Under the pieces are notes generated by a model. The model was given only the letters and a program-made list of their open reading frames with translations, did not search any database and was not told the origin of the DNA. A DNA stretch of 64,000 nucleotides. Source: Halobellus captivus. Lineage in GTDB: Archaea; Halobacteriota; Halobacteria; Halobacteriales; Haloferacaceae. Shown here one piece after another: positions 1 to 64,000 of this stretch. The translations under genes and the position numbers were made by a program. Position 1 is the first letter of the stretch, and each line of letters starts with the position of its first letter. The stretch is from the NCBI RefSeq assembly GCF_007655485.1, contig NZ_VJXQ01000002.1, positions 431,183-495,182 of the forward strand, written 5' to 3'.

Positions 1-1
1 C

Positions 2-274
2 CTCCGCAATGCCATCGAACACGGTGGGGGCGCGGTGCGAGTCGGCTGCGTTCCGGGCGGGTTCTACGTCGAAGACGACGGGCCGGGCATCCCGGCCGAC
101 GAACGCGAGCAGGTCTTCGAGTACGGCTACTCGACGACCCAAGGCGGGACGGGATTCGGCCTCTCGATCGTGCAACAGTGCGCGGCGTCGCACGGCTGGG
201 AGATCCGCGCGACCGAGAGCGACTCCGGCGGCGCGCGGTTCGAGGTCACCGGCGTCGACCTCGCGGAGGAGTGA
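2..274 (+). CDS. Sensor histidine kinase, C-terminal ATPase end (5' truncated by window)
   Basis: This is the end of a HATPase_c domain read in frame from the window edge. It contains the end of an N box ([10 protein letters not shown]), the G1 box DDGPGIP and the G2 box GTGFGLSIV, and then stops. The protein would autophosphorylate a histidine with ATP and signal to a response regulator. The sensor part lies outside the window, so the stimulus is unknown. It is closely related to the kinase encoded at 1770-3404 on the other strand; 63 nt around the G1 box differ from that gene by a single base. Family is certain; substrate and start cannot be seen. Confidence 0.93.
59..121. repeat. 63-nt segment shared (inverted) with 1908..1970
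   Basis: Positions 59-121 and the reverse complement of 1908-1970 match at 62 of 63 bases, including synonymous positions. Both segments encode the [17 protein letters not shown] stretch of two histidine kinases. Flanking sequence diverges quickly. The match is either a recent duplication remnant or the product of gene conversion between paralogues. Confidence 0.85.
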
Positions 275-325
275 CTCGGGTGTCTGAACGAGAGGAGATC
301 CGAACCGCCGCCGCGCATCGCATTT

Positions 326-366
326 CGCGCCTCTCCTCACCTACTCATACGCGCCTCTCCTCACCT
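326..366. repeat. Tandem repeat, 17-bp identical core, period 24 bp
   Basis: The 17-bp core CGCGCCTCTCCTCACCT occurs at 326-342 and again at 350-366. The second copy contains the stop codon and last codons of the RAD55-like gene on the minus strand. It belongs to a family of short intergenic tandem duplications found across the window. Confidence 0.85.
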
Positions 367-1197
367 GATCTTTCGCACGTCGCTGACGTCGAAGCCGCCC
401 TCGTGAATCTCGGTCTCGAACCGGACGATGTTCTCGCGTTCGATCTGCGAGAGGACGCCGCGGAACTCCTGGACGACCATCGTCCGCGCGCGTTTCGATC
501 CGCCGGACTCCCACTCGAACTGCAGCGTCCCGTCGGCGGCGTCGATCAGGTGACCGAGTTCGGTCCGTGCGAGCGCCTCGCGGCTGGCGTACGCCAACAC
601 GAGGCCGTCCCAGCGGTGTGCGGCCTTGCCGAGCCCGCGCAACAGCATCGCGATGTCGTTCCAGGTCATCTCGTCGGAGATCGCCGCGAGGAGGTCCGTG
701 ATCGAGTCGATGACGACGAGGTTCCCCGGCGCGTGGGCGTTGAGGTGACGTCCGAGCGCCGTGAGGACCGACGCTCGCTCCTCGCGACCGCCGAGGTCCT
801 GTAGCGTCGTCGTCTCGCCTAAGTACCACTCGCGCGGGACCGGGCTCAACTGGAAGTATTCCGGAGAGAAGTCGCGAACGGAGATCTGATCCGCCGCGGC
901 CCTCACGAGGTCGTCGTCGAGCACGTACGACATCTCCCGATACAGGTTCTCCTCCCCGTCGGTAAAGGAGAGGTAGTGAACATTCTCGGGGAGCCTGGCG
1001 TCGTCGTGAAGGTCGCCGTAGTGGAGTCCGAACAGCTCGGGATCGACGTGCGCGACGGCGTTCATCGTCGCGCTCGTGTACATAAACTCCCGCGCGCCCG
1101 CCCCCGGTTCCCCGACGAGGAGCACGACCGTCCCCGACGGCGCGCCGCCGCCGACGACGCTGTCGAAGTGGGACACGCCGAACGGGATGCGATCCAT
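361..1197 (-). CDS. RAD55/KaiC-like (HTR-like) protein with degenerate Walker A
   Basis: A RecA-fold protein of 278 aa. It opens with the KaiC/RAD55 pattern IPFGVSHFDSVVGGG and has a Walker-B-like strand NLVVIDSITDLLA near residue 165. The P-loop position reads GEPGAGAREF, so the usual Lys-Ser/Thr of GxxxxGK(S/T) is missing and ATP hydrolysis is doubtful. Such proteins are common in haloarchaea, often beside signal-transduction genes; here two histidine kinases lie nearby. ATG at 1197 is preferred over GTG at 1203 because a TTAAC-type TATA box near 1222-1230 sits about 29 bp upstream, as expected for a leaderless mRNA. Role unknown. Confidence 0.8.
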   Translation of the reverse strand: MDRIPFGVSHFDSVVGGGAPSGTVVLLVGEPGAGAREFMYTSATMNAVAHVDPELFGLHYGDLHDDARLPENVHYLSFTDGEENLYREMSYVLDDDLVRAAADQISVRDFSPEYFQLSPVPREWYLGETTTLQDLGGREERASVLTALGRHLNAHAPGNLVVIDSITDLLAAISDEMTWNDIAMLLRGLGKAAHRWDGLVLAYASREALARTELGHLIDAADGTLQFEWESGGSKRARTMVVQEFRGVLSQIERENIVRFETEIHEGGFDVSDVRKIR

Positions 1198-1320
1198 ACG
1201 CACCCGTCTCGGGCGTCGCCGTTAACCGTTTCGGGCAACCGGGGACAGCAACCGTTCTCTCGGACGTGAGATATCGAAGAACCAGTTACGGGAGCGGATC
1301 CCGAACCTCTCGGACCGACG

Positions 1321-1647
1321 TCAGGGCAGCGGACAGAGACTCGCGGTGAAGACGGCGACCTCGTCGGCCTCGTTGCGCGCGCCGTGGACGGCCCCGCGGT
1401 CGTGCCGGACCACGCCGGGAGCGTCGACGGTCTCAGTCTCCCCGTCGCGCACGACGGCGACAGCGCCTTCGAGCACGTGGAAGACGTTCGTGCTCTCGGC
1501 GTGTTCGTGCGGTTCGAGTTCGGCTCCGGGACCGAGCGCGAACGCCTTCACGAGCACGTCGTCGGTGACCACGAGCTCTGCGGTCTGGATCTCTCCGTCG
1601 TCGGGGTCGAGCGTCGAACGGACGTCGTCGTACAGGTCGAGTGCCAT
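1321..1647 (-). CDS. Small cupin-domain protein
   Basis: A 108-aa single-domain cupin. The first cupin motif is visible as PGAELEPHEHAESTNVFHVL (two His plus downstream Glu) and the second as VRHDRGAVHGARN near residues 78-90. These are the usual metal ligands of the beta-barrel. Substrates cannot be deduced; small cupins include sugar isomerases, dioxygenases and binding proteins. A CCTATAGG box at 1668-1676 lies 25 bp before the ATG, indicating a leaderless transcript. It is transcribed away from the kinase at 1770-3404 and has no evident operon partner. Confidence 0.85.
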   Translation of the reverse strand: MALDLYDDVRSTLDPDDGEIQTAELVVTDDVLVKAFALGPGAELEPHEHAESTNVFHVLEGAVAVVRDGETETVDAPGVVRHDRGAVHGARNEADEVAVFTASLCPLP

Positions 1648-1769
1648 ACCTGAGCGGTGCGGCGGAACCGCCTATAGGTTGTCGGTCGCGCGCACGTGCG
1701 ATGACGACAGAGGTGAACCGGGGACTATACGGTGATGAATCGATGGCTCGACCGTGGAAAGTCGATGGA

Positions 1770-3404
1770 TCAGTCCGTTCGGACCTCGAAGCGTGCGCCG
1801 CCGTCCGTCCCCTCGGCCGCCCGAATCTCCCAGCCGTGGGCGTCGACGATCTCGGAGACGATAGCGAGGCCAAATCCGGTTCCGTCGGTGGACGTCGTGT
1901 ACCCTGCCTCGAAGATCTGCTCGCGTTCGTCGGCCGGGATGCCCGGCCCGTCGTCTTCGACGTAGAACCCCGGCCCGTCATCGAGGGGGCCGACTGTCAC
2001 CGTGACGTCGCCGCCGCCGTGTTCGACGGCGTTTCGAAACAGGTTCTCGAACAGTTGCTGGAGGCGTTCTGGGTCCGCGATAACCCGCAGTCCCGCCTCG
2101 GTATCGACCGAGAACGACGCTTCCTTGGACGCGATCATTCCCCACGACCGCTCCGCGAGGACACCGATATCGACGGGTTCGGTCTCGTCGATTGCGACGC
2201 CCTCGCGGGCGAGAGTCAGCATCTCCTCGATGAGCTGTTCCATCCGCCTGTGCGCCCTGACGACCGGTTCGAGATGCTCGATTTCGTCCTCGTCGATGGC
2301 GAGTTCGACCCGCCCCTTCGCGACCTGTAGCGGGTTGCGGAGGTCGTGTGAGACGATACTCGCGAACTGTTCGAGCTTCTCGTTTTTCGATTCGAGCTCC
2401 TTGCGATACTGTTCGCGGTGCGTCACATCGGTCAGGACGATCGACCTGCCCGTCTGTGCGCTCCCGGTCGTGAACGGGTTCGAGGAGACGTTGTAGTACC
2501 TGGTCGTGTCTCCGTCCTCGATTTCGAGTATCGACTCGGGATCGTCGACCGCGTCGAGCAGCTCCGGGGTCAACTCCCCCAAAGGCTCGTCGAGCGCGTT
2601 CGAGAGCGCGGGGAACAGCTCCGCCGCGCGTCGGTTGTAATCCCGGAGATCACCGCTTTCGTCGACGACGATAATCGGATCGGTCGTCTCGCCCGCGACC
2701 CTGACGAACTGGAACTGATCGAAGTACAGCGAGAACACGCCCACGGAGAACGCGGCCACGCCGATCGACGAGTAGGTGATGTCGAGGACGTAGGGAGAGA
2801 CCGCCCCCGCGACGTCGAGCAGCACCGGAATCGCGGTGAGGCCGATCAGCACGAACAGCGGGCGAGTGTCGGAGTTGACGCGGGTGAACAGCTCGAAGAG
2901 CATAAAGAAGCCGACGAACGCGAGCGCGTACGCCAGTCCCATCGCGACCCAGTGGAACGCCCGATGGCGCATTTCGAGGTACGCGAAGGGCGTCGTCGCG
3001 GACTCGGCCACGAAGTACCAGTTGTGAATCGGGTTCGTGAGCTTCACCGCGATAATCACGATGAACACGGCGACGAACGCGCGCCGCACGGTGGGGTTAC
3101 GGTGGATCGATCGGCCGGTGTAGGCCGAGCAGAAGTACAGCCACGGGCCGACAGAGGCGATACCGACGACGAGCCCGATGACGTAGGCACCGTATCTGAG
3201 CCCGACCGTCGGGAGCGTGAGGTATCCAACGTGTGCGGCCGCCCAGCCGCCGCTCGTCAGGAGCAACCAGCGGAGGCCGTCCCGGGTATCTTCGTCTTCG
3301 ATCTGTCTGGTTCGAGACACCGTCGCAAAGCAAACGATCGCAGCGGCGGCGAAGGCGAACACGTAGGCGCCGTACAGTGCGCTCTGCGAAGATAGCGGAA
3401 GCAT
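1770..3404 (-). CDS. Membrane sensor histidine kinase (7TM-PAS-HisKA-HATPase)
   Basis: A 544-aa kinase. Residues 1-228 form about seven membrane helices of the HisKA_7TM type. Residues about 235-325 are PAS-like (DPIIVVDESGDLRDYNRRA). The phosphoacceptor His353 lies in SIVSHDLRNPL. The ATPase domain follows, with the N box FENLFRNAVEHGG (451-463), G1 DDGPGIP and G2 GTGFGLAIV. ATG at 3404 was chosen because the first helix starts right after it; the frame stays open to 3785 but that extension is Arg/Pro/Ser-rich and not convincing. No response regulator is adjacent. A related kinase ends at 274 on the other strand and shares a near-identical 63-nt segment. Confidence 0.93.
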   Translation of the reverse strand: MLPLSSQSALYGAYVFAFAAAAIVCFATVSRTRQIEDEDTRDGLRWLLLTSGGWAAAHVGYLTLPTVGLRYGAYVIGLVVGIASVGPWLYFCSAYTGRSIHRNPTVRRAFVAVFIVIIAVKLTNPIHNWYFVAESATTPFAYLEMRHRAFHWVAMGLAYALAFVGFFMLFELFTRVNSDTRPLFVLIGLTAIPVLLDVAGAVSPYVLDITYSSIGVAAFSVGVFSLYFDQFQFVRVAGETTDPIIVVDESGDLRDYNRRAAELFPALSNALDEPLGELTPELLDAVDDPESILEIEDGDTTRYYNVSSNPFTTGSAQTGRSIVLTDVTHREQYRKELESKNEKLEQFASIVSHDLRNPLQVAKGRVELAIDEDEIEHLEPVVRAHRRMEQLIEEMLTLAREGVAIDETEPVDIGVLAERSWGMIASKEASFSVDTEAGLRVIADPERLQQLFENLFRNAVEHGGGDVTVTVGPLDDGPGFYVEDDGPGIPADEREQIFEAGYTTSTDGTGFGLAIVSEIVDAHGWEIRAAEGTDGGARFEVRTD

Positions 3405-3984
3405 CCGTATCGGTTTGCTCCCGAATTGGGAGGCACCATCATCAACCCACCGAATCGCGTGACCGATGAGTCCTGAACCGCGCGACTGGCGAGTCGCGAA
3501 TCCCCGAAAAGGGAGTGTCGATCGCGTGGATGGGGTACCATCCACAACCGGGTGCCTCTGTTCACCGGTCGCCGGTGGGGTCAGCGATCGGCAGCGGAGG
3601 TACCCTTGTTTCGGGCCGGTGGTCAGGCCAGCCGGCCGCGACGCCGACGAGGCCGAGACGGGAGCATCGGCGCACGTCGGCGCGTCGGTCCCGCGGTGAG
3701 AGGCCGAAGACGCCAGTGGGGAGGCGTCCGCGGCCCCTCGAACGGGTGAGACGGCCGCACCGACCATCCATCGGGGCGGCCGCACAGCGACGTCGCGCGG
3801 CGCGGCACGACGTCGCAGTCACTGCTTACTCGGGAGGGAACTTCAACCGGCCCGACGGTCAATCCGATTTCACTGCTCTTCGACGATCAAATCCGGCTAA
3901 ATTCGGGTAAATCATCACACTTCCTTGCCGGTATTTTTCTCGATCGTCCGACGCCTTTTGTACGATGCCGCGCCAACGCGGCGT
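3405..3984. other. Long gene-free divergent spacer with a hairpin at 3481-3498
   Basis: About 580 bp separate the divergent kinase and HD genes. Frames here give only Arg/Ser-rich translations typical of antisense or noncoding haloarchaeal DNA. A perfect 7-bp inverted repeat, CGCGACT-GGCG-AGTCGCG, lies at 3481-3498. The right end becomes A+T-rich, and CCTTTTGTA at 3953-3961 lies about 28 bp before the ATG at 3985, so it is the likely TATA box. No other feature is evident. Confidence 0.5.
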
Positions 3985-5214
3985 ATGACCACGATCAAGG
4001 ACAGCGTCCACGACCACATCGAGGTCGATGGCGTCGCCGCCGCCCTCCTCGATACCGAGCCGGTGCAGCGACTCCGACACGTCAAGCAGTTGGGCACCGT
4101 CCAGTTGGTCTACCCCTCCGCAAACCACACGCGCTTCGAGCACTCACTCGGCGTCTATCACCTCGCGGACCGCGCGCTCTCTCACCTCGGGATCGAAGGA
4201 CCGCGGGCGGAGGAAATCCGCGCGGCGGCCCTGCTGCACGACGTCGGTCACGGACCCTACAGCCACAACGTCGAGCCCGTCACGCACCGCTACACCGGCA
4301 AGTACCACGACGACGTCCACGAGCTACTGGCCGGGGGGTCGGTGGGTGACACGCTCCGGGAGCACGATCTCGATCCCGCCCGCGTCGCCGACCTCGTCGC
4401 TGGCGAGGGCCAGTACGGCCAACTCGTCTCCGGCGAACTCGACGTCGATCGGATGGACTACCTCGTCCGCGACGCCCACCACACCGGCGTTCCCTACGGA
4501 ACGATCGACCACGAGCGACTCGTCCGCGAGCTCACGTTCGTCGACGGCGAGCTCGTGCTCGCGGAGGGGAACGTCCAGACGGCGGAGTCCCTGCTGCTCG
4601 CACGCGCGCTGATGAATCCCACCGTCTACCAGCACCACGTCGCCCGCATCTCGAAGGCGATGCTCCGACGCGGCGCGGAGCGACTGCTCGATCGGACGGA
4701 CCGCACCCCCGAGGAGCTCCGGCGGATGGACGACCACGACCTGCTGGTCGCGCTGCGAACGACCGAGGCGACGGCGGCGACCGCCCGGCGACTGCGGACC
4801 CGCGATCTGTACAAACGGTCGGTCTGGGCCGAGATTGACGCCGTTCCCGACGAGGTCGTCGACGCAGACTACGAGACGATCCGCGACCTCGAAGCCGAGA
4901 TCGCCTCGCGTTCGGACCTAACCGACGGCGAGGTCGTCGTCGACGTCCCGAAGCGCCCCGGGATGACGGAGTCGACCTCGCGGGTGATGGTGAGCGGCGA
5001 GATGCGACAGTTGGGCAAGCAGTCGCCCCTGGTTTCGGCGCTGCGGACGGCCCAGCGACAGCAGTGGCGGCTCGGCGTCTACGTACCCGAATCAGAGACG
5101 GACGCGGTCGGACGCGTGGCGGCCGAGACGCTCGGCCTCGACATCGACGGCGCGCTCGTCTCCGACGTTCGCCCCGGCGTGACGGCGACGCTCGACGAGT
5201 TCACGGAGTCGTGA
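3985..5214 (+). CDS. HD-domain phosphohydrolase (SAMHD1/dGTPase-like)
   Basis: A 409-aa HD-superfamily protein. Metal ligands are visible as His53 in RFEHSLGVYHL, the His85-Asp86 doublet in ALLHDVGHGPYSH and a downstream Asp in LDVDRMDYLVRDAHHTG. This layout matches archaeal and bacterial SAMHD1-like deoxynucleotide triphosphohydrolases; the true substrate is not shown. The C-terminal third is mixed helix/strand without known motifs. ATG at 3985 is chosen because of a TATA-like box about 28 bp upstream and because the conserved sequence starts TTIKDSVHDHI; the frame opens at 3925 but that part is unrelated. Monocistronic. Confidence 0.88.
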   Translation: MTTIKDSVHDHIEVDGVAAALLDTEPVQRLRHVKQLGTVQLVYPSANHTRFEHSLGVYHLADRALSHLGIEGPRAEEIRAAALLHDVGHGPYSHNVEPVTHRYTGKYHDDVHELLAGGSVGDTLREHDLDPARVADLVAGEGQYGQLVSGELDVDRMDYLVRDAHHTGVPYGTIDHERLVRELTFVDGELVLAEGNVQTAESLLLARALMNPTVYQHHVARISKAMLRRGAERLLDRTDRTPEELRRMDDHDLLVALRTTEATAATARRLRTRDLYKRSVWAEIDAVPDEVVDADYETIRDLEAEIASRSDLTDGEVVVDVPKRPGMTESTSRVMVSGEMRQLGKQSPLVSALRTAQRQQWRLGVYVPESETDAVGRVAAETLGLDIDGALVSDVRPGVTATLDEFTES

Positions 5215-5250
5215 ACGAAGTCGTGGATGGTGTCGTGAACGAAGTCGTGG
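5208..5250. repeat. Tandem repeat, 19-bp identical core, period 24 bp
   Basis: GTCGTGAACGAAGTCGTGG occurs at 5208-5226 and 5232-5250. The first copy contains the stop codon of the HD-domain gene (TGA at 5212-5214). It is one of five loci in the window with a period of exactly 24 bp. Confidence 0.92.
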
Positions 5251-5326
5251 GTGGATTCGTCCCGATCGGCGCGACACCCGCGCCGCTTCGGGAGTTTCAA
5301 GCCGCTGTACCGGCGATGCGTATGCA

Positions 5327-6340
5327 ATGATTGTCGAGGGAACGGTACTGCGTGGTCCCGAACTCGAACCCATCAGAGGGCGCGTTATCGTCGAAGAAGG
5401 TGCAATCGTCGCGGTCGAGGAGGCGGACGTGTACTCCGAGGACGTCGTCCTCCCGGCGTTCGTCAACGCGCACACCCACCTCGGCGACTCCATCGCCAAG
5501 GAGGCCGGTGCGGGCCTCTCACTCGACGAACTCGTCGCGCCGCCGGACGGCCTGAAACACCGGTTGCTCAGAGAGGCCAGCCGCGAGGAGACCGTCGAGG
5601 CGATGCGCCGGTCGCTCCGGCTGATGGCCGACACCGGCACGGCCGCCTGCCTCGAATTCAGAGAGGGCGACGTCGAGGGCGTCGAGTACATACGCGAGGC
5701 CGCCGCGGGCCTCCCGATCGAGCCGGTTGTCCTCGGACGCGAATCGGAGGCGGCGATGCGCGAGTCGGACGGCTTCGGCGCGTCGGGCGCGCGCGACGGC
5801 GACTTCGACCGCCTGCGGAACGCCACCCGAGCGGCCGGAAAGCTGTTCGGGATCCACGCGGGCGAGCGCGACCCCCACGACATCAACCCCGCGCTGGATC
5901 TCGCGCCCGACTTCGTGGTCCATATGGTCCACCCCGAGTCGCTCCATTACGAGCGCCTCGCCGACAACGACGTCCCCGTCGTCGTCTGTCCGCGATCGAA
6001 CCTCGTCACCGGCGTCGGCGTCCCGCCGATCCGCGAACTCGTCGCGCGGACGACCGTCGCCCTCGGCACCGACAACGTGATGTTGAACTCGCCGTCGATG
6101 TTCCGAGAGATGGAGTTCGCCGCCAAACTCGCCGACGTGCCCGCGACCGAAGTACTCAAAATGGCGACCGTCAACGGGGCCGAGATCGCGGGCCTGGACT
6201 GCGGCGTCATCGAACCCGGCCGCGACGCGAAGCTACTCGTCCTCGACGGCGATTCCAACAACCTCGCGGGCGCGCAGGATATCGTTCGCGCGGTCGTCCG
6301 CCGCGCCGGTGCGGCGGACGTGAAGAACGTGCTGTTGTGA
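5327..6340 (+). CDS. Amidohydrolase-superfamily (cytosine/chlorohydrolase-type) deaminase
   Basis: A 337-aa metal-dependent hydrolase of the COG0402 type. It has the early beta-sandwich segment ending in VLPAFVNAHTHLGDS (HxH metal pair), a middle His in FGIHAGERD, a second in VVHMVHPESLHYE, and the late Asp in VALGTDNVMLNSPSMF. These are the expected ligands for a mononuclear aminohydrolase. It is about 100 aa shorter than typical family members such as the one at 38852-40156, mostly in the middle. The substrate is probably a nucleobase or related heterocycle, by family only. It starts 112 bp after the HD gene, past a tandem repeat. Confidence 0.82.
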   Translation: MIVEGTVLRGPELEPIRGRVIVEEGAIVAVEEADVYSEDVVLPAFVNAHTHLGDSIAKEAGAGLSLDELVAPPDGLKHRLLREASREETVEAMRRSLRLMADTGTAACLEFREGDVEGVEYIREAAAGLPIEPVVLGRESEAAMRESDGFGASGARDGDFDRLRNATRAAGKLFGIHAGERDPHDINPALDLAPDFVVHMVHPESLHYERLADNDVPVVVCPRSNLVTGVGVPPIRELVARTTVALGTDNVMLNSPSMFREMEFAAKLADVPATEVLKMATVNGAEIAGLDCGVIEPGRDAKLLVLDGDSNNLAGAQDIVRAVVRRAGAADVKNVLL

Positions 6341-6520
6341 GATTTCCTCAGCGAGCGCGTTATCCGGGCGAAAACACTTTACTTGCTGTCTATTATCTGT
6401 CGTGATGCGTCCGCGACTCGACCGCGGATGCAGGATCCGAGCGGCCGCTCACCGGATGGCACCAGTAGCGGTCCTCGCGATCCGTTCGAAAACGCGCGCC
6501 GCGGCGGATCTTCTACTCGG

Positions 6521-6847
6521 TTATCGCAGGCTGTCGAGCAGTTCCTCGGCGACGATGTCGGCCGATAAGAGCGCGGGGTCGACCGCGAGGTCGGTCTGTC
6601 CGCGTGCGAACTCCGGCAGGGAGTCGCGACTGTAGGTGAAAACCCTGATGTCGGGGTTCGTCTCCTTCGCGACCGGGATCGCCGAGGCGTCGTCCATCTC
6701 CGTGAGGACGAGGGCCCTCGCATCCTGGATCCCGGCGTCGACGAGGGACTCGCGCGTCGCGATTCCCTCGATTCGGACGACGTCAGCACCCAGCGATTCG
6801 AGCGCGTCGCCGAGGCCGTCGGCGTCGGATCCGGTGAGCAGAATCAT
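6521..6847 (-). CDS. Small Rossmann-like protein of the pyrG-guaA operon
   Basis: A 108-aa protein resembling only the first half of an RCK_N/TrkA-N domain ([20 protein letters not shown], then an acidic strand end VVRIEG). It lacks a clear GxGxxG motif. In haloarchaea this family lies next to pyrG and guaA and is sometimes labelled CTP synthetase, which it is not; the real CTP synthase is at 7761-9419. Its start codon overlaps the guaA stop by four bases (ATGA), so translation is coupled. Last gene of a three-gene operon. A regulatory or nucleotide-sensing role is a guess. Confidence 0.75.
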
Positions 6848-7761
6848 TCGTACTCGATCGTCGCGGGCGGTTTATGCGTGACGTCGTAGACGACGCGGGC
6901 GACGTTCTCGTTCTCGCCGGTGATCCGCGATTGGATGCGCTGGAGCGTCTTCCACGGGAGTTCCTGCGCGCGAGCGGTCATCCCGTCACGGGACTCGACG
7001 GAGCGGACCGAGACGATCCAGCCGTGAACGCGGTTGTCGCCTTTCACGCCCGTCGCCTTCCCGACGACCGCGGCGAACGCCTGCCACGGGTCGTGCTCGG
7101 CCGTCTCCTCCTCGACGATGTGGCACGCCTCGCGAGCGACCTGCACGTTCTCTCGCGTCACCTCGCCGACGACGCGGATCGCCAGTCCCGGGCCGGGGAA
7201 CGGCATCCGCTCGGAGATGATCGCTTCGAGGTCGAGGCCGCGAGCGACCTCGCGGACCTCGTCTTTGTACAGTTCTCGTACCGGCTCGACGAGCCCCTCG
7301 AAGTCGACGACGTCCGGGAGACCGCCGACGTTGTGGTGGGACTTGATGTTGCCCTCCGACTCGATGCGGTCCGGATAGATCGTCCCCTGCACGAGGTAGT
7401 CGGCGTCGGCCGATTTCGCCTCGCGTTCGAACTCGCGGATGAACTGTTCGCCGATCGCGTGACGCTTCTCCTCGGGATCGACGATCCCCGCGAGCGCGTC
7501 GAGGAAGCGGTCCTGCGCCTCGACGACGCGCAGCGACTCCATATAGTCGAACGTCTCGCGGATCTGATCGGTCTCGCCCTTCCGCATCAACCCGGTGTCG
7601 ACGTAGACGGGCGTGAGCCGGTCGCCGATCGCGCGGTACGCGAGGGCGGCGGCCACGGAGGAGTCGACGCCGCCCGAGAGGGCGATGACCGCGTTCGCGT
7701 CGCCGACCTGTTCTTCGATCTCTGCCACTGCGTCGTCAATGAAGGATTCTACGTTCACCAT
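6844..7761 (-). CDS. guaAb: GMP synthase, ATP-pyrophosphatase subunit
   Basis: A 305-aa ATP-PPase plus dimerisation domain of GMP synthetase. It adenylates XMP and transfers ammonia to give GMP. The PP-loop SGGVDSS lies at residues 29-35. The C-terminal part has the conserved [13 protein letters not shown] and ends in [11 protein letters not shown], the classical GuaA terminus. Archaea encode the glutaminase (GuaAa) separately, and it is not in this window. The ATG overlaps the pyrG stop by one base (TAATG), followed by the small Rossmann protein, so GTP and CTP synthesis are coupled in one transcript. Confidence 0.97.
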
Positions 7762-9419
7762 TAGGCTTGCACCTCTCTGTCCGAGCGCTCTCGGGCGTCC
7801 AGATCGCCAGCGATCGCGTCCAGGAGTCCCACGAACGGCGGGCTCGCCCGATCCGGCCGCGAGCGGAACTCGGGGTGGAACTGCGTGCCGAAGAAGTACG
7901 GGTGGTCCGTCCGTTCGAGGATCTCCATTCGGTTGTTGGCTCGACCGGAGAAGGTCAGCGGACCGTCCTCCAGTCGGTCGATGTACTCGGGGTTGACTTC
8001 GTAGCGGTGACGGTGCCGCTCGGTGCAGACCGTGTCGCCGTAGACCGTCTCCGCGAGCGAGCCCGATTCGATATCCGTGTCGTGCGCGCCGAGTCGCATC
8101 GTGCCGCCCATATCGTCGACCTCGTACTGCTCCGGGAGGATGTCGATGACCGGGTGCGGCGTGTCGGGCTCCAGTTCCGCGGAGTGCGCGCCGTCGAGAC
8201 CGAGCACGTTACGCGCGTGCTCGACGACCGCCATCTGGAAGCCGAGACAGAGACCGAGGAAGGGGACGTCGTTCTCGCGGCAGTACTGAATCGCTTTGAT
8301 CTTTCCGGCCGTCCCGCGCGAGCCGAACCCGCCGGGAACGACCACGCCGTCTGCCTCTTTTAACCGGTTTTCGTGGCGGTCGAGCATCTCGTCGGAGTCG
8401 ACCCACAGGACGTTCACCTCCGTCCGACGCTCGATCCCGGCGTGCTTCAGCGCCTCGTGGACGGACATATACGCGTCTTCGAGGTCGTATTTCCCCACTA
8501 GGGCGATGTCGACCTCCTCCGTTCGTTCGCGCGTCACGAGTTCGCGCCAGCGGTTGTCGCGCTCGGGCTTCGGCAGGGCCTCCGGTTCGAGGTCGAGCCG
8601 TTCCATCACGTACTCGTCGAGCCCCTCCTCTTCGACCATCAGCGGGACGTGGTAGACGTCCTCGACGTCGGAGTTCGAGAAGACCGCCTCCGTCGGGACG
8701 TCACAGAAGAGCGCGATCTTCTCTTTCGTCTCGGGATCGAGTTCGTTCTCACAGCGCCCGACGAGGATGTCGGGCTGAAGACCGATCGAGCGGAGTTCCT
8801 TCACCGAATGCTGCGTCGGCTTCGTCTTCTGCTCGCCGTTCTTCGAGTACGGCACGAGCGTGACGTGCGTAAAGAGGATGTCGCCGTCGTCTTCCTCGTG
8901 GGAGAACTGCCGGAGCGCTTCCAGGTAGGGCATCCCCTCGATGTCGCCGACGGTGCCGCCGACCTCGACGATGCAGACGTCGGTCCCCTCGGCGGCCTCC
9001 CTGATCCGGCGTTTGATGTCGTCGGTGATGTGCGGGATGATCTGGACGGTCTTTCCGAGGTAGTCGCCCGCGCGCTCCTTCTCGATGACGTGCTGATAGG
9101 TCTTCCCCGTGGTGACGTTGTGATCGGAGGTCATATCGACGCCGAGGAAGCGCTCGTAGTTCCCCAAATCGAGGTCGACCTCGCCGCCGTCCTTTAGCAC
9201 ATAGACCTCGCCGTGCTGGTAGGGGTTCATCGTCCCCGCGTCGACGTTGAGGTACGGATCGATCTTGACCGCGGTCACGTCGAATCCGGCGTTCGACAGC
9301 AGGCGGCCGGTACTCGCGGCGGTGATACCCTTGCCCAGCCCGGACATCACCCCGCCGGTCACGAAAATGAACTTCCGACCCAGTGAGGGGTCGTACCCGG
9401 TGTCGGGTTCCTTCGGCAT
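7761..9419 (-). CDS. pyrG: CTP synthase
   Basis: A 552-aa enzyme that makes CTP from UTP, ATP and glutamine. The N-terminal synthetase domain begins [17 protein letters not shown], the classic P-loop. The C-terminal class I glutaminase has the nucleophile Cys in [13 protein letters not shown] and the His-Glu pair in [13 protein letters not shown]. The length is normal for the family (about 530-560). ATG at 9419 is used because homology starts there; the frame stays open upstream but that part is unlike PyrG. First gene of the pyrG-guaAb-Rossmann operon. Confidence 0.98.
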
Positions 9420-9574
9420 ACCGAGTGTGCGCGAGGCCCCGTCAAAACCGTTTCGGAGCGGACGATCCCCTGCGAAACCCCCGCACGCGTTCCTCACGGT
9501 TGTTCCGCGAATTCGGCCCGCCGCGGCATCGACGCGACGGTCGACGGCGTCATCGAGTGTGTCGTATAGAGCGG

Positions 9575-9640
9575 CCGAATCCGATATCGAACGCGCCGTT
9601 GGGACGACCGAATGCGACACCGAAAGCGTCGTGGGGACGG
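9575..9640. repeat. Imperfect tandem repeat, period 33 bp
   Basis: Two 33-bp units at 9575-9607 and 9608-9640 agree at about 26 positions; both begin CCGAAT and end GGGACG plus one base. The repeat lies between the divergent pyrG and aldo/keto-reductase genes. The left unit is adjacent to more degenerate material. Confidence 0.65.
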
Positions 9641-9657
9641 CGTGTGACTGATCGAGT

Positions 9658-10458
9658 ATGGCACTTCCACCGCTCGGCTTCGGCACGTACAAACTGACCG
9701 ACCCGGAGGCGGCACCGGCGGCCGTCTCGACCGCCGTGGATCTCGGCTACGACCACGTCGACACCGCGCAGAGCTACGGCAACGAGGAACTGGTCGCCGA
9801 GGGACTCGCGCGCGCCGACCGCGACGCCGACGACGTCTTCGTCGCGACGAAACTCGACACGGCGAATCTCGCCTACGGCGACGTCATCACCACGGCCCGC
9901 GAGAGCGCCGAGCGACTCGACGTCGACTCGCTCGATCTGCTGTACGTCCACTGGCCGATCGACACCTACGACCCCGAGGAGACGCTGCCAGCGCTCGACG
10001 AACTCGTCGACGACGGCGTCGTCGACCGCGTCGGCCTGAGCAACTTCCGCCGCGATCAGCTACTCGATGCGATCGATCGCCTCGACGCGCCGCTGGCCGC
10101 GCACCAAGTCGAGATGCACCCGCTCCTTCCCCAAGCGGAACTCCACGATCTGGCCGTCGAGCACGACCACCGGCTGGTCGCGTACTGCCCGATCGCTCGC
10201 AACCGGGTCGCCGAGGTCGAGGCGATCATCGACGTCGCCGAGAAGCACGACGCCACGCCCGCACAGGTGTCGCTCGCGTGGCTGCGGGCCAAGGGGAACG
10301 TCACCGCGATCCCGAAGGCGGCCTCGCTGCCGCACGTGCGCGAGAACTTCGGTTCGCTCGACGTCGAACTCGATGACGAGGACGTCGCCGCCATCGACGC
10401 GATCGACGAGCGACACCGCATCGTCGATTTCGAGGCCGCGCCCTGGAATCAGGTCTGA
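9658..10458 (+). CDS. Aldo/keto reductase
   Basis: A 266-aa NADPH-dependent TIM-barrel oxidoreductase. The tetrad is visible: Asp and Tyr in [16 protein letters not shown], Lys in VFVATKLDT and His in LLYVHWPID. The C-terminal coenzyme loop reads [19 protein letters not shown]. The start matches the family consensus [12 protein letters not shown]. The aldehyde or ketone reduced cannot be told from sequence. It is divergent from pyrG and convergent with ppc, with no operon partners. Confidence 0.93.
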
Positions 10459-10612
10459 GTGTCTGGGAGCGGTCGTAAATATTCCTCACTCGACCGCGCG
10501 CCCGTCGTTCACTCGGTGGTACGCTGTCGTGCGGTCGGATCTACGCAAGTTGCAGACGCTCCGAAGGGTTATATCCGAAGACGGGGCCAGGCTCTCCGTG
10601 ACGTAACGAGCG

Positions 10613-10654
10613 TCCCGCGTCGGTCAGCGGTTGTTTCGACACCCCGACGCGGGA
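10613..10654. terminator. Inverted repeat between convergent genes (11-bp stem)
   Basis: TCCCGCGTCGG at 10613-10623 pairs perfectly with CCGACGCGGGA at 10644-10654 across a 20-nt loop. It lies between the 3' ends of the aldo/keto reductase (+) and ppc (-). It could stabilise or end either transcript; archaeal termination usually relies on T-runs, which are absent here, so the role is uncertain. A TATA-like GTTATATCC lies just left at about 10568-10576. Confidence 0.45.
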
Positions 10655-10714
10655 GCGGCCTCCGCCCGCACGCGACTGTGTCGACTGTTCGCCCCACACG
10701 GTATTCCGTGCGAC

Positions 10715-13408
10715 CTAGCCGGTGTTCTTCATTCCCGCGGCGATCCCCTTCACCGTGAGCCGAAGCGTCTGTTCTTCCTCGTCGGTGCGGAACTCCTGTT
10801 CGAGCAGATGCGTCTGCAGGAGGTTCAGCGGATCGACGTACGGGTTGCGTCGGCGGAGGCTCTCGTCGAGCCACTCGCGTTTCAGCAGCGAGTCGTGACC
10901 GGTCACCTCGAGGACGACGTCGCGGGCGCGCTCGTACTCCGCAGCGAGGTGCGGGAAGAACTCCTCGCGGAGGTCCGGATCCGCGAGGTCGGCGTAGTAC
11001 GTCGCGATGTCGAGGTCCGTTCGCGCGAGCGCGAGCGACGCGTTGTCGAGCGTCGTCCGGAAGAACGGCCACTCCTCGTACATCTCTCGCAGGGTTTCGA
11101 GGTCGCCGCCGCCGTCGAGGTACGACTGAATGCCCGTGCCGAGCGCGTACCAACCGGTGATGATACAGCGGGACTGCGTCCAGGAGAACACCCACGGGAT
11201 CGCCCGCAGGTCCTCGACGGTTCGCTCGCCCGAGCGCGACGCCGGGCGCGAGCCGAGATTCAGGTTCTCGATCACGCCGATCGGCGTCGCCTGTCCGAAG
11301 TAGGTCACGAACCCGTCGGACTCCAGCAGATCGCGGTACTGCTTGCGCGCCGTCGTCGCCATCTCGTCCATCGCGTCGAGCCACTCGTCGCGGACGTCCT
11401 CCTCGGGTTCGCGGATCGCTTGATGTCTCGCGCGCACCTGCGCGTTCAACATCTGTTCGACGTTGCGCTCGGCGATCTGCGGGTTCGCGTACTTCTCCGC
11501 GATTGCCTCGCCCTGCTCGGTGAACTTGATCTGCCCCGTGACGGTCTCGTTCGGCAGCGCGAGCATCGCCTCGTTCATCGGGCCGCCGCCGCGGGAGATC
11601 GATCCCCCGCGGCCGTGGAACAGCCGCATCTTCACGTCGAAGTCGTCGCAGATCGTCGCCAGGCGGCGCTGGTTCTTGTAGAGATCCCAGTTCGCGGCTA
11701 AGAAGCCGTTCTCCTTGTTCGAGTCGGAGTAGCCGAGCATAATCTCCTGGACGTTGTCGCGCGCGGACAACGCCTGCGCGTACGCCTCGTTCTCGAAGAG
11801 CATCCCCATAATCCGGCGAGCACCGTTGAGCGCCGATTCCGTTTCGAGGAGCGGAACGACGTCGAGCCCGCAGTGATCCGGCAGCGAGACCACGCCCGCC
11901 TGGTCGGCGAGGAAGAGCACTTCGAGCACGTGGCTCGGCTCCTCCGTCATCGAGATGCAGTAGGTGTCGATGGCGCCGACGCCGAACTCCCGCTGCCACT
12001 CGCCGAGCGTCTCGAACCGTTCGAGGACTCGCGCGGCCTCCTCGGACACGTCGCCGGGGTCATCAAGATCGAGGACTGGTTCGTCTTGCAAGATCGCCTC
12101 CGTGAGGACTTCGATCCGCCCGTCCTCGTCCCGACCGCGGTAGTCGATCCCTTCCTGGGTGAGCGCCTCGTGGACCGCCTCGGTGTGGTTCTTCTGATGA
12201 TCTCGGAGGTCGAGGCTCGCGAGCGTGAAGCCGAACGTGTCGACCTGCCGCATCAGGGGTTCGACGTACTCGTCGGCGACGGTCTCCGCGCCGATCGAGC
12301 GGAGGCTCCCGTCGATCACGTCGAGGTCGGCGAGCAGTTCGCCTTTCTCGCTGTAGCCGTCGGGACGGACGTCCTCGATGCGGCGGAGGCGCTCGCGCAT
12401 CAGTTTCAGCTTTTGTCGGTAGGGTTCGCCGGGGTAGCGCTCCTCGGCCTCGGCGGCGACGCCGGGGAGCCGAGCCCGGTCGGCTTTCAGCGATCGTTCG
12501 AGGTCGGCGCCGACGTCGATGCGGCTGCCGTCCTGACTCAGGAACCCGGAGAGGCGTTTGAGCGCCTGGCTGTACTTTTCGAGCACCACCGAGCGCTGCC
12601 GTTCGAGCGTGTCGGTCGTCACCTCGGTCGTGACGAACGGGTTGCCGTCGCGGTCCGAACCCGCCCACGACCGGAACTCGAAGAGCTTCGGGACGTCGAC
12701 GTCGGGGTAGTCGTCGGCGAGCAGGTCCTCTAATTCGGCGTACACTTCGCCGACGACGTCGAACAGAATCGATTCGAGGTACCACTGGACGTTTCTGGCT
12801 TCGTCCTGCGGTTCGGGGCGTCGCTCCCGGACCTGTGAGGTCTGCCAGAGGCTCGTGACCTCGGCGTCGACCTTCCGCCACAGCTGGTCGTGCTCGCGGT
12901 CGGTGACCCGACGCTCGTCGAGTTCTTCGAGTCGGCTCGCGATCGAGCGGAGTTTCGCCTTCACCGTCTTCCGGCGCGCCTCCGTCGGGTGCGCGGTGAA
13001 CGTCGGCTCGATGAGGACGTCGTCAAGTACCCGTTGGACCGTCTCGGCGTCGGTGTCTGACTTGACGAGGGTCTCAACGGTGGCGACGAGGCCGTCCTCC
13101 AGCTCTCCGGCCTGCGAGGATTCGCGGACGACGCGGGCGCGCTCCCGCTCCTCGGCGAGGTTGATGAGCTCGAAGTACGTCGTGAACGCGCGGGCGACGA
13201 TGCTCTCGTCCGCAGGCGAGAGGCCGTCGAGCAGGTGGTCCAACTCGTCTCTGGATTCGTGCTCTCCCTTCCGGTAATCGATCGCCGCGGTCCGGATGCC
13301 CTCAACCGTCTCGAAGGACTCTCGAGAGGTCTGCTCGGCCAACACGTCGCCGAGCAGCGCCCCGAGTTCCCGGACGTCCTGTTTGACGTCCCTGCTGTGT
13401 AAGTCCAT
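10715..13408 (-). CDS. ppc: Phosphoenolpyruvate carboxylase
   Basis: An 897-aa bacterial-type PEPC, which converts PEP and bicarbonate to oxaloacetate and replenishes the TCA cycle. Diagnostic motifs are TAHPTEARR with catalytic His140, LGYSDSNKENG and LFHGRGGSISRGGGP, and the invariant C-terminus GIAAGMKNTG is intact. Length is normal for the family. ATG at 13408 starts MDLHSRDVKQD; a TTTTTTACTC element about 28 bp upstream (13431-13440) could be its TATA box. Haloarchaea use this long form rather than the short archaeal PEPC. Monocistronic. Confidence 0.98.
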   Translation of the reverse strand: MDLHSRDVKQDVRELGALLGDVLAEQTSRESFETVEGIRTAAIDYRKGEHESRDELDHLLDGLSPADESIVARAFTTYFELINLAEERERARVVRESSQAGELEDGLVATVETLVKSDTDAETVQRVLDDVLIEPTFTAHPTEARRKTVKAKLRSIASRLEELDERRVTDREHDQLWRKVDAEVTSLWQTSQVRERRPEPQDEARNVQWYLESILFDVVGEVYAELEDLLADDYPDVDVPKLFEFRSWAGSDRDGNPFVTTEVTTDTLERQRSVVLEKYSQALKRLSGFLSQDGSRIDVGADLERSLKADRARLPGVAAEAEERYPGEPYRQKLKLMRERLRRIEDVRPDGYSEKGELLADLDVIDGSLRSIGAETVADEYVEPLMRQVDTFGFTLASLDLRDHQKNHTEAVHEALTQEGIDYRGRDEDGRIEVLTEAILQDEPVLDLDDPGDVSEEAARVLERFETLGEWQREFGVGAIDTYCISMTEEPSHVLEVLFLADQAGVVSLPDHCGLDVVPLLETESALNGARRIMGMLFENEAYAQALSARDNVQEIMLGYSDSNKENGFLAANWDLYKNQRRLATICDDFDVKMRLFHGRGGSISRGGGPMNEAMLALPNETVTGQIKFTEQGEAIAEKYANPQIAERNVEQMLNAQVRARHQAIREPEEDVRDEWLDAMDEMATTARKQYRDLLESDGFVTYFGQATPIGVIENLNLGSRPASRSGERTVEDLRAIPWVFSWTQSRCIITGWYALGTGIQSYLDGGGDLETLREMYEEWPFFRTTLDNASLALARTDLDIATYYADLADPDLREEFFPHLAAEYERARDVVLEVTGHDSLLKREWLDESLRRRNPYVDPLNLLQTHLLEQEFRTDEEEQTLRLTVKGIAAGMKNTG

Positions 13409-13686
13409 ACCAAACGATATATTTTCATCCGAGTAAAAAACCACCGAGTTGCCGGGATATTTACACCCGCCGAAACAGGGTATTACCGCCCGAGACTGCC
13501 GTCTGTGATCGACGATCGTTGAGCTATTCATCGACGACTAACGTCTCGAATCCGCGTGTCGTGTCGTGATTATTTCAGGCTCTTTCCGTCTAGTTGAGAA
13601 TCCGACACGATTTGTCAATGAATCGCCGGACGATGATCGACCAGGGGTTTCGTCATCCTTTTTACCAGCGGGACGAACTGTCCCGT

Positions 13687-14532
13687 ATGAGTGAGCGCGA
13701 CAAGTATCCGGCGGAGTCGGGTCGCCGTCGGTTCGTGAAGGGTGTCGTGGGGGGTGCAACACTCGCGGGCGTCGGCGCGACGGGTGCCGCTGCGATCAAC
13801 TCCGCGACGCAGGCCGCCGGTGCGGGCGGCGGTTCGACCGTGGCGTACGCTATCGAGAACATCGACGGTCCCGCTCCGCGCGGAATGCCGCAGATCCCGG
13901 TCGAAATCGACGACGAGGGATATCTCAAGGGCGTCTGGCCTGAAGTCAGAACTGTGGAGGAGCAGGGTCTGCAGGTCACTATCGCTTCGACACAGGATTT
14001 CAAGGGCACGGGAATCACCTACTCCTCGGACTGGTTCCAGTTCTGCGGCGTCGAGTCCTACGGGGGCATCGACCCGGAGTACGATTCGGAGAACTACTTC
14101 CGGTCGGGATCGAGCCCGGGCTACGAGTGGCAGACCGAAGCGTACTCCGAGGGGGACCGCCTGCACGTCGACGACTTCGACGACTATCAGGAGTGGTCGA
14201 ACGGCGTCGGGAGCGACGGTCTCGGCAAGCCAGCGACCGGTCGCTGGCGCTCCGAGGACGCAGAAGACGTCATTCCGATCCAGGTCATCAAATCGGACCG
14301 GGTGATGGAACTGGCCGAAAGTAACCCCTGGCTCGAGGCCTCGACGGAGGAGGGCTTCATCGCGTGGCTCAACAAGTGTACGCACTTCTGCTGCGTGCCG
14401 CAGTTCAAAGCCGAGGGCTCGGCGAAGTTCAACGCCGAGGACGACGTCTACTGTCAGTGCCACCAGTCGGTCTACGACCCGTTCAGCATCGTCGAGACGC
14501 TGTTCGTGGCGCGTCCGCGTCCGGCCGAGTAA
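13687..14532 (+). CDS. Rieske 2Fe-2S protein (cytochrome b complex type), Tat-exported
   Basis: A 281-aa protein. A twin-arginine signal and hydrophobic anchor (GRRRFVKGVVGGATLAG) occupy roughly residues 15-45. The cluster-binding boxes are near the C-terminus: CTHFCC and CQCHQS, variants of the CTHxGC/CPCHGS boxes of bc1-type Rieske proteins. The expected role is electron transfer outside the membrane. Unusually, no cytochrome b or other complex subunit is adjacent. A TATA-like CTTTTTACC at 13657-13665 lies 26 bp before the ATG, supporting this start over the upstream in-frame one. The C-terminal tail after the second box is short. Confidence 0.88.
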   Translation: MSERDKYPAESGRRRFVKGVVGGATLAGVGATGAAAINSATQAAGAGGGSTVAYAIENIDGPAPRGMPQIPVEIDDEGYLKGVWPEVRTVEEQGLQVTIASTQDFKGTGITYSSDWFQFCGVESYGGIDPEYDSENYFRSGSSPGYEWQTEAYSEGDRLHVDDFDDYQEWSNGVGSDGLGKPATGRWRSEDAEDVIPIQVIKSDRVMELAESNPWLEASTEEGFIAWLNKCTHFCCVPQFKAEGSAKFNAEDDVYCQCHQSVYDPFSIVETLFVARPRPAE

Positions 14533-14696
14533 CCGGCAACTCCGTTTTTCCCGAAGTTTATCTACTGAGGGGTGTCTCCCCGCGACCGACGCGCGCCAGC
14601 GACGGCCTCTCGCGGCTGCGCATACGATCAGCGACGCGGTGGGAACGTCTGCCGATTCGGACAGCTTCATGTAGGACGGCTTCAGAGAGTAGTGTA

Positions 14697-15248
14697 ATGA
14701 GCAAATCCGAGGCCGATCTAGCCCCCGACGGCGAGCGTCTCGACGCCTCGGAGATCCACGACGTCCTCCGGAACGACCGCCGTCGACTCGTGCTCGAACG
14801 GCTTCGCGCGGGCGAGGGCGTCGAGACGGTGTCCGATCTCGCAGAGCAGATCGGGGCCGTCGAGGCCGGGGAGTCGCCGCCGCCGCGGAAGGTTCGACAG
14901 AGCGTCTACGTGTCGCTTCATCAGACGCACCTGCCGAAGCTCGACGAACTGGGAATCGTCGAGTACGACCCGGACGGCAAAACCGTCACGATCGCCGACA
15001 ACGCCGCCGACGTCGCCGTGTATATGGAAGTCGTTCCGCAGTACGGCATCTCGTGGGCGGAGTACTACCTCGGCCTCGGACTGCTCGGCGGACTCTCGCT
15101 TCTGGCCGTCGCGATCGGCGTCCCGATCTTCAGAACGCTATCGCCGCGTTTCATCGCTGTGGGGTTGTCGTTGGCGCTGGTGGTCTCCGCACTGTATCAA
15201 CTGATCGACCAACAGAGTTCGTTCCTCCACCGACGTCAAAACGACTGA
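14697..15248 (+). CDS. Membrane-anchored HTH protein (DUF7344-like)
   Basis: A 183-aa haloarchaeal protein. Residues about 15-105 form a winged HTH beginning EIHDVLRNDRRRLVLERLR, and the C-terminal 60 residues form two membrane helices (YLGLGLLGGLSLLAVAIGV and AVGLSLALVVSALYQLI). Known relatives are haloarchaeal HTH proteins of unknown signal. It follows the Rieske gene by 165 bp. It probably acts as a transcription factor tethered to the membrane, but its targets are unknown. Confidence 0.78.
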   Translation: MSKSEADLAPDGERLDASEIHDVLRNDRRRLVLERLRAGEGVETVSDLAEQIGAVEAGESPPPRKVRQSVYVSLHQTHLPKLDELGIVEYDPDGKTVTIADNAADVAVYMEVVPQYGISWAEYYLGLGLLGGLSLLAVAIGVPIFRTLSPRFIAVGLSLALVVSALYQLIDQQSSFLHRRQND

Positions 15249-15300
15249 GACCGGCGACGGGCGGCTGACTGTACGGGAGCAGACCGCGACGGATTCGCCT

Positions 15301-15801
15301 TCACCGATCTTCGCGGACCATCCACACACTGACGGACAAGCCCGTCACGAGGACGAACGCGATCAGCGAGAGCCGCGGGATCGTGAGCAGTCCTCCGGCC
15401 ATCGGGTAGAGGATCGACGAACAGCCGCCGCCGACCGAACAGGTCGCTCCGATCGCGGGGCGGAGTTGGAGTACCACGTGGTAGGCGGCGACGCCGACGC
15501 CGAGCCCCGAGAGCGGCAGCACCGTTCGAATCACCTGTGGCCGGTTCTCGACGGTCGCGACGCCGAGCACGACGGTCAACGGATACAGCAGAATCCGCTG
15601 ATACCAGCACAGTTCGCACGGGACGAGACCGAGCCCGAGACTGAAGTAGAGGCTGCCGATCGTTCCGACGAGTGCGACGGCGGTGGCAACGCCAAGTAGC
15701 GTTCGCGTTCGAGGTGGCACAATCGCGAGGAAACGCCGAAACCGCTTGGTCCTGTCGACGAACCTGTGGGTTTCCCCGCCATTCGGGGCGGATTCGATCA
15801 T
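15301..15801 (-). CDS. dsbB: Disulfide bond formation protein B
   Basis: A 166-aa, four-helix membrane protein that re-oxidises the thiol oxidase DsbA using quinone. The first redox pair is Cys62/Cys65 in VPCELCWYQRILLYP, which also matches the family signature with its Arg. The second pair is Cys121/Cys127 in the ATCSVGGGCSS loop. It lies alone, divergent from livH. No DsbA-like gene is visible in the window. Confidence 0.93.
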   Translation of the reverse strand: MIESAPNGGETHRFVDRTKRFRRFLAIVPPRTRTLLGVATAVALVGTIGSLYFSLGLGLVPCELCWYQRILLYPLTVVLGVATVENRPQVIRTVLPLSGLGVGVAAYHVVLQLRPAIGATCSVGGGCSSILYPMAGGLLTIPRLSLIAFVLVTGLSVSVWMVREDR

Positions 15802-15869
15802 TCTCCCGGGCCTGGGAAGAAAGACTTATCATCGTTTCCCAACCGCAAATACCGTGAGGATAGTTATCA

Positions 15870-16976
15870 ATGGGTATCGCCGAGACGTACACACGCGGAC
15901 GGCAGTTCGCGATCGCGCGGCCGGGCTCCGTCCTTCTGACACTCGTCGGGGCCGTCCTGCTGTTCGATCTGCTCTCCGGTCTGGCGACCGGGCAGCACTC
16001 GTTCAGTAATGTCGGCTCGCTCGTGTGGGACGGGCTGATGCGCGGACTGGTCGTCGGTCTCGCGGGCATCGGGCTCTCTATGACGTACAGTATTTTGAAC
16101 TTCGCAAACTTCGCACACGGTGACTACATTACCGCAGGGGCGTTCTCCGGGTGGGCGGCGACGTACCTCATCGCCGGGATCGGCCGCGCCGACGTCGGGG
16201 CGCTGTTGCTCGTCGGTGCGGGCGGTTCCGTCTTCGGCGGCACGCTCGGAATCGGCGTCACCGGAACGCCCATCGCGGTCCTTGCGGGCATTCTCACCGC
16301 CGGAATCGTGACGATCGGCTTGGCGCTGTTCATCGATCGAACGGCGTTCCGCCCGATTCGCGACGCCGACGGGATCACGCTGCTCATCACCAGCATCGGC
16401 GTGGCGTTCGCGCTCCGGTATCTGATGCAGTTCGTCTTCGATTCGAGCGTCCGGGGGACGACGTCGCAGCCGCCTGCGTTCCCGCTGTATCTCGTCGACG
16501 GCGCGGTGCGGGTCAACGCCCACGACATCGCGCTCGTCGTGGTCGCCGGGAGCCTGATGCTTGCGGTGCATCTCCTCTTGCAGTTGACGAAACTCGGCAA
16601 GGCGATGCGAGCGATGGCCGATAACGAGGACCTCGCACAGATCACGGGCATTCCCACCGAGCGCGTCGTCCGCGCGGTGTGGGTTATCGGCGGGGGACTG
16701 ACGGGCGTCGCGGGGTATATGTTCATCCTCTGGAAGGGGACGCTCGGCTTCAACGACGGGTGGCTGTTGCTGCTCTTGATCTTCGCGGCGGTCATCCTCG
16801 GCGGGATCGGTTCGATCTACGGGGCCATCGTCGGCGGTCTCGCGATCGGTCTGACGGCGTCGCTGTCTGTCATCTGGATCCCATCGGCATTCACACGCGC
16901 GGCGGCGTTCGCGGTGATGATCGTCATCCTCTTGGTGAAACCCGAAGGGATCTTCTCCGGGAGGACGACCGCATGA
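15870..16976 (+). CDS. livH: Branched-chain amino-acid ABC transporter permease LivH
   Basis: A 368-aa polytopic protein (about eight to nine helices), one of two permeases of a hydrophobic-amino-acid-type importer. The family core is seen in GIGLSMTYSILNFANFAHGD and in the coupling loop GKAMRAMADNEDLAQITGIP (EAA-like). It has a longer N-terminus than bacterial LivH. A CTTATCAT TATA box lies at 15821-15829 and a GTGAGG ribosome-binding sequence about 10 bp before the ATG, so this mRNA has a short leader. First of four overlapping genes livHMGF. Confidence 0.95.
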   Translation: MGIAETYTRGRQFAIARPGSVLLTLVGAVLLFDLLSGLATGQHSFSNVGSLVWDGLMRGLVVGLAGIGLSMTYSILNFANFAHGDYITAGAFSGWAATYLIAGIGRADVGALLLVGAGGSVFGGTLGIGVTGTPIAVLAGILTAGIVTIGLALFIDRTAFRPIRDADGITLLITSIGVAFALRYLMQFVFDSSVRGTTSQPPAFPLYLVDGAVRVNAHDIALVVVAGSLMLAVHLLLQLTKLGKAMRAMADNEDLAQITGIPTERVVRAVWVIGGGLTGVAGYMFILWKGTLGFNDGWLLLLLIFAAVILGGIGSIYGAIVGGLAIGLTASLSVIWIPSAFTRAAAFAVMIVILLVKPEGIFSGRTTA

Positions 16977-18301
16977 GCGTCCGAGAAGACCTCGCAGATC
17001 GAGTTCCGGGCGGCGATGCGGGATTCATCGTGGCCGTTCTACTCGGCGTCTACGCCGCGTACGTACTCGCAGGCGTGGCACTCGGGTATTCGATCCGCGG
17101 CCAACTGAACTCCGTCGCGGTCTTGACCTTCTACATCGGCGTCTTCGCGATGCTCGCGCTCGCACTGAATCTACACTGGGGATACACGGGGCTGTTCAAC
17201 ATCGGCATCGTCGGCTTCATGGCCGTCGGTATCTACGTGATGGCGCTGGTGTCGAAGCCGCCAGCAGGCACTGGCGCGGCGCAGATCGGCGGGCTCGGTC
17301 TGCCGCTCGTCGTCGGCATCGTCGCCGGGATGGCGGCTGCCGCCCTGCTGGGCGCGTTGGTCGCGTTACCGGCGTTACGGTTGCGGGCTGACTACCTCGC
17401 GATCGTCACGATCGCGATGTCCGAGATCGTGCGCTTTACGTTCCTCTCGGGGACGCTGGAGGAGTTCCAACTGTTCGGACAGCAGGTCGGGTTCGGCGGC
17501 GGATCCGGGGTCATCCTCAATTTCACCGACCCGATGGAGGCGTTCTTCCGCTTCTTCGGACTGTGGGATTCGTATCTCGGCATCGTCACCGCGTTCGAGG
17601 TCATCATTCCGAACAACCCGAAGCCGGTCGTCGACGGCCTCGTCTACGGCGTGGTCCTGTTGGGCTTCGTCGCCGTGCTCTACTGGCTGCTCAAGCGAAC
17701 GGGAGAGTCGCCGTTCGGTCGCGTACTGAAAGCGATCCGCGAGGACGAAGATGTCGCGAACTCGCTCGGAAAGGACACGAACCGGTTCAAGATCAAGGCG
17801 TTCATGCTCGGGTGTGCGTTGATGGGGCTCGTCGGCATCCTCTGGCTGATGACGAGCGGCTCCGTCACGCCCAACTTCTTCCGCCCGCGAGTGACGTTCT
17901 TCGTGTGGATTGCGCTCATCATCGGCGGATCGGGCTCGAACACGGGCAGCGTCCTCGGCGGTGCGGTCTTCGCCGCGCTGCTGTTCCAGGGGCCGCGATA
18001 CGTGAAGAACCTCGTCGACACCGTGATTCCGAACGCCGACGCGCCTTCGAGCTTCGGCCCGGCGGTCGCCCCGCTGTTCTCGAACTTCGATCCGTCACCG
18101 CTCTTCTTCTACACCATCGACAGCATCAGACAGCTTCAGTTGGTGTTTATGGGACTCGTTCTCATCTGGCTGATGCACAACCGACCGGAGGGGATGCTCG
18201 GTCACCGCAAGGAGACGGCCGCGGGGATCCCGCTGACCTCGTCGAGAGCGAAGGGGACAGCGCACGCGGACGGCGGTGAGAGAGGTGGGACAGATGAGTG
18301 A
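16973..18301 (+). CDS. livM: Branched-chain amino-acid ABC transporter permease LivM
   Basis: A 442-aa second permease. Helical segments include ALALNLHWGYTGLFNIGIVG, the LivM hallmark, and the cytoplasmic coupling helix FGRVLKAIREDEDVANSLGK. It is longer than bacterial LivM (about 320-420 aa) because of an extended loop near residues 330-380. Its ATG overlaps the livH stop by four bases. The start is supported by that overlap; the frame remains open upstream but inside livH. Confidence 0.95.
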   Translation: MSVREDLADRVPGGDAGFIVAVLLGVYAAYVLAGVALGYSIRGQLNSVAVLTFYIGVFAMLALALNLHWGYTGLFNIGIVGFMAVGIYVMALVSKPPAGTGAAQIGGLGLPLVVGIVAGMAAAALLGALVALPALRLRADYLAIVTIAMSEIVRFTFLSGTLEEFQLFGQQVGFGGGSGVILNFTDPMEAFFRFFGLWDSYLGIVTAFEVIIPNNPKPVVDGLVYGVVLLGFVAVLYWLLKRTGESPFGRVLKAIREDEDVANSLGKDTNRFKIKAFMLGCALMGLVGILWLMTSGSVTPNFFRPRVTFFVWIALIIGGSGSNTGSVLGGAVFAALLFQGPRYVKNLVDTVIPNADAPSSFGPAVAPLFSNFDPSPLFFYTIDSIRQLQLVFMGLVLIWLMHNRPEGMLGHRKETAAGIPLTSSRAKGTAHADGGERGGTDE

Positions 18302-19193
18302 CACCGACGCGACGAACGCCGAGACTGTCGGGAGCATCCCCGACGACGCGGTCGCGACGTCCAGCGGGAGCGACGGATCGTCGAGCAGACTCGACCTCGG
18401 CTCCGGCGGCCCCGACGTCGCCGAACAGTACCCGCTGCAGGTGGAGGGGCTGCGAAAGACCTTCGGCGGCATCACCGCCGTCGACGACGCATCGTTCCGG
18501 GTCGAGCAGGGAAGTCTGACCGGTCTCATCGGTCCGAACGGGGCCGGGAAATCGACGACGTTCAACCTCATTACGGGGATGTTGCAGCCCGATTCGGGAA
18601 CCGTGACGTTCGACGGCGAAGACATCACCGGCCGGAAACCGCACGCGATCGCCAACAAGGGACTCGTTCGAACGTTCCAGATTGCGAGAGAACTTCAGGA
18701 TATGACGGTCTTGGAGAACCTGATGTTGGCTCCGAAGGGCCAGCAGGGGGAGACGCTCTGGCGCTCCGTCACACCCGGGTTCCGCGACGACGTTATCGAA
18801 CAGGAAGAAGAGCTCCTCGAACGGGTCTGGAACGTCCTCGAGTTCTTCGATATCGACCACATCGCCGAGGAGTACGCCGGAAACCTCTCCGGCGGGCAGC
18901 GCAAACTGCTGGAGATGGCCCGGGCGCTGCTCACCGACCCGGACATGCTCCTTCTCGACGAACCGTTCGCGGGCGTCAACCCCTCGTTGGAAAAGCGCCT
19001 CCTCGAACACATTCACGAGTTGCGCGAGCAGGGCTACACGTTCCTGCTCGTCGAACACGATATGGATCTGATTATGGAGAACTGCGAGCGAGTGATCGTC
19101 CTGCATCAGGGGCGCGTCCTGACGGAAGGCTCGCCCGAGGAGATACAGGCAAACGAGGAGGTCATCGAGGCCTACCTCGGGGGGAACGTATGA
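18294..19193 (+). CDS. livG: Branched-chain amino-acid ABC transporter ATPase LivG
   Basis: A 299-aa ATPase subunit: Walker A GPNGAGKSTTF, signature LSGGQRKLLEM, Walker B DMLLLDEPFAGVNP and the switch His in LLVEHDMDLIM. The first 45 residues are an acidic, Ser/Gly-rich extension absent from bacterial LivG. The ATG at 18294 overlaps the livM stop by eight bases. It pairs with LivF to power transport. Confidence 0.95.
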   Translation: MSDTDATNAETVGSIPDDAVATSSGSDGSSSRLDLGSGGPDVAEQYPLQVEGLRKTFGGITAVDDASFRVEQGSLTGLIGPNGAGKSTTFNLITGMLQPDSGTVTFDGEDITGRKPHAIANKGLVRTFQIARELQDMTVLENLMLAPKGQQGETLWRSVTPGFRDDVIEQEEELLERVWNVLEFFDIDHIAEEYAGNLSGGQRKLLEMARALLTDPDMLLLDEPFAGVNPSLEKRLLEHIHELREQGYTFLLVEHDMDLIMENCERVIVLHQGRVLTEGSPEEIQANEEVIEAYLGGNV

Positions 19194-19972
19194 GCGCCGA
19201 CACCGAGCGCGACCCGCCGCCGTACGACGCCGCGGTGTCGCAGGAGTCCGTACTCGACCGTGAGGCGCAGTCGCTCCTCGAAGTTCGCGGTCTCGACGCG
19301 GGCTACGGCGACCTACAGATTCTGACCGACGTCGACCTCGACGTCGGCGACGGCGAGTACGTCACCATCGTCGGCCCGAACGGGGCCGGGAAGTCGACCG
19401 TGATGAAGTCCGTGTTCGGTCTCACCACCCATATGGGCGGGACGGTGACGTTCGAAGGCGAGGACATCACCGGGCTCCGACCAGAGGAGATTATCCACGA
19501 GGGCATCGGTTACGTGCCGCAGAACCAAAACGTGTTCGCCTCGTTGACGGTTCGGGAGAATCTGGAGATGGGGGCGTACATCCTCGATTCCGTCCCGCAG
19601 GACGCTCTTGAGGCGGTCTTCGAGCGGTTCCCGATCCTCGAAAAACGCCAGTCGCAGAAGGCCGGAACGATGTCCGGCGGCCAACAGCAGATGCTCGCGA
19701 TGGGCCGCGCGCTGATGCTCGAACCCTCGCTGCTCCTGCTTGACGAACCGTCCGCAGGGCTCGCTCCCGACCTCGTCGACGATATGTTCGATCGCATCGA
19801 CGCGATCAACGACGACGGCACGGCGGTCTTGATGGTCGAACAGAACGCCAAGGAGGCGCTCCGTCGCTGTGATCGGGGCTACGTCCTCGCGAACGGACGG
19901 AACCGCTATATGGACGACGGCGATGTACTGCTGAACGACGAGGAAGTCAGAAAGGACTTCCTCGGCGGATAG
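19190..19972 (+). CDS. livF: Branched-chain amino-acid ABC transporter ATPase LivF
   Basis: A 260-aa ATPase: Walker A GPNGAGKSTVMK, signature MSGGQQQMLAMGRALM, Walker B SLLLLDEPSAGLAP and the LivF-type end VRKDFLGG. The ATGA overlap with livG means coupled translation. Last gene of livHMGF; downstream are a TTTTT run and then the convergent binding-protein gene. Confidence 0.95.
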   Translation: MSADTERDPPPYDAAVSQESVLDREAQSLLEVRGLDAGYGDLQILTDVDLDVGDGEYVTIVGPNGAGKSTVMKSVFGLTTHMGGTVTFEGEDITGLRPEEIIHEGIGYVPQNQNVFASLTVRENLEMGAYILDSVPQDALEAVFERFPILEKRQSQKAGTMSGGQQQMLAMGRALMLEPSLLLLDEPSAGLAPDLVDDMFDRIDAINDDGTAVLMVEQNAKEALRRCDRGYVLANGRNRYMDDGDVLLNDEEVRKDFLGG

Positions 19973-20036
19973 GTGGCTTTCTGCGAAGGGGTCGCAGACT
20001 GTTGGATTCTGAGCGGTTTTGTGGCGTTGTTACGGA

Positions 20037-20074
20037 TTTTTCGCCGTCGCTCGTGGCGTGGTACGTCAAAAAAA
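20037..20074. terminator. Facing T-runs between livF and livK
   Basis: A T5 run at 20037-20041 follows livF on the plus strand. An A7 run at 20068-20074 reads as T7 on the minus strand, about 27 bp after the livK stop. Archaeal RNA polymerase stops at T-runs, so the pair probably ends the two convergent transcripts. Confidence 0.6.
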
Positions 20075-20100
20075 TTCTGCGAATCGAGCGTCGTCTTGGG

Positions 20101-21510
20101 TTAGTTCCCCGACAACGCCGAACTGATGACCGACGAGTACGAGGACTCGCCGATGTTGATGCCGAGTTGGTCGTAGACCTCGCCGCCGAACTCGTCGGCG
20201 AACACGTTACTGAAGCGCTCGGAGAGCTGTTGACCGTAGTCGTTGTTGATGTAGATTGTCGTAACCGTGCTCACGTCCAGCCGTTCGGACATCACTTGCG
20301 CCATCACGCGGCCCTGAAGGATGTCCGAGGGAGCCGTCCGGAAGATGTAGTCGTCGTCTTCGAGGTTCGTGACCGACAGCGCGGTGGAGGACGGGGACAT
20401 TCCAACCATCTGATTCGGAATGAAGACCTCCTGTGCGGCGGCGATGTTCACGCCCGAGGAGGCCGACCCGCAGACGCTGGGTACGCCCGCGCTGGCGAGC
20501 GATTCGGCGGCAGCCGTCCCGGCGCTCGGCGAGGTCTCGGAATCTTCGATCTGAGCGTTGACCGAGAGGCCAGCCGGGTTGGCGTCGTTGACCTGCGTTA
20601 CGGGCAGTTCGGCGGCTTGAATCATCGGGCCACCCACGGAGGCCAGATCGCCTGTCTCCGGGAGGAGGATTCCGACCGACATCTCTCGGTCAGTGCCACC
20701 GGGTGAACTATCGGCCGACGGACCGCTGCCGTCGGGGTTCTCTCCCTCGAAGTTCTGCACGTCGATGGTCTCGTCGGTATTGTCGTTGAACTCCCAGACG
20801 GCGTAGGCCGCGGACGCCGGGTCGCCGTTTTGATCGAAGTTCGTCGCTGAGGACGCCCCTTGGTAGTTCACGTCCTCGCCGTTCGCCGCCGCTTCGATTC
20901 CTTCGGTGAGGTTTTCGGGAGTGACCTCCATCCCACCGGGGTTGGCGATCCGACGCATCTGATCGCGGACCGCGGTTCCGTTGTTCTCCCCCGCTGCGGC
21001 GTTCGCGAGCAACTGGAGGGCGACGGAGTCGTACGATTGTGAGGTGAACACGCCAGGTGAGGCGTCGTATTCCTCTTCGAACAGGGAGTTGAACGCCTCC
21101 TGACTCGGGCCGCCCGCAGCGGGTGCGGTCCCCGTGACGTTCGCCATCTCGTTACCAACCTGCCCCGGAAGGTCCCCGTCGCGGAGGCCGTCAGGGACGA
21201 GGATCGTCTCGCTCCCGTCCGACTGGCTGTAGTAGTCGCGGAACAGCTGGATCCCGCTTTCGGGGTAACAAATGAAGACGAGCCCTTCGGGTCCGTCTCC
21301 AGAGCCGCCGCCGCTATCGCCGCTACTGTCGCCGCCACTATCCCCACCGCTGTCTCCGCCACTATCTCCACCACTGTCGCCGCCACTATCCCCACCACTG
21401 TCGCCGCCGTCGTCCGGGCTTCCGATACACCCGGCGATGCCGGTCGCTCCGATCGTTCCCGCCGCACCGACCTGTTTCAGGAATCTGCGCCGTACGATAT
21501 CACGTGCCAT
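20101..21510 (-). CDS. livK: ABC transporter substrate-binding lipoprotein LivK, apparently circularly permuted
   Basis: A 469-aa Tat lipoprotein with signal RRRFLKQVGAAG, lipobox Cys28 and then a Gly-Gly-Asp-Ser linker to about residue 72. In ordinary type I binding proteins the mature chain starts with the lobe-1 strand MSVGILLPETGDL and later reaches GPEGLVFICYPESG. Here the order is reversed. GPEGLVF through the usual C-terminal region (VNYQGASSATNFDQNGD) comes first (about residues 73-257, DNA 21294-20740), then a short linker GSGPSADSSPGG, then the canonical N-terminal half, ending at SALSGN-stop (20697-20104). Joining the end to the start restores a normal LivK sequence. The cut falls in a predicted surface loop between a helix and a strand. 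It is convergent with livHMGF rather than part of that operon. ATG at 21510 fits the TATA box at 21531-21540. Confidence 0.9.
   Translation of the reverse strand: MARDIVRRRFLKQVGAAGTIGATGIAGCIGSPDDGGDSGGDSGGDSGGDSGGDSGGDSGGDSSGDSGGGSGDGPEGLVFICYPESGIQLFRDYYSQSDGSETILVPDGLRDGDLPGQVGNEMANVTGTAPAAGGPSQEAFNSLFEEEYDASPGVFTSQSYDSVALQLLANAAAGENNGTAVRDQMRRIANPGGMEVTPENLTEGIEAAANGEDVNYQGASSATNFDQNGDPASAAYAVWEFNDNTDETIDVQNFEGENPDGSGPSADSSPGGTDREMSVGILLPETGDLASVGGPMIQAAELPVTQVNDANPAGLSVNAQIEDSETSPSAGTAAAESLASAGVPSVCGSASSGVNIAAAQEVFIPNQMVGMSPSSTALSVTNLEDDDYIFRTAPSDILQGRVMAQVMSERLDVSTVTTIYINNDYGQQLSERFSNVFADEFGGEVYDQLGINIGESSYSSVISSALSGN
21310..21405. repeat. 12-bp coding minisatellite (Gly-Gly-Asp-Ser linker)
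   Basis: On the minus strand the livK linker is built of about eight Gly-Gly-Asp-Ser (12-nt) units with synonymous drift, such as GGC/GGA/GGG. Such flexible acidic linkers hold haloarchaeal binding lipoproteins off the membrane. The TctC-like protein at 62385 has a similar but less regular linker. It is a likely site of length variation. Confidence 0.85.
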
Positions 21511-21530
21511 AAACACGGGAATGGGGCACC

Positions 21531-21540
21531 ATTATATAAA
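21531..21540 (-). promoter_or_regulatory. livK promoter TATA box
   Basis: TTTATATAAT on the minus strand, centred about 25 bp before the ATG at 21510. The transcript would therefore start at or next to the start codon (leaderless), which argues against the in-frame GTG at 21516. Confidence 0.75.
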
Positions 21541-21871
21541 TGTACCCGTTACGACACTGGTCAGACGTGTATTCGAGACGAACGATGATAGACGTTCCAC
21601 GACGGTTCAACCGCATTGGGAGCCGGGAAATCGATTTCGGTGAGACCACCGCTGAGTCTCATCCTATCTGACTTCTGTAACGATGTGCGGACACAGTCTG
21701 CCGCTGCATTCTCACACTCACTCCGAACACGTTGTCCGATATCGGATCGGGGCGTTCGTTCGAAGACGGTGGCCTCGAAGAACCGTTCGCCACCGGTCGG
21801 TTCGACGAATCGCCACCGGTCAGTTCGACGAATCGCCACGCTCAAGCGTTCGGGGCGTCCTCTGTCAGAAC
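21541..21871. other. Divergent spacer livK/udk with a 23-bp tandem repeat
   Basis: No gene is seen. At 21787-21809 and 21810-21832 two 23-bp units beginning TCGCCACCGGTC match at 22 positions, with a third partial copy from 21833. Nothing else stands out apart from moderately A+T-rich sequence near 21590-21720. Confidence 0.6.
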
Positions 21872-22561
21872 ATGACTATCCCCTCGTTCGTCATCGGGAT
21901 CGCGGGCGGGACCGGTGCGGGGAAGACGACGGTCGCGCGACTCATCACCCGCAACGTCGGCGATGCGGTCACCCGGATACCGATGGACAACTACTACGAG
22001 GACCTGAGCCACCTCGCGCTCGAAGAGCGCGAAAGCGTGAACTACGATCACCCCTCTGCGTTCGAGTGGGAACTCCTCCGAGAGCAGCTTTCGACGCTTC
22101 TGGAGGGCCAGCCGATCGAGATGCCGACGTACGACTTCGAGGTGCACAACCGGACGGACGAACCCACTCGCGTCGAACCCACCGACGTCATCATTCTGGA
22201 GGGGATTCTCACGCTGTACGACGAGGCGGTCAACGAGATGCTCGACCTCCGGCTCTACGTCGAGACCGACGCCGACGTCCGGATTCTCCGTCGCATCCAA
22301 CGCGACGTCATCGAGCGCGGTCGCGACCTCGAAGGCGTCATCGACCAGTATCTCTCGACGGTCAAGCCGATGCACGAACAGTTCGTCGAGCCCACGAAGA
22401 AGCACGCGGACCTCATCGTTCCCGAGGGGGCAAACAGCGTCGCGGTCGACCTGCTCAAAGAGAAGATCCACGCTGAAGTCGGGGGGACCGCAGGGCGCGA
22501 CTGGGAGCGCGAGCCGACGCCGGAGTTCGCGGACCAACTCGTCGTCGATCCCGACGAGTGA
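21872..22561 (+). CDS. udk: Uridine kinase
   Basis: A 229-aa P-loop kinase that phosphorylates uridine/cytidine for pyrimidine salvage. It has Walker A GIAGGTGAGKTTVA, the substrate motif IPMDNYYEDLSHL, the acceptor-binding DHPSAFEWELL and the lid region RIQRDVIERGRDLEGVI. Length is normal for Udk. ATG at 21872 starts MTIPSFVIGIAGG; the longer frame upstream is not conserved. It overlaps or abuts the next hydrolase gene, so the two may share a transcript. Confidence 0.96.
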   Translation: MTIPSFVIGIAGGTGAGKTTVARLITRNVGDAVTRIPMDNYYEDLSHLALEERESVNYDHPSAFEWELLREQLSTLLEGQPIEMPTYDFEVHNRTDEPTRVEPTDVIILEGILTLYDEAVNEMLDLRLYVETDADVRILRRIQRDVIERGRDLEGVIDQYLSTVKPMHEQFVEPTKKHADLIVPEGANSVAVDLLKEKIHAEVGGTAGRDWEREPTPEFADQLVVDPDE

Positions 22562-22593
22562 GCGGCACCGATCGCACACAGCCGATTCGACCT

Positions 22594-23535
22594 ATGAATC
22601 ACGGCCTGTTCCCCGAGACCGTCGGAATCGACGCCGATTCCCGGTTCGTCGACATCGACGTCGAATCCCGGTTCGACGACGCCGACACCGACTCCCGCCG
22701 TGGACGAGTCGACGGGGTCACCCTCCACGTCGTCGTCGCGGGACCGGAGGACGGCGAACCGGTGGTCCTCCTCCACGGCTTCCCGGAGTGTTGGTACGGG
22801 TGGCACGAGTACGTCGAACCGCTGACGGCGGCGGGCTACCGAGTGATCGTTCCCGACCAGCGCGGCTACAACGCGAGCGACAAGCCCTCGGCCGTCGGGG
22901 CGTATCACCTCGATTCGCTCGCGGGCGACGTGTCGGGGCTGCTCGACGCCTTCGATATCGGCACCGCGCACCTGGTCGGGCACGACTGGGGCGCGTACGT
23001 GGCGTGGTGGGTCGGCCTCCACGCGCCGGAGCGAGTCCGTACGCTGTCGGTGCTCAACGTGCCGCACCCCACCGTGTTTCGGCGGGCGCTCACGCGCAAT
23101 CCCCGACAGATGCTTCGCAGCTGGTACGTGCTGTTTTTCCAACTGCCTCGACTCCCGGAGACGCTCGCCCGAGCGGGAGACTGGCGAACGCTCACGACCC
23201 TGTTCGAGCGAAGCAGCCGCCCGGGGACGTTCGATGAAACCGATTTCGAGCGATACCGGACGGCGTGGGAGGTCGAGGGCGCGTACCGCTCGATGCTGAA
23301 CTGGTACCGCGCCATCGTCCGCGCCGATCCGCGTCCGGCGACCACCCGCGTGAGGCCGCCGACGCTCGTTCTCTGGGGAGCGAACGACGACTTCCTGCTG
23401 GAATCGCTGGCGACCGAGAGTTCGGGGTACTGCGAGTCGGGTCGGCTGGTCGTCCTCGACGACGCCACGCACTGGCTCCACCACGAGTTCCCCGATCGGG
23501 TTCTCGACGAACTCACGACACACTTCGAGCGCTGA
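22594..23535 (+). CDS. Alpha/beta hydrolase, epoxide-hydrolase type
   Basis: A 313-aa alpha/beta-hydrolase. It has the oxyanion motif LLHGFPECWYGW, nucleophile elbow GHDWGAYVAWW with Asp as nucleophile, a cap domain, and the late catalytic His in DDATHWLHHEFPD. The Asp nucleophile and the HGFPE motif are those of soluble epoxide hydrolases, so ring opening of an epoxide is the best guess; haloalkane dehalogenases are a second option. ATG at 22594 is chosen. A GTG at 22558 overlapping the udk stop would add 12 residues. Probably co-transcribed with udk. Confidence 0.87.
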   Translation: MNHGLFPETVGIDADSRFVDIDVESRFDDADTDSRRGRVDGVTLHVVVAGPEDGEPVVLLHGFPECWYGWHEYVEPLTAAGYRVIVPDQRGYNASDKPSAVGAYHLDSLAGDVSGLLDAFDIGTAHLVGHDWGAYVAWWVGLHAPERVRTLSVLNVPHPTVFRRALTRNPRQMLRSWYVLFFQLPRLPETLARAGDWRTLTTLFERSSRPGTFDETDFERYRTAWEVEGAYRSMLNWYRAIVRADPRPATTRVRPPTLVLWGANDDFLLESLATESSGYCESGRLVVLDDATHWLHHEFPDRVLDELTTHFER

Positions 23536-23939
23536 GCGGCTCCGATATGAAACAGGGCGGTCCGACGGTCGAGTCGGAGTCGTCTCACCGGCCCGCTGGG
23601 CTACTGCCAAGCCGTGCCGACGCTTCGTGGGGGTGATGTTCAGTCGGGCTGACGCTCGGTCCCGCTGTCACTCTGTCCTGCTATATATCAATCGGGAGGC
23701 AACTTAGCGAGGTTCTTGTAACAAGCGGCCCGACTATCGCTCGACGCGAGAACACGACACCATCACGTGCTATGTGACACCGAATCCGACGGGATGAGCT
23801 CCGTGGGAGCCGCGCTCGCGTCACTTCATGAGGCGGTGACCGGGACCCCCACTCGGTCACCTGTGCTTCCGACGGTCGCCACGGCCGCGGCGATGGCCCA
23901 CAGCGCTACGTTAAAACCGACCCGCCGAGACGGACGCGT
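23536..23939. other. Gene-free spacer with its own TATA box and a strong hairpin
   Basis: No convincing ORF. TATATATC at 23682-23689 is a good TATA box, but it lies 250 bp before the next gene, which has its own TTAAAA-type box near 23911. Downstream are the palindrome CTTGTAACAAG and an 8-bp inverted repeat GGTGACCG...CGGTCACC at 23835-23861. A short non-coding transcript is possible. A 48-codon plus-strand frame beginning at 23794 (MSSVGAALASLHEAV) ahead of the next start is unsupported. Confidence 0.4.
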
Positions 23940-24965
23940 ATGGCGGATCTCGGAAAGGTCGACCGCGAGTTCTTCGACGAGTACGTCTTCCCGCGGCTCG
24001 GTGCCGACCGCGCCGACGTGGCGTTGGGACCGACACACGGCGTCGACTTCGGGCTTCTCGATCTTGACGGCACGGCTGTCGCCATTGCGACCGATCCCAT
24101 CTCCGTACTCCCGGGCCTGGGCTTCGAGCGCGCCGGGCGGTTCGCGCTGGATTTCGTCCTCGCCGACGTCGCCGTCTCGGGTCTCGAACCCTCCCATCTG
24201 GCGGTTTCGTTCACGCTTCCGCCCTCGATGAACGACGAGTCGTTCGCGACGCTCTGGGAATCGATGCACGCGGAGGCGGCCGATCTGGGCGTCTCGATCG
24301 TCACCGGTCACACCGCCCGGTACACGGGCTGTTCGTTCCCGTGGGTCGGCGGCGCGACCGCGCTCGCCGTCGGAGAGTTCGACGCGCTCATCCGCCCGGA
24401 CGGCGCGCGGGTCGGCGACGACGTCCTCGTGACGAAGGGGCCCGCCGTCGAGGCGACGGGACTCCTCACGACGCTGTTTCCAGAACAGTTCGATCTCGAA
24501 GCGGAGACGCTCAGCGCCGCACAGGCCCGGCTTGAGGAGGCGTCGTGCGTGCGTGACGCGATGACCGCCACGGCGGCGGGCGGCGTCCACGCGATGCACG
24601 ACGCGACCGAGTGCGGGCTGTTCGGCGCGTTCGTCGAGATGGCCGCGGGTGCGGAGGTCCGACTGGATCTTTCGACAGGAGAGATTCCGATTCGACCCGG
24701 TGTCCGCGAGACTTGCGACGCGCTCGACATCGACCCGTGGAGCGCGACGACCGGCGGGACGCTCGTTCTCTCTGTCGATCCCGAACGAACGAGCGACGTC
24801 GTTTCCGCGCTCGAAGCCGAAGGAACGCCCGTCGGCGTCGCCGGGACGGTCCGAGCGGGTGCGGGCGTCGCCGTCGACGGCGGGGAGATTTCGCACCCCG
24901 AGGTCGATCCCTCCTGGGCGGCCTACGAGGAACTCGCGGCGGCCGATGCGGAGACAGAGCGCTAG
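23940..24965 (+). CDS. AIR synthase-related (HypE/ThiL-fold) protein
   Basis: A 341-aa two-domain PurM-like protein. The N-terminal domain has HGVDFGLLDLDGTAVAIATD, an Asp-rich nucleotide site like the DPI motif of this superfamily. The C-terminal domain has MHDATECGLFGAFVEMA and the end VAVDGGEISHPEVDPSW. Members include PurM, ThiL, SelD and HypE. Archaeal proteins of this HypE-like branch have no settled reaction, and no hydrogenase maturation genes are near, so HypE function is unlikely. Leaderless start with a TTAAAAC box at about 23910-23916. Confidence 0.83.
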   Translation: MADLGKVDREFFDEYVFPRLGADRADVALGPTHGVDFGLLDLDGTAVAIATDPISVLPGLGFERAGRFALDFVLADVAVSGLEPSHLAVSFTLPPSMNDESFATLWESMHAEAADLGVSIVTGHTARYTGCSFPWVGGATALAVGEFDALIRPDGARVGDDVLVTKGPAVEATGLLTTLFPEQFDLEAETLSAAQARLEEASCVRDAMTATAAGGVHAMHDATECGLFGAFVEMAAGAEVRLDLSTGEIPIRPGVRETCDALDIDPWSATTGGTLVLSVDPERTSDVVSALEAEGTPVGVAGTVRAGAGVAVDGGEISHPEVDPSWAAYEELAAADAETER

Positions 24966-24983
24966 GGAGCGCGAAGGAGCGTC

Positions 24984-25478
24984 TCAGTCCAACCCCTCGG
25001 CGTATTCGCGGTCCCGTCGGTCGGCCTCCGGACGTGCTCCGTCGAGTTCGATTCGCCACTCCTCCAGCACGGACGGCTCGTCGCACGCCGCACCGATCGC
25101 CCGTCGAACGTCGGCGACGTCGACGCCGTAGTAGTCGTCCGGGACGCTATCGAGGTACTGCAACGCCGTGCGAAACAGCGATCGCATCCCTCCGTCGTCG
25201 TCGAAATCGAAGTGCTTGTACGCGCCAGCGGCGACCTGGACCATCCCGTGGAGAAAGGCGCTCTCGGTCGTCCCGGAGCCGTAGTTGTACCACTCGTCCT
25301 CGAAGCAGTCGTGGGAGGCGTGAAAGTCCCGAGCGTTGTAGAGCCGAACGCCGTGAATCGTCGCGCGGCGGAGCGTCCCGTGCTCCCATCCGTTCGACAC
25401 CGTCCGCTCGCGGTTCCAGCCGGTCGGCGTGCCGGTGGTCGGCGGCGCGACGGTGTCGTCGCGCGTGTGGTCGTTCAC
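24984..25478 (-). CDS. DUF309 family protein
   Basis: A 164-aa protein. The DUF309 core is clear: [21 protein letters not shown], then [16 protein letters not shown], a helical fold rich in conserved His, Glu and aromatic residues. The usual bacterial motif is FNxGxFFExHExLE; here the His-Asp-Cys-Phe-Glu-Asp variant appears. Function is not known. It is convergent with the AIR-synthase-like gene (18 bp between stops). Confidence 0.88.
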
Positions 25479-25538
25479 GACTCAACGTTCGCGCCGACAA
25501 ATAAAGAGATTTGACCCTCCGATACTTGCCAGATACTG

Positions 25539-26357
25539 ATGCGAATCTACGAACTCGGGGAGGGGACCCCCGAGGTCGCCGTCGTCGGATCAATCCACGG
25601 GGACGAACCCTGCGGGGAACGGGCGATCGAACGCTTCATCGCCGAAGACCCGGTCGTCGAGCGGCCGGTCAAACTCATCGTCGCGAACGAGGAGGCGCGC
25701 GAGGCCGACGTCCGCTACCTCGACGAGGATCTGAACCGCGCGTTCCCGGGCGATGCGAACGCTGAATCCCACGAGGGACGGCTCGCGCACGACCTCGTCC
25801 GCGAACTCCGCGGAAAGACGGTGCTGTCGCTGCACTCGACGCAGTCGTACGCCGAACCGTTCGCGCTCGTCGACGAGGTGGGCGCGGTCACGCGGGCGAT
25901 CTGTCCACACCTCCCGATGGAGTATCTCGTCGAGACCGGATCGTTCGCCGCGGGTCGGCTGATCGACCACGCCCACACGATCGAAGTCGAGTGCGGGCTC
26001 CAGGGGAGCGAGAGCGCCGCCGCGAACGCCTACTGGATCCTTCGCGCGTTCCTCTCTGCGACGGGCGTCCTCCCCGCGCCGATCGAGGGCGAATCGGAGC
26101 CGCCGCTGTCGCTGCATCGCCGCGACGAGGGCGACGTGACGGTCTTCCGACTCCTCGATCGAATTCCGAAGAATCCCGCGGAGGAGTACCGCGTCTTCGT
26201 CGACAACTTCCAGCGGGTCGCGCCGGGCGACCTCGTCGCCGCGGCAGATGGCGACGAATTCAGCGCCGACAGCGAGTTTTATCCCGTGTTGCTCTCCGCC
26301 AACGGCTACGAGGACGTGTTCGGCTACGCGGCCGATCGGCTCGGGACGCTGGCGTAG
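25539..26357 (+). CDS. Succinylglutamate desuccinylase/aspartoacylase family enzyme
   Basis: A 272-aa zinc carboxypeptidase-fold enzyme. The HxxE zinc pair is in VVGSIHGDEPCGERAIE, followed by YLDEDLNRAFPGD, the third zinc His in VLSLHSTQSYAEPF, and an acidic strand TIEVECGLQGSE that may carry the catalytic Glu. The family removes acyl groups from amino acids or cleaves related amides; the substrate here is unknown. The C-terminal 80 residues form a beta domain as in AspA/AstE proteins. Divergent from DUF309. Confidence 0.87.
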   Translation: MRIYELGEGTPEVAVVGSIHGDEPCGERAIERFIAEDPVVERPVKLIVANEEAREADVRYLDEDLNRAFPGDANAESHEGRLAHDLVRELRGKTVLSLHSTQSYAEPFALVDEVGAVTRAICPHLPMEYLVETGSFAAGRLIDHAHTIEVECGLQGSESAAANAYWILRAFLSATGVLPAPIEGESEPPLSLHRRDEGDVTVFRLLDRIPKNPAEEYRVFVDNFQRVAPGDLVAAADGDEFSADSEFYPVLLSANGYEDVFGYAADRLGTLA

Positions 26358-26386
26358 GACGGTCGTGGAGGAAGGAGACGCCTCGT

Positions 26387-26833
26387 TTACTCCGGCGGCG
26401 CGAGTTCGACGAGCGTCAGGTCCCTGTCCAGATAGCAGAACTCGTGCGGCGGGTCGCCGCCGACGTCGTCGATGCGGTACTCGGTCTCGAAGTCCGCGCC
26501 CTCCGGGACGCAGTACTCGTGGCTCGGACACTCCGTGTGCGGGCACGGACCCGGGAGGCTCACTTTGCTCCCGGCGTACGCGCCCTTCGAGGCGACGTTG
26601 GCGGTGATCGACGCGGGCTCGACCTCGACCGCGCGAACCCCGGTGTCGTGGACGGCGCAGTCGAGTAGCTGACCGTTTTCGCGGACGTCCGTCACCTCGT
26701 AGCGGACGCCCTCCGAGAGGTTCAGACACTGCTGTCGGTACGGGCAGCCCTCGCACGCCGTCGACGCCCCCTCGTAGACGAACTCCGTCCCCGAGGACGC
26801 GAGCCGGTCGCCGATGAGCGTGACTTGGGTCAT
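26387..26833 (-). CDS. UPF0179 family protein
   Basis: A 148-aa archaeal family of unknown function. It has many paired cysteines: ACEGCPYRQQCLNL near residues 27-39, DCAVHDTGV, and PCPHTECPSHEYC near residues 96-108. The pattern suggests metal or Fe-S binding (inference). Length and the start MTQVTLIGDRLA agree with the family. Convergent with the desuccinylase-like gene. Confidence 0.93.
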   Translation of the reverse strand: MTQVTLIGDRLASSGTEFVYEGASTACEGCPYRQQCLNLSEGVRYEVTDVRENGQLLDCAVHDTGVRAVEVEPASITANVASKGAYAGSKVSLPGPCPHTECPSHEYCVPEGADFETEYRIDDVGGDPPHEFCYLDRDLTLVELAPPE

Positions 26834-27212
26834 CTACGCGTGGCTACTCGTCGCTCGCTGTTAAGCCTGTGCGTCTATGCGCAGTAGAGCGGACAGGTTC
26901 GTCCACGGGCGGTACCGGCCCGGTAGACACCCCGGAAGAGGCGCGGTAGCAATCGCTCGCCGACGGGCGGTTCGGTCGTCGCACTGTGGCTGCGTGGTGC
27001 GTCGTGGACGCGTCGCTACTCGGTTTTGGGCGAACAGTCGGCACCCGCTGACGGCCCACGACGACGCCCTCGCCAACGCCGTCGTCGCCGTCTCCCGCGT
27101 CGACGTGCCGAGCAACCGCGACCCGACGCGGGGTGAGTTCTACGTCACGGGGACGCTGGCCGCTCCTTGGTACATAAGCACTCGCCGCGAAATCGACCTG
27201 TTCGGGTAGGTT
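26834..27212. other. Spacer with a doubtful 110-codon frame (26877-27209, +)
   Basis: The plus frame 26877-27209 ends in VDVPSNRDPTRGEFYVTGTL and has G/C-ending codons in its second half, but its first half is Arg-rich and unlike haloarchaeal proteins. It may be the remnant of a larger gene or chance. No TATA box or tRNA/SRP/RNase P signature was recognised on either strand. Confidence 0.3.
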
Positions 27213-28250
27213 CTACGTTCGCCGCGCGCCCGTCCCCGCGCGGTCGACGTCCGCGAGTCGGATCTCGCCGCCTTCGATCGGAACGCCCGCGTATACGTCG
27301 TCAGCGAGCAGGAGCGCGCCGTCGAGGTCGGCGTAGTCGAGGAGCGGCGCGAGGTGACACGCCGCCGCGATGGACGCGTTCGTCTCGATCATACAGCCGA
27401 GCATCACGTCGAGGCCGTGCGCCCGCGCGGCGTGGATCATCCGTTTGGCCTCGGCGAGACCGCCAGTCTTCATCAGTTTCAGGTTCACGATGTCCGTCCG
27501 GTCGGCGATCGCGGGAACGTCGGGGAGCGTCACGCACGACTCGTCGGCCGCGATCGGCAGCGAGGATCGCTCGTAGACGAATTTCAGACCTTCTGGATCG
27601 CTCGCCGGAACGGGCTGTTCGACGAACTCGACGCCGTGGGCGTCGAGGCGCTCGGTCATCCGAACCGCCTCGCGCGGCGTCCACGCCTCGTTGGCGTCGA
27701 CGCGGATCCGCGCTTCTGGCGCTTCCTCGCGGACGGCGGCGACGATCTCCTCGTCGCGGTCGGTTCCGAGCTTCACTTTTAGGATATCGTACCCGCCGTC
27801 GACCGCCGCGCGGGTCTTCTCGCGCATTCGGTCCGTGGTGTCGAGACCGATCGTGAACGACGTTTTCGGCACTCGCTCGGGGTCGAGCCCCCACTTGCGA
27901 TACAGGGGGACGTCGAGCCGTTTCGCCGCCAGATCGTGCAGCGCGACGTCGACCGCGGCGCGTGCCGCGGGATTGTCGTTCACGACGCCCCGGAGTCCGC
28001 GCTCGGTCCGGTCGATCGCGTGCGGGTCCCCGACCGATCCGACGACTGCGAGGAGGTCAGGCAGGACGGCCTCGACGGTGTCTGCCGTCTCGCCGTAGTG
28101 CGCCGCGGGTGCGGCGGCCCCGACGCCGGTCGTCCCGCTGTCGTCGGTGATCCGGACGACGACGTTTTCGGCGACCTCCTGGGTCCCGCGCGAGATCGTG
28201 AACGCGTCCGCCAGCGGCAGGGAGACGCGCTCGAACTCCGTCGAGAGCAT
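27213..28250 (-). CDS. dgcA: Enolase-superfamily racemase, probable N-acetyl-D-glutamate racemase DgcA
   Basis: A 345-aa enzyme of the muconate-lactonising/dipeptide-epimerase subgroup. Catalytic residues are visible: KxK at Lys158/Lys160 (ILKVKLG), metal ligands Asp185 (RVDANEAW), Glu211 (EFVEQPV) and Asp236 (AADESC), and Lys261 (LKLMKTGG) on the other face. L-Ala-D/L-Glu epimerases look the same. The name DgcA is preferred because the gene directly follows a DUF1611/DgcN gene (3-bp gap), the known pair for D-glutamate use. It would racemise N-acetyl-D-glutamate to the L form. Confidence 0.85.
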   Translation of the reverse strand: MLSTEFERVSLPLADAFTISRGTQEVAENVVVRITDDSGTTGVGAAAPAAHYGETADTVEAVLPDLLAVVGSVGDPHAIDRTERGLRGVVNDNPAARAAVDVALHDLAAKRLDVPLYRKWGLDPERVPKTSFTIGLDTTDRMREKTRAAVDGGYDILKVKLGTDRDEEIVAAVREEAPEARIRVDANEAWTPREAVRMTERLDAHGVEFVEQPVPASDPEGLKFVYERSSLPIAADESCVTLPDVPAIADRTDIVNLKLMKTGGLAEAKRMIHAARAHGLDVMLGCMIETNASIAAACHLAPLLDYADLDGALLLADDVYAGVPIEGGEIRLADVDRAGTGARRT

Positions 28251-28253
28251 CGG

Positions 28254-29318
28254 TCACTCCTCTCCGAGGATCGAATCGAGGATCTCGTCGGCGTCGAAGC
28301 GGACGAGGTCGGTCGCGGGTTGCCCGAGTTCGTCGGCGTACGCGTCGACGGCCTCGCGGGCCGCCGCGTCGTCCTCGATGCCCGACGTGTTGAGCGCGCC
28401 AGCGACGACGTCTCCCTCGTGGACGGGCGCGGCCAGATCCTCGTAGAGGCCGACGTACTCCCCGATCGGGGGCAGCGAGAACGACTCGTAGCCGTGGATC
28501 GCCTCTCGACCCGCCGTGTGACAGAGCACCATCGAATCGGGCATCGCGCCGTGGAGGATCCCGCAGGTGACCGCCGAATACGCGGGGTGGACGATGCTGC
28601 CCTGCCCCTCGACGAAGAGGACGTCGTAGTCGTCGCCGATTTCGAGCAGCATCTCCTCGACAGCGCCCGCGGTGAAATCGGAGACCACGCGGTCGATCGG
28701 GTTGCCCCACCCGGCGATCATAATTCCGGTCTGTCCGGTCGGGATGAACCCCGCGTCGACGCCGCGTTCGCGGGCGGCCTCGACGAGTTCGAGCGAGACC
28801 GTCATCTTCCCGACCGAGCAGTCGGTGCCGACCGTCAGGACCACGTCGGCGTCGATATCGGCGCTTCGGCCGCTTGCGACCGTGAGGTCCTCCTTGGGCT
28901 TTCGAACGTCGCGGAGCGCGACGCCGTGCTCGTCGGCGAGCGCCGCCAACTCCTCGTCGTCTGAGAGGAAGTAGTGGAGCCCGGCGACGACGTCGCAGCC
29001 GCGTTCGATCGCCGTCCGGACGTCGGGCCGCCAGGAATCGTCGAACTCGCCGCCGATCGGCGAGATGCCGATCAGGAGCGTGTCGGCGTCTGGCGCGTCG
29101 TCCATCGAGGCGACGATCGGGACGTCGGGAAGGTCCCGTCGGTGATCGCTCGCGGCGGTCCCGGGCCGGTCGCGGTTGAGCACGGCGACGACGTCGTAGT
29201 CAGCGTACTTGAGCACGCCCGTGGCGGTCTTCGCCCGTTCGGGGAACTTCTCGTGTGCGAGCACGACGACCCGCTCTGCGTCTGCATCCGGGTCCGAATC
29301 CGATGCGGTGTCGGTCAT
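28254..29318 (-). CDS. dgcN: DUF1611 protein, probable D-glutamate N-acetyltransferase DgcN
   Basis: A 354-aa protein with an N-terminal Rossmann-like part (residues about 15-125) and a C-terminal P-loop domain: TVGTDCSVGKMTVSLEL with Lys171, then GFIPTGQTGIMIAGWG and DVLFVEGQGSIVHPAYSAVT. This is the DUF1611 signature. In bacteria, DgcN acetylates D-glutamate and the neighbouring DgcA racemises the product. The same two-gene arrangement here suggests the same path, perhaps for D-amino acids from cell-wall debris in brine. First gene of the operon. Confidence 0.85.
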   Translation of the reverse strand: MTDTASDSDPDADAERVVVLAHEKFPERAKTATGVLKYADYDVVAVLNRDRPGTAASDHRRDLPDVPIVASMDDAPDADTLLIGISPIGGEFDDSWRPDVRTAIERGCDVVAGLHYFLSDDEELAALADEHGVALRDVRKPKEDLTVASGRSADIDADVVLTVGTDCSVGKMTVSLELVEAARERGVDAGFIPTGQTGIMIAGWGNPIDRVVSDFTAGAVEEMLLEIGDDYDVLFVEGQGSIVHPAYSAVTCGILHGAMPDSMVLCHTAGREAIHGYESFSLPPIGEYVGLYEDLAAPVHEGDVVAGALNTSGIEDDAAAREAVDAYADELGQPATDLVRFDADEILDSILGEE

Positions 29319-29432
29319 ACGTAATCGGACGGCGAGGGTCGTTTTAACGGTCGTGGTCCACCGTCCCGGTGGTCGTCACCAAGCGCACGATTTCCGTGGT
29401 CGTCACCGAATTGCACTCGCGAGAAGGAACGC

Positions 29433-30329
29433 TCACAACAGGGACAACCGAGTCGTCCAGAACTCCCGGACCGCCCGTTCGAGCGCCTCGTCGGGGTCGC
29501 CGGTGGCGTCGACCGCGGCGGTCCGATCCGCGACGTCAGTGAACCGCCCGAGCACGGTTTTCTCGCCGAGGACGATCAGGTCGCGGTCGGCTTCGAGGTG
29601 CGCCTCGATGGCCTCGCGCGCGCGGTCCAGATGCTCGTCGACCTGCTGATCGCGACGCCGCTGGAAGCGAGCCTGCGAGAACCCGCCCTTCGAGTGCGCG
29701 CCCATCACGTCGGATTCGACGTCGTCGACGAGCGACACCGACTCGCCGTCGTAGACGCCCAGCGCGAACAGGTCAGAGCGAACGAGCGCGACCCACACCG
29801 GATCGGCGGGGGCGAACCACGAGCGCTCGATCCGGAAGTCCGGGCCCCACTCGGCGAACGCCGCGGGCGGCGTCGGCGGGTCGAGCGCGACCGAAACGAG
29901 TCCGGCGTCGTCGACGCAGACCAGACAGGGCGCGGCCCGGTGGACGAGCGCGGCGCGTTCGCCGAGCGTTTCCGAGACGGAGTCCGGAACCTCGTCGTGG
30001 ACCATCGCGGTCAAGGCCCCTTCCGCGTCCGTCTCGATCGACGAGAGCCGCGAGAGGATCTCGTCGCGACGTGCGCCGCGAAGCGCTTCAGTACCGCGGA
30101 AATCGACCTCGGCGTCGCTGGTGTCGGAGAGTCGTTCGACGCGCTCTTCCAGCCCCTCGATCTTGTCTTCGAGTTGGTTGACCTCGGCTTCGGCCTCCTG
30201 TCGGTTCCGCGCGGCCTCCGACCGCCGCTCCTCCTCGGCCGCCGCCCGGCGTTCGAGGTGACGCTTCTCCTCTTCCAGTTCCTCGATCCGGGCTTTGAGC
30301 TCCGCGCGGCCGAGCAACTCGTCGAGCAT
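29433..30329 (-). CDS. Vms1/Ankzf1-type peptidyl-tRNA hydrolase
   Basis: A 298-aa protein. The first 70 residues are a charged coiled coil. The rest is the eRF1-like release-factor fold with the catalytic loop GAHSKGGFSQARFQRRR (Gln219), the Vms1/ANKZF1 signature. In eukaryotes such proteins free nascent chains from stalled 60S subunits; the archaeal role in ribosome rescue is inferred. ATG at 30329 begins MLDELLGRAELK; the open frame further upstream is Arg-rich and belongs to antisense of the next gene. Between the stop and dgcN (29319-29432) lies a 27-bp-period repeat of GTGGTCGTCACC. Confidence 0.87.
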   Translation of the reverse strand: MLDELLGRAELKARIEELEEEKRHLERRAAAEEERRSEAARNRQEAEAEVNQLEDKIEGLEERVERLSDTSDAEVDFRGTEALRGARRDEILSRLSSIETDAEGALTAMVHDEVPDSVSETLGERAALVHRAAPCLVCVDDAGLVSVALDPPTPPAAFAEWGPDFRIERSWFAPADPVWVALVRSDLFALGVYDGESVSLVDDVESDVMGAHSKGGFSQARFQRRRDQQVDEHLDRAREAIEAHLEADRDLIVLGEKTVLGRFTDVADRTAAVDATGDPDEALERAVREFWTTRLSLL

Positions 30330-30385
30330 ATCTCGACGCGCGGCCGCGGACCACTTAGCGGTTGTCGTCCCCGCACCGACAGCAG

Positions 30386-31060
30386 TTAGGAAAGAATCGC
30401 CGAGAGCAGCTTTCGCTGTGCGGCCGAGAGGTGCTGTGCGAACGTCGAGGTGTCGATGTCCAGCGCGTCGGCGACATCGCCCGCGTTCGCCCGCTTCGGG
30501 TACGCGAAGTAACCCATCTCGTCGGCGGTCGCTAAGACCTCCCGCTGGCGCGCGGTCAACTCGCCGCGGTCGACCATCACGAGTTCCTCGCACTGCTCGG
30601 CCTCCCCGGATCTGACGAGGCGGTCGACGGACACCCCGGACCACCGCTCGACGAGCCGAGAGACGACAGACCGCAGCGTCTCGGCGTCTGGCGCGTGGAA
30701 GCTGACCGTCAGCGCGCCGTCCCGAGAGTGGACGTCGCGAACGGGGCAGCCGAACTGCTCGATACACTCGCAGAAGCAGGTCTGTCCCTGCGGACGCTCG
30801 AACCGGTAGACGCGCTCTGTGCCGTAGGAGAAGATCTGTTCGACGCTCTCGTCGGTCGGTTCCGAGCGGTCAGAATCTGCCAGCTCCGTGGCCGTGGCCG
30901 CGGCCGCGTCGACGACGAACTCCTCGGTCACGGGGTCGCCGGGATCCGCCGGAACCGACTTCGTGATCGACGAGGCGGCAGCCCCCAGCGATGCCGACGC
31001 GGAGGCGGCCGGACAGTCAGGCGGCGAGTCGACGGTGATCTCCGCGCGAATCCCACTCAC
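30386..31060 (-). CDS. Bat-type HTH transcription regulator (HTH_10)
   Basis: A 224-aa haloarchaeal regulator of the bacterio-opsin-activator family. An N-terminal sensory region contains a cysteine cluster (TCFCECIEQFGCPV, residues about 113-126). The C-terminal HTH_10 reads LTARQREVLATADEMGYFAY followed by the DVADALDIDTSTFAQHL recognition region. The cysteines may sense redox or metal (inference). GTG at 31060 is chosen: TTATATATC at 31112-31120 places the mRNA start near 31087, ruling out much longer forms. A 20-bp palindrome abuts this TATA box. Confidence 0.85.
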   Translation of the reverse strand: MSGIRAEITVDSPPDCPAASASASLGAAASSITKSVPADPGDPVTEEFVVDAAAATATELADSDRSEPTDESVEQIFSYGTERVYRFERPQGQTCFCECIEQFGCPVRDVHSRDGALTVSFHAPDAETLRSVVSRLVERWSGVSVDRLVRSGEAEQCEELVMVDRGELTARQREVLATADEMGYFAYPKRANAGDVADALDIDTSTFAQHLSAAQRKLLSAILS

Positions 31061-31111
31061 ACGCCGAGAGACGCGGCGCGGGATCAAGAATCGTTCGGGA
31101 CCGCCCTCACG

Positions 31112-31141
31112 GATATATAAAACACCCGAATATTCGGGTGT
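31112..31141. promoter_or_regulatory. Divergent promoter with 20-bp perfect palindrome
   Basis: ACACCCGAATATTCGGGTGT at 31122-31141 is a perfect inverted repeat. It touches the TATA box TTATATATC (31112-31120, minus strand) of the HTH gene at 30386-31060, and lies about 75 bp before the extradiol-dioxygenase-like gene, whose own TATA may be TAACTATCC at 31164-31172. The position upstream of TATA suits an activator site or dual-direction operator, perhaps bound by the adjacent HTH protein. Confidence 0.75.
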
Positions 31142-31216
31142 GCGATATTCGCCCCCGCTTCGGTAACTATCCTGTGCGAACCATCCCTCGCGTCTCAGCG
31201 CGATACACTCACAACA

Positions 31217-32185
31217 ATGAAACGACGAAACTCACCGATTGCGAAGCTCGGTCACGTCGCAGCGCACACCCCCGACCTCGACGAATCGCTGTGGTTCTTC
31301 AACGAGGTGATGGGGCTACAGATCACCGAACGCGACGGTGGCACCGCCTACCTCCGCGGAATGCGGGACTGGGAGCACCACACGCTCAGCCTCACCGAGA
31401 GTGGCCAACGGGGCGTCGATCACTTCGCGTTCCGCACCGTAAGTCCGGAGGCGCTCGACGAACTCGAAGCGCAGTTCGAGGCCGAAGGCGAGGAAATCAC
31501 CCGCGTCGACGCCGGCGAAGAGAACGGAATCGGCGAGGCCATCCGGGTCGAAAAGTTCGGTCACAACTACGAGTTCTACTGGGACGTCGAGAAGCCCGGT
31601 GCGCCGGACGGACAGCGGTCCGGCCTGAAGAACCGCGTGTACAGCGAATCCGTCGGGAACCGGATCGCGCCGCGGCGGATCGACCACGTCCACGTCAACG
31701 ACCCCGGTCAGAACGCGTTCGACCACGACGAGTGGCTCCGGGAGACGATGAACTTCCAGTTGAACGAGCGCTACGAGGACGAAAACGGCGCGTACTGGGG
31801 CTGGTGGTACGCCGTCACGCCGCTGCCGCACGACATCGCGATCCACCGCGAACCCGAGGACGATCCGACGCAGTTCCACCACGTCGCCTACCACCTCGAC
31901 AGCCTGCAGGACCTCTGGACCGCGGGCGACATCTGCAGCGAGCACGGCATCGAAATAAACAACCGGAGTAACGGCCCGGCGATGCACGCGATCACCCGCG
32001 CGGACTGTATGTACGTGAAAGACCCCGCGAGCGGGCTCCGACTCGAACTGTTCGCGGGGCCGGGATACCTCAACTTCGAGCCCGACTGGGAACCGATCGA
32101 GTGGAAGGAGGAGTCACTCGGCGGTCCAACCAACCACCAGTGGCACGGCGGCGGCCCCACGTGGGACGGGATCGACTACGTCTAA
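31217..32185 (+). CDS. Extradiol (catechol 2,3-) dioxygenase-like VOC protein
   Basis: A 322-aa protein with two VOC repeats. The first starts KLGHVAAHTPDLDESLWFF; the second starts RRIDHVHVNDPG and carries the probable Fe(II) ligands His157, His221 or His222 (TQFHHVAYH) and Glu277 (SGLRLELFAGPGY). That 2-His-1-Glu arrangement and the length match type I extradiol ring-cleaving enzymes. The exact catechol is unknown. It is divergent from the HTH gene and may be its target. No other ring-degradation genes adjoin; the aromatic island lies about 24 kb away. Confidence 0.87.
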   Translation: MKRRNSPIAKLGHVAAHTPDLDESLWFFNEVMGLQITERDGGTAYLRGMRDWEHHTLSLTESGQRGVDHFAFRTVSPEALDELEAQFEAEGEEITRVDAGEENGIGEAIRVEKFGHNYEFYWDVEKPGAPDGQRSGLKNRVYSESVGNRIAPRRIDHVHVNDPGQNAFDHDEWLRETMNFQLNERYEDENGAYWGWWYAVTPLPHDIAIHREPEDDPTQFHHVAYHLDSLQDLWTAGDICSEHGIEINNRSNGPAMHAITRADCMYVKDPASGLRLELFAGPGYLNFEPDWEPIEWKEESLGGPTNHQWHGGGPTWDGIDYV

Positions 32186-32246
32186 CGAGAACGAAATCTC
32201 CGTCTAACGAGAGCGAAACCTCGGTGTGACGAGAGCGGGATTCCCG
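32180..32246. repeat. Three imperfect 22-bp tandem repeats
   Basis: Units 32180-32201, 32202-32223 and 32224-32246 share the core TAACGAGAGCGAAA with variation. Unit 1 contains the stop codon of the dioxygenase gene; unit 2 holds another TAA and unit 3 a TGA at the same place. A fourth, weaker copy continues into the 3' end of the PHP gene. Confidence 0.85.
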
Positions 32247-32250
32247 ACCG

Positions 32251-33063
32251 CTATCGCGAGAGCGGCGAGATCCGATAGAGCGTCCGAGCGGCTTCGAGGA
32301 GGCCCGTTTTCGCGATCGAGCCGCTCCGGTACGCCCCGTACTTCGCGAGTGCACCGCTCCGGTATGCGCCGTACTTCGCGTAGAAGCCGCTCTTTCTGAC
32401 ACCCGCGCCCGCGTAGTGGCGCGCGGACGTCGGGATCGGGGTTCTGCGACCCTCGACGCGGGTCGCCCCGTCACGGATCGCCTCGAGCACGACGTCGGCG
32501 GTCAGATCCGCCCGGGTGACGTCGTCGATCTCGATCTCGGTGTACGCGCGGCCGACGTAGCCGACCTTGTGCGCGTCGCTTCCGGCGACGCCGGGGTAGC
32601 CGAACGCGTCGGCGTAGCGCCGCGCGCGCCGGTTCTTCCACCCGGTGAACGCCCACGAGTTGTACACTTCGATGGCGTCGGGATCGACGGATTCCAGTCG
32701 GTTCCGACGGACGCCGTGTCGGCTCCGCTGGAACGGGTGCGGCACGATCGCGACCCCGCCGCGCTCGCGGATCCACGCCGCCGTCTCTCCCATCGGCGCG
32801 CGGCGGGGCGGCATCTCCTCGACGCCGAGCGCGAGCAGGTGACCGTCCGCGGTCGATACCTCGACGCCCGGAATGCCGACCAGCCCGTACATCGGGGCCA
32901 GTTCGGCCGCTCGGACCGACTCGTGGAGGACGTCGTGATCGGTCACGACGACGGCGTCCAGGCCGATCTCGGCGGCCTGTTCTAAGATCAGCTCCGTCGG
33001 GTCATTGCCGTCGTAGGAGGCCGCAGAATGGACGTGGGGATCGATTCGAACAGTGAGCGACAC
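32251..33063 (-). CDS. PHP-domain metal-dependent phosphoesterase
   Basis: A 270-aa PHP protein. It has the first HxH pair in RIDPHVHSAASYDG, AVVVTDHDVLHES, VEVSTADGHLLALG, the His in VAIVPHPFQRSRHG and the final AGSDAHKVGYVG. These are the metal ligands of small PHP phosphoesterases (PHP-associated C region present). The natural substrate is unknown; relatives hydrolyse nucleoside bisphosphates or trinucleotides. The last 40 residues consist of an 11-aa tandem repeat (AKYGAYRSGAL, AKYGAYRSGSI, AKTGLL...), unusual for this family. Convergent with the dioxygenase gene. Confidence 0.9.
   Translation of the reverse strand: MSLTVRIDPHVHSAASYDGNDPTELILEQAAEIGLDAVVVTDHDVLHESVRAAELAPMYGLVGIPGVEVSTADGHLLALGVEEMPPRRAPMGETAAWIRERGGVAIVPHPFQRSRHGVRRNRLESVDPDAIEVYNSWAFTGWKNRRARRYADAFGYPGVAGSDAHKVGYVGRAYTEIEIDDVTRADLTADVVLEAIRDGATRVEGRRTPIPTSARHYAGAGVRKSGFYAKYGAYRSGALAKYGAYRSGSIAKTGLLEAARTLYRISPLSR
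32321..32397. repeat. 33-bp coding tandem repeat in PHP gene tail
   Basis: CCGCTCCGGTACGCCCCGTA-type units start at 32321 and 32354, 33 bp apart and nearly identical over 27 bp, with a third partial unit at 32387. They encode the AKYGAYRSG repeats at the PHP C-terminus. With the 22-bp intergenic repeats next door, this 3' end looks prone to duplication. Confidence 0.85.
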
Positions 33064-33253
33064 GGCCGTGAGTTAGTGCCGACGATAGTAAAATCTGTCT
33101 GCGCGTGAGAGAATCTCACGCTCGTGTTCGAGACAGTTCACAGCGAGCGATCGAAGTTCTCATGGACGGGATAAAACCGACAGAACCGTCCGAAATTTCG
33201 CTCACTGAGAATCGCCCCGGAACCGTTATACGGGCGTCTATCGAGCCACGAAT

Positions 33254-33958
33254 ATGCGGATTCCGAGCGGCGTTAGCGGGTTCGATCATCTGATCCAGGG
33301 CGGCTTCCTTCCGGAGCGGTTGTACGTGCTCTCTGGACCGCCGGGAAGTGGCAAGACGACGTTCACCGCCCAGTTCGTCGCTGAGGGACTCAGAAACGGC
33401 GAAAACTGCCTGTACATCACGATGCACGAATCCCGCGGGGAACTCGTCGACGACATGTCGGGCTACGGGTTCGGTTTCGAGACCCTCGCGGCCTCCGAGC
33501 AGTTCCGCTTCGTCAACCTGGCGAGCAAGAAAGGCGAGCGCCTGCTGAATCAGTTCTCTCAGAGCGGCAGTCCATCGAGCGTCCAGGGCCTGACGGACAA
33601 GGTCGTCGCGTTCGTGAACTCCAGAGACATCGATCGCCTCGTCATCGATTCGACGATGCTCTTGGAACTCTTCTTCACCGACGGCGACGAGGAGATGGCG
33701 CGGTTTCTGACGGCGTTGAAGGGCTGCGACGCGACGACGCTCCTCATCTCGGAGATGACCGATCCGAGCGCGTACGCCGACGAGCACTTCCTCGCCCACG
33801 GCGTGGTCTTCTTCCACAACTACCTGGAGGCCACCGGAATGACTCGCGGGATCCAGGTCGTGAAGATGCGCGGCACCGACATCGACTGCGACATCCGATC
33901 GCTCCGGTTCACCGACGAGGGCCTCGTCGTCGACCCGACGAAGCGCGTGGACTTCTGA
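33254..33958 (+). CDS. KaiC/RAD55-family ATPase
   Basis: A 234-aa single RecA/KaiC domain. It starts RIPSGVSGFDHLIQGGFLP, with intact Walker A SGPPGSGKTTFTAQF (residues about 27-41) and Walker B DRLVIDSTMLLELFF; unlike the protein at 361-1197, the P-loop Lys-Thr is present. Haloarchaeal genomes have many such genes, some regulating gas vesicles (GvpD) or motility; the role of this one is unknown. GTTATACG at 33225-33232 lies 26 bp before the ATG (leaderless). One base separates its stop from the next gene, so the two form an operon. Confidence 0.85.
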   Translation: MRIPSGVSGFDHLIQGGFLPERLYVLSGPPGSGKTTFTAQFVAEGLRNGENCLYITMHESRGELVDDMSGYGFGFETLAASEQFRFVNLASKKGERLLNQFSQSGSPSSVQGLTDKVVAFVNSRDIDRLVIDSTMLLELFFTDGDEEMARFLTALKGCDATTLLISEMTDPSAYADEHFLAHGVVFFHNYLEATGMTRGIQVVKMRGTDIDCDIRSLRFTDEGLVVDPTKRVDF

Positions 33959-33959
33959 G

Positions 33960-34376
33960 ATGTACGAACGAGCCTTCGACACCGACTGGGAGTCGCTGTC
34001 GGGCGAGGAAGCGATACGTCGGATGTACGCCCTCGGAATCGCCAAACAGCTCGGAGGCGGTGACCCCGAGGAGCGGTCGCGGATCCGCGCGCTCGCCACG
34101 AGCGCCTACGAGCGGAGCGTCCTCGACCTCGCGTTCGAGGAGGGCAAACGGAAAGTCGCAGACGTCCGGCCGTTGCACGACAGCGACGAGGAGGCGTGGG
34201 AAGAGCTCATCGAAACCGAGGGCTCGACGGCTCCCTCTCCGGAATCGTTGCACGCGGACTCCCGTTCGCAGGAACTCCCCGACGCGGTCGAACAGCCGCC
34301 GTTTCTCGATGGGTTCGATATCGACGACCTCGAACGGCTTCAACTGCCGTCGTTTCTCAGGCGCGATGACGAGTGA
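33960..34376 (+). CDS. Uncharacterised acidic partner of KaiC-like ATPase
   Basis: A 138-aa acidic protein, mostly helical at residues 15-65 ([39 protein letters not shown]), with a disordered middle and a short conserved-looking end [16 protein letters not shown] do not recognise a domain. It starts one base after the KaiC-like gene, so it is likely co-translated and may bind that ATPase. Confidence 0.72.
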
Positions 34377-34519
34377 TCCAAGGCCGAATGGATGCCGGGA
34401 TTGAGCGGAAGCTGACACGAAACGCCGCACACGAGCGAGAGCCGAGATGGTCCCTCGCGGATGGGGGACCCGAGCGCGACGAGAGGGAGGTTCTTGACGC
34501 TCCGGCCCCAATCGTGCGT

Positions 34520-34927
34520 ATGGCGAACGAGACGACCCAAGACGTCCCAGACTCCGAAGACGAGTGGCGCGAACGGCTCACCGACGAGCAGTACGAGATT
34601 CTCCGAAACCGGGGGACAGAGCCGAAGTTCAGCGGCGAGTACCTCGACGTCGACGACGAGGGAACGTTCCGGTGCGCAGGCTGCGGGGCCGCACTCTTCG
34701 ACAGCGACACCAAGTTCGATTCCAACTCCGGCTGGCCGTCGTTCTTCGACGCCAACGAGGACGCGATCGAGACGGAAACGGACAGTCGACACGGGATGCG
34801 CCGAATCGAAGTGCTGTGTCGGAACTGCGGCGGCCACCTCGGTCACGTCTTCGAGGACGGCCCGGAGCCGACAGGCAAGCGGTACTGCATCAACTCGGTC
34901 GCGCTGGAGTTCGATCCCGAAAAGTAG
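34520..34927 (+). CDS. msrB: Peptide-methionine (R)-S-oxide reductase
   Basis: A 135-aa MsrB, which reduces methionine-R-sulfoxide in proteins. Zinc ligands are Cys52/Cys55 ([10 protein letters not shown]) and Cys100/Cys103 ([13 protein letters not shown]); catalytic Cys123 is in [15 protein letters not shown] at 34520 starts [17 protein letters not shown]; the frame is open further upstream but lies outside the family. It stands alone and converges with a Usp gene. Confidence 0.97.
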
Positions 34928-34936
34928 CGCGTCAGA

Positions 34937-35371
34937 TCACTCCGCGGCCGAGAGGTTCGTCGTCAGAACCGGCATCGTCGCGCGGGCGACGACCTTCTGT
35001 GAGACGCTGCCCATCAGGTTGTTCGCGTAGTCGCCGCGGCGCGTACCCATCGTGATGAGATCCGCGTCGACCGCGTCCGCGTACGCGAGAATCTCGTCTG
35101 CGGGGTCGCCCTCGCGGATCGCCGTCGTCACCTCGATCCCGGCGTCGCGCAGGCGGGCAGCGGCGCGGTCGGTCGCGGCCTCGCCCTCCCCTTCGAGTTC
35201 GGTGAGCACGTCGGTCTTCATCTCCTCGTGCAGCGTGAGAAACGCCCGGTCGTCGATGACGTAGAGAATGTGGACCTCGGCGTCGCGGGTGTCGGCGATG
35301 TCGGCCGCGGTCTGGACGACCGCGTCCATGGAGTCAGTTCCGTCCGTCGGGAGCAGGATTCGTCCGAACAT
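34937..35371 (-). CDS. Universal stress protein (UspA family)
   Basis: A 144-aa Usp domain. It starts MFGRILLPTDGTDSMDAVV and keeps the ATP-binding motif GTRRGDYANNLMGSVSQKV (G-2x-G-9x-G-S). ATP-binding Usps act as stress signal modules; the partner here is unknown. ATG at 35371 fits the family. The frame continues far upstream, but that is antisense to gatD. Confidence 0.93.
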   Translation of the reverse strand: MFGRILLPTDGTDSMDAVVQTAADIADTRDAEVHILYVIDDRAFLTLHEEMKTDVLTELEGEGEAATDRAAARLRDAGIEVTTAIREGDPADEILAYADAVDADLITMGTRRGDYANNLMGSVSQKVVARATMPVLTTNLSAAE

Positions 35372-35545
35372 ATGGCTCTGCGGGACGTTTCGCCTGCGGC
35401 ACCCTATATTCTCCTTTTTCGTCTCATCCACGCCGAGGACAGGGCGACGTCCCCGCCCCCGTTGTCGAGCAGCTCGGACGGGGTCACCGCGGGCGCATCG
35501 GCGCGAACGAATGGATTCAAGTCCGCGCCCCCGGTATCGGCGAGT

Positions 35546-36799
35546 ATGAACCCCGGAGACCGCGTCCGCGTCGAACGCGCGGGCGTCACGAACGAGGGCG
35601 TCCTGATGCCCTCCTCGACGCCGGAACACCTCGTCGTCAAACTCGACGGCGGGTACAACGTGGGGATCGCGCGCGAAGACGCCGACGTAGACGTCCTCGA
35701 ATCCGACGTTTACGACGTCGAAGCCGCACAGTCGGAGTCCGCGGAAAGCGAGGTCGCCTTCGACGACGACCTCCCGACGATCTCGCTCATCTCGACCGGC
35801 GGGACCATCGCCTCGACCGTCGACTACCGCACGGGCGCGGTGACGGCACAGTTCGACGCGGAGGACGTACTGCGCGCCGTTCCTGACCTCGCGGGCCGGG
35901 CCAACTACCGCGGGCGGGTCGTCGCGAACATCCTCTCGGAGAATATGACGCCCGCGGTGTGGAAGGAACTGGCCGACGCGGTCGCCGAGGAGATCCGCGC
36001 CGGTGCCGACGGCGTCGTCGTGATGCACGGCACCGACACGATGCAGTTCTCGGCGTCGGCGCTGTCGTATATGCTCGACACGCCGGTCCCGATCGTCTTC
36101 ACGGGCAGTCAGCGCTCGGCGGACCGCCCCTCCTCGGACAACGTGATGAACGCCGTTTGCGCCGTCGAAGCCGCGAAGGCCGACGCCGCGGAGGTGCTCG
36201 TCTGTATGCACGCCTCCACCTCGGACGACGTCTGTGCGCTCCACCGCGGCACCCGCGTCCGCAAGAACCACACGTCCCGCCGCGACGCCTTCGAGACGGT
36301 CGGCGCTGAGCCGCTTGGGACCGTCGACTACGACGCCGAGGCGGTCGAGTTCCGCCGCGAGTACGCCGAGCGCGGCGCGGTCGAACTCGACGTCGACACC
36401 GACTTGAACGAGGACGTCGACCTGCTGAAGTTCACGCCCGGAATGGACATCGACCGCCACGCGGAACTGCTCCGGTCCGCTGCTCTCGACGGGCTCGTCG
36501 TCGAGGGAACCGGCCTCGGGCACGTTCACACGGAGCTGATCCCGACGCTCGAAGCGCTCGTCGACGACGGCGTCGTCGTCGCGATGACGAGTCAGTGCCT
36601 GGAAGGGCGCGTCTGCGACCGCGTCTACGACACCGGTCGCGACCTGCTCGACGCGGGCGTCGTCGAGACCGGCGACACGCTCCCGGGGACTGCGAAGGTG
36701 AAGCTGATGTGGGCGCTCGCGAACCTCGACGACCCCGCCGCCGCGATGGCCCGCCCGATCGCCGGAGAGTTGCAGGAGCGCTCGGTGCCGTGGACGTAG
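35546..36799 (+). CDS. gatD: Glutamyl-tRNA(Gln) amidotransferase subunit D
   Basis: A 417-aa archaeal GatD, the asparaginase-like subunit that frees ammonia from Asn/Gln so that GatE can convert Glu-tRNA(Gln) to Gln-tRNA(Gln). An N-terminal SH3-like beta domain (MNPGDRVRVERAGVTNEGV) is followed by the asparaginase fold with Thr motifs LISTGGTIAS and VVMHGTDTMQFSA, and the Lys-containing segment VRKNHTSRRDAF. Length is normal. GatE is not in the window; gatD and gatE are often separate in haloarchaea. ATG at 35546 agrees with homologues. Confidence 0.97.
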   Translation: MNPGDRVRVERAGVTNEGVLMPSSTPEHLVVKLDGGYNVGIAREDADVDVLESDVYDVEAAQSESAESEVAFDDDLPTISLISTGGTIASTVDYRTGAVTAQFDAEDVLRAVPDLAGRANYRGRVVANILSENMTPAVWKELADAVAEEIRAGADGVVVMHGTDTMQFSASALSYMLDTPVPIVFTGSQRSADRPSSDNVMNAVCAVEAAKADAAEVLVCMHASTSDDVCALHRGTRVRKNHTSRRDAFETVGAEPLGTVDYDAEAVEFRREYAERGAVELDVDTDLNEDVDLLKFTPGMDIDRHAELLRSAALDGLVVEGTGLGHVHTELIPTLEALVDDGVVVAMTSQCLEGRVCDRVYDTGRDLLDAGVVETGDTLPGTAKVKLMWALANLDDPAAAMARPIAGELQERSVPWT

Positions 36800-36825
36800 G
36801 TGCGACCCGTCGACGACGGCAGCGG

Positions 36826-36873
36826 AGACCGGTCGAGCGCTGATGGCCGACACCGGCCGAGCGCTGATCACCA
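36826..36873. repeat. Imperfect tandem repeat, period 24 bp
   Basis: Two 24-bp units at 36826-36849 and 36850-36873 match at 19 positions, sharing GAGCGCTGAT. They lie 27 bp after the gatD stop, with no gene before 36937. Confidence 0.75.
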
Positions 36874-36936
36874 TACTCCGACCGAGACCCAGAGACGTGA
36901 GATCTTACACGTGAACCCCCGATACGCGAGACCCCG

Positions 36937-37224
36937 ATGACGGACGTTCAATCCGATCCGAGCCGCAGGTCAGAGCGCGACACCGCCGAGACCCCCACGT
37001 ACGCCTGCGACGACTGCGGTCGTCGATTCTACACCCAAGACCTCCTCGTCTTACACCGCGGCGTCGCCCACCCGAGTGCGCTCGACGAAGGCGAGCGCGA
37101 CGCGTACCGCGAGGCCTACGCGGCCGAGGAGCGCGCGATCCGATCGTTCCGCATCCGCGCGCTCGGAATCCTCGTGCTGTTGTACTTCGGCTTCCTCCTC
37201 CTCTACGTGTTCTATGCCTCGTGA
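36937..37224 (+). CDS. C2H2 zinc-finger protein with C-terminal membrane helix
   Basis: A 95-aa protein with a classical C2H2 finger at residues 24-45 (Cys24, Cys27, His40, His45; CDDCGRRFYTQDLLVLHRG), then a helix and one membrane span IRALGILVLLYFGFLLLYVF. The combination of a DNA/RNA- or protein-binding finger with a membrane anchor is found in haloarchaeal families without known function. It overlaps the next gene by 11 bp and so is translationally linked to it. Confidence 0.85.
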   Translation: MTDVQSDPSRRSERDTAETPTYACDDCGRRFYTQDLLVLHRGVAHPSALDEGERDAYREAYAAEERAIRSFRIRALGILVLLYFGFLLLYVFYAS

Positions 37225-38719
37225 TGCATCCGCCCGCCGCGAGTTCGCGACTCGGTGGTCCGTTCGGGTCGTCACGTTCGGGCTGGCGCTGGTCGGTGCG
37301 CTCCTCCTCGCACGAGGGGCCGCCGCCAGCAACGCGGCTGTCGGGCTCTCCGACGCCTCCAGCGACGGGCTCGCGGTCCCTCGCTGGCTCTACGTCGCCA
37401 CCGGCGGCGCGGCGATCGGTGCCTCGGCGCTGCTAGCCGGGTTCGTGACCGATCGCGGGTTCGTCGAGCGACTCCACGACTGGCGGCGGGACGTCGCCGC
37501 TAGCAATCGAGTCCGCGAGGTTGGTCGCGCGGTCGCCGCGTTCGTCGGACTCGCGCTGTTCGCGCTCGTGGTCTATCGCGGGTTCACGGGGCCGCAGCTC
37601 TCGACGATCAACTTCGGGGTCGTCGTCGTCTTCGCGGGCGGCCGCGCGGGGTTGACGATGGCGGCCTACGCCGTCGGCAACGTCTGGCCCGCGCTGAACC
37701 CGTTCGAGACGATCGGCTCGCGGCTGCCGAACGGCTTCGTCGACTACCCCGACAGGCTCGGCCGGTGGCCCGCCGCCCTCGGCATTCTGCTCCTCGTGTG
37801 GCTCGAAACGACGACGGGACTCACCGACACCCCGGCGACACTCGCGGCAGTTGTCGCCGCCTACGGCGTCGTCGCCGTCGCCGGGGCGGTCCTCGTCGGC
37901 AGCGACGCATGGGTCCGAAATATTGATCCGATCGCGACGTTCTTCCGGTTCTACGGCCGGGTCGCCCCGCTCGCGTGGGAAGACGGGCGGCTTCGCGCGT
38001 CGCTTCCGGCGATGCGTCTCGTGGACATCGACGAGCGGACTGACAACGTCGTCGACGCCAACGAAGGGAATGATCCCGTCTCTGACGACTCCTCGGATCC
38101 CCGCGGACAACTGATGACCGGAATGGGCGACGTCGCCGTGGCCGTCGCGCTGGTCTGGGAGCTCACGTTCAGCGGGTTCGTGACGACCGAACAGGGGGTC
38201 GCGGCGGTTCGGGCCGTCGTCGGTGTCGGCGTCCCGCCCACCCTCGTTTACGCCGCGCTCTTCGTGGGCGGCTTCGCGCTGTTCTACGGCGCGTACGTCG
38301 CCGCGGCGCGCGTCTCCGTTCGCCGGGTGTTGACGACGCGGACGCCGCGGGAACTCGCGGTCGCGTTCGCGCCGTCGCTGCTCGTCGTCGCCGCGGGCTA
38401 CCACCTCGCGCACTACTTCGCGTTCTTCCTGTCGCTGCTTCCGTCGCTCCTGGCCGTCCTCGCCGCGCCGCTGTCGGCGCCGACGAACCCGGTGGTCCTC
38501 ACGCTCCCCGCGTGGGTGTCCGCGCTGAACATCGTCTTCGTGCTCGGCGGCCACTTGGTCGCGATATGGGTGGCGCACTCGATCGCCTACCGGCTCTTTC
38601 CCAGCCGACTGCAGGCGATCCGGAGCCAGTACCCGTTCGTCTTCGTGATGATCGGGTACACCGTCGCGAGCCTGTGGCTCATCTCGCTCCCGACGGCGAC
38701 GCCCGCGTTTCTCGGATGA
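37214..38719 (+). CDS. Polytopic membrane protein of unknown function
   Basis: A 501-aa protein with about eleven to twelve predicted membrane helices (for example TFGLALVGALLLARGAAA, ALGILLLVWLETTTGL, LVYAALFVGGFALFYGAYV). Charged loops include a notable DERTDNVVDANEGND stretch near residue 280. It ends FVFVMIGYTVASLWLISLP. I do not recognise a transporter family; it resembles haloarchaeal proteins of unknown role. ATG at 37214 overlaps the zinc-finger gene, and the pair likely works together. Confidence 0.82.
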   Translation: MPRDASARREFATRWSVRVVTFGLALVGALLLARGAAASNAAVGLSDASSDGLAVPRWLYVATGGAAIGASALLAGFVTDRGFVERLHDWRRDVAASNRVREVGRAVAAFVGLALFALVVYRGFTGPQLSTINFGVVVVFAGGRAGLTMAAYAVGNVWPALNPFETIGSRLPNGFVDYPDRLGRWPAALGILLLVWLETTTGLTDTPATLAAVVAAYGVVAVAGAVLVGSDAWVRNIDPIATFFRFYGRVAPLAWEDGRLRASLPAMRLVDIDERTDNVVDANEGNDPVSDDSSDPRGQLMTGMGDVAVAVALVWELTFSGFVTTEQGVAAVRAVVGVGVPPTLVYAALFVGGFALFYGAYVAAARVSVRRVLTTRTPRELAVAFAPSLLVVAAGYHLAHYFAFFLSLLPSLLAVLAAPLSAPTNPVVLTLPAWVSALNIVFVLGGHLVAIWVAHSIAYRLFPSRLQAIRSQYPFVFVMIGYTVASLWLISLPTATPAFLG

Positions 38720-38730
38720 GAGGCCGATCC

Positions 38731-38820
38731 GCTCGTTTCACCCGGAAAGGAACGCTGGCCGCTCGTTTCAACCGTGCACGAACGCGAGGTGCCTGTTTCA
38801 CCCGAGTACGAACGTAAGGC
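38731..38820. repeat. Three 30-bp imperfect tandem repeats
   Basis: Units 38731-38760, 38761-38790 and 38791-38820 each begin GC(T/C)(C/T)GTTTCA and contain GAACG about 20 bp later. A diverged fourth unit may begin at 38821. They lie just before the amidohydrolase at 38852 and stay open in its frame, so an upstream in-frame start at 38774 would translate part of them. Confidence 0.85.
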
Positions 38821-38851
38821 ACTTGTCGGCGCGTCCACTCCGAGCGGTGGG

Positions 38852-40156
38852 ATGCTACTGGCAGGAACGGTCGTCGCCGACCCCGAGACCGTCTACGAGG
38901 AGGGCGCGGTCGTCGTCGACGACGACGAAGTCGTCGCGGTCGGCCCGCGATCGGAGGTCGAAGACGCGTACGCCGACCACCCCGTCCGCGAGTTCGACCT
39001 CGTTTCACCGGGTCTCATCGGCGGGCACATCCACTCCGTGCAGAGCGTCGGTCGCGGGATCGCCGACGACACCGCGCTCTTGGAGTGGCTCTCCGAGCAC
39101 GTCCTCCCGATGGAGGCGTCGCTCGGGCGCGAGGAGATGCGGACCGCGGCCGAACTCGGCTACCTCGAACTGCTGGAGAGCGGGACGACGACGGCCATCG
39201 ATCATCTGTCTGTTCATCACGCCGAGTCGGCCTTCGAGGCCGCGATCGACCTGGGCGTGCGCGGCCGCCTCGGGAAAGTGATGATGGATAAACGCGCGCC
39301 CGACGGCCTGCAGGAGGAGACCGACGAGGCGCTGTCGTCGACGAGGCGGCTACTCGAGACGTACCACGGCGCGGCCGACGATCGGATTCGGTACGCGGTC
39401 ACGCCGCGCTTCGCCGTGAGTTGCACCGAGGCGTGTCTCCGCGGCGCGCGCGACATCGCGGACCACTACGACGACGTCCGGATTCACACGCACGCCAGCG
39501 AGAACGCCGACGAGATCGAGACTGTCGAATCCGACACCGGAATGCGGAACATCGCGTGGCTCGACGAAGTCGGGCTGACGGGCGAGGACGTGGTGCTCGC
39601 CCACTGCGTGCACACGACAGCACGCGAGCGCGACATCCTCGAACAGACGGGGACGCACGTCACGTACTGTCCCTCGTCGAATATGAAACTCGCCTCGGGT
39701 ATCGCACCGATCGTCGACTACCTCGACCGGGGGATCAACGTCGCGCTCGGGAACGACGGCCCACCGTGCAACAACACGCTGGATCCCTTCACCGAGATGC
39801 GACAGGCGAGCCTCCTCCAGAAGGTCGATCGTCTCGATCCGGAGGTCACACCCGCACAAGTTGTCTTCGAGATGGCGACGCTCGGCGGGGCCCGCGCGGC
39901 TGGCTTCGAGAACGTCGGGGCGCTTCGCCCGGGATGGAAGGCCGACGTGATCGCTCTCGACACGGATCTGACGCGCGCGACGCCGCTGTTCGATCCGTTC
40001 TCACACCTCGTCTTCTCGGCGCACGGCGACGACGTGACCTTCGCGATGGTCGACGGCGACGTCGTCTACGACGACGATTTCGGCGGTCTCCAGGCCGGAG
40101 ACGCCGGCGATATTCGACGACGGGCGCGAGCCATCGCGGACGGGCTTCGCGACTGA
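38852..40156 (+). CDS. Amidohydrolase (5'-deoxyadenosine/SAH deaminase or chlorohydrolase family)
   Basis: A 434-aa COG0402 enzyme. It has the metal motif VSPGLIGGHIHSVQSVG, His pairs IHTHASENADE and VVLAHCVHTTARE, then YCPSSNMKLASG and the late Asp in ALGNDGPPCNNTLDPF. The SSNMKLASG and NDGxxxNN motifs are typical of the MTA/SAH/deoxyadenosine deaminase and TRZ/ATZ group. The exact substrate is not decidable. ATG at 38852 (MLLAGTVVADPETVYEEG) fits the family's N-terminal beta domain; an in-frame start at 38774 would add 26 repeat-encoded residues. Confidence 0.87.
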   Translation: MLLAGTVVADPETVYEEGAVVVDDDEVVAVGPRSEVEDAYADHPVREFDLVSPGLIGGHIHSVQSVGRGIADDTALLEWLSEHVLPMEASLGREEMRTAAELGYLELLESGTTTAIDHLSVHHAESAFEAAIDLGVRGRLGKVMMDKRAPDGLQEETDEALSSTRRLLETYHGAADDRIRYAVTPRFAVSCTEACLRGARDIADHYDDVRIHTHASENADEIETVESDTGMRNIAWLDEVGLTGEDVVLAHCVHTTARERDILEQTGTHVTYCPSSNMKLASGIAPIVDYLDRGINVALGNDGPPCNNTLDPFTEMRQASLLQKVDRLDPEVTPAQVVFEMATLGGARAAGFENVGALRPGWKADVIALDTDLTRATPLFDPFSHLVFSAHGDDVTFAMVDGDVVYDDDFGGLQAGDAGDIRRRARAIADGLRD

Positions 40157-40297
40157 GCGACCCGTCTTCGGACATCGTCGTCAACAGCCGTGTCTACTCT
40201 CGCGCGCCGCGTCCGATCGCGCTCATTCCACCGTTTTTCCGCAGAAGAATGTTCGAGAGCCATCTGGCTTTCGCTCGGCGACTTGCTTCCGGAGAAG

Positions 40298-40372
<75 letters not shown>

Positions 40373-40489
40373 CTGCATCCTTACGTGGCGGATATACTCG
40401 TTTAAAGATTCCGTTACAGGGGCGGTGCGGCACTGTTTCGCGTACGTCTCAGCGCACCGTCGACGCCCGAAACCCACCCGCGAGCGTCG

Positions 40490-42493
40490 TCATTTGCCCT
40501 CGAATTCGGGCTCGCCGTCGCCCATAAACGCCGTCATTCCCGTCATCAGATCCTCCGTGTCGAACAGGAGGCCGAAAGACTGCGCCTCCACGTCGAGCCC
40601 GGCGTCGACGTCGTCCCAGCCGCGGTGCATCGCACGCTTCGTGTACCGCTGGGCGATCGGCGGCCCCGCGGCGAGGTCGCGGGCCATCTCGAACGCGCGC
40701 TCCTCGAAGGCGTCGTTCGCGACGACCTCGTTGACGAAGCCGTAGTCGGCCATCGTCGCCGCGTCGTACCGGTCGGCGGTGAAGATGATCTCTTTCGCCC
40801 GGCCCATTCCGACAATCCGTTGAAGCCTGACGGTGCCCCCCCATCCGGGGAGCAGTCCGAGGTCGTGTTCGGGCTGGCCGAACTCCGAGCGCTCGGAGGC
40901 GACGCGGAGGTCCGCGCCCATCGCGAGTTCCATCCCGCCGCCGAGGCAGTAGCCGTCGACGCCCGCGACGATCGGGAGTTCCGAGGATTCGAACCGACCG
41001 AACGTCTCCTGTCCCAACCGGGAAAGCTCCGCGGCGTGGTTGACGTCGCCCGCACCGCCAGCCATCGCCTGAATGTCGGCTCCGGCGGAGAACGCGCGAT
41101 CACCCGCACCGGTGATGAGCACCGCGCGAACGTCATCGTCGACCTCGAAGCGCTCGATCGCGTCGCGAAGTTCCTCCAGCAGCCCGTCGGTGATCGTGTT
41201 CATCCGGTGAGGTCGATCGAGGACAACGTGGCCGACGCGCTCGCGAACCTCGACGGTGATCGCGTCGTACTCGTATGCGTCGGTCGGGGCTCCGGTGTCG
41301 CCGTCCGGAGAACCGGCCTCGGCCGAACCGTAGAAACTGCTCCCGGCGTCGACGAGTTCCCGGAGATACGAGACCGCCTCGTAGCGCTCCTCGCCCGTCT
41401 CCTCGTACCGCTCGTCGAGGACGGCGAGCAGTTCCTCCAAATCGCGCTCGTCGAGCATCCGCGCGGGGCCGTCGGCCCAGCGCCCGCCGAGCTTGACGGC
41501 CGTGTCGATGGCTTCGGGACCGGCCACTCCGGTTTCGATCAGCCCGGCGACCTCGTTCGCGAGCACGGCCAGCAGTCGGTTAGCGACATCCTCGCGGACC
41601 TGATCGGAGGGGACCTGCGCGCCGCCCCCCGCTCCGTAGTCGTAAAATCCGGTCCCGCTTTTCTTGCCCAGGTCGCCCGCCTCGACCTTCGATTCGAGCA
41701 GCGGACAGGGTCGGTACGCGTCGCCGAGCGCGTCGTGCATATAGTCGAGGACGTGGTGGCCGACGTCGATACCGACCTGATCTGCGAGTTCGAAGCTCCC
41801 CATCGGGAGGCCGAGCCCGTACTTGGTCGTCGAGTCGACTTCCGCGACGGTCGCGTCGCTGTTTTCAACCATCCACGCGGCCTCGTTCATCAACGGCACG
41901 AGGACGCGGTTGACGATGAAACCGGGGCTGTCTTTGTGGACTCGCACCGGCGTCTTGCCCATCGCCTCGGCGAGGTCGGCGACGAGATCCATCGTCGACT
42001 CGCTCGTCTGCGCTCCGGAGATCACCTCGACGAGTTCCATCCTGATCGGCGGGTTGAAAAAGTGCATCCCGCAGAACTGCGCGGGGCGGTCCGTCTCCGA
42101 GGCCAGTTCGGTTATCGAGAGGCTGGAGGTGTTCGTCGCGAAGACCGCCTCGTCGGGTGCAGCAGCCGAGAGGTCCGCGTAGACGTCCCTCTTGATCGCC
42201 ATCTTCTCGGGGACGGCCTCGATGACGACGTCGACGTCGGCGACGGCCGCAGCGAGGTCGACGTGCGTCGAGACCCGATCGAGCGTCCCCTCGGCGGTCG
42301 ATTCGTCAATCTGTCCCTGCTCGACGAGCTTCTCCAGGGACCACTCGATCTGTTCGTACCCGTCGCGAACGAACTCCTCTTCGATGTCGCGCAGGCGGAC
42401 CTCAAAGCCAGCCAGCGCGGCGACCTCCGCGATTCCGTGGCCCATACTTCCCGCGCCGAGAACAGTAATGGCGTTGACGTCGTCGATCTCCAT
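40490..42493 (-). CDS. Bifunctional 3-hydroxyacyl-CoA dehydrogenase / enoyl-CoA hydratase
   Basis: A 667-aa fusion for beta-oxidation. Residues about 1-290 are the NAD-binding 3-hydroxyacyl-CoA dehydrogenase (VLGAGSMGHGIAEVAALAG; catalytic region CGMHFFNPPIRM with His). A second 3HCDH C-terminal domain follows with GLGLPMGSFELADQVG. From about residue 425 there is a crotonase domain (TVEVRERVGHVVLDRPHRMN, oxyanion motifs AFSAGADIQAMAGG and GYCLGGGMELAMGADLR). The order, dehydrogenase before hydratase, is the reverse of bacterial FadB and is seen in archaea. ATG at 42493; a TTTATTTTT element lies about 50 bp upstream. Confidence 0.95.
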   Translation of the reverse strand: MEIDDVNAITVLGAGSMGHGIAEVAALAGFEVRLRDIEEEFVRDGYEQIEWSLEKLVEQGQIDESTAEGTLDRVSTHVDLAAAVADVDVVIEAVPEKMAIKRDVYADLSAAAPDEAVFATNTSSLSITELASETDRPAQFCGMHFFNPPIRMELVEVISGAQTSESTMDLVADLAEAMGKTPVRVHKDSPGFIVNRVLVPLMNEAAWMVENSDATVAEVDSTTKYGLGLPMGSFELADQVGIDVGHHVLDYMHDALGDAYRPCPLLESKVEAGDLGKKSGTGFYDYGAGGGAQVPSDQVREDVANRLLAVLANEVAGLIETGVAGPEAIDTAVKLGGRWADGPARMLDERDLEELLAVLDERYEETGEERYEAVSYLRELVDAGSSFYGSAEAGSPDGDTGAPTDAYEYDAITVEVRERVGHVVLDRPHRMNTITDGLLEELRDAIERFEVDDDVRAVLITGAGDRAFSAGADIQAMAGGAGDVNHAAELSRLGQETFGRFESSELPIVAGVDGYCLGGGMELAMGADLRVASERSEFGQPEHDLGLLPGWGGTVRLQRIVGMGRAKEIIFTADRYDAATMADYGFVNEVVANDAFEERAFEMARDLAAGPPIAQRYTKRAMHRGWDDVDAGLDVEAQSFGLLFDTEDLMTGMTAFMGDGEPEFEGK

Positions 42494-42701
42494 ACACGGT
42501 TCGTCGGCTGCTCGGTGTTTCAACGTTTCCTTCGCTCGAAAAATAAACTCAATTTTAGTTTCTATATGGTCCGGGCAGAACTGTGAACGAGACCGTCGAT
42601 TCGATCGGAATCGGCAATCGAGTCGGGGGACTCACAGCGACCACACCGACAACCCACCGAGTACTACTCGACGGCCTGCCGAATACTACCGGGCGACCTG
42701 G

Positions 42702-43265
42702 CTAATCGACGACTCGCCAGAGGTACCGACTCGCGTGGCTGCGATACGGTCGCCACCGCTCGGCGTGTTCGACCATCGCCTCGCGGTCACCATCGTCGTA
42801 ACCGTAGAGTTCGCCCATCCCCTTTCGGATCCCGAGGTCCTCGACCGGGAACACGTCGGGGCGGCCCAACACGAATATGAGGTACATCTTGGCCGTCCAG
42901 ACTCCCACACCGCGGATCTCGGTCAGCAGACCGATCACGGTCGCGTCGTCTTCCCCTTCGAGTCCCGTCCTGGTCAAGTCCCGTTCCTCGAACGCATCGG
43001 CGACGTTGCGGACGTACTCGATCTTCTGTTTCGAGAGGCCGACGTCGCGAAGCGCGTCGTCGGGGGCATCGCGAACGCCCGTCGGCGTCACTTCGATCCG
43101 ATCGAACAGCCGTTCGCGGATCGCTGCCGCGGACTCGACCGACAGTTGCTGGTTCACGATCGCGACCACGAGCCGTTCGAACTCGTCGTCGGCGGTGCCG
43201 ATCGGTAACTCGCCGTGCGTTTCCACAAGCGGCCCTAGTTCCGGGTCGGTTCGCAGCGGCTCCAT
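42702..43265 (-). CDS. DNA-3-methyladenine glycosylase (AlkA-type HhH-GPD)
   Basis: A 187-aa base-excision glycosylase that removes alkylated purines. The helix-hairpin-helix is at LLTEIRGVGVWTAKMYLIF, and the catalytic Asp follows in VFPVEDLGIRKGM, the GPD motif. It lacks the N-terminal beta domain of bacterial AlkA, as archaeal forms often do. ATG at 43265 starts MEPLRTDPELGPLVETHG. Divergent from the acetyltransferase at 43414. Confidence 0.93.
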   Translation of the reverse strand: MEPLRTDPELGPLVETHGELPIGTADDEFERLVVAIVNQQLSVESAAAIRERLFDRIEVTPTGVRDAPDDALRDVGLSKQKIEYVRNVADAFEERDLTRTGLEGEDDATVIGLLTEIRGVGVWTAKMYLIFVLGRPDVFPVEDLGIRKGMGELYGYDDGDREAMVEHAERWRPYRSHASRYLWRVVD

Positions 43266-43413
43266 CGGTCCACTGTCCGATCCGAGCGGACAAAGACGCG
43301 TCGCTCGGTGGCCGCCACCTGGGTCCTCAACTGCCCGCACGTGGGGCCCGCGACGTCGCTCGCGAGATCACCCAATCAGACGAATATATCCCTCCGCCGC
43401 TCGAATCGAGGAT

Positions 43414-44007
43414 ATGGAGGATGCGGACGCAGGCGGATCGTCGGTCGATAGTGTGAGCGAAGCATCCCCGACGTCGATCGAACGCCCGGACGTGGCCGCA
43501 GTCGACAAACTCGTCGACCTGTGGGTCGCACTCGCGGCGGACCAACGAGCGCACGACTCGCACATCCTCGCCGACGAGAACCGCGCCGTCGTTCGCGACA
43601 CGCTCGCCCGCCACGCGGTCACGGGAGGGATCCGGATCGCCCGTTTGGAGGGAACCCTCGTCGGATTCGTCACGTTCGGTATCGAGCGCGGTTCGTACGA
43701 GCAGGACGAGGTCCGCGGCGTCGTCAGGAACGTCTACGTCGACCCCGCGTGCCGAGACGACGGCGTCGGCACCGCGTTGATGGACGCCGCGGAGGCGGCA
43801 CTGCGTGAGGCCGGGGCGACCGTCGTTTCGCTGGAAGCGATGGCGGCGAACCGTCGCGCCCGGGAGTTCTACCGTGATCGAGGGTACGCGACCCACCGAA
43901 TACAGTTCGAGAAACCGATCAGTGGACACCCACCGGCGGGCTCATCGGAAAGGGATGCGGCGGGCGGGCCGTCCGCCGAAAACGACACACACTCAAAGGA
44001 GGACTGA
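43414..44007 (+). CDS. GNAT-family N-acetyltransferase
   Basis: A 197-aa protein with a single GNAT domain at residues about 25-165. The acetyl-CoA motif is VRNVYVDPACRDDGVGTALM, followed by LEAMAANRRAREFYRDRGY. The last 30 residues are a low-complexity polar tail. The acceptor is unknown. GAATATATC at about 43382-43390 lies 28 bp before ATG 43414, so leaderless. The stop is 14 bp before tRNA-Thr on the same strand. Confidence 0.9.
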   Translation: MEDADAGGSSVDSVSEASPTSIERPDVAAVDKLVDLWVALAADQRAHDSHILADENRAVVRDTLARHAVTGGIRIARLEGTLVGFVTFGIERGSYEQDEVRGVVRNVYVDPACRDDGVGTALMDAAEAALREAGATVVSLEAMAANRRAREFYRDRGYATHRIQFEKPISGHPPAGSSERDAAGGPSAENDTHSKED

Positions 44008-44021
44008 GTAGGTCGACTCGC

Positions 44022-44095
44022 GCCAGGGGAGCATGGGCGGTTCATGCACTCGACTTGTAATCGAGACTTCGTGGGTTCAAATCCCACCCCTGGCT
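44022..44095 (+). tRNA. tRNA-Thr (anticodon TGT)
   Basis: A 74-nt cloverleaf: acceptor GCCAGGG/CCCTGGC with discriminator T, D-arm GCATGGGCGGTTCATGC, anticodon stem CTCGA/TCGAG with loop CTTGTAA (anticodon TGT), T-arm GTGGG-TTCAAAT-CCCAC. No intron. Confidence 0.97.
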
Positions 44096-44460
44096 CTTCT
44101 CGTCGCGAATCCGCCGTCTGCGTCGGTCGGTTTCGAGTCGGTTTCGAGAGTTCACCAGCGGCACAGTCACCGAGATACCGATCGTGAGAACATCCTGGAG
44201 AGAGGTTGCTCTGCGCGGAAGAGACTGTTCGATGCGCGGAAGAGCTTCGGTTTCGACGGAGGGAGGAGGGCCTGCGTCAGCGGAGGTGCCCGGTGAGGAG
44301 CCACCGATCCGGCGTAGTGGGCTGAGGGGGGAGGGGGCAACCGGACGGGTATCGCGTCGGCGGGGACCGAATCGCGGGCGGCCCAACCGGGGCAGATTCG
44401 ACTACGGGGGAGACCCACGTAAAAGCGCGCTTGCCTCAAAGAACCGTTTTAGTCTTCGTG
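44096..44460. other. Gene-free region after tRNA-Thr
   Basis: No supported gene. TGCGCGGAAGAG recurs at 44212-44223 and 44233-44244 (period 21). A G-rich tract GAGGGGGGAGGGGGC lies at 44324-44338. No second copy of the tRNA 3' end was found, so there is no sign of an integrated element. Confidence 0.45.
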
Positions 44461-44874
44461 TCACCGACGCCGACCTGCCGGGAGAAGGATCAGCGCACCT
44501 GGAATCGAGAGGGTTATCAGTTGAATCGGGTTTTTCCGGATATCGAAGTTCGGATCCAACGGTTGCGTCTGCACGTCAGTGATCCGCAGCGACGAGTAGT
44601 AGATGATCACGTGCGTGAGTGCGTACCCGGTAGCGAACGGAACAATGAGTGAGAACTGGACACCGAACTGTGTCGCAAGCAGGTTGAAGACGATCGCGAC
44701 AATCGAGGACACAGCGAGGAAATCACCGATCTGTAGCGTCACACCGGTGAACGCGGTCAGCGCGGTGTCGACGAGAGACGCGCTTCTCGGGGTGTAGACA
44801 AACGCCGAGAATACGCTTGTGGCGATGAGAGTCATCCCCACGATGAACCCGACGATCGGGTACGCATACTCCAT
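44461..44874 (-). CDS. Small four-helix membrane protein, unknown function
   Basis: A 137-aa protein with four hydrophobic segments: YPIVGFIVGMTLIATSVFSA, a central weakly hydrophobic pair around FTGVTLQIGDFLAVSSIVAI, LIVPFATGYALTHVIIYY and LITLSIPGALILLPAG. No family recognised. Codon use is less G/C-biased than its neighbours. It stands alone before the secreted protein gene at 44934. Confidence 0.7.
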   Translation of the reverse strand: MEYAYPIVGFIVGMTLIATSVFSAFVYTPRSASLVDTALTAFTGVTLQIGDFLAVSSIVAIVFNLLATQFGVQFSLIVPFATGYALTHVIIYYSSLRITDVQTQPLDPNFDIRKNPIQLITLSIPGALILLPAGRRR

Positions 44875-44933
44875 CAGTTTCGCTCACTAGCGGGAACGAT
44901 ATAACCCTACCCCCTCGGTATCAGAACTGAGTT

Positions 44934-46037
44934 TCAGATGCCGAACGAGGTCAGCCACGATCGGAACAGGTCGGTCGGTGATCTCCTGTCGCGTCCGGGA
45001 GCGTCACCCGCCTGTCCGGGCATCTCGCTGGGCTGGCCACGGTCTGCGGTTCCGCGGTCATTCCCCGGTGTGTCCTTCGATTCGCCCTGGTTCGACCGTG
45101 AGCTATCACTCCCGTTTGGAGACGCGTTCCTATTTTCCAGCACGTCTGATGCTGGTGCGTTCGGGTTTCCCGGCAGATCACTCCGGTTCTCGTTCGTTTC
45201 GGCGTCGACAGAGACTCGCCCCGGTCGATCGCCGTTTCGTCCCGGTGCGTCACCGGCCTGCCCCGGTGGACCCCCACGCTGCCCCATCGCCGCTGTTTTC
45301 ATCCCCTGTCCGGAGTTCTGTCCCGCGATTCCCCGAGCGACCTCGGCGACCTCGGGCCCCGAGAGGTTCCGCGCCTCCGTTCGGAGTACCTCGATGTTCG
45401 AGGCGTTGATACCGTTCGCCTCTCGAACCGACTCCGGCAGTGACGAAGCGCTCTCGTTGGCCTGTCCGAGTCGCCGTTCCACCGCGTTGATCTCGGCTGT
45501 CAACCGCGCTGCGGTCGCGCGGTATCGCCCGTCGGAAATCTCTCCGGCCTCGTGGGCCTCCTCCAGTTCGTCGAGTCGCTCTCGAAGCCGTTCGATCCGT
45601 TCGCGGCTGTCGTCGACGTCGGTCGCGATAACCGCGGCCTTGGAGTCGTTCGTGGCTGCCGCGGCGACGCGCTGGCCGAACGCACGCGAGGAGACCTCGC
45701 TATCGACTTCCGTGCGCTGAACGGCGATCACACCGGCCAGTTGCGCGCCCGGGCTGAGGGCCGACGAATCGTTCTCAGCAGCGTCCGAGTCGTCCTCGGC
45801 GGTCGTCGTCGTTTCGTTCTCGTCCGCCGACGGCTCATTCGCTTCGGCTGTCGCCTCGCTCGCTTGTTCTGTGGCGGTTTCGTTGTCTCGCACCTGCGCT
45901 GCCGTCGAGTCGGTACTCGACGCGGAAGCGTCAGCAAGCGATGCCTGCGAATTTACCCCCGTCGCGGCTGCGATGCCGACGGGAACCGTCCCGATAACGA
46001 CGACGAGCACGACAAGGAGCGTTACTGCGGATCGCAT
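44934..46037 (-). CDS. Secreted acidic coiled-coil protein (haloarchaeal DUF7096-like)
   Basis: A 367-aa exported protein. The signal is MRSAVTLLVVLVVVIGTVPVG. Low-complexity acidic sequence (EATAEANEPSADENETTTT) leads to a conserved-looking core (residues about 110-270) with a coiled coil SRERIERLRERLDELEEAHE. A disordered Pro/Gly-rich tail carries two PGQAGDAPGR repeats. GGGGAG 6-11 bp before ATG 46037 supports this start over ATG 46067. Function unknown. It lies downstream of a membrane-bound wHTH gene on the same strand, a pairing I associate with haloarchaea; the DUF number is from memory. Confidence 0.75.
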   Translation of the reverse strand: MRSAVTLLVVLVVVIGTVPVGIAAATGVNSQASLADASASSTDSTAAQVRDNETATEQASEATAEANEPSADENETTTTAEDDSDAAENDSSALSPGAQLAGVIAVQRTEVDSEVSSRAFGQRVAAAATNDSKAAVIATDVDDSRERIERLRERLDELEEAHEAGEISDGRYRATAARLTAEINAVERRLGQANESASSLPESVREANGINASNIEVLRTEARNLSGPEVAEVARGIAGQNSGQGMKTAAMGQRGGPPGQAGDAPGRNGDRPGRVSVDAETNENRSDLPGNPNAPASDVLENRNASPNGSDSSRSNQGESKDTPGNDRGTADRGQPSEMPGQAGDAPGRDRRSPTDLFRSWLTSFGI

Positions 46038-46191
46038 CTTGCTCTCCCCTACAACACGGATCGGCATATACCTCAAACATCCTTTGGCCCAGTTACGCCG
46101 ACTTAATTCGGATTTTGTCGCCGACTGCGACGGTGTGTCACCGGTACTGTCAGAACGGGTGCGAGGTCGGTCCGCTTGCCGCCGACTGCGT

Positions 46192-47466
46192 TCACTCCTC
46201 ATCATCTCGCCCCGGTTCCAAGCTCTCTCCGGGAAGCACGAGGACGTTTTCGCGGCCCAGGCGGAACGCGTCGAGTTTGTCCTCGTCCCGCATTTTCCGG
46301 ATCACCTGACTCGTCTTCGCATCGGTCCAGTCGAGTGTCTGTGCGACCTCCTGCTGCTTCATCCGGCCGCCCTCGTGTTCGACGAGCGCGAGCACCCGCT
46401 CCTCGTTGCTGAGCAGCTCGTCCTCCCAAGGCGGCGCGCCGCCCGCCCCGGTCTCGTCGGCGGCCGCCACGCCCGCCGCACCCTCTCCCGTCGCCGAACC
46501 ACCTGTCGGCGAACCGTCCGAACCGTCCCCGGCAGTTTCATCGGTGCCACCGCCGGTTGCAGCCGAACTGGCGGATCCGTCGTCTCCAGTAGTCGCCGCG
46601 GGTCCAGCCCCCGAAGTCGTGCTCACGTCGGCGGAGGGGTCGCCACCAGGCCCCACACCCGCTCGTTCGCGACGTCGATACAACAGCCACCCGACGGCAC
46701 CACCAACGATCAGGAGTCCCAGCGCGCCGAGAATGAGTCCGTTGACGTCGCTGCTTTCACTCGACCCATCACCGGCATCGTCGGCCCCTGTCGTAGTCGA
46801 ATCACCGGCGGGCGGCGCCTCGGTGACCAGGACGGTCGGTTCGTTCGCGCCGAAATCGAGCGGGCCGTTCCAGACGACGATCCGGGAGTTCAACCGCGTA
46901 TCGTCCGGCTCCGGCTGCACCGTGTCGAGCGCGTATCCGTCCGGCCAGGAGAACTGCAAGGAGGTCTCTTCGTCGAGGAAGAGCCCGGCGAGCGCGTCGC
47001 CCGCGCGGATCTCCCCGTCCTCGACGACGGCGAAGTTCGTCCAGACGAACGTGTAGGTCACGACGCCGTACTCTTGCCCCAGTGTCTGTGTGGAGGTCGC
47101 GACACTGACGTCCGCTATCGTCATCTCGCGGCCGGTCGCGTTCTCCGCGGTCGCCGCGGTCGACTCCATACGCTCGCGGAACTGTGAGGTGTACGCCGAT
47201 TCGTTGGCTTCGATGTCGCTTTGGAGGCTCTCGAACGCTTCGGTCGCGTTCTCATCGTCGAGGCGGACGCGGTACTCGACCGCCCACGCCGCGCTGCCAT
47301 CCTCAGTGAGCGCGACTTGCATCGATACATCGTCCGGCGCGATCTGCGTTCCGACGATCGTGTCCGTCGTCTGCGCCGACGCGCCCTGCGCCGTCGTGCC
47401 GACGCCCCCGATGAGAGCGGCAACGACGAGGACGACACAAACGAAACGCACTGCGCGATCGGTCAT
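46192..47466 (-). CDS. Membrane-spanning winged-HTH regulator with extracellular sensor
   Basis: A 424-aa one-component regulator. It has a signal peptide (RAVRFVCVVLVVAALIGGVG), an extracellular domain to about residue 230, a single span GLILGALGLLIVGGAVGWLL, a long Gly/Ser/Asp linker, and a cytosolic C-terminal winged HTH (LLSNEERVLALVEHEGGRM, QQEVAQTLDWTDAKTSQVI). It would link an outside signal, perhaps cell-surface state, to transcription. The secreted protein at 44934 starts 155 bp downstream and is a plausible partner or target. ATG 47466 is set by the signal peptide. Confidence 0.87.
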   Translation of the reverse strand: MTDRAVRFVCVVLVVAALIGGVGTTAQGASAQTTDTIVGTQIAPDDVSMQVALTEDGSAAWAVEYRVRLDDENATEAFESLQSDIEANESAYTSQFRERMESTAATAENATGREMTIADVSVATSTQTLGQEYGVVTYTFVWTNFAVVEDGEIRAGDALAGLFLDEETSLQFSWPDGYALDTVQPEPDDTRLNSRIVVWNGPLDFGANEPTVLVTEAPPAGDSTTTGADDAGDGSSESSDVNGLILGALGLLIVGGAVGWLLYRRRERAGVGPGGDPSADVSTTSGAGPAATTGDDGSASSAATGGGTDETAGDGSDGSPTGGSATGEGAAGVAAADETGAGGAPPWEDELLSNEERVLALVEHEGGRMKQQEVAQTLDWTDAKTSQVIRKMRDEDKLDAFRLGRENVLVLPGESLEPGRDDEE

Positions 47467-47586
47467 TTCGTAGCTATCTCGTACCGGGGGGCACAAACAA
47501 CTTCCGAGACTGAACGTCCCAATTATTTGAATTATGCGAGACGGCGGAGATCGAACCCCGGTCGAGATAGATCGGTCAACCGCGGC

Positions 47587-48060
47587 TCACACGTCGAATA
47601 CCACGTAGCCCACCCAGCCCGCTTTGGTTTCCTCGACGCGCATCTCCGAGTACGTCACGGCCTTCACCTCTCGGGCGTCAAGCGTCGCGAGCGGGATGCC
47701 GCGGTACGTCCCCGAGAGTCGCCACTCGACCACAGCCGCACCGTCTGTCTCGCCATCTGCGTTGTCGGTGACTTCGCCGTGTTCTCCGGCCACGTTTCGG
47801 ACCTGCACTCGGTTGTCGACCGGCAGTACGCTGCGAACGTCTCGTTCGTAGATCAGTTGATCGAGATAGTCGAACAGCAGCGCCTCCAGGCTCTCGGCTG
47901 CGACGTCGACATCGTAGCGTTCGGCGCTCGTCGTCGCGGGAATCTCATCGCAAGAGGCGGCGGCGAGCCCGTTCGCGACCGCGCCGAACAGCGTCGAGAG
48001 ATCGGGCGCGATCGCTTCGACGGCGACGTCCGCGGTGTGCTCGCGAAGCTCGAAGGACAT
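47587..48060 (-). CDS. Archease (RtcB tRNA-ligase activator)
   Basis: A 157-aa archease, which speeds guanylylation of the RNA ligase RtcB during tRNA splicing. Conserved features are the start FELREHTADVAVEAIAPDL with the metal-binding Asp, central LESLEALLFDYLDQLIYERD-type helix and the end LDAREVKAVTYSEMRVEET. The C-terminal VFDV matches the family's end. RtcB is not in the window. ATG 48060 agrees with homologues; the open frame upstream is not conserved. Confidence 0.95.
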   Translation of the reverse strand: MSFELREHTADVAVEAIAPDLSTLFGAVANGLAAASCDEIPATTSAERYDVDVAAESLEALLFDYLDQLIYERDVRSVLPVDNRVQVRNVAGEHGEVTDNADGETDGAAVVEWRLSGTYRGIPLATLDAREVKAVTYSEMRVEETKAGWVGYVVFDV

Positions 48061-48120
48061 ACGGAACGCGACGGTCGGGGCCAGCCTGTGTCTTCCGGTT
48101 ACCGCCCTGGAGTGCCAACC

Positions 48121-48192
48121 GTTCAGACGGCGCTTCACTTAATCAGACAATGGTTGACTCGGTCGGACGACGCCTCACTCGGTCAGATATCG
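48121..48192. repeat. Degenerate 20-bp tandem repeats
   Basis: Units at 48121-48140, 48141-48160 and 48161-48180, plus a part at 48181, align on T(C/T)(A/G)GAC...TCACT. Units 1 and 3 match at about 15 of 20 positions. The tract fills the spacer between archease and the DUF502 gene. Confidence 0.5.
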
Positions 48193-48210
48193 TCCCGAGA
48201 ACTCCGATAA

Positions 48211-49176
48211 TCAGTCGTCGTCGCGAGAGTCCTCGGTGGATTCCCCCGAATCGCCGGTATCGGGGTCCCGCTCGCGCCGGGCCAACTCGTGCGGCGTCTC
48301 TGCGTGGGCGGGGTCGACCCGTTCGTCGTACCGCCGTTGTTGATCGGTCTCCTCTGATGCCGGTGCCACGTTCGCGTCGGGAGCGGCCGCATCGCCGTCC
48401 CCGTCGGAATCGACCGCATCGCCGTTCCCGTCGAGGTCGACGTCGGTCAGCGAGTTCAGCTCCGCCCGTGAGAGTCCATCTGCCGTGTCCGTAAGTGCGA
48501 CGCCGCTCGTGACGATCGCCTGCACTCCCTCTTCGACGGTCATATCGACGTCCATCACCCGACTCTCCGGGAGGTGCACGAGGTGGCCGCCCATCACCGG
48601 GTTCGGCGCGAGCGGGAGAAACAGCGTGAGCATCTCCTCGTGGCCCGCGGCCGTCCGGAGAACCTCCGGCGTCTCCGTCGTGACGAATCCGAGCGTGTAC
48701 GCCCCTTCGTGCGGAAATTCGACCAGTTTGACCTCGCGGAAGTTCTCCGCGTCGGAATCGAGCATCACGTCGCTCATCCGCCGAAAGCTTTCGTACACCG
48801 ATCCCACGCCGGGGATCTGTCCGATGACGTAGTCGAACTGATCGACGGCGCGCTCTCCGTATCGGGAACTGTTCACCACGAGGCCGATGCCGATGACCGC
48901 GCCGAAGACGATGACGGGAACGGCGGCTTCGATGATCCGTTCGGGGTCGATGTTCAACACGTCGGGGACCATCGAGACGACCGGCAGCACGACGACGACG
49001 TCGGAAAACAGGTTCAGATACCCGTAGACGGCGTTGAACAGGAACAGAAAGACGGCGACGGTGATGACGAGCGGGACCACGACCGCGAGTCCGGAGATGA
49101 ACGCCTCGCGGAGGACGTCGTACATCGATTTCCGAACACCGCGCATCGAGGGCACAGCGGGGCCTGCGTCAGACAT
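48211..49176 (-). CDS. DUF502 family membrane protein
   Basis: A 321-aa protein. Two N-terminal membrane helices (AFISGLAVVVPLVITVAVFLF and VPVIVFGAVIGIGLVVNSS) frame a DUF502 core with IPGVGSVYESFRRMSDVML and LVEFPHEGAYTLGFVTTE, and ALAPNPVMGGHLVHLPES-type sequence (LPLAPNPVMGG). The last 100 residues are an acidic Asp/Gly repeat-like tail, usual for halophilic versions. Family function is unknown. ATG at 49176 (MSDAGPAVPSMRG) is preferred over starts further upstream. Confidence 0.9.
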   Translation of the reverse strand: MSDAGPAVPSMRGVRKSMYDVLREAFISGLAVVVPLVITVAVFLFLFNAVYGYLNLFSDVVVVLPVVSMVPDVLNIDPERIIEAAVPVIVFGAVIGIGLVVNSSRYGERAVDQFDYVIGQIPGVGSVYESFRRMSDVMLDSDAENFREVKLVEFPHEGAYTLGFVTTETPEVLRTAAGHEEMLTLFLPLAPNPVMGGHLVHLPESRVMDVDMTVEEGVQAIVTSGVALTDTADGLSRAELNSLTDVDLDGNGDAVDSDGDGDAAAPDANVAPASEETDQQRRYDERVDPAHAETPHELARRERDPDTGDSGESTEDSRDDD

Positions 49177-49328
49177 ACGTACGCCGCCGGTACGAAGCAT
49201 CCCCTCAAAATTCCCCTGGGTCCGGTACCTCCCCGTCGGGAAGGGGCCGAGCACGCTGGCGAGGAACGATATCGGGCGCGCGCCGATCGGCGAGGAGCTT
49301 TATCCGGTTCGCGCCCCGAGTGTGGAGT

Positions 49329-50015
49329 ATGCCGATGAAGGGCGGCGACAGCGACGAGTACCGCGAGATCGACCGCTGGGACGGCGGCGTCGGCTGGGTG
49401 GCCTATCCCGAGGAGACGATGCAGCGCGCGAGCCACGCGCTCGTCGGCGACGGCGGCGGCGTCTGGGTTATCGATCCCGTCGATACCCCCGACATCGATG
49501 CGTTGATTGCCGAGTTCGGCGACGTCGCGGGCGTCGTCGTCGGTCTCGACAGGCACACGCGCGACGCGGCCGCGTTCGCGCGCCGTCACGACGCGTCGGT
49601 GTACGTCCCGCGATGGATGACCGGCGTCGCCGACGAGATTGACGCGCCGGTCGAGCGGTTCGACACCGAGCTCGGAGGGTCCGGGTTCGAGGCGTTTCGA
49701 ATCAAGGACTCGACGCTCCCGCCGTGGCAGGAGGTCGGGCTGTATCACCCCGATGAGGGGACCCTCGTCGTTCCCGAAGCGGTCGGTACAGTCGCGTACT
49801 TCTGTGCTCCGGGCGAGCGTCTCGGCGTGCATCCGATGCTCCGTCCGATGCCGCCTCGGCGCGTGCTGTCGGGGTTCGATCCCGAACGCGTGCTCGTCGG
49901 CCACGGGGCTGGCGTGACGTCCGACGCTTCGTCGGCGCTTCGCGACGCGCTCGCGAACGCGCGGACGAACCTCCCCGGTGCCTATGGGCGGGCGCTCAAA
50001 GAGATGCTGTCCTAA
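49329..50015 (+). CDS. Haloarchaeal protein resembling a degenerate metallo-beta-lactamase fold
   Basis: A 228-aa protein beginning near IDRWDGGVGWVAYPEETMQR. The strand order and segments VWVIDPVDTPDIDAL, VAGVVVGLDRHTRDAAAFAR, GTLVVPEAVGTV and ERVLVGHGAGV follow the MBL-fold pattern. However, the HxHxDH motif is reduced to LDRHTRDAA, so catalysis as a zinc hydrolase is uncertain. Functions of such proteins are not known. ATG 49329, with ATG 49320 as an alternative. Divergent from the DUF502 gene. The stop lies inside a 24-bp repeat. Confidence 0.72.
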   Translation: MPMKGGDSDEYREIDRWDGGVGWVAYPEETMQRASHALVGDGGGVWVIDPVDTPDIDALIAEFGDVAGVVVGLDRHTRDAAAFARRHDASVYVPRWMTGVADEIDAPVERFDTELGGSGFEAFRIKDSTLPPWQEVGLYHPDEGTLVVPEAVGTVAYFCAPGERLGVHPMLRPMPPRRVLSGFDPERVLVGHGAGVTSDASSALRDALANARTNLPGAYGRALKEMLS

Positions 50016-50075
50016 TCGGTGCATCCGATGCGGTCCTAACCGGCGAGTTCGATTCGGTCCTAACCGGCGAGTCCG
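50004..50075. repeat. Three tandem repeats, period exactly 24 bp
   Basis: GTCCTAA recurs at 50009, 50033 and 50057, each within a 24-bp unit (TCGGTCCTAACCGGCGAGT-type). Copies 2 and 3 are nearly identical; copy 1 contains the stop codon of the upstream gene (TAA 50013-50015), so each further copy repeats an in-frame TAA. Confidence 0.92.
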
Positions 50076-50150
50076 TAGGAGAAATACAGAGGAGGGACCG
50101 CTGTCGTCGACGCCGACGACGTTTTTACTCGGGCGGCCGTCTCACTGGTC

Positions 50151-50567
50151 GTGGTCTACATCACGAGCGGGCTGTTGGGGGCACTCCTGGAGATGGCCGA
50201 GGCGGAGGAACCGACCTCCGTCAGCGTCGTCCTCGAATCGACGCCCGCGAGGGAGTTCGAGACCGGCCTCTCGCTCGGTCCGGAGACGCCGGTACTCACT
50301 CATTTCTACTTCCCCGAGGCGAGCGGGTCGGTAACTGCAGTTTTCGGGATGGACCTGGGAACGCCCGCGGGTCGGAGTCGCGCCCGGTTCGTCTCACACC
50401 CGCAGGGACCGCTGGAACCGACGCGCGAGGACACCTTCGCCGCCGCGCTCGTCGTCGCGGTGCCGCCGTGGGAGGTGGCGTCGTGTGCGGTCTTCGACCG
50501 CGAGGGCCGCGAACTCGATCTCGACGTGCTCGACGTCGAACCGCCCGAGGATTCTGTCGCCGGATAA
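50151..50567 (+). CDS. Conserved haloarchaeal protein of unknown function
   Basis: A 138-aa alpha/beta protein that starts at GTG (VYITSGLLGALLEMAEAEEP). Further segments are TPVLTHFYFPEASGSVTAVF, MDLGTPAGRSRARFVSHP and ALVVAVPPWEVASCAVFDR. Similar haloarchaeal proteins exist to my knowledge without a named function; no catalytic motif is clear. Convergent with a ribbon-helix-helix gene, 25 bp between stops. Confidence 0.7.
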   Translation: MVYITSGLLGALLEMAEAEEPTSVSVVLESTPAREFETGLSLGPETPVLTHFYFPEASGSVTAVFGMDLGTPAGRSRARFVSHPQGPLEPTREDTFAAALVVAVPPWEVASCAVFDREGRELDLDVLDVEPPEDSVAG

Positions 50568-50592
50568 CCGACAGAAAGCGGATCAGGTCCCG

Positions 50593-50805
50593 TCAGCGAT
50601 CCAGATAGCCCAAGTCCGCGAGCTGTTCGGCGATATCCTCGAACTGCGCCTCCGTGAGCTCGCCCTCCCGCTGGTACTGGATGACGATGCTCCGCAGGAG
50701 GAATCGCACGAGATCGCTGGTGCTCGAAAAGCTGGTCCCCTCGATGGTCTCGTCGACCCGCTCGGCCAGGTCTTTCGGGATCGAGACGGTCGTGTACTCG
50801 GTCAT
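50593..50805 (-). CDS. Ribbon-helix-helix (CopG-type) DNA-binding protein
   Basis: A 70-aa protein. The N-terminal strand TEYTTVSIPKDLAERVDETI and helices TSFSSTSDLVRFLLRSIVIQ are a full RHH domain; the C-terminal 20 residues are an acidic helix. It probably binds DNA as a dimer. No toxin-like gene is adjacent on the same strand, so antitoxin function is unsupported. ATG at 50805; the frame further upstream is antisense to the next gene. Confidence 0.87.
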   Translation of the reverse strand: MTEYTTVSIPKDLAERVDETIEGTSFSSTSDLVRFLLRSIVIQYQREGELTEAQFEDIAEQLADLGYLDR

Positions 50806-50840
50806 CGTCTGAACGGTCCGAGGCGACGAGCGAACAAAAC

Positions 50841-50881
50841 CCTGTGGAGTCGATCGGACGGGATCCTGTGGAGTCGATCGC
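50841..50881. repeat. Tandem repeat, 16-bp core, period 24 bp
   Basis: CCTGTGGAGTCGATCG occurs at 50841-50856 and at 50865-50880, exactly 24 bp apart. The repeat lies in the divergent spacer between the RHH gene and the DUF5789 gene. Confidence 0.9.
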
Positions 50882-50929
50882 GGTCGGGAGCCGAGGGTTT
50901 TTCCATCCCCCGAACCGTAGCCGTCGGCG

Positions 50930-51253
50930 ATGGCTGTCAGACCACCGCAGCAGGGCGGAGACGAACCCGACTCGCTGGAGTTCGGCATCGCGGCGCTCAC
51001 TCCGTACCTCTCGGAGGCGGACCTCACCTTCCCCGCGACGAGCGACGAGATCGTGCGCGCACTCGGCGATCCCGAGATTCCCTACGATGCCAACGATAAC
51101 GCGGTCGCGCTCTCGGAGGCGCTCAACGCGGTCGGTCCGAATCGGTTCGATACTAAGCGGGAGCTCCTCGACGCGCTCCACCCCGTCTTCGAGGAGTATC
51201 GCGCGTCGAGCGGTGGCGTCTTCTCACAGCTTCGGGCACTGTTGCCGTTCTAA
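50930..51253 (+). CDS. DUF5789 family protein
   Basis: A 107-aa haloarchaeal protein. Conserved text includes LEFGIAALTPYLSEADLTFP, EIVRALGDPEIPYDANDN, ALSEALNAVGPNRFDTKREL and the end SQLRALLPF. It is all-helical and acidic, related to the DUF2795 group, with no assigned function. ATG at 50930. Confidence 0.85.
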   Translation: MAVRPPQQGGDEPDSLEFGIAALTPYLSEADLTFPATSDEIVRALGDPEIPYDANDNAVALSEALNAVGPNRFDTKRELLDALHPVFEEYRASSGGVFSQLRALLPF

Positions 51254-51276
51254 TCCCACCCTTTTCCATCGTCTTC

Positions 51277-51295
51277 GGTCGCGCGAAGCGCGACC
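51277..51295. terminator. GC-rich hairpin after DUF5789
   Basis: GGTCGCGC-GAA-GCGCGACC is a perfect 8-bp stem with a three-base loop, 24 bp after the DUF5789 stop; CAAAAATC follows at about 51306. It may mark transcript ends. Similar GCGCGAAGCGCG hairpins are common in haloarchaeal spacers. Confidence 0.45.
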
Positions 51296-51407
51296 TCGAG
51301 CCCCCGCAAAAATCTGGAGCGTGAAACTCCGCTCGGCTCCCAGTGCGAGCCTCGCGGGACGGCGCGTAGCGTCGACCTCGTTGGCACAATCGGCCCGGCA
51401 CCGACAC

Positions 51408-52334
51408 CTACGAGTCCGACTCCGTCGTCTCGTCGATCTTCTGGAGCGTGTCCCGATGCAGCGTCAAGATCAGGTCCGCGAGCACGCCGAACATCAGCAG
51501 TTGGACGCCGACGATGATTCCGAAGCCGGAGACGACCGCCAGCACCTCGTGTGAAATCCCGGCGAAGACCCACTCGACGCCGACGTAGACGGCGATGAGG
51601 AGACCGGTGAGCGTCGAAAAGACGCCCAGGCTTCCGAAATAAAAGAGTGGGTTGTTGGTCTTCGCGCGGCGATAGAGTTCGAGAAAGATGATCCCGCCGT
51701 CGCGGACCGGTCGGAGGTTGGTGTCGGATCCGGACGGGCGCGGAAGGTAGGAGATGGGCACGACCGTCGTCCGGATGCCGCGCTTTGCGCACTCGACAGA
51801 CATCTCCGTCTCGATGCCGAACCCGTCGGAAGAAAGCGTCATCCGCAGGAACGATTCGCGGGAAAACGCCCGGTACCCCGAGAGGATGTCCGCGAAGCGC
51901 TCGCCGTGGACGTACGCGAAGCCTCGGTTGATAATCCGGTTTCCGATCCGGTTGAACCGCGTCATCGCGCCTTCGTGGAGGTCTGCGAAGCGGTTGCCGA
52001 TGACGTGCTCGGCCTGGTCTTCGAGGAGCGGTTCGAGCATCGCGTCGGCGTCTTCGACCCGGTAGGTCGCATCGCCGTCGAGCATCAACACGTACTCGCG
52101 CTCGACATGTTCCGTGACGCCCTCGCGGACCGCTTGCCCCTTTCCAGTTCCCGACTGATAGACGACGCGCGCACCGCGAGCATCAGCGATCTGGTCGGTC
52201 TCGTCGTCGGAACCGCCGTCGACGACGAGGATGTCGTCGAAGCCCGCCCCCCGGAAATCGTCGATCACCTGGCCGATCGTCTCGGCCTCGTTGTAGGTGG
52301 GCACGAGGACGGTGACGTCGTCGAGCGATGGCAT
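51408..52334 (-). CDS. aglJ: GT2 glycosyltransferase, AglJ-like (dolichyl-phosphate sugar transferase)
   Basis: A 308-aa GT-A enzyme. The nucleotide-sugar site is VTVLVPTYNEAETIGQVI and VVDGGSDDETDQIA; the metal motif is LMLDGDATYRVED. The C-terminus has two membrane helices (LGVFSTLTGLLIAVYVGVEW, LAVVSGFGIIVGVQLLMFGV). The layout fits AglJ of haloarchaea, which puts the first sugar on dolichol phosphate for S-layer N-glycosylation. Exact sugar and assignment versus DPM-type relatives are inferred. Divergent from the GlmU-like gene, which could supply activated sugar. ATG 52334. Confidence 0.85.
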   Translation of the reverse strand: MPSLDDVTVLVPTYNEAETIGQVIDDFRGAGFDDILVVDGGSDDETDQIADARGARVVYQSGTGKGQAVREGVTEHVEREYVLMLDGDATYRVEDADAMLEPLLEDQAEHVIGNRFADLHEGAMTRFNRIGNRIINRGFAYVHGERFADILSGYRAFSRESFLRMTLSSDGFGIETEMSVECAKRGIRTTVVPISYLPRPSGSDTNLRPVRDGGIIFLELYRRAKTNNPLFYFGSLGVFSTLTGLLIAVYVGVEWVFAGISHEVLAVVSGFGIIVGVQLLMFGVLADLILTLHRDTLQKIDETTESDS

Positions 52335-52482
52335 TGCAGGCAGTGCGTCGGGGGTGCATAAAAGTGGTACCGGAACGCGGCGGCATCTTCGGGGTGGCTG
52401 CCCGGAGGGCGCCCGGTCGATCTCCGCCGGGACCGCCCGCGGACCACGGAATCTATACGCCGGTAGCCCGTTGCACAGGCAT

Positions 52483-53685
52483 ATGTACGGTGTCGTGCTC
52501 GCGGCCGGACAGGGGACGCGGATGCGTCCGCTCACCGATCACCGGCCGAAGCCACTGCTTCCCGCTGCCGGTCGCCCGCTTCTCGAACACGTCTTCGACG
52601 CCTGTATCGACGTCGTCGACGAGTTCGTCGTCGTCGTCGGCTATCGCAGTGACGACGTGATTGCCCAACTCGGCGAGGAGTATCGAGGAACGCCGATCAG
52701 CTACGTCGAACAGACCGATCCCGCGGGGACCGCCCACGCGATCGAGCAGGCCCGCGAGGTCGTCGACGACCGATTCATCGTGCTCAACGGGGATGTCCTC
52801 GTCGACACCGAGTTGCCACGCGCGCTCGCCGACGCGGAGGGGCACGCGATCGCAACGACCCCCGTCGAGGATCCGCGGTCCTACGGCGTCGTCTCCGTCG
52901 ATCCCGACGGCTCGATGGCGGCGATCGTCGAGAAGCCCGCCGATCCGCCGACGAACCTCGCGAACGTCGGCTGCTACGCGTTCGATCCGGAGGTCTTCGA
53001 GTACATCGATCGGACCGAAAAGAGCGAGCGCGGCGAGTACGAGATCACCGACACGCTCGATCTACTGCTTTCTGACGGGCACGACGTTTCGGTCGTCGAG
53101 TACGACGGCCGGTGGCTCGACGTCGGCCGCCCATGGGAGTTACTTCGGGCGAACGAACTGCTACTTACGGAGATCGAACGGGACGTCCGGGGTTCCGTCG
53201 CCGGTGGGGCGCAGTTGGACGGAGCGGTCGTCGTCGCCGAGGGAGCGACGATCCGCGAAGGCGTACGCGTGGAGGGGCCGGTCGTGGTTCTTCCGGGCGC
53301 GGAAATCGGGCCGAACGCGTACGTTCGGGGATCCACAGTCGTGGGACCGGACGCGCGAATCGGCCACGGAGTCGAGGTGAAGAATTCGATCCTGCTGTCG
53401 GAGGCGGCGGTGCCGCACTTGTCCTACGTCGGCGACTCGGTGTTGGGACGGGACGTGAACCTGGGTGCCGGAACGAAGGTCGCGAATCTCCGCCACGACG
53501 ACGCCTCGGTGAAGATGACAGTGAAAGGCGAGCGCGTCGACACCGGTCGGCGAAAGCTCGGCGTCGTCCTCGGTGACGGAGTGAAGACCGGAATCAACGT
53601 CAGTCTGAACGCGGGCGTGAAAGTCGGAAGCGGTGTGGGAATTGAACCCGGCGAAGTGGTGTTGCGGGACAGAGACGAGGCGTAG
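52483..53685 (+). CDS. Bifunctional sugar-1-phosphate nucleotidylyltransferase/acetyltransferase (GlmU-like)
   Basis: A 400-aa enzyme. The N-terminal pyrophosphorylase has YGVVLAAGQGTRMRPLTDHR, the PKPLLP sugar motif and FIVLNGDVLVDTE. The C-terminal left-handed beta-helix hexapeptide repeats (AVVVAEGATIREGVRVEGPV, GKVG-like VKVGSGVGIEPG) include GAGTKVANLRHD, as in archaeal GlmU-type proteins making UDP-GlcNAc or similar. Exact sugar not provable. ATG at 52483. It is divergent from the AglJ-like gene; both probably serve protein glycosylation. Confidence 0.92.
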   Translation: MYGVVLAAGQGTRMRPLTDHRPKPLLPAAGRPLLEHVFDACIDVVDEFVVVVGYRSDDVIAQLGEEYRGTPISYVEQTDPAGTAHAIEQAREVVDDRFIVLNGDVLVDTELPRALADAEGHAIATTPVEDPRSYGVVSVDPDGSMAAIVEKPADPPTNLANVGCYAFDPEVFEYIDRTEKSERGEYEITDTLDLLLSDGHDVSVVEYDGRWLDVGRPWELLRANELLLTEIERDVRGSVAGGAQLDGAVVVAEGATIREGVRVEGPVVVLPGAEIGPNAYVRGSTVVGPDARIGHGVEVKNSILLSEAAVPHLSYVGDSVLGRDVNLGAGTKVANLRHDDASVKMTVKGERVDTGRRKLGVVLGDGVKTGINVSLNAGVKVGSGVGIEPGEVVLRDRDEA

Positions 53686-53789
53686 TGCGGACAACACGAG
53701 AAGATTCGCGACTCGGAAGCTCTCCTAGAAATGGTCGGTTGTCTTATATACTTATCTCGTAATCGCTGGAGCATAATATTTACCTAAAA

Positions 53790-55019
53790 CTAAGATAATT
53801 TACTATCAAGTGGATTTCCAAGATAAAGAATTCCAGCAACCGAGACGACTCCGAGAGCACCGACAGAGGCCCCGAGAGTCAAAAATGTCTGTGAAACACC
53901 GACGAACCCCATCATAACACTGAATATAATAGGTCCGATTACCTGTCCGATATTCTGCATAGTAACTGCAGTAGACATAACTCCTCCCCGTGTGCCTGTG
54001 GATGAAAATTTATTTACAATACTTTTTTGCGCCGGTGATAACACTCCGTCTGCGATGCCCACAACTGTGATACCGAATGTGAGCATAAGCACATTTGGCA
54101 TCGCACCCATAATAACTATCCCAAGCGATAGAAAGAAAAAGCTCACACACGTTAACAGAACAGTGTCATAATCTACGGAAAGCCGACCGACCTGTGTTGA
54201 CATCGCTGTTTTAGCGATTCCTCGGACAGACATTAATACACCTACCGCAACGACAGTCATAGCCGCTTCTTGTTTGGCAAGCACAGAAATGTAGGTTATC
54301 AATCCGTAAAAGAGAACAAATCGGAGTGCGAACGAGATCATCAAAAGCACCATCGCTTTCTGCTGTAGTGCGACAAGCGTGTTATCAAAGTACTCTCTGT
54401 AGGACCAGTCATTTTGTGGTTGGATTTCCGGAACCGATTGCCAGACCCAAAGTGCAACAGGGAGCGTCAGGAAATATAACAAAAACGGAGTCCGCCACGA
54501 GTAGACGAACAATAGTCCACCAATGAGGGGCGCGACGGCGTTCATCAGACTATTAGCGGACACACGCATTCCCTGAACGGTTGTCTCGCGCGTTCCGCTG
54601 TATAGATCGCCGATCAGCGTCAAAATCACTGGTGTGGCACAGGCAAATCCGATACCTTGGAGGGCTCGCATAAAAAGCGCGGTCTCAAACGTCGAGACGA
54701 CACCCACCGCCGCCCCCGCAATGCCGAAGAGGACGAGCCCTGCAGTCATAACCGGTTTCCGCCCCAACCGGTCCGAAAGCGCACCGACGATAGGAAGACA
54801 GATCGCCGCAGCGGCCGTGTAGCTGACGATCAGCCACCCTCCGCGCGCCTCTGAGACGGCAAAAACAGTCGCGAGGTCGGCGATCATGGGACTGATCAGT
54901 ATGCCACCGGTAACAAGGATGCTACTCGCAACAATCAGTGCTTGTGTCGCAGTATCTGCTAAGAGATCACCCTCTCTACCGAATACCCTGACAGCGAGTT
55001 CGCGTGTCGGAATTACCAA
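53790..55019 (-). CDS. Major facilitator superfamily transporter
   Basis: A 409-aa, twelve-helix MFS carrier. It has motif A GALSDRLGRKPVMTAG between helices 2 and 3 and motif-C-like sequence in helix 5 (ANSLMNAVAPLIGGLLFVY), resembling drug/H+ antiporters or organic-acid carriers. The DNA is much richer in A+T than the neighbours, especially at 53790-54600, a sign of transfer or a relaxed region. It opens the left end of the catabolic island; a role in aromatic acid import or efflux is possible. ATG-equivalent GTG/ATG choice near 55019 is uncertain; ATIS-type helix 1 starts at about residue 20. Confidence 0.88.
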   Translation of the reverse strand: MVIPTRELAVRVFGREGDLLADTATQALIVASSILVTGGILISPMIADLATVFAVSEARGGWLIVSYTAAAAICLPIVGALSDRLGRKPVMTAGLVLFGIAGAAVGVVSTFETALFMRALQGIGFACATPVILTLIGDLYSGTRETTVQGMRVSANSLMNAVAPLIGGLLFVYSWRTPFLLYFLTLPVALWVWQSVPEIQPQNDWSYREYFDNTLVALQQKAMVLLMISFALRFVLFYGLITYISVLAKQEAAMTVVAVGVLMSVRGIAKTAMSTQVGRLSVDYDTVLLTCVSFFFLSLGIVIMGAMPNVLMLTFGITVVGIADGVLSPAQKSIVNKFSSTGTRGGVMSTAVTMQNIGQVIGPIIFSVMMGFVGVSQTFLTLGASVGALGVVSVAGILYLGNPLDSKLS

Positions 55020-55204
55020 TCCGGAATCACGGTCAGTAGTTGTCCTCCGACCGAGTATAGCTTTTCGATCGTCTGTCGGTCGTCTCTGTGATTTCTAGCG
55101 GTATCTCGTACCGAAGCGCGTAAATCCCGATGAAACCGCAACGAACTCAGTTCAGACAGCCAGTCAAGGGAAACAATCAAATGGAATTACTGTGTTTCTC
55201 ACGT

Positions 55205-55630
55205 ATGGCCATCGTAGCAGCGATCGACCGTTCAGACCGAGCCGAAGACGTCGTCCGAGAAGCTGGCACCCTCGCGGAGGCGTTCGACGACACCGTGCAC
55301 CTGGTCCACGTATTGACCCGCACGGAGTTCGTCGAACTCGAGCGGACGAACGTTAACAACACCGGCGAACCGCTCGACCTCGATGAAGTGAAGGCGGTCG
55401 CGAAAGAGATTGCCGCGGAGGCCGCTGAGGGCCTGACCGTCCCGTACGAGTGCTTCGGACTGATAGGCGATCCGGCGTCAACGATCGTCGATTACGTGGA
55501 GGAGGAGGGCGCGCGGTATCTCGTCATCGGAGCGCGCAAGCGCTCGCCCACGGGGAAGGCGCTGTTCGGGAGCGCCGCACAGTCGATGTTACTGAACGCC
55601 CCCTGTCCCGTCGTTACGACCCTGAGATAA
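55205..55630 (+). CDS. Universal stress protein (UspA family)
   Basis: A 141-aa Usp: MAIVAAIDRSDRAEDVVREA at the start, FGLIGDPASTIVDYVEEEG, and the ATP motif GARKRSPTGKALFGSAAQS. It ends VVTTLR. Stress Usps are often found beside transporters; the MFS gene is divergent next door. ATG 55205 fits the family; an upstream in-frame start at 55130 adds an unconserved segment. Confidence 0.92.
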   Translation: MAIVAAIDRSDRAEDVVREAGTLAEAFDDTVHLVHVLTRTEFVELERTNVNNTGEPLDLDEVKAVAKEIAAEAAEGLTVPYECFGLIGDPASTIVDYVEEEGARYLVIGARKRSPTGKALFGSAAQSMLLNAPCPVVTTLR

Positions 55631-55731
55631 TACCCTCTCAGTCACCGCCGTTTCGGTTGTTTCGCTCGGACCGCACAGTCGGACCAGTGGACGTAGGCGG
55701 CGTCAACCTGAGCAGGTTTCCGGTAGAGCGA

Positions 55732-55806
55732 GCGAACGACAGACGGCTGCCGCAGTGTGAACCACAGACCGCTGTCGCGGTGCGAACGACAGAACGCTGG
55801 TCGACA
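55732..55806. repeat. Three 25-bp imperfect tandem repeats
   Basis: Units start at 55732, 55757 and 55782 with G(C/T)GAAC(G/C)ACAGA and end with a GCxGT-like motif. They fill the spacer between the Usp and the next minus-strand gene. Confidence 0.75.
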
Positions 55807-55826
55807 CGTCGATCGCCATCCGTCCG

Positions 55827-56153
55827 TCACGACGCTCCGTCACGACTGTCCGCCCGTCCCTCTTCCGTCTCTCGTCCGGCGATACTGAATATATACTGGT
55901 CGAAGCCCTTCGGGATCGGAACGACGAACCGGTAGCGAAGGCAACCCGCCTCCGGAACTGTCGCCGTCTGCGTGTGTGTGTCGAGGACGCTGTACTCGTC
56001 GACCAACTGAAGTTCCACCGTCACGGATTCGGCAGCTCCGTCGTTTTCGACGACCACCCAGAGCTCGTCGTCGTCTCCGTCGACCCCCTCCGGCGAGACG
56101 TTGTGACCACTGTCCACGATCTCGAGGTCGTCGTCCTCCGGTGGTTGTGACAT
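55827..56153 (-). CDS. Small beta-rich protein, unknown function
   Basis: A 108-aa acidic protein with no signal peptide. Alternating strands ELWVVVENDGAAESVTVELQ, VDEYSVLDTHTQTATVPEAG and LRYRFVVPIPKGFDQYIFSI suggest an Ig-like or CARDB-like fold. No family name recognised. A polar tail follows. It lies on the edge of the catabolic island. Confidence 0.7.
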   Translation of the reverse strand: MSQPPEDDDLEIVDSGHNVSPEGVDGDDDELWVVVENDGAAESVTVELQLVDEYSVLDTHTQTATVPEAGCLRYRFVVPIPKGFDQYIFSIAGRETEEGRADSRDGAS

Positions 56154-56369
56154 TCCTGCATAATCAGTTCGCTAGCGAGCGTAGAATAAGTTACCGCTCT
56201 CTCACCGAATTGCGATGGTGAAGCGAGTCCCGGGACTAGACCAACCGATGGCGACAACGAAGAGCGGCCGACCGACGACGACGGAACGCATCCGAGAAGG
56301 GACTACTCGTCGACTGTGAAGGGCTGTGAAGGTCGATAGACTTACGTCCTGTCGCGAAGTGATGCGAGT

Positions 56370-57359
56370 ATGCGCATTGACGCGTACGCACACGAAGTGC
56401 CGGAGCAATATTACCACGATTTCGGAGATGTCTACCGGGCACCTGCCTACAAGCGGCACCCGGACACCGCGGGATTCTGGGATTACGACCGTCGCATCGA
56501 ACATCTCGACAAGTTCGGGATCGACAAGCAGATCGTCGCGCTCGGGGCCCCTCACTTCTGGCCGGGCATTCGCGAGTACGCGACCGAGGCGACGATCCAA
56601 TCGCTCGTCGAACAGGCGAACGACGAGATCCGCGAGGTTGCAGACACCCACCCCGACCGGTTTCTGCCCGTCGGGACGTTGCCGGTCCTGAACGACTCGA
56701 TCGTCGAGGAGGCCGAGCGCTGTCTCGACGACCTCGGGATGGTCGGACTGCAGATCTACTCCAACTACGAGGGACAACCCGTCGACACCGAGGCGCTGCT
56801 GCCGATCTACGAACTCGCAGAGAAACGCGGCGTTCCGGTCTGGATCCATCCGCAGGTCCACGACTGGTACGACTGGACTTACCAGTGGGGCGTCGACCTG
56901 GCGCTCGGCTGGCTCTTCGACACGTCGCTCGCGCTGGTTCGGCTGGTCCTGAGCGGGCTGATGGAGCGACACGAGGATCTGAACATCATCACCCACCACG
57001 GCGGCGGTCTCACGCCGACGTACCTCGAACGGCTCAAGCTGTTCTTCTACGACGAGGGGACCTTCGGTGAGACGCCCGAGGTGTTCGAGGGCGGCCACGA
57101 GGAACTCAGAAAACCGATCGAGGAGTACTACAGTCAGTTCTACTACGACGCCGTCCTCTACGGATCCGATCCCGGGCTCGAAACGGTCTACCGGGTCTTC
57201 GGCGCGGACCAGATGGTCTTCGCGACTGACTACCCCTACGGCGGCCACGACGGTGCCGACTTCATGGGGAGTAACGTCAAGGCGATGGACCGACTCGACA
57301 TCACCGAAGAGGAGAAAGCCAAGATCAACAGCGAGAACTTCCTCTCGCTTATCTCCTGA
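56370..57359 (+). CDS. Amidohydrolase-2 (ACMSD/decarboxylase-like) family protein
   Basis: A 329-aa TIM-barrel of the ACMSD/LigW/gamma-resorcylate decarboxylase group. Metal or active-site motifs are VWIHPQVHDWYDW, LNIITHHGGGLTPTYLERL and MVFATDYPYGGHDG. The usual N-terminal DxHxH reads RIDAYAHEVPEQYY, so the first His is Tyr; related decarboxylases carry Glu here. Family members decarboxylate or hydrate aromatic-ring products. Given the LigM-like and IclR neighbours, action on an aromatic acid is likely but unproven. AGACTTACG about 28 bp before ATG 56370 may be its TATA box. Confidence 0.85.
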   Translation: MRIDAYAHEVPEQYYHDFGDVYRAPAYKRHPDTAGFWDYDRRIEHLDKFGIDKQIVALGAPHFWPGIREYATEATIQSLVEQANDEIREVADTHPDRFLPVGTLPVLNDSIVEEAERCLDDLGMVGLQIYSNYEGQPVDTEALLPIYELAEKRGVPVWIHPQVHDWYDWTYQWGVDLALGWLFDTSLALVRLVLSGLMERHEDLNIITHHGGGLTPTYLERLKLFFYDEGTFGETPEVFEGGHEELRKPIEEYYSQFYYDAVLYGSDPGLETVYRVFGADQMVFATDYPYGGHDGADFMGSNVKAMDRLDITEEEKAKINSENFLSLIS

Positions 57360-57592
57360 GTACGGCATCCGCCGGTCGTATTTCTCATTTTTCACGCAGT
57401 TCGGTCGTCGACGCCGCAGTCGCTCTGCGCAGTCGGTCGTCGAGTACGCCACAGCGTGGCCTCGCGAGCGCCGATCAGTCGCCGATAAGCGGCCTCGGAG
57501 ACGGAACTGTGTGAACGACAGGGGACGGTTACGCCAACGACTCGGGAGTTTCGGAACGAACGGGAGTCGAACAGCGGTCAGTGGGCCGTCAG

Positions 57593-57922
57593 TCAGATCG
57601 TGACGATGACGTCGCCGTCACGCTCGGAGACGTCAAACGCTCGAATCCCGGTGCTCGGGTTTACTTCGTGGCGACCGGTTTCGAGGTCGAACTCCCAGAA
57701 GTGCCACGGGCAGTGGATCGATTTGCGATCTTTGTTGATCACGGGCAGTTCGCTGTGGAGGAAGCCCTCCCCGAGCGGACCGCCTTTGTGGATACATCGG
57801 TTCGAGACCCCGTAGAACTCGCCCTCGACGTTGAAGATGGCGACAGACAATCCGTCGACCTCGACCATCTTGCCCTCGCCTTCGGGGATATCCTCCGCAG
57901 ATGCGACAGTGTGTTCGGTCAT
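57593..57922 (-). CDS. Rieske-type [2Fe-2S] ferredoxin
   Basis: A 109-aa ferredoxin like those of ring-hydroxylating oxygenases. Cluster ligands are Cys43-x-His45 (RCIHKGGPLGEG) and Cys71-x2-His74 (HCPWHFWEFDL). It would pass electrons to an oxygenase, but no oxygenase or reductase gene is visible in the window. Its ATG directly follows the stop of the amidohydrolase at 57923-59053 (TAA-ATG), so the two are co-transcribed. Confidence 0.94.
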   Translation of the reverse strand: MTEHTVASAEDIPEGEGKMVEVDGLSVAIFNVEGEFYGVSNRCIHKGGPLGEGFLHSELPVINKDRKSIHCPWHFWEFDLETGRHEVNPSTGIRAFDVSERDGDVIVTI

Positions 57923-59053
57923 TTAGATTCTGAAGACGCGCTCGGCGTTCTTGTGCAGGATGTTCTCGCGCAGTTCGTCGTCGATCACGTTGGATTCGAA
58001 CGCCCAGTTGGACAGTTCGAGCGTGTAGTGCGGGTAGTCGGTGGCGAACATGAGGCTCTCGCTCGCGTTCGTCATATCCAGCATCGCCTCGAAGTTCTTC
58101 GGCTTCTTCGGGATGTCGATCGGCTGCGACGAAAACGAGAAGTGGTCCTCGATGTACTCGCTGGGCTGCTTTTTGAGGTACTCCTGACCGAGCTCGGTCA
58201 CGCGTTCGGTCAGTTGGATGTCCTCGGGGTGGTCCTGGTAGACCTCGTCCATCCGCATTTTGATGAACGGGACCCAGTTGAGGCCGCCCTCGATCATCAC
58301 GATCTGTAGCTCGGGGTACTTGTCGAAGACCCCTGTCATTATCATATTCCCGACCATCATCATCGCGCGGACGGGGTGGACGAGTCCGTACATCTCCGTC
58401 CAGGTGCGGATGGAGTTCCCGATGAGATCCTTCTGCGGCCAGTTACCGGTTCCGCCGCCGTGGAGCGCCAGGGGTAGGTCGTGTTTGACGAGCGCGTCGA
58501 ACACCTTGTCGTACTGGGGGTTGCCGAGGAGGCTGTAGTGACCGAAGAACCCGTAGAATCCGACGACGTCGTCGTTGTCGCCCCACAGTTCGATCTCCTC
58601 GACGCAGCGTTCGGGATCCCACTGCGGGAGCGCGGGCAGCACTTTGATGTTGTCGGCGGCTGGCGAGACGTCCTCGAGGACGTACCGGTTGTACGCGCGG
58701 ACGATCTCGTTCTTGAGGATGACGTTCTGGACGTCGGGCAGCGTGTTGTAGCCGGGCGTGAGGACGGTCAGATCGATGGCGAGTTTTTCGCTGACGTCGA
58801 TGACGTCGTCGGCCGTCTCGGCGACGCCGTGAGTCTGTCGGCCGTTACCGCCGTGTGGCGTCGCGTAGCCGGACGCCCAGTACCGCGTCGTCGGGGGGAA
58901 GTCTTCGAGCGAGAGTGTGCGCTTCGCCCCGGGGTGGTCGACGTAGGGGAGAAGCTTCTCCATCGCCGGTTCGAAGTGGAAGTCGATATCCACGACGAAG
59001 GCCTCGCGCATCTCGTCGGTCACGGGATAGCGTTCAGATTTCAGTTGGGACAT
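57923..59053 (-). CDS. Amidohydrolase-2 family protein upstream of Rieske ferredoxin
   Basis: A 376-aa TIM-barrel protein related to aromatic-acid decarboxylases. The N-terminal metal site reads AFVVDIDFHFEPAMEKLLPY, with Asp-x-His in place of His-x-His. Later motifs are DLPLALHGGGTGNWPQ, LQIVMIEGGLNWVPFIKMRM (Glu where many members have His) and LMFATDYPHYTLELSNW. This pattern is a known subgroup with unclear chemistry. Strong minus-strand TATA ATATATTTAT at 59081-59090. First gene of the operon with the ferredoxin, divergent from iclR. Confidence 0.86.
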   Translation of the reverse strand: MSQLKSERYPVTDEMREAFVVDIDFHFEPAMEKLLPYVDHPGAKRTLSLEDFPPTTRYWASGYATPHGGNGRQTHGVAETADDVIDVSEKLAIDLTVLTPGYNTLPDVQNVILKNEIVRAYNRYVLEDVSPAADNIKVLPALPQWDPERCVEEIELWGDNDDVVGFYGFFGHYSLLGNPQYDKVFDALVKHDLPLALHGGGTGNWPQKDLIGNSIRTWTEMYGLVHPVRAMMMVGNMIMTGVFDKYPELQIVMIEGGLNWVPFIKMRMDEVYQDHPEDIQLTERVTELGQEYLKKQPSEYIEDHFSFSSQPIDIPKKPKNFEAMLDMTNASESLMFATDYPHYTLELSNWAFESNVIDDELRENILHKNAERVFRI

Positions 59054-59197
59054 ACGGTTATTAGTAGAGACCACCTCCTGATAAATATATCTTCGTTTGA
59101 TGGAGTGCAACGGGGAAAACCACTCAAGACACAGTTTTCGGTGTAGTTGAGATGTAGACCCCAAAACGCATATATGTACTTAGAGACTTCGAGGCGT
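59054..59197. promoter_or_regulatory. Divergent promoter region, amidohydrolase / iclR
   Basis: Minus-strand TATA ATATATTTAT lies at 59081-59090; plus-strand TATA CATATATG lies at 59169-59176, 26 bp before the iclR ATG (leaderless). A CAGGAGGTGG sequence at 59071-59080 (minus) sits 18 bp from the amidohydrolase ATG, too far for a normal ribosome site. The layout suits control of both genes by the IclR protein. Confidence 0.7.
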
Positions 59198-59974
59198 ATG
59201 AACGATATCCCCGACGGGAGGCGCATCCAATCCGATGAAATCTTGCTCGATATCATCGAACAGATGGAGCGTGACGGAACAGTCGGGGTCTCAGAACTGG
59301 CCGACCGTGTCGGTCGATCCAAGAGTACGGTTCACGCCCACCTGGTCTCGTTGGCTCACCGCGGGTATGTCGTCAATGACGGTGGTCAGTATCGGCTCGG
59401 TCTGCGGTTTTTGGACATCGGTGTCCGCGTGCGTGAGAGGATTGACCTCTACCACGTAGCAGCGCCGAAATTAGAAGAGATGGCGATTCAGTCGAAGGGA
59501 AACACCCGCTGTCTCGTCGAGGAGAACGGACTCGGAACGTTCATCGCGGGTGCGACGGGGAAACACTCCGTTAGTACGGACGCTCGTGTAGGTACCCAGA
59601 TGCCCCTCCACTGTATCTCCGGGGGGAAGGCGATTCTCGCGCACCTTCCGAAGCGAAACGTCCGTTCGATCATCGACCGATACGGCTTAGAAAAACGCAC
59701 GGATAACACGATCACGGATATTGAGCGTCTGTTCGAGACGCTAGAGCAGATCCGGAGCGACGGATTCGCACTGAACCTCGGGGAATCAGCAGACGGTATC
59801 CACGCGGTGGGAGCCCCGGTACTCAACGAGCGCGGCGGCGTTATCGGGGCTATTAGCGTGTCCGGGGCTGCAAATCGGCTGCCGGTCGAACGATGTCGAG
59901 GCGAGATCGCCGACCTCGTCATCGCGACCGCTAACGAGATCGAACTAGACCTGACATACGCCGAATCCCGGTAA
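59198..59974 (+). CDS. IclR-family transcription regulator
   Basis: A 258-aa regulator. The N-terminal winged HTH reads ILLDIIEQMERDGTVGVSEL, then GRSKSTVHAHLVSLAHRGYV. The C-terminal IclR effector domain has PLHCISGGKAILAHLPK, GFALNLGESADGIHAVGAPV and GAISVSGAANRLP. IclR proteins (PcaR, PobR and others) often control aromatic degradation, and haloarchaea have many. The divergent position suggests that it controls the amidohydrolase-ferredoxin operon and perhaps the LigM-like gene. ATG 59198 fixed by the TATA box. Confidence 0.94.
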   Translation: MNDIPDGRRIQSDEILLDIIEQMERDGTVGVSELADRVGRSKSTVHAHLVSLAHRGYVVNDGGQYRLGLRFLDIGVRVRERIDLYHVAAPKLEEMAIQSKGNTRCLVEENGLGTFIAGATGKHSVSTDARVGTQMPLHCISGGKAILAHLPKRNVRSIIDRYGLEKRTDNTITDIERLFETLEQIRSDGFALNLGESADGIHAVGAPVLNERGGVIGAISVSGAANRLPVERCRGEIADLVIATANEIELDLTYAESR

Positions 59975-60554
59975 CGCGGCAGCATCCGAACAAGGAATCA
60001 ATTTCTACGGGTATCCATTCGACTGAGCGAACGTCGGTGATCTACGAAACTCTGAACCGACATCTTCGACCGGGGAGATCGAATATCGATCAAGACGAAG
60101 GGATGCGATCGCGTATCTTGTGCTATGTCAGACGAATACGTTCGCGGGTGGCGAACATTATGCGTAATCCGGGGAACGTTCGTTACATATGCTAACGTAA
60201 CTGCCTCTGAGCAGTGGCTTACAACCGTATGTTTGTAATGTTATCAACGCAGCCCGTTCGACCTAGACGAACGGGGCTGATTCAGTCGAGAAGTACGATG
60301 GAGTCCGCCGCCGTCGACACAGGTTACAATTTTATCCGCGCGGTCATCCGTTGTCTGTGCTTTGTGCATATCAGTAATCGCCTTGCGCGGTGGCTTTTCG
60401 CGTTTTGCTTTAGTCACTTGGATGGAAAACGACCTGCGATGCGGCTTCTACGCCGTACCGGTACTGTCGGAACGTACAGCTTCATAAAACTGCGAAAGCG
60501 TATCTTCGACCGCTAATTCACATCGTCTCCCCGGGGACAACACCCCGCGAAGAG
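59975..60554. other. A+T-rich spacer with hairpin at 60250-60279
   Basis: No convincing gene; the 100-codon plus frame 60214-60516 is basic and Cys/Arg-rich, unlike haloarchaeal proteins. CAGCCCGTTCG at 60250-60260 pairs with CGAACGGGGCTG at 60268-60279 across a 7-nt loop, with one bulge. The region looks like mobile-element debris or an untranslated tail, but no transposase or terminal repeats are visible. Confidence 0.4.
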
Positions 60555-61958
60555 CTAGTTGGAGCCCCGTTTATCGCCCGTGTATCGGGGTGGTTGCACT
60601 GTCGCAGAGATATCCGTCTGAACGTGCTTCTCGATCGTTGGGTTCGGAGATTCTCCTCCAGGTTCTCCCCAAACGACAGTAACCTCTGTGCCCGGTTCGG
60701 TGTATTCAGTGTCAAGGACTGCGAGGGAAGTCATCTGACGGATATCCCACTGGAAAGAACGGGAGTGTGAAATCCCGATCGATTCGTCGTCCTTCAGGAC
60801 CTCGTCGTACGCTTGACGCGCCCATCCGATCCGGGGTAGGTTGTTCATAAATTTGTGGTTATCTCCCTCACCGAAAAGCGAGTTATTGATGCGATGGACG
60901 TCCTCGTTGTCCCAAATGAGAGACACGAGCTCTCGCTCAGGATTCTCGATCTCTGCCTCTATCGCCGCTTTACCAATGAAGTCGTGATCGAGGTCGACCA
61001 GCTTTCCGTACCCCAGTTCAATCGATCTGAGGTAGTAGTCACGGACGTCGTTCGATTCAAAGCTCCCCTCGAGCGAAAAGGTGGCTTCTAACGGTTCTTC
61101 ACTCGTCCCCCATTTGCCGTACTTCTCTTCTTTTTCCCCGTCGGCCCACTGTCGGTATCCTTCCATTTCGTCGAGGTCGTACACCGGACGCGGGTGGGGT
61201 GGAACCCATCCAACCCGGACGGAATTCGAGACGTAGGTCCGCGACCCAAGCCGTTTCAGCCCGTAGTCCTCACCGACCTCAACGATCGCTTCAATCAGTC
61301 CGTCGTAGTTCTCAAAGGAACCGATGAATTCGAATCCAGCCTCCGGGGACATCCCGTGTCCGAGCGCGATGGTTTCGTAGCCAGCAAGTTCGATTTCCTC
61401 GAAGCGGTAAAATCCGATATTACGGAAGTCGTCGTCGGTGAGTTCGTCAAGGATGTCGTACGCGTTCGGGCCCTGAAGTTGAAGGACGTGTTTCTCTGGG
61501 TCTCCAGGAAGCAACGAAGTCGGCGGTTCGATCTCCGCCGTTACATCGTAGTCACCCGTTTCGATATTGTATTGGATCCACTTCGTAGCGTGCATACCCG
61601 GTGCATAGAACTCTTCGTCACCAAGTCGAAGAAGGGGTCCGTCACCCATGTGATACCCCTCGTGGTTGCACATCACAATTTGCTTCGCCTTTCCGATCTC
61701 GAAGTTGTCGAAATCGTTGACGCACAGACGCTTCAACAGACGAACGACGTCAGGCCCCGTGAGCCGGAGCGAAGTCATATGGTGAGATAAGTCAGCGAGC
61801 GCGGCCGTTTCAGCGATCGCCCGCACCTCGTCGATCCAGTTTGTCTGTTCGTTCGGCACTACGGGGAAATGCCCTTCGTAGTATCCACCCTGCTTGCGGA
61901 ACGATTCGACGAGGTTTTCCTGCTCTTTGACCCACTGATCAAGGTTTTTCAAGCTCAT
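60555..61958 (-). CDS. LigM/DesA-like tetrahydrofolate-dependent aryl O-demethylase
   Basis: A 467-aa member of the GcvT/aminomethyltransferase fold. Length and sequence resemble bacterial vanillate/syringate demethylases (LigM about 471 aa): LADLSHHMTSLRLTGPDVV with His59-His60, GKAKQIVMCNHEGYHMGDG, LQLQGPNAYDILDEL, LGSRTYVSNSVRVGWVPPHP and VDLDHDFIGKAAIEAE. Such enzymes move the methyl of methoxyarenes to tetrahydrofolate. GcvT or DmdA are shorter, so less likely. A TTTATC box at 61982-61987 lies 27 bp before ATG 61958 (leaderless). Codon use is less G/C-rich than core genes. Confidence 0.85.
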   Translation of the reverse strand: MSLKNLDQWVKEQENLVESFRKQGGYYEGHFPVVPNEQTNWIDEVRAIAETAALADLSHHMTSLRLTGPDVVRLLKRLCVNDFDNFEIGKAKQIVMCNHEGYHMGDGPLLRLGDEEFYAPGMHATKWIQYNIETGDYDVTAEIEPPTSLLPGDPEKHVLQLQGPNAYDILDELTDDDFRNIGFYRFEEIELAGYETIALGHGMSPEAGFEFIGSFENYDGLIEAIVEVGEDYGLKRLGSRTYVSNSVRVGWVPPHPRPVYDLDEMEGYRQWADGEKEEKYGKWGTSEEPLEATFSLEGSFESNDVRDYYLRSIELGYGKLVDLDHDFIGKAAIEAEIENPERELVSLIWDNEDVHRINNSLFGEGDNHKFMNNLPRIGWARQAYDEVLKDDESIGISHSRSFQWDIRQMTSLAVLDTEYTEPGTEVTVVWGEPGGESPNPTIEKHVQTDISATVQPPRYTGDKRGSN

Positions 61959-62384
61959 ACAGTCGGTAGTCAGCTTCATCAGATAAAGCTATTTCGTTAA
62001 CCATAATTCAATGGAAGATTCATCGCGTTGGAAATCGAAGCGGAGAGTTGTGGATACCAAGTGATTGATTCCGAACAGAGGGACCATTGATCAGGTTGCA
62101 AAGGCAAGCGCGGTTTCTCAGTCCGTTCGGAGTTCTAGTAAGTCAAAGACACGGTACCGAACCAGCAGGCGGTGATCAGTTGTCCGGGACTTTGACGTAA
62201 AATGTCGAACCCAGCTGTTCACCACCCGAGGCAGATAGTCGATCTACATACTCTACATACTGTAGAAACGCGCGCACAAGCAGTTGACGTTGTCTCAACC
62301 GATCCCTTTGAGCAACGGATTATTTGTACAATATACTGTCATAATTAACAACACTTAATATACTACGGTTATTTGTGACCAAAG
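61959..62384. promoter_or_regulatory. A+T-rich divergent regulatory region ligM-like / tctC
   Basis: It holds the TTTATC box of the demethylase (61982-61987) and CTTAATATAC at 62354-62363, 26 bp before the tctC ATG (leaderless). CTACATACT occurs at 62244-62252 and, within the small inverted repeat CTACA-TAC-TGTAG, at 62253-62265, possible operator sites. AATATACT is repeated about 27 bp apart at 62332 and 62358. No gene seen. Confidence 0.55.
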
Positions 62385-63452
62385 ATGCAATCGAAAAGAC
62401 GATCGTTTATCAAAAGTGTTGCAGCAGGTGGGCTCCTCACAACAGCCGCGGGCTGCTTAGGTAATGACGACTCGGATTCGGGCGGCGATTCAGGGTCGGG
62501 TGGAGACTCAACCGGTGACTCCGATTCGGGTGGAGACACGGATTCGGGTGGGGACTCAGGCTCGGATTTCCCATCTGAAACGATGAATTGGCTCGTCGGC
62601 GCGAGTGCAGGAGGAGGATTCGATACGGCGGTTCGGGGCTTGGTTCAGTTCGTGCCGGACTACTTCGATGCAGATGTAGACCATGTCGTGGAGAATGTTA
62701 CTCCTCCGCGATCGATGTTTCTACAGCTCTATCGGTCGGATCCGGACGGCTACACGATTGGGAGCTTCCCGTACGAGGGTGAGATCGGTGCGTACACTAC
62801 CGGTGCGGATATCCCGAACCCGGCAGAGCTTACGGCAATTGCGCGGTTGATCACCACCGAGTACGTCGTCTTTGTCGGTGCCGATACGGGAATCGAATCC
62901 CTCGAAGATTTACAGGAATATGGGCCGCTTGTGTGGGCGACGCCGGGAGAGGGTACGACAGCATGGCAGTCCAGCATCATTACCTCCGGTATCCTTGATC
63001 TCGACGTGTCACTACTCAACTTCGAGTCGACACCCGAAGCGGTTTCAGCGATTCTCCGTGGTGACGCCGAAGTCAGCCTCGGCCCCAACACGACAGGAGC
63101 GATCCAGGAAGCTGTGCAAGCTGGCGACGTGATTCCCCTAGCCATTTTCAGCGAAGAAGTGCCGGAAATCTATGAAGGAACGCCAACAGCGGCAGAGGCA
63201 GGGTATGAAGAATTCCTTGCACTCAATCTTGACCGGGTAATCTTTGGTCCACCGGAGATTCCAAGCGACCGGGTCGATATCATCGCGGATGCAATCCTTG
63301 AGACGCTGGATTCCGACGAAATGCAGCAGTGGGCAGAGGACAACGACGCATTCCTCAACCCCACCGGACCGGATGAGCTCGGCGGACTCATTGAACAGGC
63401 GGTCGATCTCGCCGCCGAGTACGAGGAGATACTGTCTAACCCGCCTAGCTAG
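62385..63452 (+). CDS. TctC-type (Bug family) substrate-binding lipoprotein
   Basis: A 355-aa binding protein of the tripartite tricarboxylate transporter (TTT) family. It has Tat/lipoprotein signal KRRSFIKSVAAGGLLTTAAGC with lipobox Cys, and a Gly-Asp-Ser linker to about residue 62. The mature domain has MNWLVGASAGGGFDTAVRGL (PxGxGGxxD-like motif), GPLVWATPGEGTTAWQSSII and ILRGDAEVSLGPNTTGAI. TTT systems carry carboxylates, including aromatic acids. The small membrane protein at 63803-64000 on the other strand may be its TctB. Leaderless promoter at 62354-62363. Confidence 0.9.
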   Translation: MQSKRRSFIKSVAAGGLLTTAAGCLGNDDSDSGGDSGSGGDSTGDSDSGGDTDSGGDSGSDFPSETMNWLVGASAGGGFDTAVRGLVQFVPDYFDADVDHVVENVTPPRSMFLQLYRSDPDGYTIGSFPYEGEIGAYTTGADIPNPAELTAIARLITTEYVVFVGADTGIESLEDLQEYGPLVWATPGEGTTAWQSSIITSGILDLDVSLLNFESTPEAVSAILRGDAEVSLGPNTTGAIQEAVQAGDVIPLAIFSEEVPEIYEGTPTAAEAGYEEFLALNLDRVIFGPPEIPSDRVDIIADAILETLDSDEMQQWAEDNDAFLNPTGPDELGGLIEQAVDLAAEYEEILSNPPS

Positions 63453-63802
63453 ACAGACGCCAACTCGCATAGCGAACCGATCAGTCACTGTCGTATCGAC
63501 CCACCGACTATCGCGAACCTGATTTTGTGAAGGTGGCGTGCAGTCACCGAGGCCACATTCGTATCCAGCTCAGTGGTTTTGCGTCATCCGTTTTCTCTGA
63601 TTGGTCTCGTTCCATCAAATCTGACGGGGCGTCATACGAGCTGTTTTCCAGCTCCCCACTGTACGATTCAGAGACCACCGAAAAGAGGTACGCCACCGTG
63701 TACAAACAGCGTTCACCACAACGGCGTCACTGGCTCATATTCTGCCGATGTGTAAGTTCGGCGTAGCGAATAGAATACAACTCCGGAATCGGAACTGATT
63801 GA
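63453..63802. other. Gene-free convergent spacer
   Basis: Between the stops of tctC and the tctB-like gene. A GTG-started frame 63527-63766 has Cys/Arg/Ser-rich content and no family resemblance. No repeat, tRNA or clear T-run was noted. Confidence 0.45.
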
Positions 63803-64000
63803 TCACGGAAGGAGGAACGCGAACCAGCTATCAGTAAACAGCCGCATCTCTAAGACCATATCAAAGACGAGATAGATGAACAGTAACGTTATGCCTGTAT
63901 AAAGGACTGTCCTGACAACATTTTGTTTCGCGGTGATGCGATAGTATCCCAGTAGCACAATCGTGATCGATTCGACAGCTCCGACGTAATGGAACAGGAG
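63803..64000 (-). CDS. C-terminal end of a small membrane protein, TctB-like (5' end outside window)
   Basis: The minus frame runs from the window edge to TGA at 63803-63805 with 65 codons and no start. It has two hydrophobic segments, ESITIVLLGYYRI and TVLYTGITLLFIYLVFDMVL, and ends SWFAFLLP. Two C-terminal helices joined by a basic loop (TAKQNVVRT) and a short tail are typical of TctB, the small TTT membrane subunit, and the tctC-like gene is next to it. TctA would be expected further right. The assignment rests on context and shape. Confidence 0.6.
   Translation of the reverse strand, partial: LLFHYVGAVESITIVLLGYYRITAKQNVVRTVLYTGITLLFIYLVFDMVLEMRLFTDSWFAFLLP

Follow-up and report, generated by a model that had tools for sequence, protein, structure and literature searches.

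Natural circular permutations are usually viewed as rare and ancient, and as lying between distant homologues; in the standard model, they arise by a tandem duplication followed by the loss of the outer halves. Binding proteins of the LivJ/LivK family, such as those in PDB entries 3ip5, 4n0q, 3td9, and 1z15, run from the N-half to the C-half, with the N-terminus in lobe 1. Pfam and structure matches assign them to the same fold and family as the haloarchaeal protein described here, and livHMGF is a neighbour in both cases, whereas the halves of the haloarchaeal protein stand in the opposite order.

A naturally permuted type I ABC substrate-binding protein has been described in Treponema pallidum, namely TpMglB-2 (Tp0684), for which the class 'Type Ic' or 'Cluster Bc' was proposed, and it resembles the permuted LivK in its membrane tether (predicted in LivK), in a fourth cross-over near the hinge, and in keeping its fold (PMC4990184). 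Its authors proposed that the permuted topology might serve as an adaptation to being tethered (PMC4990184). However, TpMglB-2 is a glucose-binding MglB outside the LivK family, and it is cut in the N-lobe, with the first three strands placed last and the permuted part poorly conserved (PMC4990184). In contrast, the permuted LivK is cut in lobe 2, about half of the protein is swapped, the identity to ordinary homologues is about 50 percent, and the event has apparently been repeated. By the text of that paper, 'Type Ic' denotes proteins with the first three N-lobe strands at the C-terminus (PMC4990184). The permuted LivK does not fit this description, as its cut is in lobe 2 and the whole N-half comes last.

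Our literature search, with subscription papers outside its scope, returned no description of a permuted LivK or of a permuted haloarchaeal binding protein. An initial sequence-only reading had stated that no natural permutation was known in this transporter family, which agrees with the search for LivK itself and has to be qualified by TpMglB-2 in another family of type I binding proteins. In relation to the literature searched, the permuted LivK is new, as are its spread in Halobacteria, the probable repetition of the event at one loop, and the second step of permutation.

Genomic features of the permuted livK locus

The window, i.e., the whole stretch of 64,000 nucleotides of Halobellus captivus DNA that was analysed, carries the following features.

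15870..16976, (+): livH permease (ORF; in relatives likewise placed beside permuted and ordinary livK)
16973..18301, (+): livM permease (ORF, relatives)
18276..19193, (+): livG ATPase (ORF, relatives)
19190..19972, (+): livF ATPase (ORF, relatives)
20101..21510, (-): permuted livK gene, 469 amino acids plus stop (ORF)
21427..21510, (-): signal with twin-arginine RRRFLK and lipobox GIAGC (Cys28), predicted membrane lipid anchor (sequence; lipidation putative)
21295..21426, (-): Gly/Asp/Ser linker from the anchor to the folded domain, residues 29-72 (sequence)
20746..21294, (-): canonical C-terminal half, residues 73-255, now first (alignment to ordinary homologues; model elements E4-8 to E173-183)
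20686..20745, (-): linker bridging the former C- and N-termini, around FEGENPDGSGPSADSSPGGTDR, residues ~256-275 (conservation in group CP1; model)
20104..20685, (-): canonical N-terminal half, residues 276-469, now last (alignments, model, and match to 3ip5 residues 1-193)

The ORF is built as the sequence-only reading had proposed, from a signal, a Gly/Asp/Ser linker, the C-half, a second linker, and the N-half, ending in SALSGN and a stop. The signal (residues 1-28) reads MARDIVRRRFLKQVG...GIAGC, with Cys28 at about 21429, and the Gly/Asp/Ser linker is encoded by a 12/24-bp tandem repeat at 21306-21408. The C-half opens with GPEGLVF at residue 73 (position 21294), the new N-terminus of the folded domain, while the terminal SALSGN (20121-20104) marks the break in lobe 2. 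The block coordinates first given were accurate except at the start of the N-half, which lies 15 bases further on, at 20682 instead of 20697, where residue 277 opens MSVGILL. In CP1, the group of permuted genes that includes the one in the window, positions G191, A194, D195, G199, G200, and R203 of the linker joining the old termini are nearly invariant in the alignment.

In the window, livH, livM, livG, and livF point toward livK, which is convergent to them, and 128 bases separate the end of livF from the livK stop. The same convergent arrangement was found in nearly all loci examined that carry a permuted livK, and ordinary-order homologues are placed likewise (for example, Halobium salinum L295, Halococcus morrhuae L296, and Salinarchaeum laminariae L293); therefore, the two orders are alternative forms at a corresponding locus. 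Ordinary-order haloarchaeal LivK proteins also share with the permuted ones the same type of signal and linker and about 45-59 percent identity, half by half, but they keep the canonical order and lack the linker that joins the old termini. One genome of the window's genus (G013) carries both a permuted livK (L119 7717) and an ordinary-order livK (L042 8042), each at its own livHMGF locus.

Block order and predicted structure

The window protein matched the Pfam profile Peripla_BP_6 at 87.3 bits (cut-off 31.7) in two swapped stretches, with profile positions 3-187 falling on residues 278-466, in its C-terminal part; this block order is far beyond chance. When the protein was rewritten in canonical order, the two stretches became a single match over profile positions 4-311 and the score rose from 87 to 101 bits, while the best PDB match rose from 50.6 to 58.7 bits and extended over nearly the full length (residues 3-310). 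The score on NCBIfam NF011933 (high-affinity branched-chain amino acid binding protein), 59.4 bits, is below the curated cut-off of 477 and gives no reading of specificity, because an ordinary-order homologue likewise reached merely 59.8 bits.

Against ordinary homologues, the protein aligned in two blocks of exchanged order, as had been anticipated. For instance, on the minus strand of one genome (G018, C1), residues 271-468 of the query lie at 2278264-2277677 and residues 74-256 follow 3 bases on, at 2277673-2277125. An AlphaFold2 model, for which the window protein was combined with 43 permuted relatives, predicted the intact two-lobe fold that a viable permutation had been expected to give (mean pLDDT 91.1, pTM 0.91), with the linker joining the old termini modelled at pLDDT ~79-89. 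In the predicted structures, the strand and helix order is that of an ordinary-order control with the two blocks exchanged.

Since structural aligners are sequential, structure searches with the permuted model match just the N-half at full quality: VIA-align placed model residues 203-397 on 3ip5 residues 1-193 (Z 15, 192 residues, rmsd 1.8), compared with Z 36 over 335 residues for the ordinary-order control, and for the C-half of the permuted model the match is limited to sequence and to secondary-structure order. In the canonical fold, these alignments place the break near residue 193, after the helix SSYSSVISSAL and before the strand GLVFICYPE, in what we take, from established knowledge of the LIV-binding protein, to be lobe 2. 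Both proposals of the sequence-only reading on this point, i.e., new termini in a lobe-2 loop and old termini joined by a linker, are supported. Invariant residues are drawn from both halves (D35-G36, S280, S303-T304, and Y353-G354 in the numbering of alignment A1), and they presumably include counterparts of the residues that bind amino acids in LivJ and are likely ligand positions, an equivalence that we assume rather than compute.

The window ORF thus encodes a substrate-binding protein of LivK type (type I, Peripla_BP_6) that is circularly permuted, a conclusion on which the sequence blocks, the intact predicted fold, the structural comparison, and the ordinary-order control agree. The profile match, the predicted two-lobe fold, and the LivHMGF linkage place it in the Peripla_BP_6 / LivJ-LivK type I family. 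It lacks the strand order that is canonical there and that puts the N-terminus in lobe 1; it is filed as a permuted variant because its blocks are swapped.

Distribution and selection

In a set of 40 related genomes, 21 carry a protein collinear with the permuted one over most of its length, not counting the window's own. At a threshold of E <= 1e-75, strict enough to pass hardly anything but collinear matches, 161 of the 392 genomes sampled from the order, in 36 of 95 genera, gave a match, as did 171 of 391 genomes of a class sample that overlaps the former. The carriers include Haloferax, Halobellus, Haloquadratum, Halogeometricum, Halorubrum, Halorussus, Haladaptatus, Natrialba, Natronorubrum, and Haloarcula, and among them are single-contig assemblies and named isolates (Haloferax denitrificans, Haloferax gibbonsii, and Natrialba asiatica). 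No record in the plasmid collection covered 80 percent of the window protein. All 78 permuted proteins first examined are broken at the same loop: ordinary-order proteins read through it as ...SSYTSKLQEALxxxPDLLVVIGYP..., while permuted ones end ...SSYSSVIxxALSG and start their domain with GPDxLxVIGYP. A misassembly or a chimeric gene confined to one genome, which was the chief concern of the sequence-only reading and which inspection of the junctions in relatives was meant to reveal, has next to no probability, since the same junctions recur in more than 150 genomes; assembly error is rejected by this conservation.

Decay of a functionless paralogue is another conceivable explanation, and there are a few broken copies, i.e., an interrupted gene of group CP3 and a partial second copy in another genome. 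However, dN/dS is about 0.07-0.17 in CP1, CP2, CP3, and the second permutation type, the frames are open and the signal peptides kept, and a permuted livK is usually the sole livK found at its own liv locus. The permuted livK is under purifying selection, decay is highly improbable, and the permutation is almost certainly real and functional. All livK examined encode a twin arginine, and 86 of 93 permuted genes as well as 52 of 57 ordinary ones encode a lipobox; as both features are common to the two orders, permuted and ordinary LivK have the tether in common and differ just in where it enters.

Phylogenetic analysis of permuted livK

In a protein tree, built after the permuted halves had been put back in canonical order, the permuted genes fell into distinct, supported clades that were set apart by ordinary-order genes: CP1, to which the window gene belongs; CP2, from Haloarcula and kin; CP3, a Halorubrum-type paralogue; and CP4. 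The same groups were returned by a concatenated LivHMGF tree, which contains no permuted sequence, and the trees split the permuted genes into CP1, CP2/CP4, and CP3. The partner-gene tests assume joint transmission of livK and livHMGF. In them, constraining all permuted loci to one clade cost 310 log-likelihood units (AU p = 1e-5); the pairs CP1+CP3, CP1+CP2, CP2+CP3, and CP1+CP4 were rejected (5e-6 to 7e-4 or less) and CP2+CP4 was not (p = 0.18), all AU p-values being somewhat optimistic as the CP groups were defined after the first tree. With the protein alone, CP1+CP3 was rejected (p = 0.0135), CP1+CP2 was not (p = 0.19), and joining all permuted groups gave p = 0.014 or 0.157, depending on sampling. 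The permuted loci are non-monophyletic in the partner genes; a single permuted clade is rejected there, with less decisive results for the protein alone.

The linkers that join the old termini read FEGENPDGAGPSADSGPGG in CP1, DFGGSGDIPQPEP in CP2, EFGNELSDEDxNATAADPVGVD in CP3, and PFEGGSDGGGGSDSIPG in CP4, and by their sequence they do not look homologous, although the cut site is identical in every group. This shared site would be explained by a single early permutation, with the intervening ordinary-order genes as reversions or with permuted livK moved between liv loci. The two protein-alone tests that did not reject grouping (p = 0.157 and 0.19) allow such a history, and counts of changes on the tree cannot separate gain from loss. 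Nevertheless, bacterial relatives in PDB and Pfam have the ordinary order, so that this order is ancestral and a reversion would require the same rearrangement again; the dissimilar linkers, the partner genes, and the rejection of CP1+CP3 by the protein also speak against it, as does CP3, which groups with much the same ordinary-order loci in the protein and partner trees. A single origin is accordingly given as unlikely, and we think that the permutation probably arose more than once independently. At least two origins in Halobacteria are likely and three are probable, as is recurrence at one site.

Permuted homologues in Thermoplasmata and a second permutation type

A metagenome-assembled genome of Thermoplasmata (L313, 888-2438) encodes a permuted homologue with 28 percent identity and the same cut, which carries an N-terminal transmembrane anchor instead of a lipobox and has convergent livF/livG. 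The permuted order occurs in 3 of 15 genomes of this class with relatives, one sequence of which was read; the others of the 15 match the L313 protein in two swapped blocks at about 36-45 percent identity. By identity, the L313 protein is closer to these ordinary-order relatives than to the haloarchaeal permuted proteins, suggesting that the permutation in Thermoplasmata had another origin.

A second permutation type is found in three genomes, one of which is a single contig (L226 7726-9060, L229 7670-9001, and L230 7896-9341, the last being the same locus as L289). These genes keep the CP1-type linker, the break in lobe 2 is healed (EALSGDPDTLVVIGYP), and lobe 1 has a new break after helix 1 and before strand 2, which moves the first ~35 residues to the end. 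As this type nests within CP1 at two places in both trees, the simplest reading would be that an already permuted CP1 gene was permuted again. Taken as a whole, the history that we moderately favour would comprise at least three independent permutations at the same lobe-2 loop in Halobacteria (CP1, CP2/CP4, and CP3), another in Thermoplasmata, and re-permutation of CP1 at the lobe-1 loop in two lineages, probably since a relocated tether is tolerated or favoured.

Proposed function and origin

The permuted LivK is very probably a naturally permuted substrate-binding protein of the adjacent LivHMGF ABC importer, for a ligand that may be amino-acid-like. The chain would be exported by the Tat route and is probably lipid-anchored at its N-terminus, and its folded part, running from the canonical C-half through a conserved, ordered linker to the canonical N-half, is expected to yield an ordinary Venus-flytrap binding protein. 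The predicted mechanical difference is that the lipid tether would enter at lobe 2 instead of lobe 1 and that the linker would form a fourth connection between the lobes near the hinge. This shift of the membrane tether is our leading guess for an advantage of the permutation; adaptation to tethering would fit the data, and neutrality is equally possible.

As to its origin, the gene may have arisen by tandem duplication and subsequent trimming. Many CP1 proteins have a short terminal redundancy, ending in ALSGPDS with the domain starting at GPDG, so that GPD stands at both places, which weakly fits the duplication route. Apart from the second permutation type and one interrupted gene, the loci examined held no duplication intermediate or leftover half, as would also be expected if the halves had once been separate genes (a split livK) that were re-fused in the other order. 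However, no split livK was seen in these loci either, and the CP1 redundancy fits duplication better, though weakly; the re-fusion of a split gene is considered rather improbable, and tandem duplication is preferred.

Permuted and ordinary forms share a locus in closely related and often cultivable archaea (Haloferax, Haloarcula, and Halorubrum versus Halobium and Halococcus), and therefore the origin of the permutation, its effects on folding, tethering, and transport, and its repeatability are directly testable. The locus offers a natural experiment in protein rearrangement, in which a swap at one spot is suggested to have occurred several times. For annotation, sequential profile or fold searches catch just half of a permuted protein, and the evolved break points and linkers could be used in biosensor design.

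Some loci depart from this arrangement in copy number or integrity. In G180 (L231 8067-10802), a CP3-type livK is interrupted, its frame stopping after about residue 361 and its tail lying ~1.4 kb further, as after an insertion. In G008 (L048 16440), a partial second permuted livK lies 11 kb from the first, with an N run and no proper end. Two contigs of Halorussus halobius (L249 and L250) carry apparently identical livK-livHMGF regions of ~13 kb, representing a large duplication or assembly redundancy. Finally, tandem pairs of permuted livK are present in Haladaptatus and kin (L079, L080, L083, L084, L259, and L260); because one copy has the lipobox cysteine and the other lacks it, such pairs possibly comprise one anchored and one released form.
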